This document shows, one piece after another, positions 1 through 64,000 of a DNA stretch of 64,000 nucleotides. The stretch comes from Gammaproteobacteria bacterium (GTDB lineage Bacteria; Pseudomonadota; Gammaproteobacteria; GRL18), in contig JADGDG010000011.1 in the NCBI GenBank assembly GCA_016744995.1, positions 62,001-126,000 of the forward strand. Reading direction: 5' to 3'. Under the pieces are notes generated by a model. It searched no databases. It was given only the letters and a program-made list of their open reading frames with translations, and had not been told where the DNA came from. Made by a program: the position numbers and the translations under genes. Within the stretch, counting starts at the first letter, position 1. Every line of letters begins with the position of its first letter.

Positions 1-345
1 GCGTATTAAAGTCTCAATCGGGGTCGCCCAATAATCTTTCTTATCCCATAACTCTTTATCTGAAACCCAGTGCATCTGGTTAAAGAAGTCATTCACTGAT
101 TTTATTTTTTCCTGCTCAGACATTCCCAGACTGTGATGAATCAATGCTTCCCAATCAGTAAAGCGCTGATTTGTTGCTTCATCATGCGTGGCATTTATCT
201 GGTGATTGGCTTCAGCCATAAGAAAATCGTATTTATCATTATGATCCTGATGTTCAGCATGAACGCTAATACTACAAAAAGGAGCTGAGATAAATGACAG
301 CTTAACCAGATTTAATGCCAGATATTTTGAATACTTTGCAATCAT
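1..345 (-). CDS. LapG-like periplasmic cysteine protease (transglutaminase-like), N-terminal part only
   Basis: The open frame begins with ATG at 345, preceded by a good AAGGAG site, and runs off the left edge after 115 codons. The first 25-30 residues look like a signal peptide (MIAKYSKYLALNLVKLSF, then a small-residue stretch ending ...SVHAE). Downstream the motif VNDFFNQ followed by KELWDKKDYWATPIETL matches the start of the bacterial transglutaminase-like cysteine peptidase family (DUF920, LapG), which cleaves large adhesins in the periplasm to release biofilm cells. The catalytic Cys-His-Asp residues are beyond the edge, so activity cannot be judged. The partner LapD would be expected further left. 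Identification rests on this one motif region. Confidence 0.75.
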   Translation of the reverse strand, partial: MIAKYSKYLALNLVKLSFISAPFCSISVHAEHQDHNDKYDFLMAEANHQINATHDEATNQRFTDWEALIHHSLGMSEQEKIKSVNDFFNQMHWVSDKELWDKKDYWATPIETLIR

Positions 346-581
346 ACAGTTTCTCCTTTTCCAGAAAACACTCCGAAAATATTAGCTGAGAAAATCATAT
401 TTAAGAAATCCTACTTTTGAGTTTAACACTTGAAAAAAAGCAGACCCTAAGTATTTATACGTAGTTCCACAACAATAGTCAATTTATACTATTTTCTATT
501 TATAATTTTTAATTCAGCTGTTAGCATGAGCATTTATCCTAGAATAATCAGTTCACACATAACACATGGAAAATTAGGCCT

Positions 582-1433
582 ATGAAGCAATATCTTGACC
601 TGTCTCAAAGAATCGTTGATGAAGGTATCTGGATTGATAACAAAAGAACAGGCAAGAGCTGTCTGACTGTCATTAATGCTGATTTGACCTATGATGTTGC
701 TAATAATAAGTTCCCTCTGATCACCACAAGGAAGAGTTTCTGGCGATCTGCAATTGCCGAAATGCTTGGTTATATTCGCGGCTATGATAATGCTGCTGAC
801 TTTCGTAAACTAGGGACTAAAACCTGGGATGCCAATGCCAATGAAAATGCAGACTGGCTTGCCAACCCCTATAGAAAGGGTAGCGATGACTGCGGGCTTA
901 TTTACGGTAAAATCGCTCGAAATTTCCCCAAGCCAGATGGCGGCAGTGTTGATCTGCTTGCTCAGATTGTTGATAACTTATCTAAGGGGATCGACAATCG
1001 AGGCGAGATTTTCACCTTCTATCACCCTGGCGCATTCCACATGGCCTGTCTGCGCCCCTGCATGTACAGTCATCATTTCTCATTGCTGGGTGACACTCTG
1101 TATCTCAACAGTACTCAGCGCTCATGTGATGTTCCATTAGGATTGAATTTCAATATGGTTCAGGTTTATGTACTGCTGGCTTTAATGGCTCAAATCACAG
1201 GCAATAAACCCGGACAGGCCTATCACAAGATAGTGAATGCCCACATTTACGAAGATCAGCTTAAACTCATGCAGGATGTTCAATTAAAGCGTACACCGCT
1301 TCCGGCACCACAATTAAAAATTAACCCCGATATTAAATCCCTGAAGGATCTGGAAACCTGGGTCACTCTGGATGACTTTGAAGTGGAAGGCTACCAGCAT
1401 CATGAGCCCATTAAATACCCTTTTTCAGTTTAG
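582..1433 (+). CDS. thyA: thymidylate synthase
   Basis: Makes dTMP from dUMP using methylene-tetrahydrofolate, in the cytoplasm. The protein has 283 residues, somewhat longer than the 264 of E. coli. The catalytic cysteine is Cys160 in [10 protein letters not shown], and the phosphate-binding signature [13 protein letters not shown] follows. The N-terminal part carries [22 protein letters not shown], typical of the fold. The C-terminus (YPFSV) ends in the usual hydrophobic tail but with SV instead of AV/AI. The region around residues 85-125 is atypical compared with E. coli ([19 protein letters not shown]), so it may belong to a divergent ThyA subgroup. The stop overlaps the stop of the convergent dioxygenase gene by four bases. 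Confidence 0.93.
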
Positions 1434-2365
1434 CCCGAATAAATATCATTAACAGATGTCCTTGCAAGACGGGCATAATATCGTGCCCGGTAGATCAGTC
1501 TTTTTTGGTTTTTGCTGTCTTCAAATGCACTTCGATCATGCAAAACATTGTTACTGACCAGCCCCATACCTGATTCAAGCTTACCCTGATAGCTGTATTT
1601 TGAATCCACTTTAAGATAATATTCCAGGCGCATTAATGCTTCCATCACCAGGGGATCATTTTTCCAGATAACATTTTGAGTTCTGATGGTATAACGCATG
1701 TGCAAATCACCTGTCACCGAATCAACGGAAAAAACCGGGCCTGCTTCCTCCTTTCTGGCAATCACTCCATCCCTGCCAATTCTGGGAGGAATAATCATCG
1801 CATCATCAGCCATCAGGGCACGGATAAAATCAGGATTTTCTTGTCTTAATTGAAGATAGATGATTTCATGATCCATTAATCGATTTTCACCGCCTTCAGG
1901 AGCCGGCACCACACAGTGCAGGTTCAAACCATGTATCTGCTTATCGGCGGTATTGTAGTAACCGTCTGTATGCCAGTTAATTGCACGGTTACTATAAGGA
2001 ATGTAATTCTGTCTACTGCCATCATCAACCACTTTTAAAGAGGTCAGGCCTGTTTTATCTGCCAGCCAATTATGATCCAGGTCGATTAATTTGAAAGCTC
2101 GCCCCATTGATAAAGGAATTTCAGGATCAGGATCATCAGCAGTTTTTCCAGCATAAACCACCATATTGGTTTTCTGGCATAAGCTCAGAAGCTTTTGCTG
2201 CTCTGCAACAGATAATGATCTTGGATCGTTCAGCTCAACTACAAGATCACCCAGAGTTTCTGGATAATCCATCAGTTTTGCGTCACGCCATCTGTGGAAT
2301 AAGTCATCATTATCCAGATCAAATGGTGTCTTTATTGGTGCAATTTTTCTATTACTTAAAGTCAT
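1430..2365 (-). CDS. TauD/TfdA-family Fe(II)/2-oxoglutarate dioxygenase-like protein
   Basis: A TauD/TfdA-fold protein. The iron-binding HxD is visible in NWHTDGYYN and the distal His in [10 protein letters not shown], followed by [12 protein letters not shown], which could supply the 2-oxoglutarate-binding Arg. The substrate is unknown; members of this family oxidise taurine, carnitine precursors or other small acids. The frame is open up to an ATG at 2413, but no ribosome site precedes that; a GAGAG about nine bases before the ATG at 2365 makes [12 protein letters not shown] the better start (2374 is also possible). It sits tail-to-tail with thyA with a 4-bp overlap and has no transporter beside it, so context gives no substrate hint. 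Confidence 0.8.
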
Positions 2366-2516
2366 GATTGTCATCTCTCTATAAACAACAGTCCTTAACT
2401 GCTGCCTATCCATAAATTTGAAGTACTATTTAAATACAATTTAAAAAAAAGGGAATTGATGAAGATCAGGCAATAATTATTTAGGTGGGTTTTATGAGTG
2501 AAAGTTTTATATGTTG

Positions 2517-2906
2517 TTAATAAAAAAGAACTTTATCTAAGATTTTAACCAACTTTTCTTGTTTAAGTGGTTTTTCAACGAAACCATTCATGTGTGCAGC
2601 ACGACATAACAGGCGGATCTCCTCACTGGCAGTTCCCGTGAGAGCATAAATCGGCGCATAAGAGAGTTTTTCTTCCCTGATGATAGTTGCCGCAGCCAGT
2701 CCCCCGACTTCAGGCATTTCCAGATCCATAAAAACCAGTTGAAATTTATTTATTTTACATAAGTCAATCGCTTGCTTGCCATTTTCAGCAAGACTCACAT
2801 CAAAACCCAAATTATCCAACATCTTATTACCAAGCATCAGATTAACCTTGCTGTCATCAACAAAAAGTATTCTTCCTTTGTAGTTTTTTGACTGCTTACT
2901 CATCAA
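2517..2906 (-). CDS. single-domain response regulator (CheY-like receiver)
   Basis: A 129-residue stand-alone receiver domain without output domain. Acidic pair Asp17-Asp18 (FVDDSKVN), phosphoacceptor Asp61 (VFMDLEMPEVGG), Thr90 (ALTG) and Lys112 (VEKPL) are all present, so phosphorylation should work. The MDLEMPEVGG and ALTG forms resemble receivers of hybrid histidine kinases rather than chemotaxis CheY. No kinase is encoded nearby, so the partner is unknown. Start ATG at 2906; a second Met follows directly (MMSKQ). Confidence 0.88.
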   Translation of the reverse strand: MMSKQSKNYKGRILFVDDSKVNLMLGNKMLDNLGFDVSLAENGKQAIDLCKINKFQLVFMDLEMPEVGGLAAATIIREEKLSYAPIYALTGTASEEIRLLCRAAHMNGFVEKPLKQEKLVKILDKVLFY

Positions 2907-3129
2907 TTACTCATTTCGTATGTATTTAACATTAATTGTAGTCTTTATCTTACATTAGTAAAATATTTTTAGCAGTAATTCATATTTTATGTAAATTTTT
3001 CAAAAAAATAGAAAGAGTTCCGTTTTTTTTGCTACAAGGAATGATCAATGATAAACTGATGGGATTAGATATAAAAATTTTATAAAATTATTTTATAATA
3101 ATATGACAAAAGTGACTGGAGAGAGATAA

Positions 3130-3657
3130 ATGGCCGTAAATTCTAATACTAAATTAACCATTATTGCAACAAAAGGAACACTGGACTGGGGCTATCCTCC
3201 ATTTATTCTGGCAAGCACTGCCGCTGCACTTGGCAAAGACGTCTCAATCTTTTTTACCTTTTATGGCTTAAGACTTTTATTAAAAGACACCAGTTCTTTA
3301 AAAGTATCTCCAATTGGTAATCCTGATATGCCTATGAAAATGCCAATGGGACCTGAGTGGTTCAGAGCAATTGACTGGGCACCCAAAATACCTAATGTTG
3401 TATGGCAGATCCCAGGGATTGAAACATTTGCAACCACAATGATGAAAAAGACTATCAAAAATACAGGTGTTGCGCCTTTAGAAGAACTGCGCGATTTATG
3501 TCAGGAAGCAGAAGTTAAATTTCTTGCCTGCCAGATGACTGTTGATCTGTTTGGTTTTGATCAGACAGACTTCATTGACGGCATTGAGTTCGTTGGTGCA
3601 GCAAGTTACTTTGAAGAGTCCAATGACTCAACTTGTACCCAATCACTATACATGTAA
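3130..3657 (+). CDS. DsrE2-type DsrE/DsrF-like protein, copy 1
   Basis: A 175-residue protein of the DsrE/DsrF-like superfamily, DsrE2 branch, whose members act in sulfur transfer with TusA and rhodanese in sulfur oxidisers (family knowledge). Visible hallmarks are IIATKGTLDWGYPPFIL at the N-terminus, GNPDMPM in the middle and the cysteine in FLACQMTVDLFG near residue 138. Ribosome site GGAGAG precedes ATG 3130. No tusA or rhodanese gene accompanies it. The paralogue at 3759-4223 lies convergently just downstream; this copy is longer by an insert after the GNP motif (PEWFRAIDWAPKIPNVV). Residues near the C-terminus (DSTCTQSLYM) add a further Cys that the paralogue lacks. Confidence 0.85.
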   Translation: MAVNSNTKLTIIATKGTLDWGYPPFILASTAAALGKDVSIFFTFYGLRLLLKDTSSLKVSPIGNPDMPMKMPMGPEWFRAIDWAPKIPNVVWQIPGIETFATTMMKKTIKNTGVAPLEELRDLCQEAEVKFLACQMTVDLFGFDQTDFIDGIEFVGAASYFEESNDSTCTQSLYM

Positions 3658-3685
3658 ACATATACCACACAAAAGTACGTGAGAC

Positions 3686-3714
3686 AAAAAAGGGGCTGAT
3701 TCAGCCCCTTTTTT
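3686..3714. terminator. bidirectional intrinsic terminator between the two dsrE2 genes
   Basis: Stem GGGGCTGA/TCAGCCCC (3692-3699 with 3701-3708) flanked by A6 on the left and T6 on the right, so it can end transcription in both directions between the convergent dsrE2 copies. Confidence 0.9.
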
Positions 3715-3758
3715 ATTGTTCCTTATCTATATATTTATGTAGCTGCTGTTCAGAGTGT

Positions 3759-4223
3759 TCAGATATAAAGTGATATATCAGAATCCCCTGCAAAATCAAA
3801 AAAAGCTGAAGCACCTGCATAGGTTACTTCATCCAGAAAGGTATTAATATCCATCTCAAATAAATCAACCGTCATCTGACAGGCAATGAATTTTACCTCT
3901 GCTTCCAAACATAAATCACGAAGCTCATCCAGAGGTACAACACCTTTATCTTCCATTTTCTTTTTCATCATAGACGTCACAAAACGTTGCACTCCAGGCA
4001 GTACCTGAACCAAAACAGGAATAGGGATCGGCATTGGCATCCCGGGATTACCTAAGGGCGAAACTTCAAGATCCAGATTTTTCTGAAGTAGTTTTAAGCC
4101 ATAAAAAGTAAAGAAAATTTCAACCTCATAACCCAGAGCAGCGGCAGTTGAACTTAAAATAAAAGGCGGATATGCCCAATCCAATGTCCCTTTTGTCGCA
4201 ATAATAGCCATTTTTTTATGCAT
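3759..4223 (-). CDS. DsrE2-type DsrE/DsrF-like protein, copy 2
   Basis: A 154-residue paralogue of the convergent gene at 3130-3657. It keeps IIATKGTLDWAYPPFIL, GNPGMPMP and the conserved cysteine in FIACQMTVDLFEMD. It is shorter in the linker after the GNP motif. Its start (ATG 4223, behind a GGGAGAAAT-like site) overlaps the end of lgt by eight bases, so it should be translated from the same transcript as rlmI-like and lgt. The role in sulfur transfer is family knowledge; linkage to a lipoprotein-processing gene gives no extra clue. It ends at the shared bidirectional terminator. Confidence 0.85.
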   Translation of the reverse strand: MHKKMAIIATKGTLDWAYPPFILSSTAAALGYEVEIFFTFYGLKLLQKNLDLEVSPLGNPGMPMPIPIPVLVQVLPGVQRFVTSMMKKKMEDKGVVPLDELRDLCLEAEVKFIACQMTVDLFEMDINTFLDEVTYAGASAFFDFAGDSDISLYI

Positions 4224-5034
4224 TTAGATTTCTCCCACTATTGCTTCCTGTCTGATAGGAGGACCATAGTAAATACAGACCAAGCAACAACATGGGAAAG
4301 GATAAGACCATTCCCATTGTCAACCAGTCCATAGCAATAAAGCCCTTATCACCCATATGTGCATCAGGCTGTCGAACAAATTCTACTAACGAACGAAACA
4401 AACTATAAAAAATTAAAAAAAGACCCGAAACAGCCTTTCGTGGCCGCTCTTTGCTTGAATAAACCCACAATATCACAAACAGAAGAATACCCTCCAATAA
4501 AAACTCATAGAGCATAGAGGGATGCCTGGGTAAACCCAGTGGATCGCTGGGGAAGATCATTGCCCAGGGCAGATCCGTGGGACGCCCCCATAATTCAGCA
4601 TTTATGAAGTTGCCAATACGTCCTGCTGCCAACCCAAAAGGCACCATAACAGCAATAAAGTCAGTAACGGTAAAAAATGTTTTATTATTTTTTCTGGCAA
4701 ATAACCACATTGCAAATAAAACACCAAGGAGACCACCATGAAAAGACATACCGCCTTTTTGCACCTGAAACAGGATCAACGGATCCTGTACAAAATAGCC
4801 CCAGTTGTAAAAAAGGGTGTAACCAATGCGCCCCCCTAGAACGACACCCAGGGCACCATAAAACAGCAGATCATCAATTTGTTCATAATTCCAGTTAACA
4901 TGAGCCTGCTTACTTTTCAGGCGAGCAAAAAACCAGAAACCGGCAAATGCCACAAGATAGGTAATACCATACCAGTGAATTTTTAGCGGCCCGAGAGCCA
5001 GCGCAACAGGATCTATTTCGGGATAGGCTATCAT
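4216..5034 (-). CDS. lgt: prolipoprotein diacylglyceryl transferase
   Basis: Inner-membrane enzyme that attaches diacylglycerol from phosphatidylglycerol to the lipobox cysteine of prolipoproteins. The 272-residue protein is of normal length and strongly hydrophobic with about seven membrane segments. The family signature region is seen as GRIGNFINAELWGRPTDLPWAM, with the upstream GGRIGYTLFYNW and MSFHGGLLG blocks. Its first base coincides with the last base of the upstream methyltransferase (5034) and its end overlaps the dsrE2 start, so the three genes form a tightly packed leftward operon. Confidence 0.96.
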   Translation of the reverse strand: MIAYPEIDPVALALGPLKIHWYGITYLVAFAGFWFFARLKSKQAHVNWNYEQIDDLLFYGALGVVLGGRIGYTLFYNWGYFVQDPLILFQVQKGGMSFHGGLLGVLFAMWLFARKNNKTFFTVTDFIAVMVPFGLAAGRIGNFINAELWGRPTDLPWAMIFPSDPLGLPRHPSMLYEFLLEGILLFVILWVYSSKERPRKAVSGLFLIFYSLFRSLVEFVRQPDAHMGDKGFIAMDWLTMGMVLSFPMLLLGLYLLWSSYQTGSNSGRNLNA

Positions 5035-6230
5035 CAGGCAGGCGTCACTCTGGAAATAAAAGATTTAATGTAGGCGGTTTCCGGTAAAGCAGGATGAATA
5101 GGATGATCAGGGCTTTGGTGGCCCTGTTCCAGGATCTGAACAAAACGATCCACATGACGAGCAGCCCCCTGAATTTGCTGCACCAGAGTATCAACCGGCA
5201 TGTGGTGGGAACAGGATGCAGTGACTAGCAAAGCATCACGTGTGCAAAGTTGCATCGCCATTTGGTTGACACGTCGATAAGCATTCAGACCCTCTTTAAA
5301 ATCTTTTTTCCGTTTGATAAAGGCTGGAGGATCAACAATGACAATATCAAACTTTTCTCTTTCATTACGCAGGTGTTTAAGCACATCAAACACATTACCC
5401 TGAATACTGCTAATGTGCTTAAAATCATTCATCTCTGCACTGCTGTCCAGCCAGTCAAGTGCCTGCTCTGAAGCATCAACGCAAAAAACTTCACTGGCAC
5501 CCGCCGCCGCTGCTTCCAGTCCCCAGGCACCAACATAAGAAAATAAATCAAGTACTCGTTTATCTTTTGCATAAGTCTGAACTCTGGCACGATTCATACG
5601 ATGATCATAAAACCAGCCGGTTTTTTGGCCTTTTTCTAAGTCCACTTGAAAACGGGTTTCATTTTCTTCTATTTCAGTCAGACCAGACAGGTTTCCTAAA
5701 ACCACTTCACTATAGAGATCCAGACCTTCCAACTGTCTCATTTTTACATCATTCCGTAAGAGGATAACGGATGGTTTCAACACTTTTTCCAATGCTTCTA
5801 TAAGAGACTGACGCTGTTGCTCCATCCCAGCAGTGCTGATCTGAACAACCAGCGTATCATTAAAGCGATCCACAACAACTCCCGGCAACAAGTCACTTTC
5901 ACCAAAGATAAGCCGATAGAACGGTTTGGAAAATAAACGCTCCCTAAGGGAGAGGGCAATTTTAATGCGGTGCACAAACAGAGAACGATCCAGTAATATG
6001 CTCGTTTTCCGGCTGATAATTCTTGCACAGATTAAAGAATGCGGGTTGATATAAGCAACACCAAGGGGTTTTCCCTGAGAAGACAGAATAACAACCTGCT
6101 CACCTGCGGTAAAATTTTTAAGTGATGTTTTTTGGGTATCAATTTCATTACTATAGACCCAAAGATGGCCTTGATTTATTCGACGCTCCTGACCTTTTTT
6201 AAGATACACAGAAGCTAATTCATTACTCAT
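5034..6230 (-). CDS. rlmI: class I rRNA large subunit methyltransferase, RlmI-like
   Basis: Likely S-adenosylmethionine-dependent cytosine-5 methyltransferase acting on 23S rRNA (RlmI methylates C1962 in E. coli). The 398-residue protein has the N-terminal PUA-like domain (LKKGQERRINQGHLWVYSNEI), the middle EEI-type domain ending TGWFYDHRMNR, the SAM loop VLDLFSYVGAWGLEAAAAGA and motif IV IVDPPAFIKRKKDF, plus the late SCSHHM motif. Alternative assignments within the same family (RlmK-like) are less likely. First gene of the lgt-dsrE2 operon; a hairpin and the csp gene lie just upstream. Confidence 0.88.
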   Translation of the reverse strand: MSNELASVYLKKGQERRINQGHLWVYSNEIDTQKTSLKNFTAGEQVVILSSQGKPLGVAYINPHSLICARIISRKTSILLDRSLFVHRIKIALSLRERLFSKPFYRLIFGESDLLPGVVVDRFNDTLVVQISTAGMEQQRQSLIEALEKVLKPSVILLRNDVKMRQLEGLDLYSEVVLGNLSGLTEIEENETRFQVDLEKGQKTGWFYDHRMNRARVQTYAKDKRVLDLFSYVGAWGLEAAAAGASEVFCVDASEQALDWLDSSAEMNDFKHISSIQGNVFDVLKHLRNEREKFDIVIVDPPAFIKRKKDFKEGLNAYRRVNQMAMQLCTRDALLVTASCSHHMPVDTLVQQIQGAARHVDRFVQILEQGHQSPDHPIHPALPETAYIKSFISRVTPA

Positions 6231-6328
6231 ACTTATTTGGGCTCATTTCGGGTGGGAGATAGTTGGCTAAACAGGAGCTAATGATAGCACATATAGGCTG
6301 GGTGAGTAACTTAAGGATAAGATTTATA

Positions 6329-6357
6329 GCAGGCAGGATTGAGTAATCCAGCCTGCT
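6329..6357 (-). terminator. hairpin after the cold-shock gene
   Basis: Thirteen-base arms (AGCAGGC plus GGATT, with one unpaired base) at 6329-6341 and 6345-6357. On the minus strand, downstream of csp, the T-run is weak; on the plus strand TTTT follows directly. Probably a terminator of modest strength. Confidence 0.55.
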
Positions 6358-6382
6358 TTTGAACGCTTGAACGTTTTAGAAG

Positions 6383-6604
6383 TTAATGAGCTTCACTCAG
6401 TGATATGACATCTTCAGCCTGCAGACCTTTTTGCCCGGAGACCAGATTAAATTCAACATCTGAACCCTGCTTTAAAGTACGATATCCATCACCTCGAATT
6501 GAACGAAAATGAACAAATATATCATCGTGCTCTTCAATAACAATAAAACCAAAGCCTTTGGCATTATTAAACCATTTAACAGTTCCTACTTCTCGTTTTT
6601 CCAT
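6383..6604 (-). CDS. cold-shock-domain protein (CspA family)
   Basis: A 73-residue single cold-shock domain that binds single-stranded RNA/DNA. RNP1 (KGFGFI) and RNP2 (DIFVHF) are both intact, and VGTVKWFNNAKGFGF is the classic start. The ribosome site GGGGA sits seven bases before the ATG. A hairpin directly upstream of that site (see 6633-6666) suggests a structured leader, as is common for this family. Monocistronic. Confidence 0.95.
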   Translation of the reverse strand: MEKREVGTVKWFNNAKGFGFIVIEEHDDIFVHFRSIRGDGYRTLKQGSDVEFNLVSGQKGLQAEDVISLSEAH

Positions 6605-6922
6605 TTTTACATCCCCAACAAAGAAAAAATAACCGGTGACAGTAACGATGACATCCAGGTCACCAGTCTAAAAGGCACATAACCTTCAGACACTTCAATT
6701 TATACGCCCATCAATTTGCTTATGCAATATGGCAAAATAAAAATATTGTGTAAAAAAAAGAATTTGTAGTACTGGTATGACATATTGCCAATAAAATTAA
6801 TTTTTTTTATTCATATTATAAATATAATAGCTGTTCACAGGAAGTTAAGATTGGCGTTAGAAGTGTCGACAAAGGCAGGCAGCTCTAGGAGTTCAGGAAA
6901 TATTTCATTATTTAAGTAATAA
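6605..6922. other. AT-rich intergenic region upstream of csp
   Basis: No convincing gene is visible. It should hold the csp promoter and leader. The stretch 6715-6830 is very AT-rich with several A/T runs; besides the leader hairpin I see no repeat or RNA gene. Confidence 0.5.
6633..6666 (-). promoter_or_regulatory. hairpin in the leader of the cold-shock gene
   Basis: On the minus strand CTGGTGAC and GTCACCGG form an 8-bp stem (with one G-T pair) around a loop, about 20 bases upstream of the GGGGA ribosome site. Cold-shock mRNAs often use leader structure to control translation; whether this one does is inference. Confidence 0.4.
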
Positions 6923-6946
6923 AAAACCCGAATAAAATTCGGGTTT
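6923..6946 (-). terminator. terminator of the pfkB/gcv operon
   Basis: Stem AAAACCCGAAT/ATTCGGGTTTT, with a T-run (TTTTTTATT) following on the minus strand. It lies about 45 bases past the pfkB stop and is the first intrinsic terminator found at the end of the operon. Confidence 0.85.
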
Positions 6947-6992
6947 TCCCAGCCATAAACAATGACAAAAATAGGTTAAAAATCAATCAAAA

Positions 6993-7925
6993 CTAAAAGC
7001 TCATATCAAAAACTGACTGGAAACGAGCTTTAAATTCATCCATTGTAAACTGATGATTTTGAGTACCATGGTGTTCGATCTTAATTGAACCTAGCAGACT
7101 GGCAATACGACCGGTTATTTCCCAGTCAAGGTTATTCATCAGACCGTATAACAAACCACTACGAAATGCATCACCACAGCCAGTGGGATCATTCAACTGT
7201 TTTGCTGTAACTGCCGGGATCATAATACTATTATCTTTAGTGACAATTTCTGCACCTTCACCACCACGGGTAATAATCAGAGCTTCCACCTGAGCAGCAA
7301 CTTCTGCAGGACTCATACCCGTTTTATCCAGCAGCATCTGCATCTCATAATCATTCACTGTCAACCAGGTCGCCTGCTCAAGAAAAAGCTTTAGCTCCTC
7401 TCCACCAAACATCGGCATTCCCTGACCGGGATCAAAAATAAATGGAATGTCCGCTTCTTTAAATTGCCGTGCATGTTCAATCATACCGTCACGTCCATCT
7501 GGTGACACAATACCAATCGTGGCCCCTGATGCATCAGCCACTTTATTCTGATGTGATTCGCTCATCGCGCCCGGGTGAAAAGCAGTGATCTGGTTATCAT
7601 CCTGATCAGTTGTAATAAAGGCCTGTCCGGTGTAACTCTTTTCAATTTCTGTCAGATGTTTCTGGGAAATTCCACATTGATTCATCCATTCAGCATAGGG
7701 AGTAAAATCTGATCCGATGGTTGCCATTGGCATCACATCTCCTCCAAGGAGATTCAACGTGTAGGCAATATTACCCGCACAACCGCCAAATTCACGCCGC
7801 ATATCCGGCACTAGAAACGAGACATTCAGCATATGAATTTTGTCTGGTAAAATATGATTTTTAAAGCGATCTGGAAAAACCATAATATGGTCAAATGCAT
7901 ATGAGCCGCAAATAAGAGCCGTCAT
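6993..7925 (-). CDS. PfkB-family sugar/nucleoside kinase
   Basis: ATP-dependent kinase of the ribokinase/adenosine kinase family. With the start at ATG 7925 (site AAGGAA) it has 310 residues: MTALICGSYAFDHIMVFPDRF. The open frame extends further upstream, but that part is a low-complexity Leu/Phe/Asn run with no support. Substrate-side motif REFGGCAGNIAYTLNLLGG and the ATP-side motif DPTGCGDAFRSGLLYG with its catalytic Asp are present. The substrate cannot be fixed from sequence; adenosine or a sugar are both possible. It follows dgkA after 76 bases and precedes the operon terminator, so co-transcription with the glycine cleavage genes is plausible. Confidence 0.85.
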   Translation of the reverse strand: MTALICGSYAFDHIMVFPDRFKNHILPDKIHMLNVSFLVPDMRREFGGCAGNIAYTLNLLGGDVMPMATIGSDFTPYAEWMNQCGISQKHLTEIEKSYTGQAFITTDQDDNQITAFHPGAMSESHQNKVADASGATIGIVSPDGRDGMIEHARQFKEADIPFIFDPGQGMPMFGGEELKLFLEQATWLTVNDYEMQMLLDKTGMSPAEVAAQVEALIITRGGEGAEIVTKDNSIMIPAVTAKQLNDPTGCGDAFRSGLLYGLMNNLDWEITGRIASLLGSIKIEHHGTQNHQFTMDEFKARFQSVFDMSF

Positions 7926-8001
7926 AATATTCCTTTGTATTGATATTTGAGCGTTAAATGTTAAAAAATAATTAAATAAATAGTTAAATAAAAATAAATA
8001 G

Positions 8002-8361
8002 TTAAGTAAATAGAATAAAAATCCAGACGACAGCAGCATTAACCATGGCTAAAAAAACTGCGGCAGAGCCCATATCTTTTGCTCTGCCAGAGAGTTCATG
8101 ATGTTCTGAGCCAATGCGATCAACCACTGCTTCTAATGCTGAATTTATAATTTCTGCAATCAGTATAACAAACAGACTGGCAATCATAAGGGCAGATTCA
8201 AGCCCTGTCACGCCCAGCCATATTGCCAGGGGGACTAAAAATAGTCCCAGAATTAATTCCTGACGAAAAGCCGCTTCATGTTGATAAGCTGCGCTTAAAC
8301 CTTGCCATGAATAACCCGCCGCTGCAATAATCCGTGCTATGCCTGTTTTACCTGGTTTCAC
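8002..8361 (-). CDS. dgkA: diacylglycerol kinase
   Basis: Small inner-membrane kinase that recycles diacylglycerol to phosphatidic acid. The 119-residue protein has three membrane segments and the family signature [29 protein letters not shown], preceded by AEIINS with the catalytic Glu. Its ATG at 8361 overlaps the gcvPB stop by four bases, so it is translationally coupled to the glycine decarboxylase genes, an unusual neighbourhood. Confidence 0.95.
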
Positions 8362-9854
8362 TTATTATCCTTATAATAATAATTTAAATCCAGTTCTCTG
8401 GCCGCTTTAACATCATCCAGACGTCTGACAGGCAGTTCAAAGGGAGCATCCTTTAATAAATTGGGCGTCTGCTCTGCTTCTTCTCTGATTTTGCTCATGG
8501 TATCTACAAAGGCATCCAGATCATTACAACTTTCAGTTTCTGTCGGCTCAATTAAAAAGCATTCCGGTACTAACAAAGGGAAATAAGTCGTTGGCGCATG
8601 GTAGCCATAATCCAGCAGACGTTTAGCAAAATCCATAGCATTAGTGCCATGCTGTCTGGCTTCTTTACGTAAGGTTAAGATGAACTCATGACTGGCTCGA
8701 CGTTCAGGAAATGCAATTTCAAAACCAGCATCAGACAAGCGCTTTAATAAGTAGTTGGCATTGAGCGTTGCATAGTCTGCTACTCGCTCCATGCCATCAC
8801 GGCCCAATAGGAGTGCATAAATATAGGCACGCAGTAAAATACTGATATTACCCATCCATGCAGAAAGATGACCAATACTTAATGGCAGTTCTTTTTCTGT
8901 GATCCAGCTATAGGTTTTCCCATCATAAGCAACCATTGGCACTGGTAAAAAGGGTTGTAAGCGCTCACTTACTCCTACTGGGCCAGCGCCAGGCCCACCC
9001 CCGCCATGAGGCGTAGAGAAGGTTTTATGCAGATTCATATGAATCACATCAAAGCCCATATCTCCAGGTTTGACTTTTCCTAAGATCGCATTCAAATTGG
9101 CGCCATCATAATAAAGCAAACCTCCAGCTTTATGTATCATATCAGCAATGATTTTAATTTTTCGCTCAAATACACCCAAAGTTGAAGGATTGGTCAGCAT
9201 AATACCTGCGGTTTGAGGGCCAATTATTTTTTCCAGAGCCTCAATATCAATGTCACCCTGCCCATTGGTTGGGATTTCTTTGACCTTGTAACCACACATG
9301 ACAGCTGTTGCTGGATTTGTGCCATGAGCCGCATCGGGTACAATAATTTCACAGCGCTGGGTATCATTATTATTATCATGGTAGGCACGTATCATCGCCA
9401 CACCGGCAAATTCACCCTGAGCACCAGCCATTGGGGTTAGAGAGACCTGCTTCATACCTGTTGCTTCCACCAGCATATTCTGCAAATCAAACATGCAGGA
9501 CATAACCCCCTGGCTCATTGAGGCATGCGCCATTGGATGACGCCCGGCAAGACCCGGAAGTTGCGCCAGTGTATTGCAGGCTCGGGGATTGTACTTCATC
9601 GTACAGGAACCTAATGGATAAAAATGGGTATCAATTGAAAAGTTCTTTTGTGACAGGCGAGTATAGTGGCGAACAACTTGCAGCTCAGCGACCTGAGGCA
9701 GTTCTATTTTTTGTTTTCTCAATACAGATTCAGGCAGATTTTGGCAGACTGCACTGACATCAATATCAGGTGCCAGAGAAGAGCTTAAGCGATTATTATC
9801 TGACAATTCAAAGATGAGGTTTTCAGCTTTTTGTTCAATAATTCGTTTACTCAT
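8358..9854 (-). CDS. gcvPB: glycine dehydrogenase (decarboxylating) subunit 2
   Basis: PLP-binding half of the two-subunit P-protein of the glycine cleavage system, which decarboxylates glycine and passes the aminomethyl group to GcvH lipoate. The 498-residue protein has the PLP lysine at about residue 277 in [21 protein letters not shown], and the conserved [12 protein letters not shown] near residue 80. It overlaps gcvPA upstream and dgkA downstream by four bases each. The split into two subunits, rather than one 950-residue protein, is seen in many sulfur oxidisers and Gram-positives. Confidence 0.96.
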
Positions 9855-11257
9855 GACTGTGCTCCCCCATCAGTGGTCAGTTCTATATTTCTGAGATGGG
9901 AAAGAACTCGACTCAGGGTATCAGCAAAGAATGTCAGTTCATCTTCTGTTTTTGTTTCAGTAACACAAATCAGTAATAAATTTTTACCGGAGTCAGCTGA
10001 AACATTAATGCCGCCAACAATATCTTCTTCTGCCAGAGCTTCCAGCACAGCATCAATATTCACATCAAGTGAGATAACAAATTCATGAAAGACTTTTTTT
10101 CCAAAAGGAAATTCAACACCTGCCACATCTTCAAGGCCAGAGATTAATTTTTGTGTATTGGCAACACAGGATGCCGCCACTTTTTGCAGACCATCCGCAC
10201 CAAGGAAGGACATATATAAGGTTGCTGCTGTCGCCATCAACCCCTGATTTGTACAAATATTTGAGGTCGCCTTAGAACGACGAATATGCTGCTCACGAGC
10301 CTGTAAAGTCAGGGTAAAGCCGGTTTTACCATCCAGGTCAATGGTACGCCCGACAATGCGTCCGGGCAGTTGCCGCACCAGCTTTTGTTTACAGCCAATA
10401 AAACCAATATAGGCACCTCCTGAAGACAGGGGGATCCCCAGCGGCTGGCCTTCTCCTACGGTGATATCAGCACCAGTTTCACCCCAGTTCCCCGGAGCTT
10501 CCAGCAACGCAAGGGCAATAGGATTCACCAGAGCAATGACCAGGCCACCCTGTTCATGTGCCCAATCTGTTAACTCATGAACCGCTTCAAAATGACCAAA
10601 ATAATTAGGCTGTGGAATGATTAAAGCAGCAAAAGATCCTGCTTGCTCCTTCAGTTGATCAGAATTAATAGTGCCACTGGTACTATCAAAATCAATTAAT
10701 TCCAGAGTAATGCCCTGATTTTTTACAATTGTCTCAACCACCTGACGATAGACTGGTGAAACATTTTTCGGCATCAGAATACGTTTTGATTTGGCTTTGC
10801 GATTGGCACGAACAGACATTAAAACAGCTTCTGCCAAGCCGGATGCACCATCATATAATGAGGCATTAGAGACATCCATTCCCGTCATGCCGGCAATCAT
10901 ACTTTGAAATTCATAGACGACCTGTAATGTCCCCTGACTGGCTTCCGCCTGATAGGGAGTATAAGACGAATAGAATTCACCTCGAGTAGTTATTTCCCAT
11001 ACTGCAGCAGGAATATGATGCTCATAAGCCCCGCCACCGGCGAAGCACATTGGTGTACCATCCTGCATTGCTCTTTCAGTAAGAAGACGTTGCACTGCCA
11101 TCTCAGATTGTCCAACAGGGATTGTATTCAGGCTATTGTTCGCTAAATGTGAACGCAATTCCTGTGGAATTTCATCAAACAACTCATCAATGGAATTTAC
11201 ACCAATGACACTAAGCATGTGTTTTACTTCATCAGGTGTATGGGGAATATAGGGCAT
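9851..11257 (-). CDS. gcvPA: glycine dehydrogenase (decarboxylating) subunit 1
   Basis: Partner subunit of GcvPB, 468 residues, of usual length. Typical blocks are [20 protein letters not shown] at the start, [16 protein letters not shown], and [14 protein letters not shown]. The stop overlaps the gcvPB start by four bases (translational coupling); gcvH lies 24 bases upstream. Lacks the PLP lysine, as expected for subunit 1. Confidence 0.96.
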
Positions 11258-11281
11258 TATTTTATCTCAATGTTTTTTCGA

Positions 11282-11677
11282 CTAGTGTGATTCAGACTCA
11301 ACCAGCTCGGCATAATCTTCTGGGCTCATTAAAGCATCAAAGTCATTTTCTTTTAAGGGTTGTATACGAAACAGCCAGCCTTCATGGTAGGCATTGACGT
11401 TAATCTGTTCCGGTGCATCTTCGAGTTCTTCATTAATAGCAATAACTTCACCTTCAATCGGACAATAGATATCTGATGCCGCTTTCACTGATTCAATTAC
11501 GGCACAATCCTGCTCAGCTTCATACTCATCACCAATATCAGGAAGTTCAACAAATACCATGTCGCCTAATAAACCTTGAGCATGATCAGTAATTCCGATA
11601 GTTATAGAACCATCATCTTCAACACGAACCCATTCATGGGATTTTGTATATTTTAAATCTTGAGGGATATCAGTCAT
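11282..11677 (-). CDS. gcvH: glycine cleavage system H protein
   Basis: Lipoate-carrying shuttle protein of the glycine cleavage system, 131 residues. The lipoylation lysine is Lys65 in [12 protein letters not shown], and the start [17 protein letters not shown] is typical. Placed between gcvT and gcvPA; the lipoyl group could be finished by LipA encoded at the head of the same operon. Confidence 0.97.
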
Positions 11678-11722
11678 TTTTTTTACCTTATTTCTTTAAA
11701 CCTATAATTAATTAAATTCAAA

Positions 11723-12832
11723 CTAATCAACCAGAACCTTACCATGACGAACAAATGGTAATTTAACAATTTTTGCTTCGAGTTGTTTTTTTCGTATAAC
11801 CACCAGACAGGTATCAGCAGCATCTGACGGTACTCTGGCAAAGCCAATAGCCTGTTGCATTGTAGGAGAAAAAGTACCACTGGTCAGCTCCCCGGTCAAT
11901 GCATTATTTTCAATCAAAACTTGCTGATGAGCCCGCAGTACACCTTTACCTTTTAGGATCAAACCCACAAATTTATAGTTCAAGCCCTGCTCTTTTTGCT
12001 TTTCCAGTGCAGAGCGGCCGATAAACTGACGTTTTTCATTGCTAAAATCAACCGTCCAGCTTAAACCACTTTCCAACGGGGATTGTGTTTCATCCATATC
12101 ATTGCCATAAAGATTCATGCCCGCCTCAAGCCTTAAAGTATCTCTGGCACCTAGGCCACAAGGCTTAATACCTGCTTTTGCCAGTTGTCTCCACATTTGC
12201 TCAGCCTGATCATTTGCGCAGACAATTTCAAACCCATCCTCACCCGTATAACCAGTGCGGGCGACAAACATTTCCTTATCAGAGCCGGCATTTATTAGCA
12301 GGGCATTAAAGGGTTTTAAAATCTGTGCCCCTTCAATATCATCGCCCAGCGCTTTAACCGCTAACTCCCGGGCATTAGGCCCCTGCACAGCAATCATAGC
12401 CAGATCATCACGCTCATTAAGATCCACAGCCATATTGCCAATCTGACTTCGCATCCAGGCCAGATCTTTTTCCCGGGTGGAGGAGTTTACAATCACTCTC
12501 ACCCAGGCATCATCCATCGAATAAATAATCAAATCATCGATAACACCACCTTCATGATTCAACATGCAGCTATAGAGGGCCTTACCCGACTTACCAGCAA
12601 TTTTAGCCACATCATTTGCCAGCAGTTTCGCCAAATATTCATTCACTTCGCAGCCACGCAGATCCACAATAGTCATGTGACAGACATCAAACATGCCTCC
12701 ATCGTTTCTGACCTGATGGTGTTCATCAAGTTGTGAACCATAGTGAATCGGCATATTCCAACCGCCAAAATCAACTAGCTTAGCTCCCATTTCCTGATGG
12801 GCTTTAATGATGGGAGTTTCTTTCAGGGTCAT
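11723..12832 (-). CDS. gcvT: aminomethyltransferase (T protein)
   Basis: Transfers the methylene group from GcvH-bound aminomethyl to tetrahydrofolate and releases ammonia. The 369-residue protein shows the usual N-terminal MGAKLVDFGGWNMPIHYGSQ, the folate region with YTGEDGFEI, and LGARDTLRLEAGMNLYGNDM. Start ATG 12832. Second gene of the operon, 77 bases downstream of lipA. Confidence 0.97.
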   Translation of the reverse strand: MTLKETPIIKAHQEMGAKLVDFGGWNMPIHYGSQLDEHHQVRNDGGMFDVCHMTIVDLRGCEVNEYLAKLLANDVAKIAGKSGKALYSCMLNHEGGVIDDLIIYSMDDAWVRVIVNSSTREKDLAWMRSQIGNMAVDLNERDDLAMIAVQGPNARELAVKALGDDIEGAQILKPFNALLINAGSDKEMFVARTGYTGEDGFEIVCANDQAEQMWRQLAKAGIKPCGLGARDTLRLEAGMNLYGNDMDETQSPLESGLSWTVDFSNEKRQFIGRSALEKQKEQGLNYKFVGLILKGKGVLRAHQQVLIENNALTGELTSGTFSPTMQQAIGFARVPSDAADTCLVVIRKKQLEAKIVKLPFVRHGKVLVD

Positions 12833-12909
12833 ATTGTCTGCCTTTGTTATTTATAGCTCTTATATGTAAGGTTAAGTAAGTAATTTATAATTGAGAAAAG
12901 AGTTCGCAA

Positions 12910-13884
12910 TCAATCTTCAGCATGATAAGACGAGCGAACCATTGGACCAGACTTTACCCAGCTGAAACCAAGTTCTTTAGCCATGGTTTCATAAGCAGAG
13001 AATTGTTCCAGAGAGAGATATTGCTTAACCGGAAGATGATATCGGGTGGGCCTTAAATATTGCCCCAAAGCAATGCGATCCACCTGGTTGGCCCGCAGAT
13101 CCCGCATAACCTGATAGACTTCATTTTCAGTTTCACCGAGCCCAAGAATAATGGAGGATTTAGTTTTAACCCCGCTCACTTTCCCGGCAAGTCGAAGCAT
13201 GGCCAATGAACGTTCATATTTACTGCCCTTGCGAACTTCTTTATATAGTGAAGGCACTGTTTCAATATTATGTCCCCAGATCAGAATGACTTCTCTATCA
13301 GAGCTGGGGGCTGTTGCCAGTGCCTGGGTTACCAGATCAACGGCTTTTTCCTGACAATTTCTAAAATCCGGAGTTAAAAATTCAATACCAATGGCTGAAT
13401 TCATTTTTCTTAACTCAATAAACGTATCCGCAAAAATACCCGCACCGCCGTCAGGCAGTTCATCCCGGTTAACAGAGGTCAGCACCACAAAATCCAGTGC
13501 CATTTCGGCAACGGCTTGAGCAATTCGAACCGGCTCTGATTGATCCACAGCTTCCGGCTGCCCAGTTTTTACAGCACAAAAACCACAGGCGCGGGTGCAG
13601 GTATCACCCAGTAACATAAATGTTGCTGTGCCACGATTCCAGCACTCACTTTGGTTGGGACAATGGGCTTCTTCACAGACAGTCACTAGCTTATTATCAC
13701 GAACACTGGCTGCTGTGGAAGCAAAATGGGTTTTATCCGTTAAAGCCTGACGAATAAATGTCGGCATACGACTGCCATTGGGTTTATCTGAATGATCAAA
13801 AACAGGAATGATCCGCTGCGCAGGTGTTTTCCTGTCAGGATTAATTTTGCTCTGCTGCTGTGATGTGTTTGACTCTGTACTCAT
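12910..13884 (-). CDS. lipA: lipoyl synthase
   Basis: Radical SAM enzyme inserting two sulfurs into octanoyl groups on lipoyl domains. With ATG at 13884 the protein has 324 residues; the frame continues 11 codons upstream only to a TTG. The auxiliary cluster motif CEEAHCPNQSEC, the radical SAM motif CTRACGFC and the C-terminal RSSYHAE serine motif are all intact. It is the first gene behind the tandem glycine riboswitch, which places the cofactor-making enzyme and the lipoate-dependent glycine cleavage system under one glycine-sensing leader. An infrequent arrangement, as lipA is usually next to lipB. Confidence 0.96.
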   Translation of the reverse strand: MSTESNTSQQQSKINPDRKTPAQRIIPVFDHSDKPNGSRMPTFIRQALTDKTHFASTAASVRDNKLVTVCEEAHCPNQSECWNRGTATFMLLGDTCTRACGFCAVKTGQPEAVDQSEPVRIAQAVAEMALDFVVLTSVNRDELPDGGAGIFADTFIELRKMNSAIGIEFLTPDFRNCQEKAVDLVTQALATAPSSDREVILIWGHNIETVPSLYKEVRKGSKYERSLAMLRLAGKVSGVKTKSSIILGLGETENEVYQVMRDLRANQVDRIALGQYLRPTRYHLPVKQYLSLEQFSAYETMAKELGFSWVKSGPMVRSSYHAED

Positions 13885-13984
13885 AACCCGGCTTCTGTAA
13901 AGGAATGTGCTGCACAATTAACTAACTCATGACTTGAGCGGCTAAACATATTTATGCAGCCTGTGCTAATTATGAAATAAAGCA

Positions 13985-14205
13985 CCCCTCTGTCCAATTA
14001 CCTGAGAGCTTGAGCCCCTTCGGTGGATTATTAATCACTCTCCAGAGTCAACGAAGCTTGTAAATTGTCTCTAAATCAGACAATCCAAAGCATTGAAATC
14101 CACATAGTTCTGAAACCTGAGCGTTTCCGGGTGAGTTGCGCCTTCGGTGATGATTCAAGCAAGAAGCTATTTTAATCAGGCTCCTGGAATCATTCTCTCC
14201 CATGC
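13985..14205 (-). ncRNA. tandem glycine riboswitch
   Basis: Read on the minus strand, aptamer 1 starts at GGGAGAGA (14194-14201) and contains CACCGAAGGCGCAA and ACGCTCAGG; aptamer 2 starts at CTGGAGAG and contains CACCGAAGGGGCTCAAGCTCTCAGG and ends near GGACAGAGG (13987-13995). These are the conserved cores of the glycine riboswitch in its two-aptamer form. It ends about 100 bases before the lipA start, consistent with translational or transcriptional activation of the glycine cleavage operon by glycine. No clear terminator stem is visible between aptamer 2 and lipA. Confidence 0.95.
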
Positions 14206-14643
14206 AGATGTGCGTTGAATGCTAATAATACCGCTTATTCAAAAGTCAGGCAACTGATTTTATCCAATTTTAATATATCCCAATTTAACAATTCAGCTTA
14301 GCTGAGCAGTTCTTTACATTTCCGCAGGGCTTTCTTGGGCTGAATTTTCGCGGACAGCCATAAATTGTCAATTTTTTTTACAGCAAAATCGAATAGGACA
14401 CTGAAGTGATATTTAAGTGTCATGATTTTTTACACCTGCAATCAACCTAAGCAAAAAAAGTACACTAACTCCCTGAAAAGACATACAAAAGAATTGTGGC
14501 ATAAGAGTTGCTCTATTAATACATGATTATACAGGATCACGTTTATTAAAATAGATTAAATTAAAATGACGCTCTAAGCTCTTTTTATTAAATCAGGCGA
14601 AGTCATTTTCAAGCATAGATTCACAGGAAGAATATAATTAGCT
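14206..14643. other. intergenic region between riboswitch promoter and fimV-like gene
   Basis: Divergent promoter region of 438 bases. It must hold promoters for the leftward glycine operon and the rightward fimV-like gene. AT-rich, no open frame with family resemblance, no clear hairpin or RNA gene. Confidence 0.5.
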
Positions 14644-16377
14644 ATGAAACTTAGGGATAACAATAAACAAACCAAGCCGGCAAGTACTTTGATATTTTTT
14701 CTACTCTTGCTTTTATTGATATTGCCCTCTGCGGCAACGGCACTGGATACCCAACAAACACAGCCGCTATTATCTAAAGCACCTCTTATTACTGACCTGA
14801 ATACTTACGGCCCCATTAGAAGCAATGAAGGACTATGGGATATTTCAGAACAGTTACGTATAAAATCCAATTCAGAAATTACGACACCTCAGATTGCAGT
14901 TGCTCTTTTTGAAAACAACCAAAAAGCCTTTAGAGAGCAGAATATTAATGGTCTTCTCATTGGTGCTGTCCTGATAGTTCCTGCTCAGGAACAGATATTA
15001 AAACGCTCTAAAGCGGATGCCTTCAGTCTTTTTTTACAGCATTGGGAAGTATGGAAAACAACAGAAGCCGGAACAGATGCGGTTATCAATAACACACCGG
15101 TAGAAACATACATAGAAAAAAAAGCTCTTAGCATTAATACAGATACTCTGCCAGCTATCCAGAAGAGTACGATTAAAACATCTCAGCCTTCAGACATTTT
15201 TGAAGAACAACAAATTTTAGTTGAAAATACCTTTGTAAAAGAGTCCGTAAAAGCAACCACTCATAAAATTCAGCTCGAACAGCAGCCAGCTAATAAAACT
15301 CAAGCCCTCAACTTAGTAGCTCAGTCCGAACTTCAAAGCATCTATCAGAAAGCATTACAAAATATTTCAAAAATAGTCCTGACGATTAAACAGCAGCTTG
15401 TATTTTCAATACCAGGCCAACACTCATCCAGATTAGCAGCCCCATTTGCAGTGATATCCATTATAGTCGGACTATCTCTTCTTGCCTCTCTCGTCTGGTT
15501 ATACCGCTGGCAGAAAATTGACCTGAGTGAAATTGGCAGCTTACCTCCCTGTAACAAAAATATAGTTTCAGAGGCATCAGATTCAGAAGCAAATGAAGTT
15601 CAACTGGCTAAAAAAATTACTCAAAACAATGACTCGTTCTGGCTGGCAGAACAAGACGATGATGAAATAATAAGCCATGATGTCTCTGACAACATCACAG
15701 CTCCCGTTAATATCAGTAAATTTATTACTCCAGTCAACACAAAAGATAATAATGCAAAGCCAGGCCGAAAAGGAAAAAATGTATTAGAAGCTGCATTTGG
15801 AAATGAGATTTATACTCAAAAGAACAATCTCATGGAGAAAAATAAACCTAAAGTAAAAGCAGCAACTTTAAGCCAGCCACAAAATAATAAATCAACTAGA
15901 ACGTGTTTGCTTGACTCAATTGAGGAAATACGATTTGTCAATGAAACAACCCGTGACTCAAAAATCAATGCGTTTTTTGATATCACACAAACTGAAAACT
16001 TAGCTGCAGAAATGCTGGCGCATGATTTTACTTACCTCAATAACAATGGAAAAATCGATATTTTTATTCAGGAATTTGATGAGATCATGGTAAATATAAC
16101 TCGCTTTGTCACTCACTTTGATCACACTTCAGAAGAACGGGAAAATATTCTTCAATTTAAATTATCGGTTCATTTTATTAAAATATTATCTGAAATGATG
16201 CAGGCAGATCGCTTAGAGCAGTATTCAACCACGGTCATTGAGTTTTTAGAAGATATATTAATTGGACAGACTCAGATGTCACCAGACATCGGTGATCGCT
16301 TAGTTGGTGTCATTAATTCATATAATGACTATATCAATTCCATAAAAGAAAAGCATTGCAATAGCATCGAGGCCTGA
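14644..16377 (+). CDS. FimV-like pilus/polar hub protein
   Basis: A 577-residue protein with a signal peptide or membrane anchor (LIFFLLLLLLILPSAATA), then the FimV N-terminal domain: YGPIRSNEGLWDISEQL, with NQKAFREQNINGLLIGAVLIVP, a LysM-like peptidoglycan-binding region. A single membrane helix lies at about residues 263-288 (FAVISIIVGLSLLASLVWLYRW), followed by an acidic cytoplasmic part. FimV proteins organise the cell pole for type IV pili and secretion. The usual C-terminal TPR FimV tail is not obvious and the protein is shorter than the roughly 900 residues of Pseudomonas FimV. The C-terminal 120 residues (from about 460) look helical and resemble nothing I recognise. Confidence 0.75.
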   Translation: MKLRDNNKQTKPASTLIFFLLLLLLILPSAATALDTQQTQPLLSKAPLITDLNTYGPIRSNEGLWDISEQLRIKSNSEITTPQIAVALFENNQKAFREQNINGLLIGAVLIVPAQEQILKRSKADAFSLFLQHWEVWKTTEAGTDAVINNTPVETYIEKKALSINTDTLPAIQKSTIKTSQPSDIFEEQQILVENTFVKESVKATTHKIQLEQQPANKTQALNLVAQSELQSIYQKALQNISKIVLTIKQQLVFSIPGQHSSRLAAPFAVISIIVGLSLLASLVWLYRWQKIDLSEIGSLPPCNKNIVSEASDSEANEVQLAKKITQNNDSFWLAEQDDDEIISHDVSDNITAPVNISKFITPVNTKDNNAKPGRKGKNVLEAAFGNEIYTQKNNLMEKNKPKVKAATLSQPQNNKSTRTCLLDSIEEIRFVNETTRDSKINAFFDITQTENLAAEMLAHDFTYLNNNGKIDIFIQEFDEIMVNITRFVTHFDHTSEERENILQFKLSVHFIKILSEMMQADRLEQYSTTVIEFLEDILIGQTQMSPDIGDRLVGVINSYNDYINSIKEKHCNSIEA

Positions 16378-16424
16378 CTTCCCCCGACCCAATGAATGTA
16401 ACAGCAAGCAAACCAGGATAAAAT

Positions 16425-16449
16425 GCAAATGATAAATATTATCATTTGC
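16425..16449. promoter_or_regulatory. Fur box upstream of the iron transporter
   Basis: An almost perfect 25-bp palindrome with arms GCAAATGATAA and TTATCATTTGC, close to the Fur consensus of GATAAT-type repeats. It lies 136 bases before the fbpA-like start, fitting iron-repressed transcription. Confidence 0.8.
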
Positions 16450-16584
16450 AATCACACTTATGTTTCTGTAAAATCTAGTCCATAATCAGACAACTCAATT
16501 CTGACACAATACTAATTTATACTATGCCATTTTTCATAATGCTCAGGGCCTGATCCTGGCAGCCATAATCTGAAGGTTCAAAAG

Positions 16585-17652
16585 ATGTCTTCCAAAAGAA
16601 ATTTAATCCATAAACTTATATCATTCAAAGTCCCGCAACTCAGCTCAATCCTTGCAGGAACACTATTATTGTCGACCTTTACACAGCCTTTATTTGCCAG
16701 TGAAGAAGTAAATCTATACTCCGCCAGAAAAGAAGCATTGATTAAACCCATTCTAGAAACCTTCACCAAAGAGACGGGCATTGAAGTGAACCTAATCACC
16801 GGCAAGGCTGATGCATTGTTACAAAGAATAAAATCTGAAGGTAAAAATACTCATGCTGATGTTTTCATTACCACCGATGCCGGTCGTTTATACCGGGCAA
16901 AAACCGCAGGTGTCCTGCAGATAATTCAATCTGATGTGCTTAATAGCGCTATTCCAGAAAATTTACGTGATCCAGAAGGTTATTGGTATGGCTTATCCAT
17001 GCGTGCCAGACCCATTTTCTATGTCAAAGGAGTAATTGATCCCAAGGAACTCTCCACTTACGAAGCTCTGGCTGATGCTAAATTTAAAGGACGCATATGT
17101 ATTCGTTCATCAAATAATATTTATAATCAGTCTTTAGTCGCTTCAATGCTTGCTGCTGATGGTGCTGAGAAAACCCAGCAATGGACTAATGACTTCGTAA
17201 ATAATTTTGCTCGTAAACCAAAGGGCGGCGATCGTGATCAAATCAAAGGAGCAGCCTCGGGTCAATGCGATATTGCCATTGCTAACACCTATTATTACGG
17301 CCAAATGATAAGCGGTAAAAAAATTGATCAGAAAAAAGCAGCAGAGGCGGTTACTATTTTCTGGCCTAACCAAAAAACACGGGGAACCCACGTCAATGTC
17401 AGTGGAGCCGGAGTCACTAAATATACAACAAACCGTAAAAATGCCCAAAAATTAATTGAGTTTTTAGCCACTAAAAAAGCTCAGCAATGGTATGCTAGTG
17501 CCAACTTTGAATACCCGGTTCGCAAAGATGTTGCAGCGACTGACTTACTTAAGACATGGGGCGATTTCAAAGCCGACACCATTAATTTAAATCAGTTGGG
17601 TGTCAATAATGCTGAAGCAGTAAAGATCATGGATCGTGCAGGTTGGAAGTAA
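16585..17652 (+). CDS. fbpA: iron(III) ABC transporter substrate-binding protein
   Basis: Periplasmic ferric-ion-binding protein of the FbpA/FutA/IdiA family, 355 residues, with a signal peptide ending near TQPLFASEE. The mature part starts EVNLYSARKEALIKPILETF and contains TGKADALLQRIKSEG and NTYYYGQM (paired tyrosines typical for iron binding). Preceded by the Fur box at 16425-16449 and followed by genes for the permease and ATPase. The start ATG 16585 has a weak upstream site (AAGGTTCAAAAG). Confidence 0.92.
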   Translation: MSSKRNLIHKLISFKVPQLSSILAGTLLLSTFTQPLFASEEVNLYSARKEALIKPILETFTKETGIEVNLITGKADALLQRIKSEGKNTHADVFITTDAGRLYRAKTAGVLQIIQSDVLNSAIPENLRDPEGYWYGLSMRARPIFYVKGVIDPKELSTYEALADAKFKGRICIRSSNNIYNQSLVASMLAADGAEKTQQWTNDFVNNFARKPKGGDRDQIKGAASGQCDIAIANTYYYGQMISGKKIDQKKAAEAVTIFWPNQKTRGTHVNVSGAGVTKYTTNRKNAQKLIEFLATKKAQQWYASANFEYPVRKDVAATDLLKTWGDFKADTINLNQLGVNNAEAVKIMDRAGWK

Positions 17653-17758
17653 GTACATTTTTATATTTATAAGTAGTAAGCTAGACTGTGTAATAATCGC
17701 TTTTAGTGTTCTACATAAAAACCGATAAACATAAAAGCTTGCATGTAACCACAATAAT

Positions 17759-19597
17759 TTGACTACTTTTTTAAAAAATCATTTTAATCGTTGGCAGCTG
17801 GGGGTGATTTTAATCGCCCTTCTTTTTGCTGTGCCTGTTATTACTGTGTTCAGCTTTGTCTTTGAGGGTCAAAATGATGTCTGGCAACATCTGGTTGACA
17901 CCGTGCTTGCCGATTATATCAGCAATTCTCTCCTGCTCATGATCGGAGTCAGCTTCGGCACCCTGAGCATTGGCATTACCACCGCATGGCTCACCAGCAT
18001 CTGTGAGTTTCCCGGTCGAAAATTTTTTCAATGGGCACTATTATTACCATTAGCGGTGCCTGCCTACATCATTGCTTACACCTACACCGGTATGCTGGAT
18101 TTTTCCGGGCCGCTACAGACTCTCCTTAGAGAATTTTTCGGCTGGGGCCCCAGAGATTACTGGTTCCCGGAAATACGTTCAATTGGTGGCGCCATGATGA
18201 TGTTATCACTGGTGTTATACCCCTATGTTTATTTACTCACGCGGGCTGCTTTTTTAGAACAGTCCAGTGTCACTCTTGAAGCCAGTCGAACTCTGGGCAT
18301 GGGCCCCTGGAAAAGTTTTTTCTCTATTGCTCTGCCTATGGCACGGCCGGCAATCATTACCGGCCTTTCTCTGGCACTCATGGAAACTTTAGCCGATTTT
18401 GGTACTGTTGAATATTTTGGTGTGCCTACGTTTACTACAGGAATATTTCGCACCTGGTTTGGACTGGGTGATGCTACTGCCGCTGCACAACTGGCATCCA
18501 TGCTTTTATTATTTGTTTTTTTCCTGATCCTGATGGAGCGTTTTTCACGTCGCCAGGCACGTTATCATCAGCAGATTGGCCGCCAGGCCCATGCCCGACG
18601 AATTAAATTATCTTTTAAACAGGGCTGGATTGCTTTTATCGCCTGTTTAATTCCATTAGTGCTGGGATTCGGTCTGCCATTTGCGCAATTACTGAGCTGG
18701 ACCATAGAAACTGCCGATGAAATGATCAATAGTGACTTTTATGCATTAGTGCTAAACAGCCTGGCTCTGGCTCTTATCACTTCTTTGCTGGCATTGGCAC
18801 TGGCTCTGTTTATGGGCTATGGACAACGATTAAACAATACACGCTTTATCCGCCTGATGGTGCGCATTGCTTCTATGGGTTATGCAATCCCGGGAACAGT
18901 CATTGCCATTGGAGTGGTGATCCCCTTTGCATGGCTGGATAATACGGTTGATGACTGGGCACGAAATCAATTTGATTTTTCAACCGGCCTTATTCTCTCA
19001 GGGACTCTATTTGCTCTGGTATTTTCTTATCTGGTACGCTTTCTGGCGGTTTCAGTCGGTTCAGTTGAGTCCTCATTAGGAAAAATTAAACCCTCCATGG
19101 ACGATGCTGCTCGTTCAATGGGTTATAAGCCCTTCCAGGTGCTGCAAAAAATACATATCCCGCTGATGAGAACCACTCTGCTCACAGCCATTCTATTAGT
19201 CTTTGTCGACATTTTAAAAGAACTGCCAGCCACTTTGCTATTGCGCCCGTTTAACTTCAATACTCTGGCAGTCCGGGCCTATGAGCTGGCAGCAGATGAA
19301 CGCCTTGCCGATGCCTCCAGTGCTGCCATAATGATCGTTCTGACCGGTATTATCCCGGTTATCCTGCTCAGCCTGGCCATTACTAAAAATCAGTTTGAGC
19401 CTTCAGCTTGTGGGGAGCCTTCAGCTAGTAGAGAGCCCTCAGCTAGTAGAGAGCCCTCAGCCAGTGGAGAGCCTTCAGCTCATAAAGAGTCTTCAGCTTG
19501 TAAAGAGCCTTCAGCTTGTAAAGAGCCTTCAGCTTGTAAAGAACCTTCAGCTGGAGAAAGGCCCCCAGCCAATAAAGAGCCAGAAAAAAATGATTAA
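17759..19597 (+). CDS. fbpB: iron(III) ABC transporter permease with an 18-bp-repeat tail
   Basis: Two-module permease of about 12 membrane segments. Both coupling loops are seen: EASRTLGMGPWKSFF with ALPMARPAI, and DAARSMGYKPFQVL with IPLMRTTL. The core ends near residue 545; after it comes a tail of about 60 residues made of the hexapeptide EPSACK and variants, encoded by ten 18-bp DNA repeats (19397-19581). Such a tail is not part of the family. The start is TTG 17759 (MTTFLKNHFNRWQLG), with no good ribosome site; GTG 17804 is an alternative. The stop overlaps the fbpC start by eight bases. Confidence 0.93.
   Translation: MTTFLKNHFNRWQLGVILIALLFAVPVITVFSFVFEGQNDVWQHLVDTVLADYISNSLLLMIGVSFGTLSIGITTAWLTSICEFPGRKFFQWALLLPLAVPAYIIAYTYTGMLDFSGPLQTLLREFFGWGPRDYWFPEIRSIGGAMMMLSLVLYPYVYLLTRAAFLEQSSVTLEASRTLGMGPWKSFFSIALPMARPAIITGLSLALMETLADFGTVEYFGVPTFTTGIFRTWFGLGDATAAAQLASMLLLFVFFLILMERFSRRQARYHQQIGRQAHARRIKLSFKQGWIAFIACLIPLVLGFGLPFAQLLSWTIETADEMINSDFYALVLNSLALALITSLLALALALFMGYGQRLNNTRFIRLMVRIASMGYAIPGTVIAIGVVIPFAWLDNTVDDWARNQFDFSTGLILSGTLFALVFSYLVRFLAVSVGSVESSLGKIKPSMDDAARSMGYKPFQVLQKIHIPLMRTTLLTAILLVFVDILKELPATLLLRPFNFNTLAVRAYELAADERLADASSAAIMIVLTGIIPVILLSLAITKNQFEPSACGEPSASREPSASREPSASGEPSAHKESSACKEPSACKEPSACKEPSAGERPPANKEPEKND
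19397..19581 (+). repeat. 18-bp tandem repeats (about 10 units) in the end of fbpB
   Basis: Unit GAGCCTTCAGCTTGTAAA with variants, ten copies plus five bases. Related units occur at 31076-31201 and 46962-47033. Here it is translated as EPSACK. The copies are nearly uniform in the middle (three almost identical units at about 19500-19560), suggesting recent expansion. Confidence 0.9.
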
Positions 19598-20642
19598 TAC
19601 GCTCCTGCAACTTAACAACATATCACTCAGTTATGGCTCCCATACAGTGATACAAAATATTGATCTCTATTTAGATGAAGGGGAAATAGGCTGTCTCCTG
19701 GGTTCTAGCGGCTGTGGTAAAACCACCCTGTTACGCAGTATTGCAGGCTTTGAAAAACCCGATCAGGGAAAAATTCAAATCCGTAATAAAATAGTGAATA
19801 GCAACACTATTAATACCCCCCCGGAGCAGCGGAATATCGGTATGGTGTTTCAGGATTTTGCCTTATTCCCCCACCTCAGCGTTAGAAAAAATATTGCTTT
19901 TGGCCTGATTAAGCTTAAAAAAACAGCAGTAAAGCAACGGGTCAATGAATTACTTGAGATGATAGATCTGACTGATATTGGCGAAAAATACCCTCATCAA
20001 CTCTCTGGAGGACAACAGCAGCGTGTTGCTCTGGCCCGCGCTCTGGCCCCGAAACCCGACCTGTTGCTATTGGATGAGCCCTTCTCAAGTCTGGACATTG
20101 AACTGAGAGAACAATTGGCTGCGGAAGTCGGTAAAATTATCAAACATGAAGGTATTACTGCTATTTTAGTCACCCATGATCAGCATGAAGCATTTGCCAT
20201 GGCTGATAAAGTGGGTTTATTACATCAGGGCAAGATGCTCCAGTGGGACACACCCTATAATTTATACCATAGACCATCCTCTCAATATGCAGCTAATTTT
20301 ATTGGCCAGGGAGTTATGATCCCTGGAGAGGTGATTGGTGATCAAATAATAAAAACCGAGTTGGGCAATATCCATGGAAAAATGCCGGATGGCTGCCGGA
20401 TCGGCTGCCTTGTTGATGTTCTAGTACGTCCCGATGATATTATCCATGATGATACGAGTGAATATCAATTAGAAATCACGGATAAGGTTTTTCGTGGTGC
20501 AGAATTTTTATATACCTTAAAAGTCAGTGAAAGCAGCAAGATACTTTGCATCACCCCCAGCCATCATGATCACCCAATTAACAGCTTGCTGGGGATCACT
20601 CTGGGTATGACTCATATTGTTGCTTTAAAAAAGGATCCGTGA
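19590..20642 (+). CDS. fbpC: iron(III) ABC transporter ATP-binding protein
   Basis: Cytoplasmic ATPase of the iron importer, 350 residues from ATG 19590 (MINTLLQLNNISLSYGSH). Walker A GSSGCGKTT, signature LSGGQQQRVALARA, Walker B LLLLDEPFSSLD, and the H-loop VTHDQHEAF are all intact; a C-terminal TOBE-type domain follows (VRPDDI). The frame is open up to 19395 because the 18-bp repeats of fbpB are free of stops in this frame too, but that extension (SLQLVK repeats) is a shadow, not the protein. Overlaps fbpB by eight bases. Confidence 0.94.
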   Translation: MINTLLQLNNISLSYGSHTVIQNIDLYLDEGEIGCLLGSSGCGKTTLLRSIAGFEKPDQGKIQIRNKIVNSNTINTPPEQRNIGMVFQDFALFPHLSVRKNIAFGLIKLKKTAVKQRVNELLEMIDLTDIGEKYPHQLSGGQQQRVALARALAPKPDLLLLDEPFSSLDIELREQLAAEVGKIIKHEGITAILVTHDQHEAFAMADKVGLLHQGKMLQWDTPYNLYHRPSSQYAANFIGQGVMIPGEVIGDQIIKTELGNIHGKMPDGCRIGCLVDVLVRPDDIIHDDTSEYQLEITDKVFRGAEFLYTLKVSESSKILCITPSHHDHPINSLLGITLGMTHIVALKKDP

Positions 20643-20722
20643 TCAGAAAATACTATATCAGGGCCAGAGTCAAAATTGTTTTTCTACAGTTTTCCTTAAT
20701 TTACTGATATTTATTATAGTGA

Positions 20723-21982
20723 CTATGACTTAAATACAGGCCGTGCTAAAGATGGTAATTTTTCGCTGAACCCCATGCCGAATAGTCCCATGGCACGTTT
20801 GATCATTAAGTTTTTTAATGGATTGAATTTATCCGCAATATTAAGTCCTGAATTGCGTAATAACTTGAGTGGAGTGATATCATTACTGAATAATCGCTTA
20901 AAGCCATCCATTGCCGCCAACATGGCGATATTGTCACCTTTGCGCCGCCTTTCATAGCGTCGTAATACAGACATAGCACCAACATTTCGCTTTTTGTCTA
21001 TTGCAAGTAAGAGTTCTTCTGCCAGCACCGCCGCATCTAACAAGCCAAGATTAACCCCCTGCCCTGCAAGCGGATGCACGGTATGAGCGGCGTCACCAAC
21101 CAATGCCAGATGCTCCTGAACATATTGATTCGCATGTCGTAGGCGTAATGGAAAACTGCCCCGCTCTGAACTCAATTGAATTCGTCCCAGAGAACTACCA
21201 AAAGTGACCTGTAATTCCTGACTAAAATCATGCTCATTCATATTAAGCAAACACTGTGCTTTTTCTTCAGTGGTAGACCAGACTATGGAACTTTGCCCAC
21301 CCGCAAGTGGCAGAAAAGCCAACGGGCCATCAGGCATAAACTGTTGCCAGCAGGCATTTTGATGAGATTCGGAAGTTGTAACATTACAAACCACAGCATT
21401 CTGATGATAAGCCCAACTGCTCAGAGTAATACCCGCCTGTTTTCTAACCCAGGAATTCGCACCATCTGCACCAATAATTAATTGAGTTTTGAGTTTCAGG
21501 CCATCGCTTGCAGTCAGTTCAACACCCTGTTCATTCAACTGCATTGACTGTAATTGCACCGGCATAAGCAAATCAATATTATCAAAGTCAGACAAGCGCA
21601 TCTGCATTGCTTTTTGAATCACCCTGTTTTCAATAATATGCCCTAAATCAGCCTGACCCACCTCGGTGCTGTCAAAATGAATCTGCCCCTGTCCTGTTGC
21701 ATCCCAGACATGCATTTTATCATAGGCGGCAACACCATCATGCTGCATATTTTCCCAAATTCCGAGATTTTCAAAAATATGCTGACTGGCGTGCGTAATG
21801 GCACTGACTCGAATATCATGAGAACCCTCTTGCCAATCAAAATTGCTTTGATAAGCCTCAACTACTGCAATCTTAAGTGAACTATTTCCCAGGGCACAAG
21901 CCAAAGTCGCTCCGACCATACCTCCGCCGACAATAATAATATCGTAGGATTGTTCTTTTTGTTGTTTCTTTATTTTGGTCAT
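20723..21982 (-). CDS. ubiI: UbiH/UbiF/VisC-type FAD monooxygenase (ubiquinone biosynthesis)
   Basis: Flavin-dependent ring hydroxylase of ubiquinone synthesis, 419 residues. FAD-binding motif DIIIVGGGMVGATLACAL, then DIRVSAITHASQHIFENLG and late GDAAHTVHPLAGQGVNLGLLD, which binds the FAD ribityl part. It lies 49 bases downstream of ubiH in the order of E. coli visC, so UbiI (C5 hydroxylation) is the likeliest role. UbiF-like activity cannot be excluded, although a Coq7-type enzyme at 39439-40089 can supply the C6 step. Confidence 0.87.
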   Translation of the reverse strand: MTKIKKQQKEQSYDIIIVGGGMVGATLACALGNSSLKIAVVEAYQSNFDWQEGSHDIRVSAITHASQHIFENLGIWENMQHDGVAAYDKMHVWDATGQGQIHFDSTEVGQADLGHIIENRVIQKAMQMRLSDFDNIDLLMPVQLQSMQLNEQGVELTASDGLKLKTQLIIGADGANSWVRKQAGITLSSWAYHQNAVVCNVTTSESHQNACWQQFMPDGPLAFLPLAGGQSSIVWSTTEEKAQCLLNMNEHDFSQELQVTFGSSLGRIQLSSERGSFPLRLRHANQYVQEHLALVGDAAHTVHPLAGQGVNLGLLDAAVLAEELLLAIDKKRNVGAMSVLRRYERRRKGDNIAMLAAMDGFKRLFSNDITPLKLLRNSGLNIADKFNPLKNLMIKRAMGLFGMGFSEKLPSLARPVFKS

Positions 21983-22030
21983 TTTTTTGTCTTATTAATA
22001 TTCAGCAGGGGTCAACATCATAGCAGATCC

Positions 22031-23335
22031 TTACAACAGCGATTTCCCAACAGCCATTTTGCTCATTTTTCCCTGTAGCATACCACAGCCCATTGCTTCA
22101 TGAGCAATAGCATGTTTCAGAGGGGGGAGAATATCAGTCATCAATAGCCCGGAGTTTCTCAAAACAGCCAGAGAGAGAGATTGATTTGAAAAGAGTTTAA
22201 TCAAACTATGTGTAATTCGAGTCACTTGCCTGATATCAGGCTGACGCCACTGCCAATAGCTGCTAAGTAATTTTCTGTTTCCAGGATCACCGGATTGACT
22301 GGTTTGAATTTCAGTGGTGATTAATTCAGCCAGTGCAGATATATCACGCAGTCCCAGATTAAAACCCTGCCCGGCAACCGGATGTACACCATGGGCGGCA
22401 TTGCCAATTAAGGCCACTCGATCCTGATACGCCAGAGTCTCATTATCAATGGTCATCAGTACCAATGGGTAACTTGCTCTCCGACCGACTTTATTAATCT
22501 GCCCCAGGCGAAAACCAAAACGCTGCTGCAGCGCCTGTATAAAATCTGCATCATTCAATGCCATGATCCCTTCAAGTTGTTCATCCTTGACGGTCCAGAC
22601 CAGAGAACTGCGATGACGGGTCAGGGGTAATACCGCTAACGGCCCGGAATCGGTAAAGCGTTCATAAGCAACGTTATTATGGGGTAGTTCTGTTTCAATA
22701 TTGGCAATAATTGCCGTCTGCGCATAGGCTTGCTGATTGATCTGGACACCCAAAGCTTCACGGGTTTTAGAATTAACACCATCGGCAATGATCAGCAGAC
22801 GAGCACTGATTGTTTTAGAGAGTGTTTTAGAGAGTGTTTTAGTGACTTTTTTATCGCCAGTTTGCAAGCCGATAATTACTTCGTCCGGAGAGGTTTTGAG
22901 ATGCTCAATGGTGGCTGGGCAAAAAAGATGTATATTATCTTTTTGTTTCATTTGTGCAACTAGCATTTCACCCACAACACGACTTTCAACTACATAACCC
23001 AGAGCAGGCACGCCTTCCTTCTGGTGATCGAGTCGAGTCACTCCCATATGTCCGCGATCAGAAATATGAATCTGTTTTATCGCCTCAAAACCGTCCCCAT
23101 CTCGCTGGATCAGTTTGTCCCAGAGCCCCATTGAGTGGTAAATTTGCCTTGAGCTCCAGGCCAGTGCCAGACAGCGGTCATCAAAACTGGGCTGACTTTG
23201 CTCTTGCTGATATGGGTGTGCTTCAAGCACTGCAATTTTTAAGTCTAATGGCGCCAGTGCCAGAGCCATAGTTGCACCCGACATACCACCGCCGACAATG
23301 ACAATATCAAAATGCTCAGTTGATTGTTTGGTCAT
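22031..23335 (-). CDS. ubiH: 2-octaprenyl-6-methoxyphenol hydroxylase
   Basis: FAD monooxygenase of ubiquinone synthesis, 434 residues. FAD motif DIVIVGGGMSGATMALAL, the UbiH hallmark SFDDRCLALAWSSRQI and IHISDRGHMG, and the late GNAAHGVHPVAGQGFNLGLRD. Second of three genes in the leftward order ygfB, pepP, ubiH, ubiI found in many gammaproteobacteria. It contains a short insertion TLSKTLSKTIS near residue 165-178 coded by 12-bp tandem repeats. Confidence 0.93.
   Translation of the reverse strand: MTKQSTEHFDIVIVGGGMSGATMALALAPLDLKIAVLEAHPYQQEQSQPSFDDRCLALAWSSRQIYHSMGLWDKLIQRDGDGFEAIKQIHISDRGHMGVTRLDHQKEGVPALGYVVESRVVGEMLVAQMKQKDNIHLFCPATIEHLKTSPDEVIIGLQTGDKKVTKTLSKTLSKTISARLLIIADGVNSKTREALGVQINQQAYAQTAIIANIETELPHNNVAYERFTDSGPLAVLPLTRHRSSLVWTVKDEQLEGIMALNDADFIQALQQRFGFRLGQINKVGRRASYPLVLMTIDNETLAYQDRVALIGNAAHGVHPVAGQGFNLGLRDISALAELITTEIQTSQSGDPGNRKLLSSYWQWRQPDIRQVTRITHSLIKLFSNQSLSLAVLRNSGLLMTDILPPLKHAIAHEAMGCGMLQGKMSKMAVGKSLL
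22811..22846 (+). repeat. 12-bp tandem repeat inside ubiH
   Basis: Three copies of TGTTTTAGAGAG (the last ending TGAC), giving the peptide KTLSKTLSKTIS on the coding strand. A small in-frame expansion. Confidence 0.85.
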
Positions 23336-23463
23336 TCTGTTTCGTTCCCACTCATCATTTTATTAAGTGTTTTTTAGATTCATCTCATTCAGGCGCACTG
23401 CCAGCAGATAATATAGTATCTGCATACACTGGAAGCACTGGCAAGACACTCATCCTCGCGGCT

Positions 23464-24927
23464 TCAGCGTTTCTTGCGCACTGTTTTCCTGATGGCTTTT
23501 TTTCTCACTGCTTTTTTCCTAACCGCTTTCTTTTTTGTCACATTTTTTTTAACAGATTGTTTCTTAAGCGATGATTTCTTTACCGTGCTTTTTGCTCCAG
23601 GAAGCACTTTATTGTTTCTTGACACAGACATAAGTGCTTCAATTTCAACCACACTTTTAAGCGCCCCGGCGGTGAGTACTTCATACCCGGTTCGGGTAAC
23701 ACGCACATCATCCTCGATCCGAATACCAATATTTCGCCATTTCTTCGCTATCTTCCGATTATCTCCGGTATAAATTCCCGGTTCAATGGTCAAAACCATG
23801 CCTGGTTCCAGCATGCGCCACTCATTATCAATTTTATAATCACCCACATCATGGACATCCAGCCCCAGCCAGTGTCCAGTTCGATGCATATAAAAAACTT
23901 TATAGGCTTCATCTTTAATTAATTTATCAACTCGTCCTTTTAACAAACCAAGACGAACAAGTCCCCTGGTGATCACTTTAACAGCCACTTCATGAGGGGC
24001 ATTCCAATGACTGCCAGGATAAACCATTTCAATTGCTGCTTTCTGTGCTTCCAGTACCAGTTCATATAGTGCTTTTTGCTCCGGTGAAAAACGTCCATTG
24101 ACTGGGTAGGTTCGGGTGATATCAGAGGCATAGCCCTGATATTCACCTCCGGCATCGACTAAAACCAGATCACCGGATTTCAAAGGGGCATTATTCTCAG
24201 TGTAATGTAGAATACAACCATTTTCACCACCACCGACAATGGATGGGTAGGCCAGATCACGACAACCATTAAACAGGCACTGATGCACAAATTCTGCTTC
24301 CAGCTGATATTCAAGCAAGCCCGGCTGACAGGTTTTCATTAAACGTTCATGTGCTTTACAGGAGATACCGGCAGCTTTTTTCATCATTTTAATTTCAATG
24401 GAGGATTTAAACAGTCGCATTTCATGTAAGAGATGATCCAGGGCTACAAACTCACCCGGTGCATTCACTCCCATGCGTACTTTTTGTTTTAATTGATTCA
24501 CCCAGCCCATTAGACGCTGATCAAAATCAGCATGGATACCCATAGTGTAAAATACTCGGGTTTTGTTCTCCATCAAACCAGGTAGTATTTCATCAATATC
24601 AGTGATAGGAAAGGAATCATCTGCCCCATAACTGGCTAAGACTCCTTCCTGGCCAGCACGACGACCATGCCAGACTTCCTGTGTCTCATTTTTTTCACGA
24701 CAAAAAAGAACATATTCGCCATGCTCTCGCCCTGGAATTAAGACCAGGACAGATTCCGGCTCCCAAAAACCGGTTAAATACAAAAAGTCACTATCTGGTC
24801 TGAATGCATAATTAACATCCCGATTTCTTACCTGCTCCCCTGCAGTAGGCAAGATGGCAATGCTGTTACTGCCCATATCCTGCATTAAATGTTTTCTGCG
24901 TTTTGCAAATTCTTTGGTTTCTATCAT
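23464..24927 (-). CDS. pepP: Xaa-Pro aminopeptidase with lysine/arginine-rich tail
   Basis: Two-metal M24 aminopeptidase removing N-terminal residues before proline. Metal ligands are visible in VDAGGEYQGYASDITRTYP, HRTGHWLGLDVHDVG, LTIEPGIY and IGIRIEDDV. The family core ends near residue 440; the protein then carries about 45 extra residues rich in Lys, Arg, Ala and Val, with pentapeptides KKAVR/KKAIR (total 487 residues). Such a basic tail resembles those of histone-like proteins and PhaF and is not typical of PepP. Between ygfB (27 bases upstream) and ubiH (128 bases downstream). Confidence 0.94.
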   Translation of the reverse strand: MIETKEFAKRRKHLMQDMGSNSIAILPTAGEQVRNRDVNYAFRPDSDFLYLTGFWEPESVLVLIPGREHGEYVLFCREKNETQEVWHGRRAGQEGVLASYGADDSFPITDIDEILPGLMENKTRVFYTMGIHADFDQRLMGWVNQLKQKVRMGVNAPGEFVALDHLLHEMRLFKSSIEIKMMKKAAGISCKAHERLMKTCQPGLLEYQLEAEFVHQCLFNGCRDLAYPSIVGGGENGCILHYTENNAPLKSGDLVLVDAGGEYQGYASDITRTYPVNGRFSPEQKALYELVLEAQKAAIEMVYPGSHWNAPHEVAVKVITRGLVRLGLLKGRVDKLIKDEAYKVFYMHRTGHWLGLDVHDVGDYKIDNEWRMLEPGMVLTIEPGIYTGDNRKIAKKWRNIGIRIEDDVRVTRTGYEVLTAGALKSVVEIEALMSVSRNNKVLPGAKSTVKKSSLKKQSVKKNVTKKKAVRKKAVRKKAIRKTVRKKR

Positions 24928-24954
24928 TTTTATTTTGACTCAAACTTAGTATAA

Positions 24955-25554
24955 TTAATGCATCGTTATATCACTATCCGATAGATCAACAGATCGACGA
25001 ACTGGATTGATTTCTTCATTCACTAATAACACACCGATACGAATAAATTCAATAAATTCAACAATGGCTTGTTCATCGCTGTCATCCCCGGCCAACTCAT
25101 AATCTTCAACCGTGGCAATTGAAGCCATAGCTTCAACAAATTCAGTAACTTCTGCAGGATAATCAGAGAATTTTTTTATACCAGCCAGGCTCAATCCCAT
25201 TAAAAAGCCCTGAGCCCATTCCGCAATCGCTTTTAATCGAATGCTTTCACTGGCATCCTCAGGTAAAAGGGGATAAAAATTGAGGTTATTATCAGAAAGT
25301 GCCTTAACTGTCTCTAAAAAGAAATCTTTAAATGATTCGGCAATGGCTTCAAGTAATAAACCACGTGAATTCACCACATTGGATGCTGCAGAATTATCAC
25401 CCAGAAAAGTGAGCGCTAACCAGTCATGTATATTCAGCTCACTATTACCACATAGAACCCCACACAGGGTACCATGTACTTCTGAGGGGGATAATTCACT
25501 GTCTAATTTATCCAAATCAGCTCTTATTTGCTCAATACCTACTTTTGATGACAT
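24955..25554 (-). CDS. ygfB: YgfB/UPF0149 family protein
   Basis: A 199-residue protein of the UPF0149 family, whose members in Pseudomonas affect cell-wall-linked gene regulation. LSPSEVHGTLCGVLCG, then AEWAQGFLMGLSLAG and AIVEFIEFIRIGVLLV are typical. First gene of the pepP-ubiH-ubiI block, divergent from zapB-like/zapA as in other gammaproteobacteria. Confidence 0.92.
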   Translation of the reverse strand: MSSKVGIEQIRADLDKLDSELSPSEVHGTLCGVLCGNSELNIHDWLALTFLGDNSAASNVVNSRGLLLEAIAESFKDFFLETVKALSDNNLNFYPLLPEDASESIRLKAIAEWAQGFLMGLSLAGIKKFSDYPAEVTEFVEAMASIATVEDYELAGDDSDEQAIVEFIEFIRIGVLLVNEEINPVRRSVDLSDSDITMH

Positions 25555-25799
25555 ATAACCTTCTTAATAGTCATTATTAGCCAAAACTAATCAATTTTTA
25601 AGTCTCATTAAGGCTAGAATCTATCCTTAAACGTGATTTATTCTCCATTATTGGAATTATAACCCAGTTAATCAATATTTCCCTTATAGATTGTTACTTT
25701 AGCATTGACCAATGCGACAATGACTCTTAATATAACAAGAGTTAAACCTTAGGGTCAGAATCAGGCTTAAAGAAGCAGGATAAAAACAGGGTAGAAAAT

Positions 25800-26033
25800 A
25801 TGGTCGAAAATGCAATTGCCACAGAGACTGATATCGAATTAAAACGTCTGGACGAAAGTGTGGATATTTTACTTGGAACCATCAGCCAACTTAAAGAAGA
25901 AAATGTCCAACTACGCTCACAGCAAGAATTCCTGCAGGTTGAACGTTCCAGACTCATGGAAAAAACCGAAACAGCACGAACCCGTGTGGAAGCCATTATT
26001 AACCGCCTAAAAGCTATGGAGAGTAACGGATGA
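25800..26033 (+). CDS. small coiled-coil protein, TIGR02449/ZapB-like
   Basis: A 77-residue, fully helical protein with heptad pattern (ELKRLDESVDILLGTISQLKEENVQLRSQ). It matches the short coiled-coil family found directly before zapA in gammaproteobacteria, related in form to ZapB. Its stop overlaps the zapA start by four bases, so a role in the division apparatus is likely by context. Confidence 0.85.
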   Translation: MVENAIATETDIELKRLDESVDILLGTISQLKEENVQLRSQQEFLQVERSRLMEKTETARTRVEAIINRLKAMESNG

Positions 26034-26341
26034 AAGAAGAAACTGTACCCGTTACCGTTAAAATTCTTGAAAAAGACTATCGCATTGCCTGTGCCGCTAA
26101 TCATAAAGAAAGCCTGGAAGATTCGGCCGCTCTGTTGAACAATAAAATGCATGAAATTCGCACTTCAGGTAAAGTCATCGGAAGTGACCGCATTGCTGTT
26201 ATGGCTGCACTCAACCTTGCCCATGACTTATTGCAGCAACAGCAGCAGACCAGTCATGATAATCAACTCAAACAACACCTGCGCCAATTAAGAGAAAAAA
26301 TTGACGGCGCTGTGAATGAAAGTAAACAGATGGAGCTTTAA
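26030..26341 (+). CDS. zapA: cell division protein ZapA
   Basis: Promotes FtsZ bundling at midcell. The 103-residue protein starts with the beta-strand region VTVKILEKDYRIACAANHKESLEDSAALLNNKM and IGSDRIAVMAALNLAHDLL, followed by a coiled-coil tail. Overlaps the upstream coiled-coil gene and is followed by 6S RNA, the classic zapA-ssrS-ygfA order. Confidence 0.95.
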   Translation: MKEETVPVTVKILEKDYRIACAANHKESLEDSAALLNNKMHEIRTSGKVIGSDRIAVMAALNLAHDLLQQQQQTSHDNQLKQHLRQLREKIDGAVNESKQMEL

Positions 26342-26398
26342 TTAGTTTGTATATTAAAAGCAGTTCGACTTATAAACATACAAACCAGGCAACTTATT

Positions 26399-26426
26399 TT
26401 GCCCTGCAAGTTTAAGATGTTATAAT
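26399..26426 (+). promoter_or_regulatory. sigma-70 promoter of 6S RNA
   Basis: A TTGCCC element at 26399-26404 and a perfect TATAAT at 26421-26426, spaced 16 bases, placed 8 bases before the expected 5' end of 6S RNA. Confidence 0.7.
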
Positions 26427-26434
26427 ACCGCTAT

Positions 26435-26652
26435 GTGAAAGTTCTCTCTGAGCAGGTTAGTGAACTGGGTACTTCTTGAGCCGTAATCTTTTACCCCGGG
26501 GATGCGCGCCTGGTACTGTGTGCATGCCTGTCCTTTAGCTGCAATTTTTATTGCAGCTAAAGAGAACAGAAAGCCTTATTTATCAGTCATATCCCCACTT
26601 GAACCGATAGGTTCAAGAGCGAAAGTTGACGACGGCCCAGACTGTCTTTCAC
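26435..26652 (+). ncRNA. ssrS: 6S RNA
   Basis: Regulator of sigma-70 RNA polymerase. The ends pair (GTGAAAG at 26435-26441 with CTTTCAC at 26646-26652), and 6S hallmarks are seen inside: TTCTTGAGCCGTAAT, GCATGCCTGTCC, GAGAACAGAAAGCCTTA and the stem ACTTGAACC...GGTTCAAG. Position between zapA and the cyclo-ligase gene is diagnostic in gammaproteobacteria. Confidence 0.95.
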
Positions 26653-26674
26653 TCTTAATTTCCGGTGACTTCTT

Positions 26675-27277
26675 ATTAATACTCAAGTTATTGACACGCA
26701 ATCACTTCGAAAAAATTTACGCCAACAGCGTTGCCTCCTTTCAGCAAGAGAGCAGCATCAACATGCAAAGCGTATATCCCAGCGCATAATTCATTCAAAA
26801 ATTTATCAACAGGCCAAATACATTGCACTGTATTTACCAGCTGATGGTGAAGTTGACCTATCCACATTGGTAAACAAATTACAGTCCAGCACAAAAAAAT
26901 GTTATTTACCGGTCATTTTATCCCGACAACAGGCAACTATGGCTTTTGCTCCCTATGGAGAGCACACTCGCATGAAGAAAAATTGCTTTGGTATTCTTGA
27001 ACCTGTATTCCAGAAAAAACAATTAAAAACAGCTAAACAGATCGATCTGATACTGGCCCCGCTGGTAGGCTTTGATGAGCTTGGGAATCGCATAGGAATG
27101 GGAGGAGGATTTTATGATCGGGCTTTAGCGCATTTAAAGTCTGCTAAGAACCGACCTTTAAAACCCAAATTTATTGGCATTGCACACGAACTGCAAAACG
27201 TCCAGAAACTCAAGTCATATGCCTGGGATATTACTCTGGATGCTATCGTCACAGAAAGACGCTTCAGCTATTTTTAG
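26675..27277 (+). CDS. 5-formyltetrahydrofolate cyclo-ligase, apparent ATT start
   Basis: Converts 5-formyl-THF to 5,10-methenyl-THF with ATP. The C-terminal signature GMGGGFYDRAL and DEL GNRIG-type block are clear. Reading back in frame, coherent family sequence (SLRKNLRQQRCLLSAREQ, YIALYLPADGEVDLSTLV) continues to a stop at 26666, yet no ATG or GTG exists, and the first TTG (26867) would delete about 64 essential residues. The ATT at 26675 lies six bases after GGTGA and gives a normal 200-residue protein; ATT 26690 is the alternative. Only infC and few other genes are known for ATT starts. Follows 6S RNA, as ygfA/fau does elsewhere. Confidence 0.85.
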   Translation: MNTQVIDTQSLRKNLRQQRCLLSAREQHQHAKRISQRIIHSKIYQQAKYIALYLPADGEVDLSTLVNKLQSSTKKCYLPVILSRQQATMAFAPYGEHTRMKKNCFGILEPVFQKKQLKTAKQIDLILAPLVGFDELGNRIGMGGGFYDRALAHLKSAKNRPLKPKFIGIAHELQNVQKLKSYAWDITLDAIVTERRFSYF

Positions 27278-27301
27278 CAATAGTGTTTTAGTATGGCTAA
27301 C

Positions 27302-27484
27302 CTATAAACCAAACGAAGTTAACCCTGTGATCAGCACACCTGCTAAAACAAAATAAGTTAGAACAACAACCGGATCACCTGTTCTTTTGCGTAACAGGGG
27401 TTTGCGTAATAACGGTTTACGAGCCAGGCGTTTACTGCCAAGACGACACAAACCCAAAGAAGCATTAGAACTGTATGCACTCAT
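27302..27484 (-). CDS. possible small membrane protein, unrecognised
   Basis: A 60-residue frame (MSAYSSNASLGLCRLGSKRL...) with a basic middle made of KPLLR repeats (15-bp DNA repeat) and a hydrophobic end (VVVLTYFVLAGVLITGLTSF) that could be a membrane helix. I do not recognise a family. The ribosome site is poor (GTGGG), and ATG 27496 is an alternative start. It may be real or chance. Confidence 0.3.
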   Translation of the reverse strand: MSAYSSNASLGLCRLGSKRLARKPLLRKPLLRKRTGDPVVVLTYFVLAGVLITGLTSFGL

Positions 27485-27515
27485 AAAAAAACCCACAAAA
27501 AAAAATTAAAACAAA

Positions 27516-27691
27516 GATATTTAGTAACTACTCAGCGTGTTTAGATTTTGCCCGAGTTCAAGGCATTTTCGCACGGAGAATGTGAGCATATAAGTATATG
27601 TGACCATTTCCAAGTGCCCCTTGTGGGTAGAGTACGAAAATAACGCAGAAATCGAGCAAAAGATGAATACGCTGAGTAGTTACGATATTTA
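27516..27691. mobile_element. 160-bp MITE-like element with 8-bp target duplication
   Basis: Element 27524-27683 begins GTAACTACTCAGCGTGT and ends ATACGCTGAGTAGTTAC, which are inverted repeats of 17 bases with two mismatches; inner parts are also partly palindromic (TTTTGCCCGAG with CTCG AGCAAAA-like). It is flanked on both sides by the same octamer GATATTTA (27516-27523 and 27684-27691), a target-site duplication. It has no coding capacity. GTAA ends and 8-bp duplications are described for IS66-family elements, so a non-autonomous derivative of such an element is possible. A one-ended relic lies at 49665-49685. Confidence 0.9.
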
Positions 27692-27811
27692 TTATTAGTA
27701 TGGATAGAAACTATCCCTAAATAGACACCATTCAGGGTATTCACCTACTACTAGTGGGTATATTGCCTACAATTAAATTTGAATGCAAGATATTTCCTAC
27801 ATTTATGTGAA

Positions 27812-29326
27812 TTATATCAAAAACTCTCTATAAGCAGGATTATTCGTCTCATCCCAATAATTGTATCCCAGATCATCCAGATACTTATGAAAGTTATCCA
27901 AATCATCGTCAGGTACTTGTATTCCCGCCAGTACACGTCCAAATGCCGCACCATGATTACGATAATGAAATAAACTGATGTTCCAGTTCTGTCCCATACC
28001 TTTAAGAAATCTCAGCAAAGCACCTGGTCTTTCTGGGAATTCAAAACGATAAAGATGCTCATTTTCTAATTCAGGTGCATGACCACCCACCATATGTCTC
28101 AAGTGCAGTTTTGCTAATTCGTTGTCACTAAAATCAATAACAGAATAACCTTTGTTAATGAGTGCATTAAAAAGAATTTCTTTCTCTTCCTCTGCATTAC
28201 TGGTCTTAACACCAACAAACACACGAGCCATATCCTCATGAGAATAGCGATAATTAAATTCAGTAATTCCCCGAGTACCTACAATTTTACAAAATTTCAA
28301 GAAACTGCCCGGCCGTTCATCAATCGTTGCCGAAAACAGAACTTCACGATGTTCACCCAATTCAGCACGTTCTGCAACATGGCGTAAACGATCAAAGTTA
28401 ATATTGGCACCACTATTAATCGCCACAAATGTTTTATTAACAGGCTGTTCATCCCGGATGTATTTTTTTAATCCCGCTACAGCTAATGCACCCGCAGGTT
28501 CAGTCACAGTTCGAGTGTCATCAAATATATCTTTTATTGCGGCACAGATTTCATCGGCTCCTACCAGGATGACATCATCAACACATTTTCGTGCCACCCG
28601 GAAAGTCTCTTCACCCACTTGCTTAACTGCAACACCATCCGCAAAAATACCCACCTGATCCAGAACCACACGCTCCTGTGCTTTTAACGCATGATATAAA
28701 GAGCCCGCATCATCCGGCTCAACACCAATAATTTTGATCTCAGGATAGAGGTATTTGATATAAGCGGAAATACCTGCAATCAACCCCCCGCCGCCAACGG
28801 GTACAAATATCGCATCCGGATCCTGCTCACACTGCTGCATGATTTCCATAGCAATCGTGCCTTGCCCGGCAATCACGTCAGGATCATCATAGGGGTGAAT
28901 AAAAGTTAAATTTTGAACCTGCTCCAGTTTTTTGGCATGCTGAAAGGCTTCATCATAACTATTACCATATAGCTCTACTTTTCCACCCAGACGTTTCACT
29001 GCGATTACTTTAATATCAGGTGTTGTTTTAGGCATTACAATTAATGCATCAAGACCCAATTTGTTGGCAGACAAAGCAACACCCTGGGCATGATTACCGG
29101 CAGATGCAGCAATCACACCCCGATCTTTTTCTTCCTGAGTCAACTGCACCATTTTATTGTAGGCACCGCGAAGCTTAAACGAAAAAACAGGTTGCAGATC
29201 TTCCCTTTTTAGCAGGATCTGATTGCCCGTTCTCAGTGATAAGTTTACCGCAGGATCCAGCGGCACCTTATCAACGATGTCATAAACCCGAGCTTTAAGT
29301 ATCTTTTTTACATAACTTTCTAACAT
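27812..29326 (-). CDS. ilvA: threonine ammonia-lyase, biosynthetic
   Basis: PLP enzyme deaminating threonine to 2-oxobutanoate for isoleucine synthesis. The 504-residue protein has the PLP lysine Lys51 in FSFKLRGAYNKM, the phosphate-binding VPVGGGGLIAGI, and two C-terminal regulatory ACT-like domains (from about residue 320), the layout of the isoleucine-inhibited form. Divergent from rpiA, as in some gammaproteobacteria. Confidence 0.96.
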   Translation of the reverse strand: MLESYVKKILKARVYDIVDKVPLDPAVNLSLRTGNQILLKREDLQPVFSFKLRGAYNKMVQLTQEEKDRGVIAASAGNHAQGVALSANKLGLDALIVMPKTTPDIKVIAVKRLGGKVELYGNSYDEAFQHAKKLEQVQNLTFIHPYDDPDVIAGQGTIAMEIMQQCEQDPDAIFVPVGGGGLIAGISAYIKYLYPEIKIIGVEPDDAGSLYHALKAQERVVLDQVGIFADGVAVKQVGEETFRVARKCVDDVILVGADEICAAIKDIFDDTRTVTEPAGALAVAGLKKYIRDEQPVNKTFVAINSGANINFDRLRHVAERAELGEHREVLFSATIDERPGSFLKFCKIVGTRGITEFNYRYSHEDMARVFVGVKTSNAEEEKEILFNALINKGYSVIDFSDNELAKLHLRHMVGGHAPELENEHLYRFEFPERPGALLRFLKGMGQNWNISLFHYRNHGAAFGRVLAGIQVPDDDLDNFHKYLDDLGYNYWDETNNPAYREFLI

Positions 29327-29458
29327 AGTTGCTAAGTTACCAATATTTTGAATTGTTGTCTAATAAAATATAACAGGTTAAACATAAAAATAATCTTCTG
29401 CCATTTGACTCTGACCCCTTCCACGAAGGATAATATCATCAAAATTCAGGAGAAAAAA

Positions 29459-30115
29459 ATGAACCAAGATGAAATGAAACTGGCTGTCGCACAGGCGGCA
29501 ATCGAACATGTTGTGAGCGACACAATTATTGGTGTCGGCACCGGCTCCACCGCCAACTTTTTTATTGATGAACTGGCAAAAATAAAACATAAAATTAATG
29601 GCGCTGTTGCCAGCTCAGAAGCTACTGCAAAACGCTTACGTGGACACGGCATTGAAGTCTTTGATTTAAATTCTGTCAGTGACATGTCTGTTTATATTGA
29701 TGGTGCCGATGAGACAAATAAAGCCTTTCATCTAATTAAGGGCGGCGGTGGTGCACTGACCCGTGAAAAAATTGTTGCCGCAGTTGCTGATAAATTTGTC
29801 TGCATCGTCGATGAGACAAAACTCGTCAGCTACATGGGTAAATTTCCCCTGCCGGTAGAAGTCATCCCCATGGCACGCAGTTATGTTGCCCGTGAAATTG
29901 TTAAGCTCGGTGGTGAACCCGTTTTGCGTGAAGGCTTTACCACAGACAACGGCAATGTCATTCTGGATATACACGGCATGGAAATAATGGAGCCCGTTAA
30001 ACTGGAAGAACAATTAAACGCCATCGTTGGTGTTGTCACCAATGGTTTATTTGCACAACGTCCTGCTGACGTACTTCTGGTCGGCACACCTGATGGCGTC
30101 AAAGAAGGATTTTAG
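29459..30115 (+). CDS. rpiA: ribose-5-phosphate isomerase A
   Basis: Interconverts ribose-5-phosphate and ribulose-5-phosphate. From ATG 29459, with AGGAG eight bases before, the protein has 218 residues, almost the E. coli length. Motifs [40 protein letters not shown] and the catalytic Asp/Glu/Lys sets ([10 protein letters not shown]) are intact. The frame is open upstream to 29348 but that part is not conserved. Confidence 0.96.
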
Positions 30116-30123
30116 AGAGAAAA

Positions 30124-30270
30124 GAAAGTCTGTAGTCGGTTGTCTGTAGTCGAAAGCAAGAGACAAAAAGCACGTCAATTCAGCTGTTGAAAAGCTGAAC
30201 TGTTTTGCCTAAAGCGTCTACTATTTGGTTGATTTTTCTTTCGACTACAGACAACCGACTACCGACTTTC
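30124..30270. repeat. 147-bp inverted repeat between convergent genes
   Basis: Arms of about 33 bases (30124-30156 and 30238-30270) containing GTAGTCGGTTGTCTGTAGTC, differing at two or three positions, around an 81-base centre with its own hairpin TTCAGCTGTTGAAAAGCTGAA-like. It may fold into a long stem and serve as a terminator for rpiA and the FAD gene. A related element is at 37470-37595. Confidence 0.85.
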
Positions 30271-30272
30271 TC

Positions 30273-33200
30273 TTACAATAACACCCTCTCTATCCCATCT
30301 TTCTTAACGGTTTCGATGAACTCTTTTTGCCAATTATCCCCGAGTATCTTCTGACACAGCTCCACCACGATATACTCTGCGGTCATTCCCGTTTCTCCAC
30401 GGTAACGGTTTAAGCCCTGCTGGCAGGCCGGACAGGTTGTGACCAGTTTGATTTCTTTGTGCTGGGGGTCAGTGGTCTCATCACAGGTGATCATACCATT
30501 GATGTTTTTATTCAACTCTTCCTGTTTACGATATCTTAATTGTGACGAGATGTCTGGTCTTGAAACAGCCAGTGTACCCGACTCACCACAACAACGATCA
30601 GACAACACTACATTATCACCCAAAATTGATTTTGCCACACTCAGGGGCTGTTGTGTTTTTATGGGTGTATGACAGGGATCATGGTAGATATAACCACCTG
30701 CCTGGCTATCGGCATCAAGGGTATAGCCTTTTTCTGCCAGATACTCATGAATATCCAATAACCGGCAATCCGGAAAAATTTTCTGGAATTGATAATGTAA
30801 GAGTTGATCCATACAGGTGCCGCAAGAAACCAGAACTGTTTTAATATCCATGTAATTCAAGGTATTGGCAATACGGTGGAATAAGACCTGATTTTCAGTT
30901 GAAATAGCCTGTCCTTTTGCTTCTTCACCACCTGCCGTTTGCGGGTAACCACAGCAGAGGTAACCTGGAGGTAAGACAGTCTGTGCGCCCGAATGATACA
31001 GCATCGCTAATGTTGCCATACCAATCTGACTGTACAATCGCTCTGAACCACAGCCTGGGAAATAAAAGACTGCGTCAGAGTCTTCAACTGAGTGAGAGTC
31101 CTCAACTGGGTGAGAGCCTTCAGCTAATTGAGAGTCCCCAACTGGACGAGAGCTTTCAGCCAATTGAGAGTCTTCAACCAAGCCAGAGCTATCAATTGAG
31201 TTAGTCTTATTATTGACTTTATCAAGATCTCTTAAAATAGGAATTGTCGTGGCGTCTTCAACTCCAAGTAATTGCCGCATCGGCTGAGAAGGAATATCTG
31301 CCGGCATGGGTTTTTTAACAAAATTAATCACCTGCTCTTTGACCGGCATTTTTCCATAAGTCGTATGAGGTTGCTTATTACCGGCAAATAATCCAACTCT
31401 CTTTGCCAACTCATGGCCCAGACGCTGGCCTTTATAAGACCATTCAATCATGACTTTGCGCATTAGCTTAATAACTGCGGGATCAGTGACATTAAGAAAT
31501 GCCATGGCCACTTTATTCATTAATGAAAAGCGTTTTTGTTTACGATTGCGCAAAATAGTACGCATATGAATCGAAACATCACCAAAATCAATATTCACCG
31601 GGCAAGGGTTAAAACACTTATGGCAGACAGTACAATGATCCGCCACATCATTCATTTCATCAAAATGACGTAAAGAGATGCCTCTACGAGTTTGTTCTTC
31701 GTAGAGAAAAGCTTCCATAATAAGGCCCGTACCAAGGATTTTATTACGCGGAGAATAAAGTAGGTTAGCTCTTGGAATATGAGTACTGCACACAGGTTTG
31801 CACTTGCCACAGCGCAAACAATCTTTAATTTCATTATTTAAAGAACCCAGCTCACTGGCTTCCAGAATCAATGCTTCCTGCTGTAACAATTGCAAAGAAG
31901 GCGTATAGGCGTTTTCCAGTCCAGAATTTGCCATAAGCTTTCCTGGATTAAAATAATTATTGGGGTCTACCTGTTCTTTATAGCTTTTAAAAGCTGACAA
32001 AATATCATCACTGAGAAATCTCAGCTTGGTAATGCCAATACCATGCTCACCTGAAATAACTCCGCCAAGAGACTCAGCCAGAGCCATAATTTCTTCCACC
32101 ACTTTATCTGCGGTTTGCAGCATCTCATAATCATTTGAATGAACCGGGATATTGGTATGGACATTACCATCACCCGCATGCATGTGCGTGGCAACAAATA
32201 AACGTCCCGGCCGAATATCAGCATGGATCTGATCCAGATGTTCATTGACACCTGAAAGATTAAGCCCACTGAACAGTTTTTTGATCGGTTTTTCCACTTC
32301 ATCTCGATAGGAAACCCGAAGAATTCTTTTTTGTAATAACTCAAAAAAAGTCATCTGTTTTGAGGTATTATCTTCTATCAAATGAGCAGTTTTAATTTGC
32401 TCACTCAATTGTTGAGCAGGTGTATCAAGTTCTTCTAATAGTGTATTCCATCGTTTTTGAATACTCACTGTTAACTTTAGTGCGGCTGTTTTTTTATCCT
32501 GAACAATGTGATCTGCTTCTTCAGAGCCTTCGAATTCGGGGTTTTTTGATATTATTTTCAGATCAGAATGTAAGTATTTATCAACTGCTTTAACAATTTT
32601 AAGTTTATTTTTAATCGAGTGAATAATATTGATGCGCTCAATACCCAGAGTATATTCTGCCAGTCGATCCAGTGGGATCACCACATCCTCATTCACCTTA
32701 AACGCATTGGTATGTGAGGCAATTGCCGCCGTTCTTGCCCTATCCAACCAGAAATATTTTCTGGCTTCCGGACTAACCGCAATAAAACCTTCAGCATCAC
32801 GTGCATTGGCCAGCTCAACAATTTTTGCCGCCGCCTGAATCACTACTGCTTCATCATCCGCAGCAATATCGGCCAGTAAAACCATTTTTGGCAACTCCGA
32901 ACGGGGCGATTTGGTCGAGTAACCAACCGCTTTAATATAACGTTCATCCAGATGTTCAAGACCAGCCAGAACAACACCTGTCTGAGTTTTAAGGTAATCA
33001 ATGGTTTCAACAATCGCTGGAACTGAGTTGCCCATATCTGAACCAAAAAATTCCATACAGACTGTTCGAATATGTTTTGGCATCGTATGCAGAATAAATA
33101 CCGCAGAGGTAACTATCCCGTCACAGCCTTCTTTTTGAACACCCGGTAAACCACCTAAAAATTTATTAGTAACATCTTTACCCAGACCCTGTTTACGCAA

Positions 33201-34301
33201 GTCTTTGCCAGGGATCTCAAGTATTGTTTCTGACTCTATGTCTTTATTATTTTTTGCCAGACGGGTAATTTTAAAACGAGCAACTTCTACTTCATGGATT
33301 TTACCCAGATTATGATCCAGACGCTCAATAAGCAGCCAGCGAGCATCTGGTGTAACCATTTTCCAGGAAAGTAGATTATCCAGTGTGGTGCCCCACATAA
33401 CCGCTTTTTTCCCTCCAGCATTCATGGCAATATTACCACCAATACAGGAAGCATCCTGAGAGGTCGGATCAACGGCAAAAACAAAACCCTGTTCATCAGC
33501 TATATCAGAAACCCGTCTTGTTACAACACCTGCTCCTGCTGCTGCTGTCGGCACCTGAACTTCAGTTGTTTCTCTTTGTCCATTAATCCGGCAAGTGAGG
33601 CTCTGTTGAATTACCTTGCCAAGCAAATCCAGCTTTTCTGTATTAATAACGACGGAATTAGCCGTAAGCGGTACAGCTCCCCCCGTGTAACCCGTGCCGC
33701 CTCCGCGAGGAATGATGGCCAGACCTAAATCGATACAACCCTGAACCAGAGCCTGAACTTCTTCTTCTGTATCGGGCGTGAGCACCACAAATGGAAATTC
33801 TACACGCCAGTCACTGGCATCAGTAACATGACTTACCCTGGAAAGTCCATCAAAGCAGATATTATCTTTGCGGGTTAATTTAACAAGTTTTTTATAGACT
33901 TTACGTCGCTGAATCTCACTCTCTATTAACCAGCCATTAAATTCATGAACGGCTTTTTCAGCACTGGATAAAAGCTCAAGAACTAATTCATTACCATCAG
34001 CACGCAATCTGATTTGAGTTAAACGATGATTTAGAGCCTCAAACAGTGCATCCCGGCGTTTAGGATTTTCGATGAGATCATCTTCAATAAATGGATTTCT
34101 TGAAACAACCCAGATATCACCAAGCACTTCAAATAACATTCTGGCCGAACGGCCAGTGACTCTCTTAGAGCGTAAAGTATTCAAAACATCCCAGGCTTTT
34201 TCACCTAAAAATCGAATAATTATTTCACGATCAGAAAAAGACGTGTAATTATAGGGAATTTCACGAATATTGGTCAAAACAGTCGAACTTAAATCATTCA
34301 T
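30273..34301 (-). CDS. large FAD/Fe-S dehydrogenase (DUF3683, FAD_binding_4, 4Fe-4S, CCG domains)
   Basis: A 1342-residue fusion. Order: N-terminal DUF3683-like region (about 1-160); FAD-binding domain of the VAO/GlpC-lactate type ([14 protein letters not shown] and [14 protein letters not shown] near 170-215); FAD-oxidase C-terminal domain with [16 protein letters not shown] and [10 protein letters not shown]; two 4Fe-4S motifs [11 protein letters not shown] near residue 828 and [12 protein letters not shown]; and two CCG modules ending [12 protein letters not shown] and [13 protein letters not shown]. The make-up resembles D-lactate or 2-hydroxyacid dehydrogenases that feed quinones, but the substrate is unknown. 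A linker at about 1034-1075 is built from 18-bp repeats (31076-31201). Confidence 0.85.
31076..31201 (+). repeat. 18-bp tandem repeats (7 units) inside the FAD/Fe-S dehydrogenase gene
   Basis: Seven consecutive units of the type GAGAGTCCTCAACTGGGT, each 18 bases. The plus-strand reading ESPQLG matches the shadow frame of the repeats in fbpB. The gene itself reads the other strand and yields DSQLAE-type hexapeptides in a linker. Confidence 0.88.
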
Positions 34302-34532
34302 TAGGCAAACTTGAGAGTAGTGAAAAAGTACAGTAATTGTATCAATTATACAGACAAAAGAAAAAGGATAGAATATGTGGTGATTATCAATCAGAACAAA
34401 GTAATTGGATTTGCAGCTTGACCCCCAATACCTTTCCGAACTGCTTTTTTCTGATTTTATTTTTTTTTATGATCAGAAAAGAATCAGGATCTTATTTCTA
34501 TTGTTAATGACATTAGCTCTGTACACATGAAC

Positions 34533-34567
34533 AAAAAAAGGCAGTTACTTTCGTAACTGCCTTTTTT
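34533..34567 (-). terminator. porin terminator
   Basis: Stem GGCAGTTAC/GTAACTGCC (34540-34548 with 34553-34561) with A7 on the left and T6 on the right. It ends porin transcription on the minus strand. Confidence 0.88.
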
Positions 34568-34627
34568 ATTTCTAATCTTTATTATTAATTTATAAAAACT
34601 AATAATAAAGTTCTTACCGGAGTAAGC

Positions 34628-35671
34628 TTAGAACTTGTGGATGATACCAACAGAGAAAGCATTTGCTTTTTCATCGCCTATACCTAAACCACGGCCTTCA
34701 CTATCATGTCCACCACCCCAAGAAGTGCTGGTTGAACCAGTGTCGTTGTCTGTTGATGCATATGCAGCATAAACTGTAGTACGCTTAGACATTTTGTGGT
34801 CTAAACCAATTACCCACATATCAGCACCATCATCATTAGCACTTGAAGTTTCATCACGATCGGCATACTGGAACTTGATAACGTTGTTGCCCATTGTGTA
34901 AGAAGCACCTAATGACCAGATATCAGTGTCATCACCATTAACACCAGATACGTCAGAGATATCAGCATAAGAAGCTAATACTTTGAAATCACCAAACTTG
35001 TAAGAACCACCAATTTTGAGGTTCTTCTGGTTTTCAGTACCACCAGTGATGCCTTCGCTATAATCACTATAACCTAAAGCAAGAAGCATTGGGCCATTGT
35101 TATAGATAGCATTGAAAGACCATGCATCGCTATCATCAGTTGCACCATCAGGTCCGCCTGGGTGAGAAATAACATAAGCAATAGTTGAACTGAAGCCATT
35201 CATGTTAGGAGTAACATAAGCGATAACGTTGTTAGCACGAGCATCCATTGCACCAACATTCAGGTTACGGGTATCACCAATTCTGTCGCCAAATAAGTCA
35301 AGTTTACGACCAACACTCTTATAAGGAGTATCCCATTTACCAGCTAGAGCAGTACCCCAGTCGCCAGATAATGTGATAGCACGATTACGTTCAGTAAGGC
35401 TACTGCCGTCACCGTCCATATCTACGCCCCACTCAATTAAGTAACCGACTTTCATGCCGTTACCTAGATCTTCAGAGCCTTTAACACCGATGCGTGAAGA
35501 GTTAGAGTTCAATGACCACTCGTCATATTTGTTACCAGCAGAGCTAGAACCATTGTTGTCTTTGTTGTCTACAGATGTATGAATTTGACCATATAGAGTT
35601 GGTCCAGAAGCAATAGCCATCGCAGGAGCGATAACGGCAGCAGCTACAGCAGCAGCAATTAGTTTTTTCAT
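34628..35671 (-). CDS. outer membrane porin
   Basis: General diffusion porin of the Gram-negative trimeric family, 347 residues. Signal peptide MKKLIAAAVAAAVIAPAMAIAS, then TLYGQIHTSVDN, internal GSEDLGNGMKVGYLIEWG and a C-terminal strand ending in phenylalanine (FSVGIIHKF), the outer-membrane assembly signal. Preceded by AAGGAAATTAATA; monocistronic with its own terminator. Codon use looks more biased than in neighbours, fitting high expression. Confidence 0.95.
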   Translation of the reverse strand: MKKLIAAAVAAAVIAPAMAIASGPTLYGQIHTSVDNKDNNGSSSAGNKYDEWSLNSNSSRIGVKGSEDLGNGMKVGYLIEWGVDMDGDGSSLTERNRAITLSGDWGTALAGKWDTPYKSVGRKLDLFGDRIGDTRNLNVGAMDARANNVIAYVTPNMNGFSSTIAYVISHPGGPDGATDDSDAWSFNAIYNNGPMLLALGYSDYSEGITGGTENQKNLKIGGSYKFGDFKVLASYADISDVSGVNGDDTDIWSLGASYTMGNNVIKFQYADRDETSSANDDGADMWVIGLDHKMSKRTTVYAAYASTDNDTGSTSTSWGGGHDSEGRGLGIGDEKANAFSVGIIHKF

Positions 35672-36061
35672 TATTAATTTCCTTAATATTATTTAAGATG
35701 TAAATCTTTTGTTCTTTGCTCCAAAAAAGTGTTTCAAAGAAAGAATTTATCACTTTTATGTCACAATGTTTCACTGACAGGTATCAGTTTAATCCTTTTT
35801 ATCTGAAATGCAACACTTATCTTTCAAAAAAACGACATTTTTTAATTTGTATTAAAAAACATGTTGTTTTAGTACCACAAAACAACAAAAAACAAAACTT
35901 AAAAGCATATTTCAATAACTTAATGATACTTCATCAGAAAATAAATTAACTTATTTAATCTTTATCGGTGTTGTTTTAGAACAACATTAAAAAAATAATG
36001 GTAGTTATGCTCAGCAGAATCAAAGAACTTAAAATATTCATTTATTGCTCTCTAAAGCAAT
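35672..36061. other. AT-rich porin promoter region
   Basis: About 390 AT-rich bases with many A/T runs between the porin start and the rpsI terminator. It should hold the porin promoter and regulatory sites. Short frames here lack family features. I see no RNA gene. Confidence 0.5.
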
Positions 36062-36098
36062 AAAAAAAGCCCTGTCGATTTCTCGGCAGGGCTTTTTT
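36062..36098 (-). terminator. rplM-rpsI operon terminator
   Basis: Stem AGCCCTG.CGA/TCGGCAGGGCT flanked by A7 and T7, about 36 bases after the rpsI stop. Confidence 0.9.
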
Positions 36099-36133
36099 TA
36101 TATCGAAAACTGAATAAACAGCTTTCAGTACTT

Positions 36134-36523
36134 TTAACGTTTTGAGTATTGTGGACGTTTACGTGCTTTATGCAGACCGATTTTCTTACGTTCGACCTGA
36201 CGAGCATCACGTGTCACGAATCCAGCTTTACGTAGTGCTGGGCGTAAAGCTTCATCATATTCAATCAGTGCACGAGTAATACCGTGACGAATTGCACCTG
36301 CCTGACCGGTGTTGCCACCACCATTGACATTAACTTTGATATCAAATTTTTCCAGCAGCTCAGTAAGTTCTAATGGTTGACGAACTACCATTCTGGAAGT
36401 TTCACGGCCGAAGAATACTTCGATGGGGCGATTATTAATAGTAATTTCGCCTTTTCCTGGACGCAAATAAACGCGTGCAGATGAGCTTTTACGGCGACCT
36501 GTTGCATAATATTGTGTAGTCAT
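36134..36523 (-). CDS. rpsI: 30S ribosomal protein S9
   Basis: 129 residues, full length. Start [22 protein letters not shown] and the C-terminal [17 protein letters not shown] that reaches into the P site are conserved. Second gene of the rplM-rpsI operon. Confidence 0.98.
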
Positions 36524-36588
36524 AATTTATCCTGTTGTTCTACTCTACTATTAGTAAGAGCATTTTAGTAAGAGCATTTAGTCGTCGA

Positions 36589-37017
36589 TTAAAGTTCGAG
36601 AGTCTTTGGTTGCTGAGCAGTATGAGGATGCTCACTGCCGGCATAGACTTTCATTTTTTTATACATAGCACGACCTAAAGGATTCTTAGGCAACATACCT
36701 TTGACTGCTTTTTCAATCACACGCTCAGGTGCTTTTTCAATCAACTTTTCAAAACTGATAGTTTTTAGATTACCAACATAACCAGTATGGTGATGGTACA
36801 TCTTACCCGTTCTTTTGTTACCAGTGACATGAACTTTTTCAGCATTGATTACAACGATGTAGTCACCGGTATCAACGTGTGGTGTGTATTCTGGTTTATG
36901 TTTACCACGAAGACGTCTGGCAATTTCTGTTGACAGACGACCCAGGGTTTTGTTTTCAGCATCAACGATATACCAGTCACGTTCAACAGTTTCTGGTTTC
37001 GCACTATATGTCTTCAT
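36589..37017 (-). CDS. rplM: 50S ribosomal protein L13
   Basis: 142 residues, of standard length: [39 protein letters not shown] and [25 protein letters not shown]. First gene of the operon with rpsI 65 bases downstream. Confidence 0.98.
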
Positions 37018-37260
37018 TGTTACAGCGCCTGTATATTAAAATTTTGTTTATTCAACATAAGCATTCCTGTTTATTATTCTCTTTGCAATATGAACTTAAT
37101 TAAAGTTATTACAAAAGAAGAAGAAACACTTGTGTTTCAAAGAGCCCGAGATTATACATGAGTTTTAATCATTAAAGAAGTATTTTTTAAAATTAATCAG
37201 GATTGTTTTATTTGTTGTATTAATCAGGATTTTAGCAAGAGAATGAGTAATAAAAAATAA

Positions 37261-37291
37261 GGCGCAACCAAGGGGGGGGGGGAGCTGCGCC
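37261..37291 (-). terminator. hairpin with an 11-G/C loop tract, possible terminator
   Basis: GGCGCA (37261-37266) pairs with TGCGCC (37286-37291); the loop holds eleven consecutive G (37272-37282). On the minus strand TTATTTTTTA follows, so it may end leftward transcripts coming from the ferredoxin gene. Confidence 0.45.
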
Positions 37292-37469
37292 GTTATAAAA
37301 ACCACCAAAGGAGGATGGAGGTATAAAATAACTGCTGTCACTTCATGTGAACAGTAATCAGTTGAATAATAATATACTAATACAGCCTGTCTTTGTCAAT
37401 AGCCTGATTTAAATTAAGCTTAAAAATGTTAACTGTTTATCAGTTTTTTCTGACATTAGTGGCGAAAAG

Positions 37470-37595
37470 AAGTCTGTTGTCCAGTGTCAATGGTCTTTAG
37501 TCAAGCGCAAGGGAATAAAGAAGCAGCAGGCATTATCAAAAGAGATCCTTAAAAATTCTCTTTGCTCTCTAGCTTTGACTATGGACAACAGACTT
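37470..37595. repeat. 126-bp inverted-repeat element
   Basis: Outer arms AAGTCTGTTGTCCA (37470-37483) and TGGACAACAGACTT (37582-37595) are perfect inverted repeats, followed inward by partly paired TAGTCAAGCGCAAGG and GCTTTGACTA. The left half resembles the element at 30124-30270 (GTCTGTNGTC, then TNTAGTC, GCAAG and AAAGCA), so the two form a dispersed family. It lies directly after the ferredoxin stop. Confidence 0.8.
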
Positions 37596-37605
37596 ATAAC
37601 TTATT

Positions 37606-37920
37606 TTAATCTGGTAGCTGTAATCGTTTGACGATTTTTCCTTTTAACAGGTGCTGCTCTATAATTTCATCCAGATCTTCTTCATCAACAAAGGTGTACC
37701 AGACGGCTTCGGGGTAAATAACGATGACTGGACCCTCATTGCAGCGTCCCATACACCCCCCGCTATTGATACGAATTTGCCCTTCTCCATGGATACCCAG
37801 CTCTTTACATTTATTTTTTACATATTTTCGCATTCTGCGGGTATCAAAACGCTGGCAGCAAGGACCTCCATCATCACGTTCGTTGGTGCAGACGAATAAA
37901 TGCTTTGAGTAATACGACAT
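37606..37920 (-). CDS. thioredoxin-like [2Fe-2S] ferredoxin
   Basis: A 104-residue thioredoxin-fold ferredoxin, cytoplasmic. Cluster ligands are probably Cys11, Cys21 or Cys22, Cys56 and Cys60 (FVCTNER, GPCCQ, GGCMGRCNEGP). These stand-alone proteins resemble the NuoE ferredoxin domain and serve as electron carriers; the partner is unknown. Head-to-head with the GlcF-like gene. Confidence 0.9.
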   Translation of the reverse strand: MSYYSKHLFVCTNERDDGGPCCQRFDTRRMRKYVKNKCKELGIHGEGQIRINSGGCMGRCNEGPVIVIYPEAVWYTFVDEEDLDEIIEQHLLKGKIVKRLQLPD

Positions 37921-38023
37921 ATTTATTTGTTAACTCCCTATCTTAAAAAAGGATTGTTTTCTGATTGCTGTTATAATAGCAAAATTTACACCTTTAGTGT
38001 TTATGTCGGCAATTGTTGGAAGA

Positions 38024-38063
38024 CAACCCCCTCAGTCCCCCTTCTTAAGAAGGGGGAAGTTAA
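38024..38063. repeat. dispersed hairpin repeat, copy 1
   Basis: CAACCCCCTCAGT precedes a perfect 20-bp palindrome, CCCCCTTCTTAAGAAGGGGG (38037-38056), followed by AAGTTAA. The same 40-base unit with three changes occurs at 41743-41782. Confidence 0.85.
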
Positions 38064-38097
38064 AAACCGAATAAACAGATGGGCACTATTTTAGTTT

Positions 38098-39423
38098 TTG
38101 GATTATTTTTTGACTCTTCAGCAAACAATTTCTCAACTTGCCAATCAATGCGTACTATGTGGCCTGTGCATTCCACATTGCCCGACTTATATGATTTTTA
38201 GAACTGAAAATGAATCACCCCGAGGTCGAATCACTCTTTTTAAAGCTCTGGCGGAAAAGCAGATTAAAGCGAGCAAAGCTTTATTAACATCACTTGATCA
38301 TTGTCTGGGTTGCCGTGCCTGTGAAAAAATATGCCCATCAGAGGTTAGCTATACCCAGATTAGTCTTCTGGGCAGAAAGTTCATTGCCAGTCAAAACACT
38401 CATGCTCAACAGTCTCTTAAACAAAAGCTGAGCGAAAAAGTATTAACCACACCATCTTTACACCCTCTAATTAAACTCTCAGCAAAAGCTGTTGCACCAC
38501 TGAATTCTTTGCTAGGTGCGAAGGGTAGAAAAACATCTGCACTGAATACTCTGGGAAATTTAAGCCATGAAATAACATCAGGCCCATCACAGATATCTTC
38601 ATTACAGGGATATTATCCCGCCTCAATTAAAACAAAGAGTCAAACAAATCCTCAAGTAACTTTGTTTAAAGGATGCACTGGCGACCTATTTGAACAGCAA
38701 ACACTCATCGATGCTATTGCACTCTTAAATGCCTGCCAGTTTGATGTTCTGGTGCCTGACAAACAACAATGTTGCGGCGCAATAAGCGCGCGCCAGGGTG
38801 ACATTGATCACATGGAAACTCTGGCCAGACAGAACATTCATCAGTTTGAATTATTATCAGCAAAGAGTCAGGCATTTATTTCAATTACCAATAGCTGTAC
38901 CGGACAGCTTAAGACTTATAAACAACTGAGCCATCTCTCTGGTGCGGAAAAATTTAGCCAGAAAGTGACTGATATTATTTCTTTTTTGGCATCCGCAATT
39001 AAGAACAGCCCAATACAGTTTGCCCCGCTCCTCGGTGAAGAAAAAATGGCGCTAAAAAATACTCAACAAATTGGTGTTCATATCCCCTGTAGTTTAAAGA
39101 ATGTCTTAAAAGAAGAGTCTTTATTATTTGACTTATTAGAAAACATTCCGGATATTCAGTTAATTACAATTAACGATCAGTATTGTTGTGGTGCTGCCGG
39201 CAGTTATATGCTTCAATACCCAGATATTGCGGATAAATTACTTAGTGAAAAAATGAATGATATTGCAGCAAAGCATTATCAGACGATTGTTTCGTCAAAC
39301 ATTGGCTGCAGTCTGCACTTTAAGCAAGGTCTAAAAAAGCATGAGGCGCAAATTGCTCGAAAAGTAGAAGTACTGCACCCTGTTCAACTATTAGCACGTC
39401 AGTTAATTAAAACTTTAAAATGA
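38098..39423 (+). CDS. GlcF-like iron-sulfur heterodisulfide/glycolate oxidase subunit
   Basis: A 441-residue protein with two 4Fe-4S motifs (CVLCGLCIPHCP at residue 18 and CLGCRACEKICP at about 69) and two CCG modules (QQCCGAIS and QYCCGAAGSYML), the arrangement of glycolate oxidase subunit GlcF. No GlcD or GlcE gene is adjacent, so the substrate is open; lactate or glycolate are the usual ones. An in-frame stop at 38092 leaves TTG 38098 (or TTG 38110) as start and no good ribosome site is visible. Followed after 15 bases by coq7. Confidence 0.85.
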   Translation: MDYFLTLQQTISQLANQCVLCGLCIPHCPTYMIFRTENESPRGRITLFKALAEKQIKASKALLTSLDHCLGCRACEKICPSEVSYTQISLLGRKFIASQNTHAQQSLKQKLSEKVLTTPSLHPLIKLSAKAVAPLNSLLGAKGRKTSALNTLGNLSHEITSGPSQISSLQGYYPASIKTKSQTNPQVTLFKGCTGDLFEQQTLIDAIALLNACQFDVLVPDKQQCCGAISARQGDIDHMETLARQNIHQFELLSAKSQAFISITNSCTGQLKTYKQLSHLSGAEKFSQKVTDIISFLASAIKNSPIQFAPLLGEEKMALKNTQQIGVHIPCSLKNVLKEESLLFDLLENIPDIQLITINDQYCCGAAGSYMLQYPDIADKLLSEKMNDIAAKHYQTIVSSNIGCSLHFKQGLKKHEAQIARKVEVLHPVQLLARQLIKTLK

Positions 39424-39438
39424 TCACGAGGAACAAAT

Positions 39439-40089
39439 ATGTCAACAACCAAGCGCCAGTATTCAGCCCTTGATCACTTTCTTTTTAATATTGATACCGG
39501 TGTCCGGACACTTATGGGCACACCCGAAGTAACCGAAAGAAAAAACCCTGCCAAAGAACATACAGAGGGAAACCTCAGTGATCCTGAAATAAAATTATCC
39601 GGCCGTCTGATGCGGATCAATCACGCCGGTGAAGTGTCTGCTCAGGGACTGTACCAGGGCCAGGCCCTGACAGCCAAATTGCCTGATGTCCGTGAACAAA
39701 TGACTCGTGCCGCTCAGGAAGAAAATGATCACCTTGACTGGTGTGACAAGCGATGCAAGGAACTGGGAACACATGTAAGCTATTTAAGCCCATTCTGGTA
39801 TATGGGCTCTTTAACACTGGGGGCCATTGCGGGCAAAGCCGGTGATAAATGGAGTCTGGGTTTTGTGGCTGAAACCGAGCATCAGGTGGTTCGACATCTT
39901 GAGAGTCATCTGTCTCAGATATCACCTGAAGATAATAAAAGCCGCGCTATTCTGGAACAGATGAAAAAGGATGAGTTGCGCCATGCTGTCATTGCAGAAA
40001 ATGCCGGAGGTGCTGATTTGCCCAGGGCAGTAAAACTAGCGATGAAAGTCATGTCAAAAGTGATGACTCAGGGGGCTTATTATATTTAA
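39439..40089 (+). CDS. coq7: 2-polyprenyl-3-methyl-6-methoxy-1,4-benzoquinone monooxygenase
   Basis: Diiron hydroxylase of ubiquinone synthesis (replaces UbiF), 216 residues. Iron ligands are in MRINHAGEVSAQGLYQG, EENDHLDWC, EHQVVRH and KKDELRHAVIAENAG. Site GAGGAA lies before ATG 39439. It complements ubiH and ubiI elsewhere in the window, giving three hydroxylases. Confidence 0.95.
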   Translation: MSTTKRQYSALDHFLFNIDTGVRTLMGTPEVTERKNPAKEHTEGNLSDPEIKLSGRLMRINHAGEVSAQGLYQGQALTAKLPDVREQMTRAAQEENDHLDWCDKRCKELGTHVSYLSPFWYMGSLTLGAIAGKAGDKWSLGFVAETEHQVVRHLESHLSQISPEDNKSRAILEQMKKDELRHAVIAENAGGADLPRAVKLAMKVMSKVMTQGAYYI

Positions 40090-40109
40090 GGCGCTTGCAA
40101 AATTGCTCT

Positions 40110-40895
40110 TCAAATAAAGAAATCAACAAAACTCTTTTGTTCCTCAAGTACACTGGCATTCTGGATTTTTGCGTAGGTATCCTGAATATTTTTTTCACTC
40201 TGATCTTTTTGCCCACCCAGTAAATCAACTTCCGGTGTATGTTCACCAATATATGCTGTTTGCTTTTCTCTATTCTGCTGGGATATATCTAAACGAGCTT
40301 CCGCTTCCATTCTGGATGCCTGTGCGGCAACAGAGCGATCCTGAGCTGATGGGTCAGCGGGAGCAGTGGCAGCCCTTCTGATCTTTTGTGCTTTTATTAA
40401 CGTTGCCTGTGGATCACCGGCAACCGCAGCAGTATCAATGCTGACTTCTCCCCCAACAGCATATCTTTTGCCATCAGGACCTGTTTCATAATCAAAGCTG
40501 GCACCACCCTGAGCCAGGCTTCCAGCAGCCGCGGAATGTGCCTGCTCATGCGCTTTGACCTCTGCATCACGGCGTCTGAGTTCTTCAACTTCAAATTGTT
40601 CAGCTTCAGTCAACTCACTCTCTGATGGCAGTGAACCTGTTTGCTCTGTTTCTTCCGACTTGGCCTGCCCAGGCTTTGCCCCTGATTCAGATAATTCAAC
40701 TTTATCGAGTGTATTTTTTTGCTGTTCTTGTGATGTTAAATGATTTGCTTTATCAGAAAAGATAAAACTATCTTCTGAAGACGTAGAAGCACGAACTCCT
40801 GTGGCTTGAGCAACAGAAGGAGAAAAGCCAGAAGTTTGTTGCCGCAAAGTATTGGCGTTTAGTGTATTGCTGACATCCATTGCAATCCAATCCAT
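40110..40895 (-). CDS. SprA-related putative metalloprotease (CJM1_0395 family)
   Basis: A 261-residue protein; the middle carries RDAEVKAHEQAHSAAAGSLAQGGASF with an HEQAH zinc-type motif, and YAVGGEVSIDTAAVAGDPQATL, which is the conserved core of the SprA-related family. N- and C-terminal parts are low in complexity and rich in Ser, Glu and Gln. No signal peptide is seen. Function is unknown; the protease role is predicted only from the HExxH-like motif. Confidence 0.85.
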   Translation of the reverse strand: MDWIAMDVSNTLNANTLRQQTSGFSPSVAQATGVRASTSSEDSFIFSDKANHLTSQEQQKNTLDKVELSESGAKPGQAKSEETEQTGSLPSESELTEAEQFEVEELRRRDAEVKAHEQAHSAAAGSLAQGGASFDYETGPDGKRYAVGGEVSIDTAAVAGDPQATLIKAQKIRRAATAPADPSAQDRSVAAQASRMEAEARLDISQQNREKQTAYIGEHTPEVDLLGGQKDQSEKNIQDTYAKIQNASVLEEQKSFVDFFI

Positions 40896-41201
40896 TTAAA
40901 AAAATAAGTATCCATTGCTATTAGCGACTATTAAAACTGAAACTTTAGAGGCTCTTTTAATATCAAGATTCAATTCCATTCCAGCTAAAATACTAATCAG
41001 AACGCAGTTATTTATGTTTGGAAGGATTGAAGTCAAATGGCCGTATAGTTATTTTTACTATAAATTTCAGACTTTTATACTATATTTAATTCCACCTGCA
41101 GACAAGCAACCTCAATCCAGACTGTAATTGACGTCCATTTATAAGCAAAAACCTGTTAAAATCAGTCGCATTTAATATTCCAAAAAGCACAAAAGGTATA
41201 T
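40896..41201. other. intergenic region before fabA
   Basis: About 306 AT-rich bases carrying the fabA promoter. A 70-codon frame inside has no family features and no repeat is visible. Confidence 0.5.
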
Positions 41202-41717
41202 ATGAACAGACAAAACTCATTCAATCGAGAAGAGTTACTCCAATGTGGTCGAGGCGAAATGTTTGGTCCAGGCAATGCTCAATTACCATTACCCAATATG
41301 TTAATGATTGATCGAATTACGGATATCAATGAAGATGGTGGTGCACACGGCAAAGGCGGCATTATAGCAGAGCTGGATATTAATCCTGATCTGTGGTTTT
41401 TTGATTGCCATTTTAAAGGTGATCCGGTTATGCCCGGCTGTCTGGGTCTGGATGCTGTCTGGCAATTAGTTGGTTTTTATCTTGGTTGGTTAGGCAATCC
41501 TGGTAAAGGACGTGCATTGGGTGTGGGTGAAGTTAAATTTACAGGTCAGGTTTTACCGACAGCAAAGAAAGTCACCTATAAACTGGATCTAAAACGAGTC
41601 ATTACCCGCCGTCTTGTATTAGGCATTGCAGATGCCAGCATGCTGGTTGATGATAAAGAAATTTATACCATGAAAGATCTTCGTGTCGGACTATTTACTT
41701 CCACAGAGAGCTTTTAG
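41202..41717 (+). CDS. fabA: 3-hydroxydecanoyl-ACP dehydratase/isomerase
   Basis: Makes the trans-2 and cis-3 decenoyl-ACP branch to unsaturated fatty acids. 171 residues, with active His70 ([15 protein letters not shown]) and Asp84 ([16 protein letters not shown]), identical in number to E. coli. fabB normally follows fabA; here a hairpin repeat and the convergent ppdK follow instead. Confidence 0.97.
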
Positions 41718-41742
41718 TCAAGAACAGTGTATGCTCAATTTG

Positions 41743-41782
41743 CAACCCCCTCAATCCCCCTTCTGAAGAAGGGGGAAGCTAA
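41743..41782. repeat. dispersed hairpin repeat, copy 2
   Basis: CAACCCCCTCAAT precedes the palindrome CCCCCTTCTGAAGAAGGGGG (41756-41775) and AAGCTAA. It is nearly identical to 38024-38063 and lies between the convergent ends of fabA and ppdK, where it could act as a terminator. Confidence 0.85.
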
Positions 41783-41785
41783 CAA

Positions 41786-44545
41786 TTAAGAATTAGCTAA
41801 AGCTGCGTGAGCAACTGCAAGGCGGGCAATTGGTACTCTGGGGCCTGAACAGGAAACATAATCCAGGCCAATCTGGTGGCAAAAATGAATGGACTTTGGA
41901 TGACCTCCATGTTCACCGCAAATACCAATCGACATACCTTTACGACTGCCTCTGCCCCAGTTAACAGCAAGTTCCATTAATTTACCCACGCCTTCTTCAT
42001 CCAATACTTCAAAAGGATTATCCTGAAGAATATTACGCTCATTGTAGAGTGGTAGAAATTTATTTTCAGCATCTTCACGAGAAAATGAGAAGGTCGCCTG
42101 ACTGAGATCATTGGTGCCAAAAGAAAAGAATTCAGCAACTTCTGCCAAAGACTCTGAGCGCATACAAGCTCTCACCACTTCAAGCATCGAACCAAATTTG
42201 TAATTCACAGTCAGATTATAACTTTTTTCAACTTCAGCATGAATGGAATCAGCAAATTGTTTGATAAATTTTAGCTCCTGCACAGTAGAAACCTGCGGGA
42301 TCATAATTTGAGGCTGGACATCAATACCTTTTGCAACACACTCTGCAGTTGCTTCTAAAATTGCACGGATCTGCATGGAATAAATTTCAGGAAATGTAAT
42401 ACCCAGTCTGACACCACGATGCCCCAACATAGGATTGGTTTCATATAGCGCCCGGACTTTTTTGAGCATACTTTGTTTTTTATTTATGGCTTCTTCAACC
42501 AGAGAGGGATCAACCATTTGCGGTAAAGGAATTTTATCGGTGGTACGGCGACCATGACTACCTCCCAGAAGATTCATGGTATTACAGAGAACACTAGCAC
42601 CCGCAGCCATTCCATGAAGCTGTTTTAATTGCTCAATTTCACGCTGTAATTGAGATTCCGATGGTAAAAATTCATGAATTGGGGGATCCAATAAGCGTAT
42701 GGTAACCTTTCTGGGTGACATCACTTCAAAGATCCCTTTAAAGTCTGCACGTTGAATGGGCAATAATCTGTCCAGAGCCTGCTGTCTTTGTAATTTATCA
42801 TCCGCCACAATCATTTCAATCACCATAGGCAGACGTTCCGGATCATTAAACATTCTTTCTGTCCGGCATAAACCAATACCCATAGCACCGTATTTAATGG
42901 CCTTAGTCGCATCGGAAGGAGTATCTGCATTAGCCAGTACTTTCAGTTTGGCTACTTCATCTGCCCAACCAAGCAAAACATTAAGTTCATGAGTAAAATC
43001 AGCTTCAACTGTAGCAATTCTCCCCTGATAAACATTGCCACTGGTACCATCAAGAGTCAGCCAATCACCTTCTTTAATAATAACATCACCGATATTTGCC
43101 TGACGCAGATTAACATCGACAACAATACCCTCTGCGCCAGCAACACAGGGCTTGCCCATGCTTCGGGCAACAACAGCCGCATGGGATGTTTTGCCTCCGC
43201 GACTAGTCAGGATCCCCTGAGATGCAAAAAAGCCATGAATATCCTCTGGTTTGGTCTCCTCTCTGATCAGAATGACTTGATCGCCCTCTTTGCCAAGTTG
43301 CTCAGCCCTGTCCGCATCAAAAATAGCTTGTCCGCTGGCAGCGCCCGGTGATGCAGGCAAACCCTGGGCAAGTGCATCAATACGAATATTAGGATCAAGT
43401 CTGGGATAAAGCATTTGCTCCAGATGCTGGGGATCAATACGCAGTAATGCCTGTGGTTTGTCAATAAGTCCTTCCCGCTCCATTTCTACAGAGGTTCTGA
43501 CCATTGCTACGGCATTCATTTTGCCATTTCGTGTTTGCAGACAATATAGAATTCCACGTTCCACTGTAAATTCAAAATCCTGTATTTCACAATAGTGAGT
43601 TTCCAGTCGAGAGCGCAGTTCTTCAAGCTGCTTATGCATTTCCGGCATTTCCTGAGCCATCTGCTCAATGGCTTTTGGTGTCCTGATGCCAGCAACTACA
43701 TCTTCACCCTGGGCATTGGTCAGATATTCACCATAGAGACGATTTTCTCCCGTTCCCGGATTTCGGGTAAAAGCAACACCTGTTGCACAATCATCACCCC
43801 GATTACCAAATACCATGGTGCAGATATTGACTGCCGTACCACTAGCCATCGCTGGTGTAATATTAAATTCACGACGATAATCAATGGCTCGCTTACCCAT
43901 CCAGGAGCTGAAAACAGATTTGATGGCCAGTTCCAGTTGCTCGTAGGGATCTTCAGGGAAAGCACGGCCTGTCTGCTGTTTGACAATGGAGAGAAATTCA
44001 TCACAAATAATGGATAGATCATCAGCAGACAAAGCGATATCTTCTTTAATTCCTTTTACTGTTTTAATCTGAGCAAGTGCTTCATCAAAGGACTCATCCG
44101 CAAGCCCCAGAGCCACTTTACCAAACAATTGAATAAAACGACGATAGGAATCATAGGCAAAACGAGGATCGCCTGTTTGTTTAATTTCACCCTGGAGGGT
44201 ATCACTATTTAACCCGAGGTTTAGAATAGTATCCATCATACCCGGCATCGACATAGCAGAGCCTGAGCGGACCGAAATAAGCAGGGGATTTTCAGCATCA
44301 CCAAATTTCTTCCCTGTTTTTTCTTCCAATGCCGCCATCTGCTGCTGGACTTCCTCCATCAGGGAGTCTGGCAAAGAGTCTGTTTCTGAGTCAAGATAAC
44401 TCAAACAAGTTTCTGTCGTGATAACAAAACCCGGTGGGACATTTAAACCAATTTGAGTCATTTCACAAAGATTAGCGCCTTTTCCACCTAATAACGCTTT
44501 ATTTTTTCCATCGCCTTCTTCAAAGGCATAAATCTGTTGAGCCAT
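41786..44545 (-). CDS. ppdK: pyruvate, phosphate dikinase
   Basis: Interconverts pyruvate and phosphoenolpyruvate with ATP and phosphate. 919 residues: ATP-grasp part at the start (GKGANLCEMTQIGLNVPPGF), swivelling phosphohistidine domain with GGKTSHAAVVARS at about residue 455, and the PEP-binding barrel ending GICGEHGGHPKSIHF. Last gene of the leftward glgC-GH57-malQ-ppdK block (102 bases after malQ), which links glycogen breakdown or synthesis to gluconeogenesis. Confidence 0.96.
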   Translation of the reverse strand: MAQQIYAFEEGDGKNKALLGGKGANLCEMTQIGLNVPPGFVITTETCLSYLDSETDSLPDSLMEEVQQQMAALEEKTGKKFGDAENPLLISVRSGSAMSMPGMMDTILNLGLNSDTLQGEIKQTGDPRFAYDSYRRFIQLFGKVALGLADESFDEALAQIKTVKGIKEDIALSADDLSIICDEFLSIVKQQTGRAFPEDPYEQLELAIKSVFSSWMGKRAIDYRREFNITPAMASGTAVNICTMVFGNRGDDCATGVAFTRNPGTGENRLYGEYLTNAQGEDVVAGIRTPKAIEQMAQEMPEMHKQLEELRSRLETHYCEIQDFEFTVERGILYCLQTRNGKMNAVAMVRTSVEMEREGLIDKPQALLRIDPQHLEQMLYPRLDPNIRIDALAQGLPASPGAASGQAIFDADRAEQLGKEGDQVILIREETKPEDIHGFFASQGILTSRGGKTSHAAVVARSMGKPCVAGAEGIVVDVNLRQANIGDVIIKEGDWLTLDGTSGNVYQGRIATVEADFTHELNVLLGWADEVAKLKVLANADTPSDATKAIKYGAMGIGLCRTERMFNDPERLPMVIEMIVADDKLQRQQALDRLLPIQRADFKGIFEVMSPRKVTIRLLDPPIHEFLPSESQLQREIEQLKQLHGMAAGASVLCNTMNLLGGSHGRRTTDKIPLPQMVDPSLVEEAINKKQSMLKKVRALYETNPMLGHRGVRLGITFPEIYSMQIRAILEATAECVAKGIDVQPQIMIPQVSTVQELKFIKQFADSIHAEVEKSYNLTVNYKFGSMLEVVRACMRSESLAEVAEFFSFGTNDLSQATFSFSREDAENKFLPLYNERNILQDNPFEVLDEEGVGKLMELAVNWGRGSRKGMSIGICGEHGGHPKSIHFCHQIGLDYVSCSGPRVPIARLAVAHAALANS

Positions 44546-44647
44546 GTTTTAGCTCCCCCTATGCTGTAAATTTATTTAAACGTTTAACCATAATATTATG
44601 TATACTTTGCGGCAGAGTAGAAATACGCAGAACTTGTGAGGAATTTC

Positions 44648-46273
44648 TTAAACCATGCGCCCATAAAGTGTGTTCATATATCTTGCATGCATTTTCATTT
44701 CTTCTTTGAGCTGTTCCCAGGAAAACCGCCATTGCCAGTTCCCCTCTGTAGTACCCGGGGTATTCATTCGATGACCTTCACCAAAGCCCATTAAATCCTG
44801 CATCGGCAAAATAGCCAGTGTGGCAACCGATGCCATAGCAGTATGCATCAAAACTTGATTTAAGGGTTCATAGGGAAAATTGAAATATTGTTTGGTGTAA
44901 TGTTTTTCATCTTCACTCAATGAATCCAGCCATGACAGGGTCGTATCATTATCGTGAGTTCCAGTGTAAACCACACTATTGATCTGATGGTTATGAGGCA
45001 GGTAAGGATTGGTGCTTTCCCCTGAAAAAGCAAATTGCAGGATTTTCATACCCGGCAAATTATACTGCATACGTAATTCATCCACCTCTTCAGTAATAAT
45101 ACCCAGATCTTCTGCCACCAAAGCTAAGTCAGGATAGGTCTGATATAAGGCATTCAGTAATTTTTCTCCAGGTGCTTTAACCCAGGAACCATTAATGGCT
45201 GTCTCTTCTTCAACAGGAATCTCCCAACTGGACTCAAAACCACGAAAATGGTCAATACGAACCAGGTCAAAAAGATCTTGCTGAGTCTGGATCCGCTCTA
45301 CCCACCAGCTGAATTGAGAGGCTTCAATAGCATCCCACTGATAATGAGGATTCCCCCAACGCTGACCTGTTTCAGAAAAATAGTCTGGAGGGACTCCCGC
45401 TACAACCTCTGGTTGTCCCTCAGCGTCCAGTTTAAAAAACTGACGCTGAGCCCAGACATCTGCGCTGTCATGGGCAACAAATATCGGTAAGTCACCAAAG
45501 AGATAAATACCATGCTCATTAGCATAATTTTTCAGAGAGGCCCACTGACTAAAGAAAATATATTGCTCAAATTGATAATACAAAATCGAGTTTCTAAGAC
45601 GATCCTGAGCCTCACTCAATGCATCTGGATCCCGATTTTTTAAAGCATCCGGCCAGTCCATCCAGCCTTTTTGCTGATTTTCTTTTTTTAGCGCGCTATA
45701 CAGAGCATAATCTTCAAGCCAGAATTCCTGCTCTTTTATAAACCGTTGAAATTCATGACACTCAGTTTGCTCATCCAGACTAACCTTGTTTGAAGCATCA
45801 CCTGACTCAAAATCTTCCAGACATTTATTCTCATGTCTTTTATTATCATGAGATTCTTCAAATTGTCTGCGAAATGAATTAAAAGCTATTGAAATACACT
45901 TTGAGCGGCCGAAGACATCAGTAAAACAATGATGAATATCATGCTCAGCCAACCAGCCGCGATCAACAAGCCATTGCAGATCAATTAACTGAGGGTTTCC
46001 AGCATGAACAGATAAAGACTGATAGGGGGAACCATCATCATGGGTAGGCCCAAGTGGTAGTGTTTGCCAGACAGTGAATCCTGCATCTTTTAGAAAATCA
46101 ACAAAACGATAGGCATCTTCCCCAATCACACCATTACTATACGGCCCCGGCAATGAGGTCAAGTGCAATAAAACACCAGAGCGACGTTTATCAAGAGGTA
46201 TTGATTGATTGTAGTTAAGCTTTTGCTTTTGTATTTTACTATTTTTTGCTGTCTTCATTTCCATCCCTGTCAT
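44648..46273 (-). CDS. malQ: 4-alpha-glucanotransferase (amylomaltase)
   Basis: GH77 enzyme that rearranges alpha-1,4-glucans. 541 residues. Start region RRSGVLLHLTSLPGPYSNGVIG, DLPIFVAHDSADVWA, VRIDHFRGFESSWEIP with the nucleophile Asp, and ALVAEDLGIITEEVDEL with the acid/base Glu. Between residues about 140 and 175 is a variable acidic insert (HDNKRHENKCLEDFE). Site AGGAA precedes ATG 46273; GH57 ends four bases upstream. Confidence 0.95.
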   Translation of the reverse strand: MTGMEMKTAKNSKIQKQKLNYNQSIPLDKRRSGVLLHLTSLPGPYSNGVIGEDAYRFVDFLKDAGFTVWQTLPLGPTHDDGSPYQSLSVHAGNPQLIDLQWLVDRGWLAEHDIHHCFTDVFGRSKCISIAFNSFRRQFEESHDNKRHENKCLEDFESGDASNKVSLDEQTECHEFQRFIKEQEFWLEDYALYSALKKENQQKGWMDWPDALKNRDPDALSEAQDRLRNSILYYQFEQYIFFSQWASLKNYANEHGIYLFGDLPIFVAHDSADVWAQRQFFKLDAEGQPEVVAGVPPDYFSETGQRWGNPHYQWDAIEASQFSWWVERIQTQQDLFDLVRIDHFRGFESSWEIPVEEETAINGSWVKAPGEKLLNALYQTYPDLALVAEDLGIITEEVDELRMQYNLPGMKILQFAFSGESTNPYLPHNHQINSVVYTGTHDNDTTLSWLDSLSEDEKHYTKQYFNFPYEPLNQVLMHTAMASVATLAILPMQDLMGFGEGHRMNTPGTTEGNWQWRFSWEQLKEEMKMHARYMNTLYGRMV

Positions 46274-46277
46274 TTTA

Positions 46278-48068
46278 TTATTCCTGTCCCGGTCTCATCG
46301 TCCCACCAGCTGCAGGTGCACCACTGCCCTGTGTGAAAACCTGAGTCAGGTAACTAGGAGGCAGAACGCCGAGATACTGATATAATATCGACAGATTCAG
46401 GCGAAATAATGATTCAAAGCTGCTGACTGAATCAGCAGGATTATAATCACCAAACCACCAGAACCAGTCCGAGCCTTCACAAACTGCTAATTGTTGCTCT
46501 GCTCTTGCCCGTTCGCCTGGATCCAGCTCTCCACTCTCAATCACATGATCAAAACATTCTTTCGCCTGAATCAACATATCCCAGCCACGATTTTTAGCCT
46601 GATCACCTATCCAGGTAGAAAAAGAACCATAGACCCAGCTGCCGGCAACCAGAGAAGGTAGTTTTGTTGGTTCTATTTTTAAATCCATGCAATCAGAAAA
46701 GGTAGTTAACTCGATATCGGGATGTTCTGCTAAACGCTTATATAAGGTTGTCAAAAAATAATAGCCATTTTCAGGATAATATTCCCAGGCATTTTCACCA
46801 TCAAGAATAATGGAGACAACTCGCCCGCTTTGATCTTCCCGATAGTTATAAATCGTTTCAAGGTGCTCAATCAGATTACCCACAGCATCATCTGCATGCC
46901 ATTTGGAATAAGTAAAACCAATGAGGTCAGAAAGCCCATCATCCCGGAAAAAAATATTAATAGGGCTGTTAGTCAGCTCAAGGCTATTATCAGGCTCAGG
47001 ACTTTTATCCGGATCAAGACTGTTTTCAAGTTCGTGGTTGTCTTCAGGCTTTACAACATAAGGTCGGTGCAATCCAATATCATTATAAACAGCATCCATC
47101 ATTCCAGCCCGACTCAGGCTGTTATTGAGGACACTACCGCCTGTCGCAGCCCATTTAAAACCATATTCAGATAAAATATTCAGAGTTTCATCACTGACAG
47201 CCCCTTCAGAAGGCCAGCAGCCAATTGGTTTAAAACCAAAATGATTTTTGAAAATATCAAGCCCCTGCTTAATATGCCAGTGAACCCGTTCTTTACCCCC
47301 GGGATAAGCAGGTTTTTCCGGCAGAGGTACATCCGGCATGGCTTCTCTAGCCGAGTTAAGATCCAGCATCAGCGGTATAATGGGATGTGCATATGGTGTC
47401 ACTGATAACTCAATTTGTCCAGATTGTGCCAGACGTCGATAACGCTCAATAATAGTATTGTGGATCTCGCCAATGACTTCCAGCAATAAATAACGATCAT
47501 TGAGAGTATAATCACTCTCTTTAAGGATCAGTCGTTTGATACGCTGATCATTGCGTTTAACGGTTTCACCAATCCAGGCAAGATGATGCCATGTGAGTAA
47601 ATCAAACAGGTATTGCTCATGAAGATAAAAAACAGTATCCGGATTCTTGATAAACCACTCTGACATATTAGCCAGTTTCTGATAGGCAGGAAAACGATCA
47701 ATCAGGCGTTCTCGATTTGCTCTGAGACAGTCATTAATGATTTGTAATCTTAAAGGTGGACTGGAAGGTAATTTGCTGCAAGTCAGATTAGCTAACAGAG
47801 GATCACGAAGTGCTGTATTGTGCTGTAAGAAATCTTTAATCTGATATTTATAATCTTCAATCTGTTCTAATAAAGTCGGGGTAAAATTGACTACCGCTCT
47901 GGCACCGGGAATAGATTCCAGATGATCAACCATATCAACATAATCTTTAATCACATGTAGATAAGTCCAGGGTAATTCATATTCATTTTTTCTTAAATCA
48001 CGATACTCCGGCTGATGCATGTGCCAGCAAACAACAACTTTCAACTTATCTTCAACGGCAGAACTCAT
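46278..48068 (-). CDS. glycoside hydrolase family 57 amylase/glucanotransferase
   Basis: A 596-residue GH57 protein: motif 1 CWHMHQPEYRD near the start, GCWPSEGAVSDETLNIL with the catalytic Glu, and LDGENAWEYYPENG further on. It acts on alpha-glucans and sits in the glycogen block between glgC and malQ. Exact activity (alpha-amylase or branching or transferase) cannot be set. A loop at about residues 346-369 is built of four 18-bp DNA repeats and would be an insertion within the catalytic region. Confidence 0.9.
   Translation of the reverse strand: MSSAVEDKLKVVVCWHMHQPEYRDLRKNEYELPWTYLHVIKDYVDMVDHLESIPGARAVVNFTPTLLEQIEDYKYQIKDFLQHNTALRDPLLANLTCSKLPSSPPLRLQIINDCLRANRERLIDRFPAYQKLANMSEWFIKNPDTVFYLHEQYLFDLLTWHHLAWIGETVKRNDQRIKRLILKESDYTLNDRYLLLEVIGEIHNTIIERYRRLAQSGQIELSVTPYAHPIIPLMLDLNSAREAMPDVPLPEKPAYPGGKERVHWHIKQGLDIFKNHFGFKPIGCWPSEGAVSDETLNILSEYGFKWAATGGSVLNNSLSRAGMMDAVYNDIGLHRPYVVKPEDNHELENSLDPDKSPEPDNSLELTNSPINIFFRDDGLSDLIGFTYSKWHADDAVGNLIEHLETIYNYREDQSGRVVSIILDGENAWEYYPENGYYFLTTLYKRLAEHPDIELTTFSDCMDLKIEPTKLPSLVAGSWVYGSFSTWIGDQAKNRGWDMLIQAKECFDHVIESGELDPGERARAEQQLAVCEGSDWFWWFGDYNPADSVSSFESLFRLNLSILYQYLGVLPPSYLTQVFTQGSGAPAAGGTMRPGQE
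46962..47033 (-). repeat. 18-bp tandem repeats (4 units) inside the GH57 gene
   Basis: Four units of 18 bases read on the minus strand as ELENSL, DPDKSP, EPDNSL, ELTNSP. The core AGYCYTSAGCYN agrees with the repeats in fbpB and the FAD gene, in a third reading frame. Confidence 0.75.
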
Positions 48069-48301
48069 TTTTTCCCCTTCAAATATACTGTGCTCTAAGC
48101 AACTATTATTTTATTTTTCACAAATTTACATATGTTTTTTCTGCTGGCAGCACTAGCACCTTGCCCAAAGCATTAGTTTTAGATATGCCCGGGACGCACA
48201 CCCTCCCAGGAATGACAATTATGTAATCGTGCAATAAAACCTTATGTATGATGACAGATTGGGCTCAACATCATAAATCCCAATAGCTGATACCATTCTT
48301 A

Positions 48302-49570
48302 TTACCTGAAGGTATGTCTTTTGTGTCCAATCATATCTGCAGTAACCAGGACAATTCCCTTTTCAGTCACCCGAAAAAGTTTCTTGTCTTCTTCACTATC
48401 TATACCGATTGTCGTGCCATCAGGTATCTGAGTGCCTTTATCAATCACTGCATTTTTTATGTGGCAATGTTGTCCTATATGAACATCCGGCAGTATAACC
48501 GAATCTTCAACCAGAGAATAAGAATTCACCCGAACATTAGAAAATAACAGAGAATGACTGACTTTAGAACCTGAAATAATGCACCCGCCCGAAACCATAG
48601 AGTCAACCGCCATACCCCGACGCTCATCATCATCAAAAACAAATTTTGCTGGTGGTAATTGCTCCTGATGAGTCCAGATCGGCCAGACATCATCATAAAG
48701 GTTTAATTCTGGTGAAACACCGATTAATTCCTGATTGGCTTTCCAGAAAGCATCAATGGTCCCGACATCACGCCAATAGGTCTGACTTTGTTCTTCTTTA
48801 TTATTAAAAGAATAGGCATAAGCACGGTATTTGCTGACCACATTGGGGATGATGTCTTTACCAAAATCTCGGGTGGATTCGCTTTCATCAGCATCCTTGA
48901 TGAGCTGTTCAATCAAAAAATCCCGGTTGAAGATATAAATACCCATAGAGGCCAGAGCACAATCTGGATTGCCAGGTACATGTTTTGGATTTTCAGGTTT
49001 TTCAGCAAATTCAACAACCCTGTTTTTCTCATCAACTGCCATCACACCAAAGGCTTTTGCTTCTTCCAGCGGAACTTCGAAACATCCAACCGTAAGATCA
49101 GCCTGGTTTTCCACATGTTTGGCCAGCATCACACCATAGTCCATCTTGTAGATATGATCACCCGCAAGCACCAAAATATATTCTGGGTCATGTGCCCGGA
49201 TAATATCAAGATTCTGATAAATGGCATCTGCAGTCCCTAAATACCAATTATCTTTAATGCGCTGCTGTGCGGGTAATAATTCAACGAACTCACCAAAGTC
49301 ACCACGAAAATGTCCCCATCCCTGCTGTATGTGCCGTATTAATGAATGGGATTTGTACTGGGTGGCCACCGCAATTCGTCGAATGCCGGAATTCACACAA
49401 TTTGATAATGGGAAATCAATGATCCGGAATTTGCCGCCAAAAGGCACACTTGGTTTGGCTCGCCAGGCAGTTAGTTCTTTTAAACGTGAGCCCTGCCCCC
49501 CTGCTAAAATAATCGCAAGAGTATCACGGGTGATTCGACTGACATAACGATGAGAATTTTTGGTTGACAC
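48302..49570 (-). CDS. glgC: glucose-1-phosphate adenylyltransferase
   Basis: Makes ADP-glucose for glycogen. With the GTG at 49570, six bases after a perfect AAGGAG, it has 422 residues ([33 protein letters not shown]); the frame runs further to 49609 but has no site there. Motifs [35 protein letters not shown] and [10 protein letters not shown] are intact. Divergent from glgB; first of the leftward block. Confidence 0.95.
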
Positions 49571-49664
49571 TGACGACTCCTTGTATAAAGTTAACCTGAA
49601 GTATGACACTCAAAATAGTTCAGAAGTTGAATAAAATACAGTTTTAAGCAATATAAATCCAATA

Positions 49665-49685
49665 ATAACTATTCAGCGTGTTTAT
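49665..49685. repeat. relic of the 27.5-kb MITE end
   Basis: ATAACTATTCAGCGTGTTTAT resembles the left end of the element at 27524 (TAACTACTCAGCGTGTTTA) with one or two changes. No second end is found close by, so it is either a decayed copy or chance. Confidence 0.5.
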
Positions 49686-49855
49686 CTTTTTAATATAGCA
49701 CAAACTTTGGCACCATTAAGTTAATAAGAAGCAATCATTGATCACAGTCAATGAATCTGCAACGGTTCAGTAATTACTGGCAATTTAAGCTATTATAGAG
49801 TGAGCAAATGACAGTATAATGAACCTAAGTCTATCAACTTTCAGCAGGAAAGCTC

Positions 49856-52057
49856 ATGGTAAAGAAATACCAGAAATCATCCATCAAAAATGATTTATCC
49901 CGCATTATTGATGCCAGACATCATGACCCGTTTAATGTGCTTGGCTTTGATCAGAAAAACAAACTCATTCGAGTTTATCTGCCCTATGCTGAAAGCGTCT
50001 TTATCATCACTTCAGCAAAATCTAAGCAACAAACAAAAGAACCCGTTAAACGACTGCCGGACAGCGACTTTTTTGAATGGCAAGGTGATATAAGCTCTCT
50101 GGGCGATCATTTTAAACTGAGCTGGACTGATAAAAGCAGTTATGAACATGAAAGCTATTACCCCTACACTTTTGCTCCCCAGATCAGCGATTTTGATCTA
50201 CATCTGTTTACTGAGGGCAAACTGCTCAAATGCTATAACATGCTGGGCTCGCACGCGATAGAAGTGGACGGCATCCAGGGCACTCTGTTTGCTACCTGGG
50301 CCCCTAATGCAGAACGAGTCAGCGTTATTGGAGATTTTAATCAGTGGGACGGCCGCAGCCACCCCATGAGAGCCCGAGGCAGCAGTGGTGTCTGGGAATT
50401 ATTTATACCCGGGATTGATTCAGGTTCATTGTACAAATACGAAATTCTAAACCGCCATACAGGGGAAGTATTAGAAAAAATTGACCCATATTCCAATCAA
50501 TACGAATACCGTCCTGCAACTGCATCAATCACCTCCGAACAGGATCAATTTCAATGGCAGGATGAATCCTGGCTGGCATCTCGCAAGGAAGATAACTGGC
50601 AGCATGCCCCATTATCAGTCTATGAACTGCATCTGGGTTCCTGGCAAAGAAATGAAAAAGGCCAGTTTTTAAATTATCGTGAACTGGCTCACCGTCTGGT
50701 GGATTATATAAAACCTCTGGGTTTCACCCATATTGAATTACTACCGGTCACTGAACACCCTCTGGATGCTTCCTGGGGATACCAGGCCACCGGATATTTT
50801 GCCCCCAGCAGTCGTTTTGGCAGCATAAATGATTTTAAATATTTCGTTAATTACTGCCACCAATATGGTATTGGCATATTGGTTGATTGGGTGCCTGCTC
50901 ACTTTCCAAAAGATTCTCATGGTCTGGCAAAATATGATGGCAGCACTCTATATGAGCATGAAGATCCACGCCTGGGTGAACATCAGGACTGGGGTACCCT
51001 GATTTATAATCTGGGGCGAAATGAAGTTAAGAACTTTCTTTTTTCCAGCGCCTTGTTCTGGCTGGATAAGTTTCATATTGATGGACTACGTGTCGATGCT
51101 GTGGCTTCCATGCTTTACCTTGACTACTCACGGGAAGAGGATGAATGGCTGCCTAATAAATACGGTGGTAATGAAAATCTGGAGGCCATTGATTTTATTA
51201 AAGAGCTGAATCATCTGACTCATGTCGAATATCCCGGTACAGTGGTGATTGCAGAAGAATCTACCTCCTGGCCTCAAGTAACACGCCCTGCCTGGCTGGG
51301 TGGACTGGGGTTTACTATGAAATGGAATATGGGCTGGATGCATGACATTCTGAACTATATGCAGATGGATCCAATTCATCGCCATTACCACCATGATAAA
51401 CTGACCTTTGGCTTATTATATAGTTTCTCCGAAAACTTCCTGTTGCCTTTTTCTCATGATGAAGTGGTTCACGGAAAGGGCTCTATGCTAGGAAAAATGC
51501 CAGGTGATGACTGGCAGAAATTTGCCAACTTACGCCTTTTATATACCTTCATGTTTACCTATCCGGGAAAAAAACTACTCTTTATGGGCAATGAATTCGG
51601 CCAGCGTGCTGAATGGAATTTTGATAAAGCACTTGATTGGCAAGAACTTGAATCTGACTCCCATCGGGGTATTAAGGATCTGGTCAGCCAGTTAAATGAA
51701 CTTTATAAAAACATACCAGCCCTGCATTATTATGACTTTGATGTGCAGGGATTTGACTGGGTAGACTGCCACGACTCAGCTCAGTCCATTCTTATTTATC
51801 AAAGAAATGGCCCCAATGACTCAGTTCTCATTGTATTGAATTTCACTCCGGTTGTCAGAGATAATTATCGTATCGGCGTACCTTTTGGCGGGCATTATGA
51901 AGAACTCCTTAATTCTGATTCCAGCTACTTCAATGGCTCAAACACAGGAAATAGTAATCCCATTGCCAGTGAACCGACTCCCTGGATGGGCAAAGATCAT
52001 TCCATAAATATTACTCTGCCGCCATTAGCCGGATTAATAATTAAATTGATTAATTAA
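49856..52057 (+). CDS. glgB: 1,4-alpha-glucan branching enzyme
   Basis: 733 residues, GH13. N-terminal carbohydrate-binding module (residues about 110-220: [23 protein letters not shown]), catalytic barrel with [39 protein letters not shown] (nucleophile Asp near 411), EEST, and [12 protein letters not shown]. The protein is complete. Followed by glgA 41 bases later; the pair is divergent from glgC. Confidence 0.97.
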
Positions 52058-52098
52058 ACTCTTATCTAACCTATAGCTAAAGGCTCTCTTTTATAGAT

Positions 52099-53673
52099 AT
52101 GAATGCAAAAAAAAATAAAACCCTTTTAAAGAAACCTAAATATAATATTTTATTTGTCAGCAGTGAACTTCACCCCTTTGCAAAAACAGGTGGTCTTGGT
52201 GATGTGTCCAGCAGTTTACCAAAAGCACTTAAAGCTTTAAAACAGGATATTCGAGTACTGATACCCGCTTATCCCTTTGCCATTGAGAAAGCAGCTTCAA
52301 TAAAACATGTTGCCACAATCAACCTGCCTGAAAGTGGTTTTCCCGGCCAGCTTGGACTCAGTACCCAGCCAGGAGAAATAAGAAGTGTGGCAATTCTAGA
52401 AACTAAGTTGCCCGGCAGTCATGTTAAAGTATGGATGATAGAGTCAGAAATTTATAACCGTTCTGGTACTCCTTATTCTGATGAAAATAATAATGAGTGG
52501 GAAGACAATGACTTTCGCTTTGCTCTGTTAAATTATATTGCTGTTGAAATAGCCATGGGGCGAGCTTCCCTGGAATGGCTGCCCGATGTCGTTCATGGTA
52601 ATGACTGGCAGGCAGGCTTAATTGGTGTTCTTCTTGAGCAAGAACATAGCGAAAGCCAAAAAAGGCCTGCAACAGTCTTTACCATTCACAATATGGCGCA
52701 CATGGGTATTTACTCAAGAGAGCGCTTTGATGCCTTAGAACTCGAAGCCCATTTATGGAATCATCATGAATTAGAATTTCATGATGATTTTTCATTTATC
52801 AAAGGCGGACTGGTTTTTTCAGATCGGGTCAACACCGTCAGTCCAACTTACGCAGAAGAAATACAAAGTGAAGAATTTGGCTACGGCTTATCCGGTTTAT
52901 TGACTTATCGTAACGAAAGACTTTCCGGAATTTTAAATGGAATTGATATGAAAGAATGGAATCCTGCAAAAGATCCTCATATCAAGAAAAATTACTCAAT
53001 AAAAAGTTTATCTCAAAAACATAAAAATAAAATTGCACTGCAAAGCCACTTTAACCTGCCCAGAAAGAAAAAAACTCTGCTTCTGGGTCTGGTTGCTCGT
53101 CTGGTTTATCAAAAAGGCATTGATCTATTACTGGAAAATATGGAAGAAATCCTGCAACTTCCAGTACAGATTGCAATTCTTGGTTCAGGTGATCTCGAAC
53201 TAGAAAGCCGCCTGAGATGCTGGACAACAAGATATCCGGATAAAATTCAGATTCAGCTCGGCTATGATGAATCTCTGTCGCATTTAATTGAAGCAGGCTC
53301 TGATGCTTTTTTGATGCCTTCCCGGTTTGAACCCTGTGGACTGAACCAACTTTATAGTTTACGTTACGGCACCATCCCTATTGTCAGAGAAACCGGAGGA
53401 CTTGCCGATACCGTGACCCACGCTTCCAAAGAAAACCTGTCCAATCATACAGCAACAGGAATTGTCTTTCTTGAATCAAAAGGTTCTACCATACTAGATG
53501 CCATCAACCTGGCTTCATTGTTGTATCAAAATAAAACAATCTGGCAGAAACTGATGGTCAATGGTATGAAGCAGGAGTTTTCCTGGAAAGAAAGTGCCAG
53601 ACAATACCTCAAACTTTATACTCAAGCGATAAAAGACAGGGATAAATACAAAAAACATGCACCTGTTTTTTAA
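52099..53673 (+). CDS. glgA: glycogen synthase (ADP-glucose)
   Basis: GT5 enzyme extending alpha-1,4-glucan from ADP-glucose. 524 residues, slightly longer than usual at the N-terminus. KTGGLGDVSSSLPKAL, FTIHNMAHMGIYS, and the C-terminal EPCGLNQLYSLRYGTIPIVRETGGLADTV are intact. With glgB and glgC it completes glycogen synthesis in this locus; no glycogen phosphorylase is encoded in the window. Confidence 0.96.
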   Translation: MNAKKNKTLLKKPKYNILFVSSELHPFAKTGGLGDVSSSLPKALKALKQDIRVLIPAYPFAIEKAASIKHVATINLPESGFPGQLGLSTQPGEIRSVAILETKLPGSHVKVWMIESEIYNRSGTPYSDENNNEWEDNDFRFALLNYIAVEIAMGRASLEWLPDVVHGNDWQAGLIGVLLEQEHSESQKRPATVFTIHNMAHMGIYSRERFDALELEAHLWNHHELEFHDDFSFIKGGLVFSDRVNTVSPTYAEEIQSEEFGYGLSGLLTYRNERLSGILNGIDMKEWNPAKDPHIKKNYSIKSLSQKHKNKIALQSHFNLPRKKKTLLLGLVARLVYQKGIDLLLENMEEILQLPVQIAILGSGDLELESRLRCWTTRYPDKIQIQLGYDESLSHLIEAGSDAFLMPSRFEPCGLNQLYSLRYGTIPIVRETGGLADTVTHASKENLSNHTATGIVFLESKGSTILDAINLASLLYQNKTIWQKLMVNGMKQEFSWKESARQYLKLYTQAIKDRDKYKKHAPVF

Positions 53674-53690
53674 ATATCAGACTTAAAACA

Positions 53691-53809
53691 ACTGCAAGGT
53701 AAGCTGGTACAACAACCTGGGAACGCTTCAAGCCCATCCATGGGGCGCTTGATAGAAAACGTCCATGTTTTCAAACACCCCAGTTTGTTGCACCAGTTTA
53801 CCTCGCAGT
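53691..53809. repeat. 119-bp inverted-repeat element after glgA
   Basis: Left arm 53691-53721 (begins ACTGCAAGGTAAGCTGGTAC) and right arm 53779-53809 (reverse complement begins ACTGCGAGGTAAACTGGTGC) match at about 27 of 31 bases. It lies between the convergent ends of glgA and metE; internal partial palindromes (CTTCAAGCCC with GGGGCGCTTGA) are visible. MITE- or REP-like, and possibly a terminator. Confidence 0.8.
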
Positions 53810-53878
53810 CTCTTAAGGCATTTATTCTCTCTGGGAGTGTCCAAAATCAAAAGCAAAGAAAATTGAGCGGTTGCTTTT

Positions 53879-56194
53879 TTAAACAGTATTACAATCGTTT
53901 CTTAATATTTTACTTGCCTCAATCATATTGAGTAAGGCTGGTTTCACTTCATCCCAGTGGCGGGTTTTTAAACCACAGTCTGGATTCACCCATAATCTTT
54001 GAGCAGGGATCCTCTGAGTGGCTTTTTGCATTAATTCAACCATGGAATCCACACTTGGAATAACAGGTGAATGAATATCATACACACCAGGACCAATTTC
54101 ATTAGGGTATTGAAATTCATCAAACACATCCAGTAATTCCATATCTGACCGTGATGTCTCAATGGTGATCACATCAGCATCCATTTCAGCGATGGACTGT
54201 ATTATGTCATTGAACTCAGAATAGCACATATGAGTATGTATCTGAGTTTCATCCCGTACGCCATTTGCCGTAATACGAAATGATTTAATTGCCCAGTTCA
54301 GATAGGATTGCCATTGATTTTTCCTTAACGGCAGACCTTCTCTTAATGCAGCTTCATCTATTTGAATGATCCCAATACCCGATTTCTCCAGATCCAACAC
54401 TTCATCACGAATAGCCAAAGCTATTTGCAGACAGGTTTCCGAACGAGCTTGATCATCACGTACAAATGACCAGTTTAAAATAGTAACAGGGCCTGTCAAC
54501 ATACCTTTCATTGGTTTATGTGTCAGTGACTGGGCGTATTGAATCCACTCAACTGTCATTGCTTCGGGTCGTGAAATATCACCATAAATAATGGGCGGTT
54601 TAACACATCGTGAACCATAGGACTGCACCCAGCCAAATTGAGTAAATGCATAACCAGTTAATTGCTCACCAAAATATTCAACCATATCATTTCGCTCAGC
54701 TTCACCATGAACCAGTACATCAAGGCCTAAAATTTCCTGCTCCTGAACACTACGTGCTATTTCAGCTTTCATTGTCTGCTGATAATCCTTTTTTTGCAGT
54801 TTACCCAAACGGTAGTGACTACGAACTTCACGTATTTGTTTCGTTTGTGGAAAAGAACCAATCGTCGTTGTTGGATACAGAGGTAACTTATAACACTGGC
54901 TTTGTTTTTCTGCACGCTGTTTATAAGGAGACTGACGATAACTCATACCTTCCGTTATGGAAGCAATGCGATCTTGCACTGTTTTATTATGCACATTCTC
55001 TGATCCTTGACGAGACTGAATGGCTTTTTTATTGTCTGACAATAAAGCTATAACGCTTTCTCTGCCCTGTTCAAGAGCATTTTCTAAAATATCAAGCTCC
55101 TCTAACTTTTGCACAGCAAAGGCCAGCCAGCATGAAATTTCATCCGTTAATTTATTTTCACTATTCAAATCTACAGGCACATGTAACAAGGAACAAGAAG
55201 GTGCCAGCCAGAGCCGATCACTTAAGCGTTTATGGATAGGTTCGAGCCAGTTTAGAGTTTCATTTAAATCTGCTTTCCAGATATTTCTCCCATTAATCAC
55301 ACCCAGTGATAAAATTTTGTGTGAAGGTAACCAGTCAACTAACTTTATTACTTCTGCATGATTATTAACTGCATCAACGTGCAACCCATTAACGGGCAAC
55401 TCACAAACCAATTGTAAGTTTTCCTGGAATTGACCAAAATAAGTAGTCAGTAGTATTTTTACTGGTGCATTTTGTAATTGATAATAAGCAACTCTCAGTG
55501 CATGCTGCCACTCCTGAGTAAGCTCTGTCACTAAAACAGGCTCATCAATTTGCAGCCACTCAATATCTAGATTTCCCAGGGTATGAAGTAATTCACTATA
55601 AACACTGAGAATATCATCAAGTAGTTCCAGCTTATCCGAACCATCTTTGGATTTTCCTAGCCATAAATAGGTCACAGGACCAATAATGACGGGCTTGATA
55701 TTATGTCCCTGACTTTTTGCTTCTTCAATTTGTGCCAGCAAGGTATCGGCATTCAGTGAAAATTTTGTTTCTGTATCAAACTCAGGTACGATGTAATGGT
55801 AATTTGTGTCAAACCATTTAGTCATTTCACCTGCATGAAGTGTTTGACTTGAACTGCAGGAGCAGCTTGTATCTTGAGCAGTCGAACCTCCTCTGGCTAC
55901 TGAGAAATATTGTTCTAAAGTCTTCTCAGAAGAATTATTCTCATGTTGTTTAAATCGTTTGGGAATATTGCCCAATAGATAACTCATATCCAGAACTTGA
56001 TCATAAAGAGAAAAATCACCAACAGGCAGCCAGTCCAGTTTTCTCTGCTGATGCCAGTGCAACTGACGTAACTCTGATGCAGATTGTTGTAATTCCATTT
56101 CAGATATTTTACCTTGCCAATAGTTTTCCAGAGCTTTTTTTAGCTCTCTGTTTTTTCCAATTCTGGGAAAGCCCAGATTGTGAATAGTTGTCAT
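53879..56194 (-). CDS. metE: cobalamin-independent methionine synthase
   Basis: Transfers methyl from 5-methyl-THF-triglutamate to homocysteine. 771 residues with the N-terminal barrel start [61 protein letters not shown] and the C-terminal NPDCGLKTR zinc ligand. A Ser/Cys-rich insert [12 protein letters not shown] near residue 115 is unusual. Divergent from metR, which should activate it. Confidence 0.97.
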
Positions 56195-56294
56195 GATATT
56201 TATTGCTCCCTTATATGCCGATTGGATTGCTATTCAATGACTACCATTGTATTTATATTTTCTATGAATAATAATGATTATTTTTTAATAAATT

Positions 56295-56309
56295 ATGAGA
56301 AAAACTCAT
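56295..56309. promoter_or_regulatory. putative MetR site between metE and metR
   Basis: ATGAG-AAAAA-CTCAT is a perfect interrupted palindrome with five-base spacing, close to the TGAA-N5-TTCA consensus of MetR. It lies in the metE/metR divergent promoter, between the true metR start and metE. Confidence 0.55.
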
Positions 56310-56360
56310 GGTTTATTGAGAAATGGATCAATTCTTACAATTAATCAGGTATTAACTAAG

Positions 56361-57251
56361 ATGATTGAAGCAAGTCACCTGCGAATTATCCAGGCATTGG
56401 ATAAAAATGGAACTCTGACTGAAGCTGCTAACGCATTATGTCTGAGTCAGTCAGCGCTTTCTCACCAGATCCGTTATCTGGAAAAAAAGATGGGTATCAA
56501 GTTATGGCAAAAAGAAGGGAGAAATATACGTCTGACGCAATCAGGTGAACTATTATTACAAACAGCACATAAAGTATTACCCATTCTTGCTCAAACTGAA
56601 GATACTCTTAAGGCCTATGCCACCGGCCTACAGGGGCGTCTGAGAATAGGAGTTGAATGTTATCCCTGTTATGAATGGTTGACGAGTGTAATTGATCAAT
56701 TTGTACAGCAAATGCCCGATGTGGATCTTGATATTGTTAATAAATTTAAATTTTCAGGACTTGAAGGTTTATTGAATCATCACATTGATATTCTGATGAC
56801 ACCTGAGCGGGTTAGAAAAGAGCAAATCAACTATACGACTTTGGTTGAATATGAATTAGTATTGGTAACATCAATTCACCATTCTTTAGCAAAGAGTGAT
56901 TATGTGCAGCCCGAATATCTGAGCAAAGAGACCTTATACACTTTTCCTGTAGCAAGAGAAAGGCTGGATATTCTCACTCATTTTCTGCTTCCCGCACACT
57001 TTGAACCCAAAAAGCTTCAGGAAATTGAATCCCTGGAAATTATGCTAAAAATGACTGAGTTACAGCGAGGCGTTTGTGTCTTACCAAAGTGGTTAGCAGA
57101 TAGTAATAATACGAATAAGCGATTAAAAACTATTGCGATAGGCCCCGATGGCATGCACCGAAAACTGTATCTTGCGATGAGAGAGACTGATATGGAGGTC
57201 CCCTATATTCACAAGTTTATTGAGAAGGGACAAAAAGCCGCTGATTTTTAA
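56361..57251 (+). CDS. metR: LysR-family regulator MetR
   Basis: LysR-type regulator of methionine genes. Starting at ATG 56361 it has 296 residues and aligns from MIEASHLRIIQALDKNGTLTEAANALCLSQSALSHQ, the MetR helix-turn-helix. IGVECYPCYEWL and TFPVARERLDILTHFLLPA match the MetR effector domain. The frame also has an ATG at 56295, but this overlaps the palindromic operator-like site and adds non-conserved residues. Confidence 0.92.
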   Translation: MIEASHLRIIQALDKNGTLTEAANALCLSQSALSHQIRYLEKKMGIKLWQKEGRNIRLTQSGELLLQTAHKVLPILAQTEDTLKAYATGLQGRLRIGVECYPCYEWLTSVIDQFVQQMPDVDLDIVNKFKFSGLEGLLNHHIDILMTPERVRKEQINYTTLVEYELVLVTSIHHSLAKSDYVQPEYLSKETLYTFPVARERLDILTHFLLPAHFEPKKLQEIESLEIMLKMTELQRGVCVLPKWLADSNNTNKRLKTIAIGPDGMHRKLYLAMRETDMEVPYIHKFIEKGQKAADF

Positions 57252-57308
57252 GAGAATTGTAAGGTAGGATATTTTATTTATGGAAGTTGAGATATAAGGC
57301 TTAATTTT

Positions 57309-57359
57309 CACTTTAGGCAGATTGTCACTTTAGGCAGATTGTCACTTTGGACAGATTGT
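57309..57359. repeat. three 17-bp tandem repeats downstream of metR
   Basis: CACTTTAGGCAGATTGT is repeated three times head to tail (57309-57325, 57326-57342, 57343-57359); the third copy has two changes (TTTGGACAG). They lie 160 bases before the AraC-type regulator gene and could be binding sites or a simple expansion. Confidence 0.9.
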
Positions 57360-57520
57360 AGTAGCTGAATAAAAAATATATTATAGTTTCTGTTTAAATA
57401 CTCGCCTGATATCTTATTCATCAGCCTGCATGCAGATATGAATATAGCTGTATAGTATTGTTTTTAATTGAGTATTTCAGGATTATTAGCCTTTGAATCG
57501 ATTTAATCTATGAGAAACCA

Positions 57521-58534
57521 ATGAATCAGATTTCTATTTCTATCGCCGGATTTTCTATTATTGCTTCTATTCTACTCTTTTTTCAAAAACGTACCGAGAC
57601 AAAAACAGCCAAAATTCTTGCCCGGATATTACTCTGTATTTTGATAATTATTCAGTTTATACAAGCGATGTTTATCGGCGGTTATCTGTCGTTTAGCAGT
57701 AGTATTTCTTTTTTTTATTTACTATCACTGGGTTTGGTTGGACCAGTATTTTATCTCTATAGCCAACATATCATACAGACAAATCTGGCATGGACTATAC
57801 AAGAAAGTTGGCATTTTTTACCGGTAATAATCTTTTCTCTGTCAGGATTTTTGTTTCCTGATCACTTTGCTATGGTCTATTCCTTAATGTTTTTACTTGG
57901 GGGTATATATATGAGCCGTCTGGCCTGGTCCTTATATCTGCTGCGAGCAAGGCGAACATTGTTTAAGATGGAATTTTTATTTACCGCCAGTTTTTTAGCC
58001 TGGTCACTTGTGGTTGTATTAATGGGTATTTTAAGCTCACAAGTAATGGAATTATTACTCTCCGCCCAGACTATCATGTTGTCACTATTAATTGCTGCAG
58101 CCATTCATATTCAACTAAACTATCCTCATCTGTTAAGCTCACTGGAAGAAATTGCCACTCGACAGTATCAAACATCAACCTTGCTGAATGTGGATTGTGA
58201 GTCTAAGAAAAACCAGTTAGAGGAGTTGATGAATGTTAAGGAAATTTATCAGGACACCGAGCTGTCACTTTCGTCTTGTGCTGAGATGTTATCACTTAAA
58301 TCACACCAACTATCTGAATTGATTAATACTCAGCTAGGCATGAGCTTTTCTTCATATTTACGACAACAACGCATAAAGGCTTCAGAAGTCTTATTAAAAA
58401 CTGAACCCGAGGTATCTGTACTTGCCATTGGTCTTAGTGTTGGTTTTAGTTCTCAATCTGCTTTTTATTCTGCCTTTAAAGACATTCATTCCATTGCACC
58501 CGGTCAATATCGCCGACAAATACTAACCAGATGA
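57521..58534 (+). CDS. AraC-family regulator with N-terminal membrane domain
   Basis: 337 residues. About seven hydrophobic segments cover residues 1-200, followed by a C-terminal AraC/XylS helix-turn-helix domain (VKEIYQDTELSLSSCAEMLSLKSHQLSELIN, and GFSSQSAFYSAFKDIHSIAPGQYRR). Such proteins sense a signal at the membrane and act on nearby genes. It starts the rightward cluster and is likely to control the genes after it; this is inference. Confidence 0.85.
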   Translation: MNQISISIAGFSIIASILLFFQKRTETKTAKILARILLCILIIIQFIQAMFIGGYLSFSSSISFFYLLSLGLVGPVFYLYSQHIIQTNLAWTIQESWHFLPVIIFSLSGFLFPDHFAMVYSLMFLLGGIYMSRLAWSLYLLRARRTLFKMEFLFTASFLAWSLVVVLMGILSSQVMELLLSAQTIMLSLLIAAAIHIQLNYPHLLSSLEEIATRQYQTSTLLNVDCESKKNQLEELMNVKEIYQDTELSLSSCAEMLSLKSHQLSELINTQLGMSFSSYLRQQRIKASEVLLKTEPEVSVLAIGLSVGFSSQSAFYSAFKDIHSIAPGQYRRQILTR

Positions 58535-58693
58535 TAATTCTGTAAACTTATAAATCATTGAAATTAAACAACATTAAATTTTTATATTCCTGATTTAGCA
58601 ATCAGGAAGTCTTATTCCACCCACTTTGCTGTAATCCTATCCAGTTTATTCTTTTTCTATAAAAATAAGAAACTGCTCAGGAGGCAAACCATC

Positions 58694-59152
58694 ATGTATC
58701 TCACCGTGAAATTAATTCACATTATCAGTGCTACTTTACTGTTTGGCACAGGTCTGGGTAGTGCCTTTTATATGTTTATGGCCTATCGAAGCGGCAATAT
58801 GAATGCTATGGCTGAAACAAATCGTATTGTCGTTATTGCTGATTTCTGCTTCACAACACCGACAGTGATCCTTCAATTAGTCACTGGTCTGTATTTACTA
58901 AACTATCTGGGACTTGAATGGACATCACCCTGGAGTCTATCAGTATTAGGACTCTATTTATTTGTTGGGGCGTGCTGGCTTCCTGTTGTCTGGTTGCAGA
59001 TCTGGTTAAGAAATAGAGCAAAGCACCTGGAGACTCCTGATGCGCGCTATAGACTGGGTATGAAAATCTGGATGATTTTAGGCATTATGGCATTTCCCGC
59101 TGTCATCATTCTTTACGCGTTTATGGTGTATAAGCCATTCTTTGGGGGGTAA
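58694..59152 (+). CDS. DUF2269 integral membrane protein
   Basis: 152 residues with four membrane helices, starting YLTVKLIHIISATLLFGTGLGSAFYM, the DUF2269 signature (early His and GTG.G). Function unknown. A ribosome site AGGAGG lies 10 bases before ATG 58694. It is followed by the SDR-DoxX gene after six bases, suggesting co-translation. Confidence 0.85.
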   Translation: MYLTVKLIHIISATLLFGTGLGSAFYMFMAYRSGNMNAMAETNRIVVIADFCFTTPTVILQLVTGLYLLNYLGLEWTSPWSLSVLGLYLFVGACWLPVVWLQIWLRNRAKHLETPDARYRLGMKIWMILGIMAFPAVIILYAFMVYKPFFGG

Positions 59153-59158
59153 AGGCTC

Positions 59159-60445
59159 ATGTCTCAAAATAAATATATGAATATACTAATCGTTGGCGTC
59201 AGCGGCTTTATAGGTCAGTCTCTTTATCATGCTCTTAGTCAGAGCGGACATAGTGTCATCGGTTGCAGTCGTCATGAAGTAGCTGATATCAATTGGAAAA
59301 AATTTGATTTCAAGCAAAATCAGGATAAATGGCAGCAGCAATTACAGGACATTGATCTGGTGATCAATGCTGCTGGTATATTCCAGCAATCAAGTCAACT
59401 CATAGCCAGCGGCGAAGGTTTTTCTCAAGTTCATGAGCTGGGTCCAAAAATACTATTTGATGCTTGTAGAAACTGCAATATTAAAGTAATTCAGATCTCT
59501 GCTATTGGTGCAGAACAAGACAATCCAGTCACCGATTTTTTACAAAGCAAAAGAAATGCAGATCAATGTTTGCTCAAAAATGACTTACCTAATGTTGTTT
59601 TATATCCCGGAATCGTACTAGGAGAACAGGGAAGGAGCACACAACAGCTAAGTCTGCTTGCCTCCTTGCATTGTATTCCACTTGTTTTTGGGCGGCAAAA
59701 AAACTTGCCTCTAATCAGTATTTATCAACTAAGCGAATTTATTATAGAGCTTATCAATAACTGGCCTGAGACAAGTCTTGCCAGGGTATTAATTGCAAAA
59801 CCGGAAACCATGGAAAACTTATTAACTGATCTTCGTCATTGGATGAATTTAGGAAAAGGCTGTTTTCTAGTGGTGCCAAAGCAATTAACCAGGCTGGTAT
59901 TTTATTTTTTTCCTAAATTATCCATTGGTGCGTTTAATAAACAAAGCATTATTATGTTAGATAATTATTCCAATAAAATAATACCTATCAGTAACTTTTC
60001 TCAAGAAAGTGCATCAGAATCATTACTAAAAAACTCAGCAACAAAACATTTTAAAAAGGATATACAAATAAAAAAGTTATTTTATATCAACCTTTTTGTG
60101 CTGGGGCTTATTTGGATTGTATCAGGGCTCAGTTCAATGATTAATATTGAGCAAAGTCGTGAATTAATCTCCCTTATTGGAATTAATGGCAATTTGGGTG
60201 ATGTAATTATTTCTATTGCAGCATCAGGTGATATTTTACTTGGTTTATTCTTGTGGGCAGGTCTGTGGTATCCACGTTTAAGGAAATTGATCATCTATAC
60301 ACAAATTGGAGTCATGATAATTTATAGCATTATTCTATCAATAATGATCCCAATTTTCTGGCTGCATCCCTTTGCACCCATTGTAAAAAACCTGGCAATA
60401 TTAATATTAGCAATGTATCTGCTTGTTGAAGAAAAAATAAAATGA
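59159..60445 (+). CDS. NAD(P)-binding SDR-like protein fused to a DoxX-like membrane domain
   Basis: 428 residues. Residues 1-230 form an extended-SDR/NmrA-like domain (NILIVGVSGFIGQSLYHALSQSG dinucleotide motif); the C-terminal 130 residues hold about four membrane helices of a DoxX-like domain. The fusion occurs with DUF2269 and DUF4166 genes in other bacteria. Substrate unknown. Confidence 0.85.
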   Translation: MSQNKYMNILIVGVSGFIGQSLYHALSQSGHSVIGCSRHEVADINWKKFDFKQNQDKWQQQLQDIDLVINAAGIFQQSSQLIASGEGFSQVHELGPKILFDACRNCNIKVIQISAIGAEQDNPVTDFLQSKRNADQCLLKNDLPNVVLYPGIVLGEQGRSTQQLSLLASLHCIPLVFGRQKNLPLISIYQLSEFIIELINNWPETSLARVLIAKPETMENLLTDLRHWMNLGKGCFLVVPKQLTRLVFYFFPKLSIGAFNKQSIIMLDNYSNKIIPISNFSQESASESLLKNSATKHFKKDIQIKKLFYINLFVLGLIWIVSGLSSMINIEQSRELISLIGINGNLGDVIISIAASGDILLGLFLWAGLWYPRLRKLIIYTQIGVMIIYSIILSIMIPIFWLHPFAPIVKNLAILILAMYLLVEEKIK

Positions 60446-60469
60446 TTTTGCAAAAAAGGAGAACGATTT

Positions 60470-61066
60470 ATGTTTAAAAATATCTTATCAGATCAATGGA
60501 CATCCTTAAGTCCTGTATTACAGAAACATTATGGTCTCAATGATGGTGAAAAAATTAAAATGCAGGGTGAGTTATCAGTAAAACATGGGAAATTTATTAA
60601 ACTATTAATGCCATTAATTCGATTAACCGGGGCACTTGTTCCTGTCGAAGGGGATAAATTTATTGTTACGGTAGAAAACAAAAGAATAGGAAATACATTT
60701 TACTGGCATAGAAGCTTTCAAAAAGATAATAAAATTTATAAATTTAATTCAAAAATGCAGCAATTTGGCAATGATATTATCGAGTTTGTTGGTTTTGGAA
60801 TTGGTATTCGAATGGGCCTGCAAGTATCTGATGGGGGACTTGTTTATGAAGACAAAGGTTATATTTTTAAAATAGGTAAAAAATTGATACCAATACCATT
60901 GAATGCACTAGTAGGAAAATCTGTTATTGAAGAATATGTCAGTAACTCTCAGTGTCAGGATGATGCAAATGATTTTAATATGAGGTTTGTCGTTAATCAT
61001 CCCTGGTTTGGTTTTGCATTTAGTTATAGCGGTTACTTCAACTGTATTGATCCCAGGAATAACTAA
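60470..61066 (+). CDS. DUF4166 protein
   Basis: 198 residues of DUF4166 type: SLSPVLQKHYGL, then HGKFIKLLMPLIRLTGALVP, and FYWHRSFQ, NHPWFGFAFSYSGYF. Function unknown. Site AAGGAGAA lies before ATG 60470. Together with the SDR-DoxX protein it forms a conserved gene pair. Confidence 0.85.
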   Translation: MFKNILSDQWTSLSPVLQKHYGLNDGEKIKMQGELSVKHGKFIKLLMPLIRLTGALVPVEGDKFIVTVENKRIGNTFYWHRSFQKDNKIYKFNSKMQQFGNDIIEFVGFGIGIRMGLQVSDGGLVYEDKGYIFKIGKKLIPIPLNALVGKSVIEEYVSNSQCQDDANDFNMRFVVNHPWFGFAFSYSGYFNCIDPRNN

Positions 61067-61087
61067 ATAAGAGCATTGAAAAATAAA

Positions 61088-62599
61088 ATGAATATTATCC
61101 TTCTTACACCATTACGACGTTTTATTGCAAATCGTTCAGGGCTTGGCTACCAGATACCTTTAGGACTTATATTTATTGGCGGCCCGCTAATCGATGCCGG
61201 TCATCAGGTTAAGTTGATTGATAATGATGTTCTTGGTTGGAATGATAAACAATTAGTAGAGAATTTAAAGCACCAGCAGCCTGATTGCATCATGATCGGT
61301 CACAGCAGCTCCACAGCATCTCATATGGTTGCAATGAGAACAACAAAGAAATTACGTGAAGCATTTCCACATGCTTATCTTATTTATGGTGGAACTTATC
61401 CAACCTATGCTGCACAAAAAATTCTCGAAGAAAATATTTGTCTGGATGTTATTGTACAGGGCGAAGGGGAAGAAACAGTTCTTGAACTCACAAAAGTACT
61501 TACCCTTTGCCGTAAGGATCTTAGATCGGTTAGAGGTATTACCTGGCGAGATGAAGATAAAATCTACACTAATTCTCGGCGGAAACCAATTAATAACCTC
61601 GATCTATTTCGTCCAGGGTGGGAGTTAGTTGATTGGTCAAAATACAATATGTTTGGTTTTGACACGTCAGCTGGTATGCAATTTAGCCGTGGCTGTACAC
61701 TGGCATGTACTTATTGTGGACAGTGGGGCTTCTGGAGAAAATGGCGTCATCGCTCCCCAGAGAATTTTGTCGATCAACTGGAGCTCCTTGCTCATGATTA
61801 TGCTGTTAACATTGTTTGGTTAGCCGATGAAAATTTTGCCGCGGATCAAGAGTCTGCACGAAAAGTTTTGGAGTGCATAGTTGCTCGCAACCTGGGACTT
61901 TCACTTAACCTTAATATGACTGCTGCAGATGTTGTACGAGATGCTGACTTACTACCACTATACAAGCAAGCTGGAGTTGATAATATTATATTAGGGATAG
62001 AGTTTTTAAATGATTCAACTATTGAAAAAATCGGCAAGAACAATCCTTATGCTGTCAGTTGCAAGGCAATTAAACTCTTACGGGAAAACAACATAGTGAG
62101 TTTAGTAAATATCATATATGGAATTGAGACGGAAAATATAAGTTCATTATGGTATACATTCAAGTGCTTATTCAAACTTGATCCTGATATTCTAAATGCT
62201 GTTTATATTACACCACATCACTGGACATCTGATGGGCGCAAAGTGAATAGTAATCAAATCATCCTGGAAAATCAGCATTACTGGACTTATCGAAACCAGG
62301 TTTTATCAACACCGCAGCTTCATCCATGGCAACTTTTTACCGCAATTAAACTCACAGAAACTCTGTTTCATCTCCGGCCTGTAGCTCTTTTTCGTATGCT
62401 CTTTGGCTTAGATCAACGTTATAGAAAAATTTTAAGAGCATATCTGAAAGCAGGATTTAAAGTAATTATTGCTGAGCTATATGAATTTTTATTTATTGTA
62501 AAATACAGCAAAGTCGGGCTTATTAAAAAGGTACCAGGGTTTCCATTAAAATATCGACATTCGAGACACTCTTGCAATAAAAGGAGTCAGAATAGTTGA
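61088..62599 (+). CDS. BchE-like B12-binding radical SAM protein
   Basis: About 503 residues. N-terminal cobalamin-binding-type domain (residues 1-150: PLGLIFIGGPLIDAGHQVKLIDND, VIVQGEGEETVLEL), then a radical SAM domain with CTLACTYCGQWGFWRKWRHRSPE near residue 203. The CYCGQW.FW.KWRHR signature is like that of BchE, the anaerobic Mg-protoporphyrin ester cyclase. No other bacteriochlorophyll gene is in the window, so it may be a BchE relative with another methyl or cyclase substrate. TTG 61076 is an alternative start. The last 50 residues are basic. Confidence 0.8.
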   Translation: MNIILLTPLRRFIANRSGLGYQIPLGLIFIGGPLIDAGHQVKLIDNDVLGWNDKQLVENLKHQQPDCIMIGHSSSTASHMVAMRTTKKLREAFPHAYLIYGGTYPTYAAQKILEENICLDVIVQGEGEETVLELTKVLTLCRKDLRSVRGITWRDEDKIYTNSRRKPINNLDLFRPGWELVDWSKYNMFGFDTSAGMQFSRGCTLACTYCGQWGFWRKWRHRSPENFVDQLELLAHDYAVNIVWLADENFAADQESARKVLECIVARNLGLSLNLNMTAADVVRDADLLPLYKQAGVDNIILGIEFLNDSTIEKIGKNNPYAVSCKAIKLLRENNIVSLVNIIYGIETENISSLWYTFKCLFKLDPDILNAVYITPHHWTSDGRKVNSNQIILENQHYWTYRNQVLSTPQLHPWQLFTAIKLTETLFHLRPVALFRMLFGLDQRYRKILRAYLKAGFKVIIAELYEFLFIVKYSKVGLIKKVPGFPLKYRHSRHSCNKRSQNS

Positions 62600-62746
62600 T
62601 TTTTATTCTTTGTAAATTAGCATTCATTGGAGATCTCCGTAAATTCAACTGATCTGAGCAGTGGCTTTTTAATACATAGCCGCCCTCTGATATTTTAATA
62701 AATCTGCACATAATTATCCCCATTGACATTATCTTGCAATTATGTG

Positions 62747-62767
62747 AATAATTATCATTATCATTTG
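62747..62767. promoter_or_regulatory. Fur-like box upstream of the terminal gene
   Basis: On the minus strand AATGATAATGATAATTATT gives three GATAAT-type hexamers and agrees with the 19-base Fur consensus at about 16 positions. It lies 47 bases before the ATG at 62814. Confidence 0.55.
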
Positions 62768-62813
62768 ATGGCATTTTATTTTTATAGACGGATCTATTCC
62801 TAGGGTTTTTACT

Positions 62814-64000
62814 ATGACGAGTGAACGATTTGGTATCATTATCAAAGCATTGTCTAGCGGCCGCCACCCAATGTATGATAAACCTTTGACCCAGGATACA
62901 ACACTGCAAATTCTTCAGCACCGTCAGGTGCAGAGAGCTCTGCTTTACTATGCTGGAAAGTCCTCAAGCCACAATAGCAAGGAAGCCGGCCTCTTCCAGG
63001 CCCTGGCAGACTGCCAAAATCCGGTGACAGGCAAGCCTCTGAATAAACAGGAAGCCTGGAATTTGCTGCACAATCCCAGTGTACTAGAAATGCTGAGACA
63101 CGCAGCAGATCCTTCCAAAGCTACAGCTGCCCCCCCGACAAGCTTCAAACGCAATACATTAATAAGTGTGGTGATCCCCCTGCTGATCCTCTGGATGGGT
63201 GTACTTATCTGGTGGGGATTGGAGCATTATTCCCGCCAGCCCGGCAGCATTCATGACCCGGTATTTAAGCCCTATCTTAAGCGTATCAAACCGCCAGTGA
63301 GAGATGAATATGCTATGGCATCCCGGAAGCCTGCTGACATTAAAAAATCAGACCGGGACTTGCATCGTCTCCAACAATTTCTCAGCCGTTACTCTCGTAG
63401 CGGAGCGATCCTTAATAAACCAAATATTCCAGATCAACTGGATGCTCTGGTGATGAGCTCACCCAATCGATTGCTGCCATTGATCAACACTAAAGCCTTT
63501 GCCTTATTGGAACTTGATCATTCTATGGCAAATGCCTTGCGGCAAGCAGGACTGAAAAACCTCCAGGTGTTGCAAAGCGGAGAAGAAGCACCTTCCCACT
63601 GCCGCGCCGTCGGCAGTTGGACATGGCCAGTACGTGAGTGGTTGTCATCAGGCATGACTGCAAACCTGTTTCACTCGTACACAGTTGATGGCTGTGCAAA
63701 GAAAATGCCGATACAAGCTGGAAGCATTATTGCTGTGTGGGTGGGATCTGATGAGAAAGCCCTCAGCAACGATTTGATCAACGCCTGCACACAAGTGGTC
63801 TTTGGCCGGGACGATCAATCAGATATCAGTTCCGAGCCATGGCTGGATGTTGCTAACTGTGTCGATGGTACATCGGTCTACCTGGCAGCAGGTATCGGCC
63901 CGGAGAGTGTTATGGTGTCAACAAAAAATTCTACACTGAGACAAAAACAGCTGGCAGATGTACTGACCTCGCTGCCAGTTGACCAAAATATCGACTCAGC
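62814..64000 (+). CDS. unrecognised single-span membrane protein, incomplete at window end
   Basis: Open from ATG 62814 to the right edge, 395 codons without stop. Residues 1-110 are soluble and Gln-rich (TLQILQHRQVQRALLYYAGK), followed by one membrane helix at about 116-137 (LISVVIPLLILWMGVLIWWGL) and a long outer part with scattered Cys (SHCRAV, DGCAKK, NACTQ, ANCVDG). I do not recognise the family. GC content appears clearly higher than in neighbours, pointing to a different origin or selection. A Fur-like box lies upstream. The ribosome site is weak (TAGGG). Confidence 0.7.
   Translation, partial: MTSERFGIIIKALSSGRHPMYDKPLTQDTTLQILQHRQVQRALLYYAGKSSSHNSKEAGLFQALADCQNPVTGKPLNKQEAWNLLHNPSVLEMLRHAADPSKATAAPPTSFKRNTLISVVIPLLILWMGVLIWWGLEHYSRQPGSIHDPVFKPYLKRIKPPVRDEYAMASRKPADIKKSDRDLHRLQQFLSRYSRSGAILNKPNIPDQLDALVMSSPNRLLPLINTKAFALLELDHSMANALRQAGLKNLQVLQSGEEAPSHCRAVGSWTWPVREWLSSGMTANLFHSYTVDGCAKKMPIQAGSIIAVWVGSDEKALSNDLINACTQVVFGRDDQSDISSEPWLDVANCVDGTSVYLAAGIGPESVMVSTKNSTLRQKQLADVLTSLPVDQNIDS

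Follow-up and report, generated by a model that had tools for sequence, protein, structure and literature searches.

The stretch of DNA analysed here, referred to as the window, comprises 64,000 nucleotides of a gammaproteobacterial genome, and it holds zapA, 6S RNA and fau in that order (Table 1). The product of the last gene matched two models of the cyclo-ligase family over nearly its whole length and above their cut-offs, namely PF01812 with 146.5 bits (cut-off 27, E 1.1e-42) and TIGR02727 with 168.5 bits (cut-off 84.9, E 1.4e-49, positions 2-182 of the 182 in the model). By family match the gene is fau/ygfA, predicted to encode 5-formyltetrahydrofolate cyclo-ligase, and it is present as a single copy in the genome. 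Its frame runs from TGA (26666-26668) through CTT, CTT, ATT (26675-26677), AAT, ACT and CAA and stays open until TAG at 27275-27277, with no ATG, GTG or TTG ahead of the TTG at 26867. Translation from the ATT gives 200 amino acids, and from the TTG 136 amino acids with 64 codons lost, which is the length to which gene finders restricted to ATG, GTG and TTG would shorten Fau. A preliminary description of the locus had read the frame in this way, with the loss of 64 codons, and had pointed to the GGTGA six bases before the ATT, the resulting 200 residues and the position of the gene directly after 6S RNA; the sequence agreed on each point, with the RF00013 match ending at 26647.

Table 1. Features at the 6S RNA-fau locus, numbered from the first nucleotide of the window.
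Feature	Position	Strand	Evidence or remark
Sigma-70-like promoter: TTGCCC, 16 nt, TATAAT with TG before	26399..26426	+	Consensus scan, 10/12 matches; just upstream of 6S RNA
6S RNA (ssrS)	26442..26647	+	RF00013, 49.9 bits, E 5.2e-08
GGTGA, Shine-Dalgarno-like	26664..26668	+	Six bases before ATT; overlaps in-frame stop TGA 26666-26668
Four-codon mini-ORF GTG ACT TCT TAT TAA	26665..26679	+	Stop overlaps ATT; also in G012, without canonical start in G007 or G004
ATT, inferred fau start codon	26675..26677	+	Common to four species of one clade at aligned place; ATG in likely sister and L003-L006
fau/ygfA, 5-formyltetrahydrofolate cyclo-ligase, 200 aa and stop	26675..27277	+	PF01812, TIGR02727; PDB homologues 1sou, 3hxt, 2jcb; dN/dS
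Second in-frame ATT, inside degenerate 15-nt tandem repeat	26690..26692	+	Unlikely start; 21 nt from GGTGA
TTG, first in-frame canonical start	26867..26869	+	Rejected as fau start

The arrangement resembles the ssrS-ygfA operon of E. coli, which has the same gene order and in which 6S RNA and fau are co-transcribed (PMC2848244). In the window, the ATT of fau lies about 27-28 nt past the end of 6S RNA on the same strand, and no plus-strand terminator-like site was found between the two. The two loci differ at the start of fau, where E. coli has ATG codons available whereas the window has none. Promoter-like matches were equally frequent in shuffled sequences, and the sole support for the promoter in Table 1 is its position before 6S RNA. 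Rho-dependent termination inside fau features in the title of Chae et al. 2011, as cited in PMC10670590. The first 200 nt of the window's fau contain more C than G, to an extent matched in only 2 of 34 ORFs in the window, and as a sign of Rho-dependent termination this excess would be suggestive at best.

To go 64 codons without ATG, GTG or TTG has a chance of about 0.03 at the codon frequencies found in ORFs of the window, and alone the missing canonical start is unremarkable. It becomes remarkable because three further congeneric species likewise have no canonical start there and carry an aligned ATT. The closest relative is G012, with a protein 86% identical. Between the fau genes of the two, codons 2-64 showed 23 synonymous changes per 43.7 sites and 8 non-synonymous changes per 145.3 sites, a dN/dS of 0.063 at a dS of 0.91, and the remaining codons gave a dN/dS of 0.094, a constraint of the same kind. 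The 63 codons between the ATT and the TTG are under strong purifying selection and are therefore translated, although the residues ahead of the family motif, 10 to 22 in number, are variable in length as well as sequence, and selection there was shown for the L001/L002 pair only. Both family-model matches begin at residue 11 of the 202-residue open frame, which is residue 9 counted from the ATT, and the alignments with the solved homologues 1sou, 3hxt and 2jcb start at residue 9-11. A start at the TTG was rejected on the grounds of this constraint and of these structural alignments.

Among the 13 congeneric species that have the gene, a canonical start near the N-terminus is missing in exactly four, namely the window's species, G012, G007 and G004. 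The context of the start is CTT-ATT-AAT-ACT in the window, ATT-ATT-AAT-ACT in G012, ATT-ATT-AAC-ACT in G007 and ATC-ATT-AAC-GCT in G004. The second codon of this context is the sole near-start codon common to all four, so that ATT-AAY stands at the same aligned place in each. The aligned codon is ATG in L003-L006 (ATT-ATG-ACA) and in G013, the likely sister, which reads ATG-ATG-ACC and whose flank is still homologous (TGGCAATATATGATGACC versus TGGCAGTTTATTATTAAC of G007). In a six-gene protein tree the four ATT species formed one clade with a bootstrap of 100, and the place of G013 beside them had a bootstrap of only 78. The frames of all four genes are open, without stops. The identity of the four codons is not strong by itself, ATT being the most frequent isoleucine codon (669 of 1112 in the window's ORFs). 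A single ATG-to-ATT switch in the ancestor of the four species would explain the inherited ATT. Together with the dN/dS upstream of the TTG, the alignment with orthologues, ATT in the clade and ATG in its relatives, upheld the ATT at 26675 as the most likely start, as had been proposed in the preliminary description.

The start codon of fau proved labile in the family as a whole. The start could be read in 20 genomes of the family, where we counted 8 ATG, 8 TTG and 4 ATT, the TTG starts being assigned for lack of an ATG. The neighbours pepP, ygfB, zapA, ilvA and rpiA, in contrast, keep an ATG start in 76 of 76 alignable cases. Fisher's test on fau versus neighbour start codons gave 2e-10. This value overstates the evidence, given the relatedness of the species, the way in which TTG starts were assigned and the restriction to neighbours whose first residue could be aligned. 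The lability of fau beside neighbours that keep ATG suggests that the family tolerates or favours a low output of Fau. It is a pattern of this one family and was not seen outside it. The idea that fau starts are weak throughout the Gammaproteobacteria was rejected, with an ATG near the start in 67 of 88 fau loci compared to 51 of 71 for zapA, which is no worse.

The predicted duplex of GGTGA with the anti-Shine-Dalgarno sequence has an energy of -7.4 kcal/mol in the window's species and in G012, equal to that of infC in the genus. No Shine-Dalgarno sequence was recognisable before the ATT in G007 (-2.1 kcal/mol) and G004 (-1.5 kcal/mol), and the relatives with an ATG start likewise have none. 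RNA structure around the start of fau did not go beyond expectation (z-score -0.01). A degenerate 15-nt tandem repeat covers the start region at 26675-26704 (ATTAATACTCAAGTT / ATTGACACGCAATCA) and is nearly perfect in G012. The infC genes of the genus also have no ATG, GTG or TTG, and instead a conserved ATC behind GGAG in 13 of 13 congeneric genomes read; non-canonical starts are therefore already in use by these ribosomes. The infC start is thus ATC, not ATT as in E. coli (L116 of the window's genome, L113, L115, L117-L121 and L123-L127). An altered initiator tRNA was excluded by its CAT anticodon and standard sequence, and a lax IF3 was ruled out as IF3 carries no clade-specific substitution. 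The pcnB gene was considered as a second AUU case in the genus and rejected, having ATG at the conserved start. The simplest reading would be that fMet is placed at the ATT by the usual machinery.

Taken together, we consider it highly probable that fau is translated from the ATT at 26675, and that this start arose once in the ancestor of the four species and was kept, with weak initiation, presumably disfavoured by IF3, expected to keep the cyclo-ligase scarce. We infer that transcription would run through into fau from the 6S promoter and that ribosomes would use the ATT, the ordinary fMet initiator tRNA starting the protein there on the 30S subunit, in the window's species with the aid of the GGTGA. 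A G-to-T change would have turned the ancestral ATG into ATT, once, in the common ancestor, to be retained since. The AUU would then make for weak, IF3-disfavoured initiation and scarce Fau despite the position of the gene directly behind 6S RNA. Low Fau output is the most probable consequence of the AUU start, as published AUU reporters gave about a tenth of the AUG output in Staphylococcus aureus; sensitivity of the start to IF3 would also be expected by analogy.

Only a very small number of bacterial genes with an AUU start have been described. The fau start is a further case beside infC, pcnB and cvfC1, and it is real, inherited and rare. A brief search of the open-licence literature found no report of fau starting at AUU. 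Changes from AUG to AUU are very rare: a comparison of 36 genome triplets gave 1 for 61,358 starts that were ancestrally AUG (PMC5622118). As with fau in the window's species and in G012, a Shine-Dalgarno sequence at normal distance precedes a conserved, non-canonical ATN codon in the infC genes (ATT in E. coli, ATC in Streptomyces); infC differs in that IF3, its product, controls its own synthesis, whereas Fau is a folate enzyme without a known role in start-codon choice. The pcnB gene of E. coli is likewise a chromosomal gene with an AUU start, described in a title as limiting translation (Binns and Masters 2002, as cited in PMC13009471), but it is another gene, and in the genus of the window it has ATG at the conserved place. 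The AUU start of cvfC1 in S. aureus is conserved within its clade, as is that of fau, and its reporter output was about 10% of that of AUG in poor medium (PMC13009471). In contrast to fau, cvfC1 encodes a 61-residue Gram-positive protein behind a very strong, extended Shine-Dalgarno sequence, while that of fau is of moderate strength in the window's species and G012 and absent from G007 and G004. The sigR gene of Streptomyces has a GTC start repressed by IF3 (PMC5472188) and resembles fau as a clade-conserved non-canonical start previously missed by annotation; its codon is GTC rather than ATT, and its control by IF3 was established by experiment, whereas for fau such control is hypothetical. 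The fau gene, a housekeeping gene that follows 6S RNA and keeps its AUU throughout a clade, offers a clean natural case for testing the effects of such starts.

The reading that comes closest would add to the preferred explanation rather than replace it, with the same start site. The ATT could serve as a regulatory start that makes Fau output depend on the level of IF3, or on the folate and formyl supply of the initiator tRNA, by analogy with infC and Streptomyces sigR. IF3 represses non-canonical starts generally, sigR with its GTC is a physiological use of this (PMC5472188, PMC2268962) and the ATT was retained across the clade. However, IF3 shows no clade-specific change, and conservation of the ATT could mean mere tolerance of low expression, which leaves a regulatory start possible but doubtful. 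The preliminary description had implied a rare translational control as one option; a rare, weak start is well supported by the sequence, and control by IF3 or any other factor would be a step beyond it. A wider proposal, in which Fau synthesis would report on the fidelity of initiation or the supply of formyl-folate, and a single circuit evolved in the clade would tie one-carbon metabolism to start-codon selection and to the 6S RNA operon, is quite improbable.

Re-initiation at the ATT after termination of the mini-ORF at 26665-26679 could draw on the overlap of stop and ATT in the window's species and G012, and on the tolerance of re-initiation for weak start sites. The mini-ORF is without a Shine-Dalgarno sequence of its own, however, and no canonical-start ORF ends there in G007 or G004, which makes re-initiation quite improbable. 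Very improbable is a start at another near-cognate in-frame codon such as the ATT at 26690, which the tandem repeat of the start region yields in the window's species and G012; it lies 21 nt from the GGTGA, and the homologue of the relatives' ATG is the ATT at 26675. The genomes are draft assemblies, and a similar picture would result from an error in sequencing or assembly, or from decay of the gene with its real product made from the TTG at 26867. Against this highly improbable reading, the four frames are open, the species form a clade and dN/dS is 0.06-0.09 along fau; a base error is very unlikely because it would have to recur in four separate assemblies, which agree.

The preliminary description had also raised a hidden frameshift. 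This suggestion found no support: nothing interrupts the frame, selection acts on it, and the four ATT species have no canonical start in common upstream in a different reading frame. A programmed frameshift or stop read-through carrying upstream ribosomes into the fau frame is hardly credible: a GTG in the neighbouring frame does end with TAT-TAA at the start of fau, but no slippery site is evident, the upstream frames pass through 6S RNA and the arrangement is absent from G007 and G004. On this last ground a programmed +1 shift from GTG 26665 between TAT and TAA was rejected, as was read-through of TGA 26666, since G007 and G004 have no stop there and yet still no canonical start.

Several further observations were made on fau in other genomes. 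A fau match was absent in three genomes of the same genus (G005, G008 and G015), one of them 95% complete, reflecting either an assembly gap or gene loss. Despite much divergence between their fau genes at synonymous sites, the four ATG-start relatives L003-L006 share ATGTCAATAAGC at 25-27 nt before the ATG, where it opens a small leader ORF (MSIS...). In E. coli K-12 (L132:888-941), the annotated start of the 182-residue Fau leaves a conserved LRK-like motif (EIRK) outside the protein, and the motif would be covered from an in-frame ATG (ATG ACG CAA) 18 codons upstream, which lies 21 nt past the 6S RNA; the annotation may thus be too short. Chromatium okenii DSM 169 (L042:4986-5000) has a fau without a canonical start ahead of the family motif, and its likely start is an ATC three bases past the end of 6S RNA, behind GGGGGGTG, possibly an independent non-canonical start of the gene.
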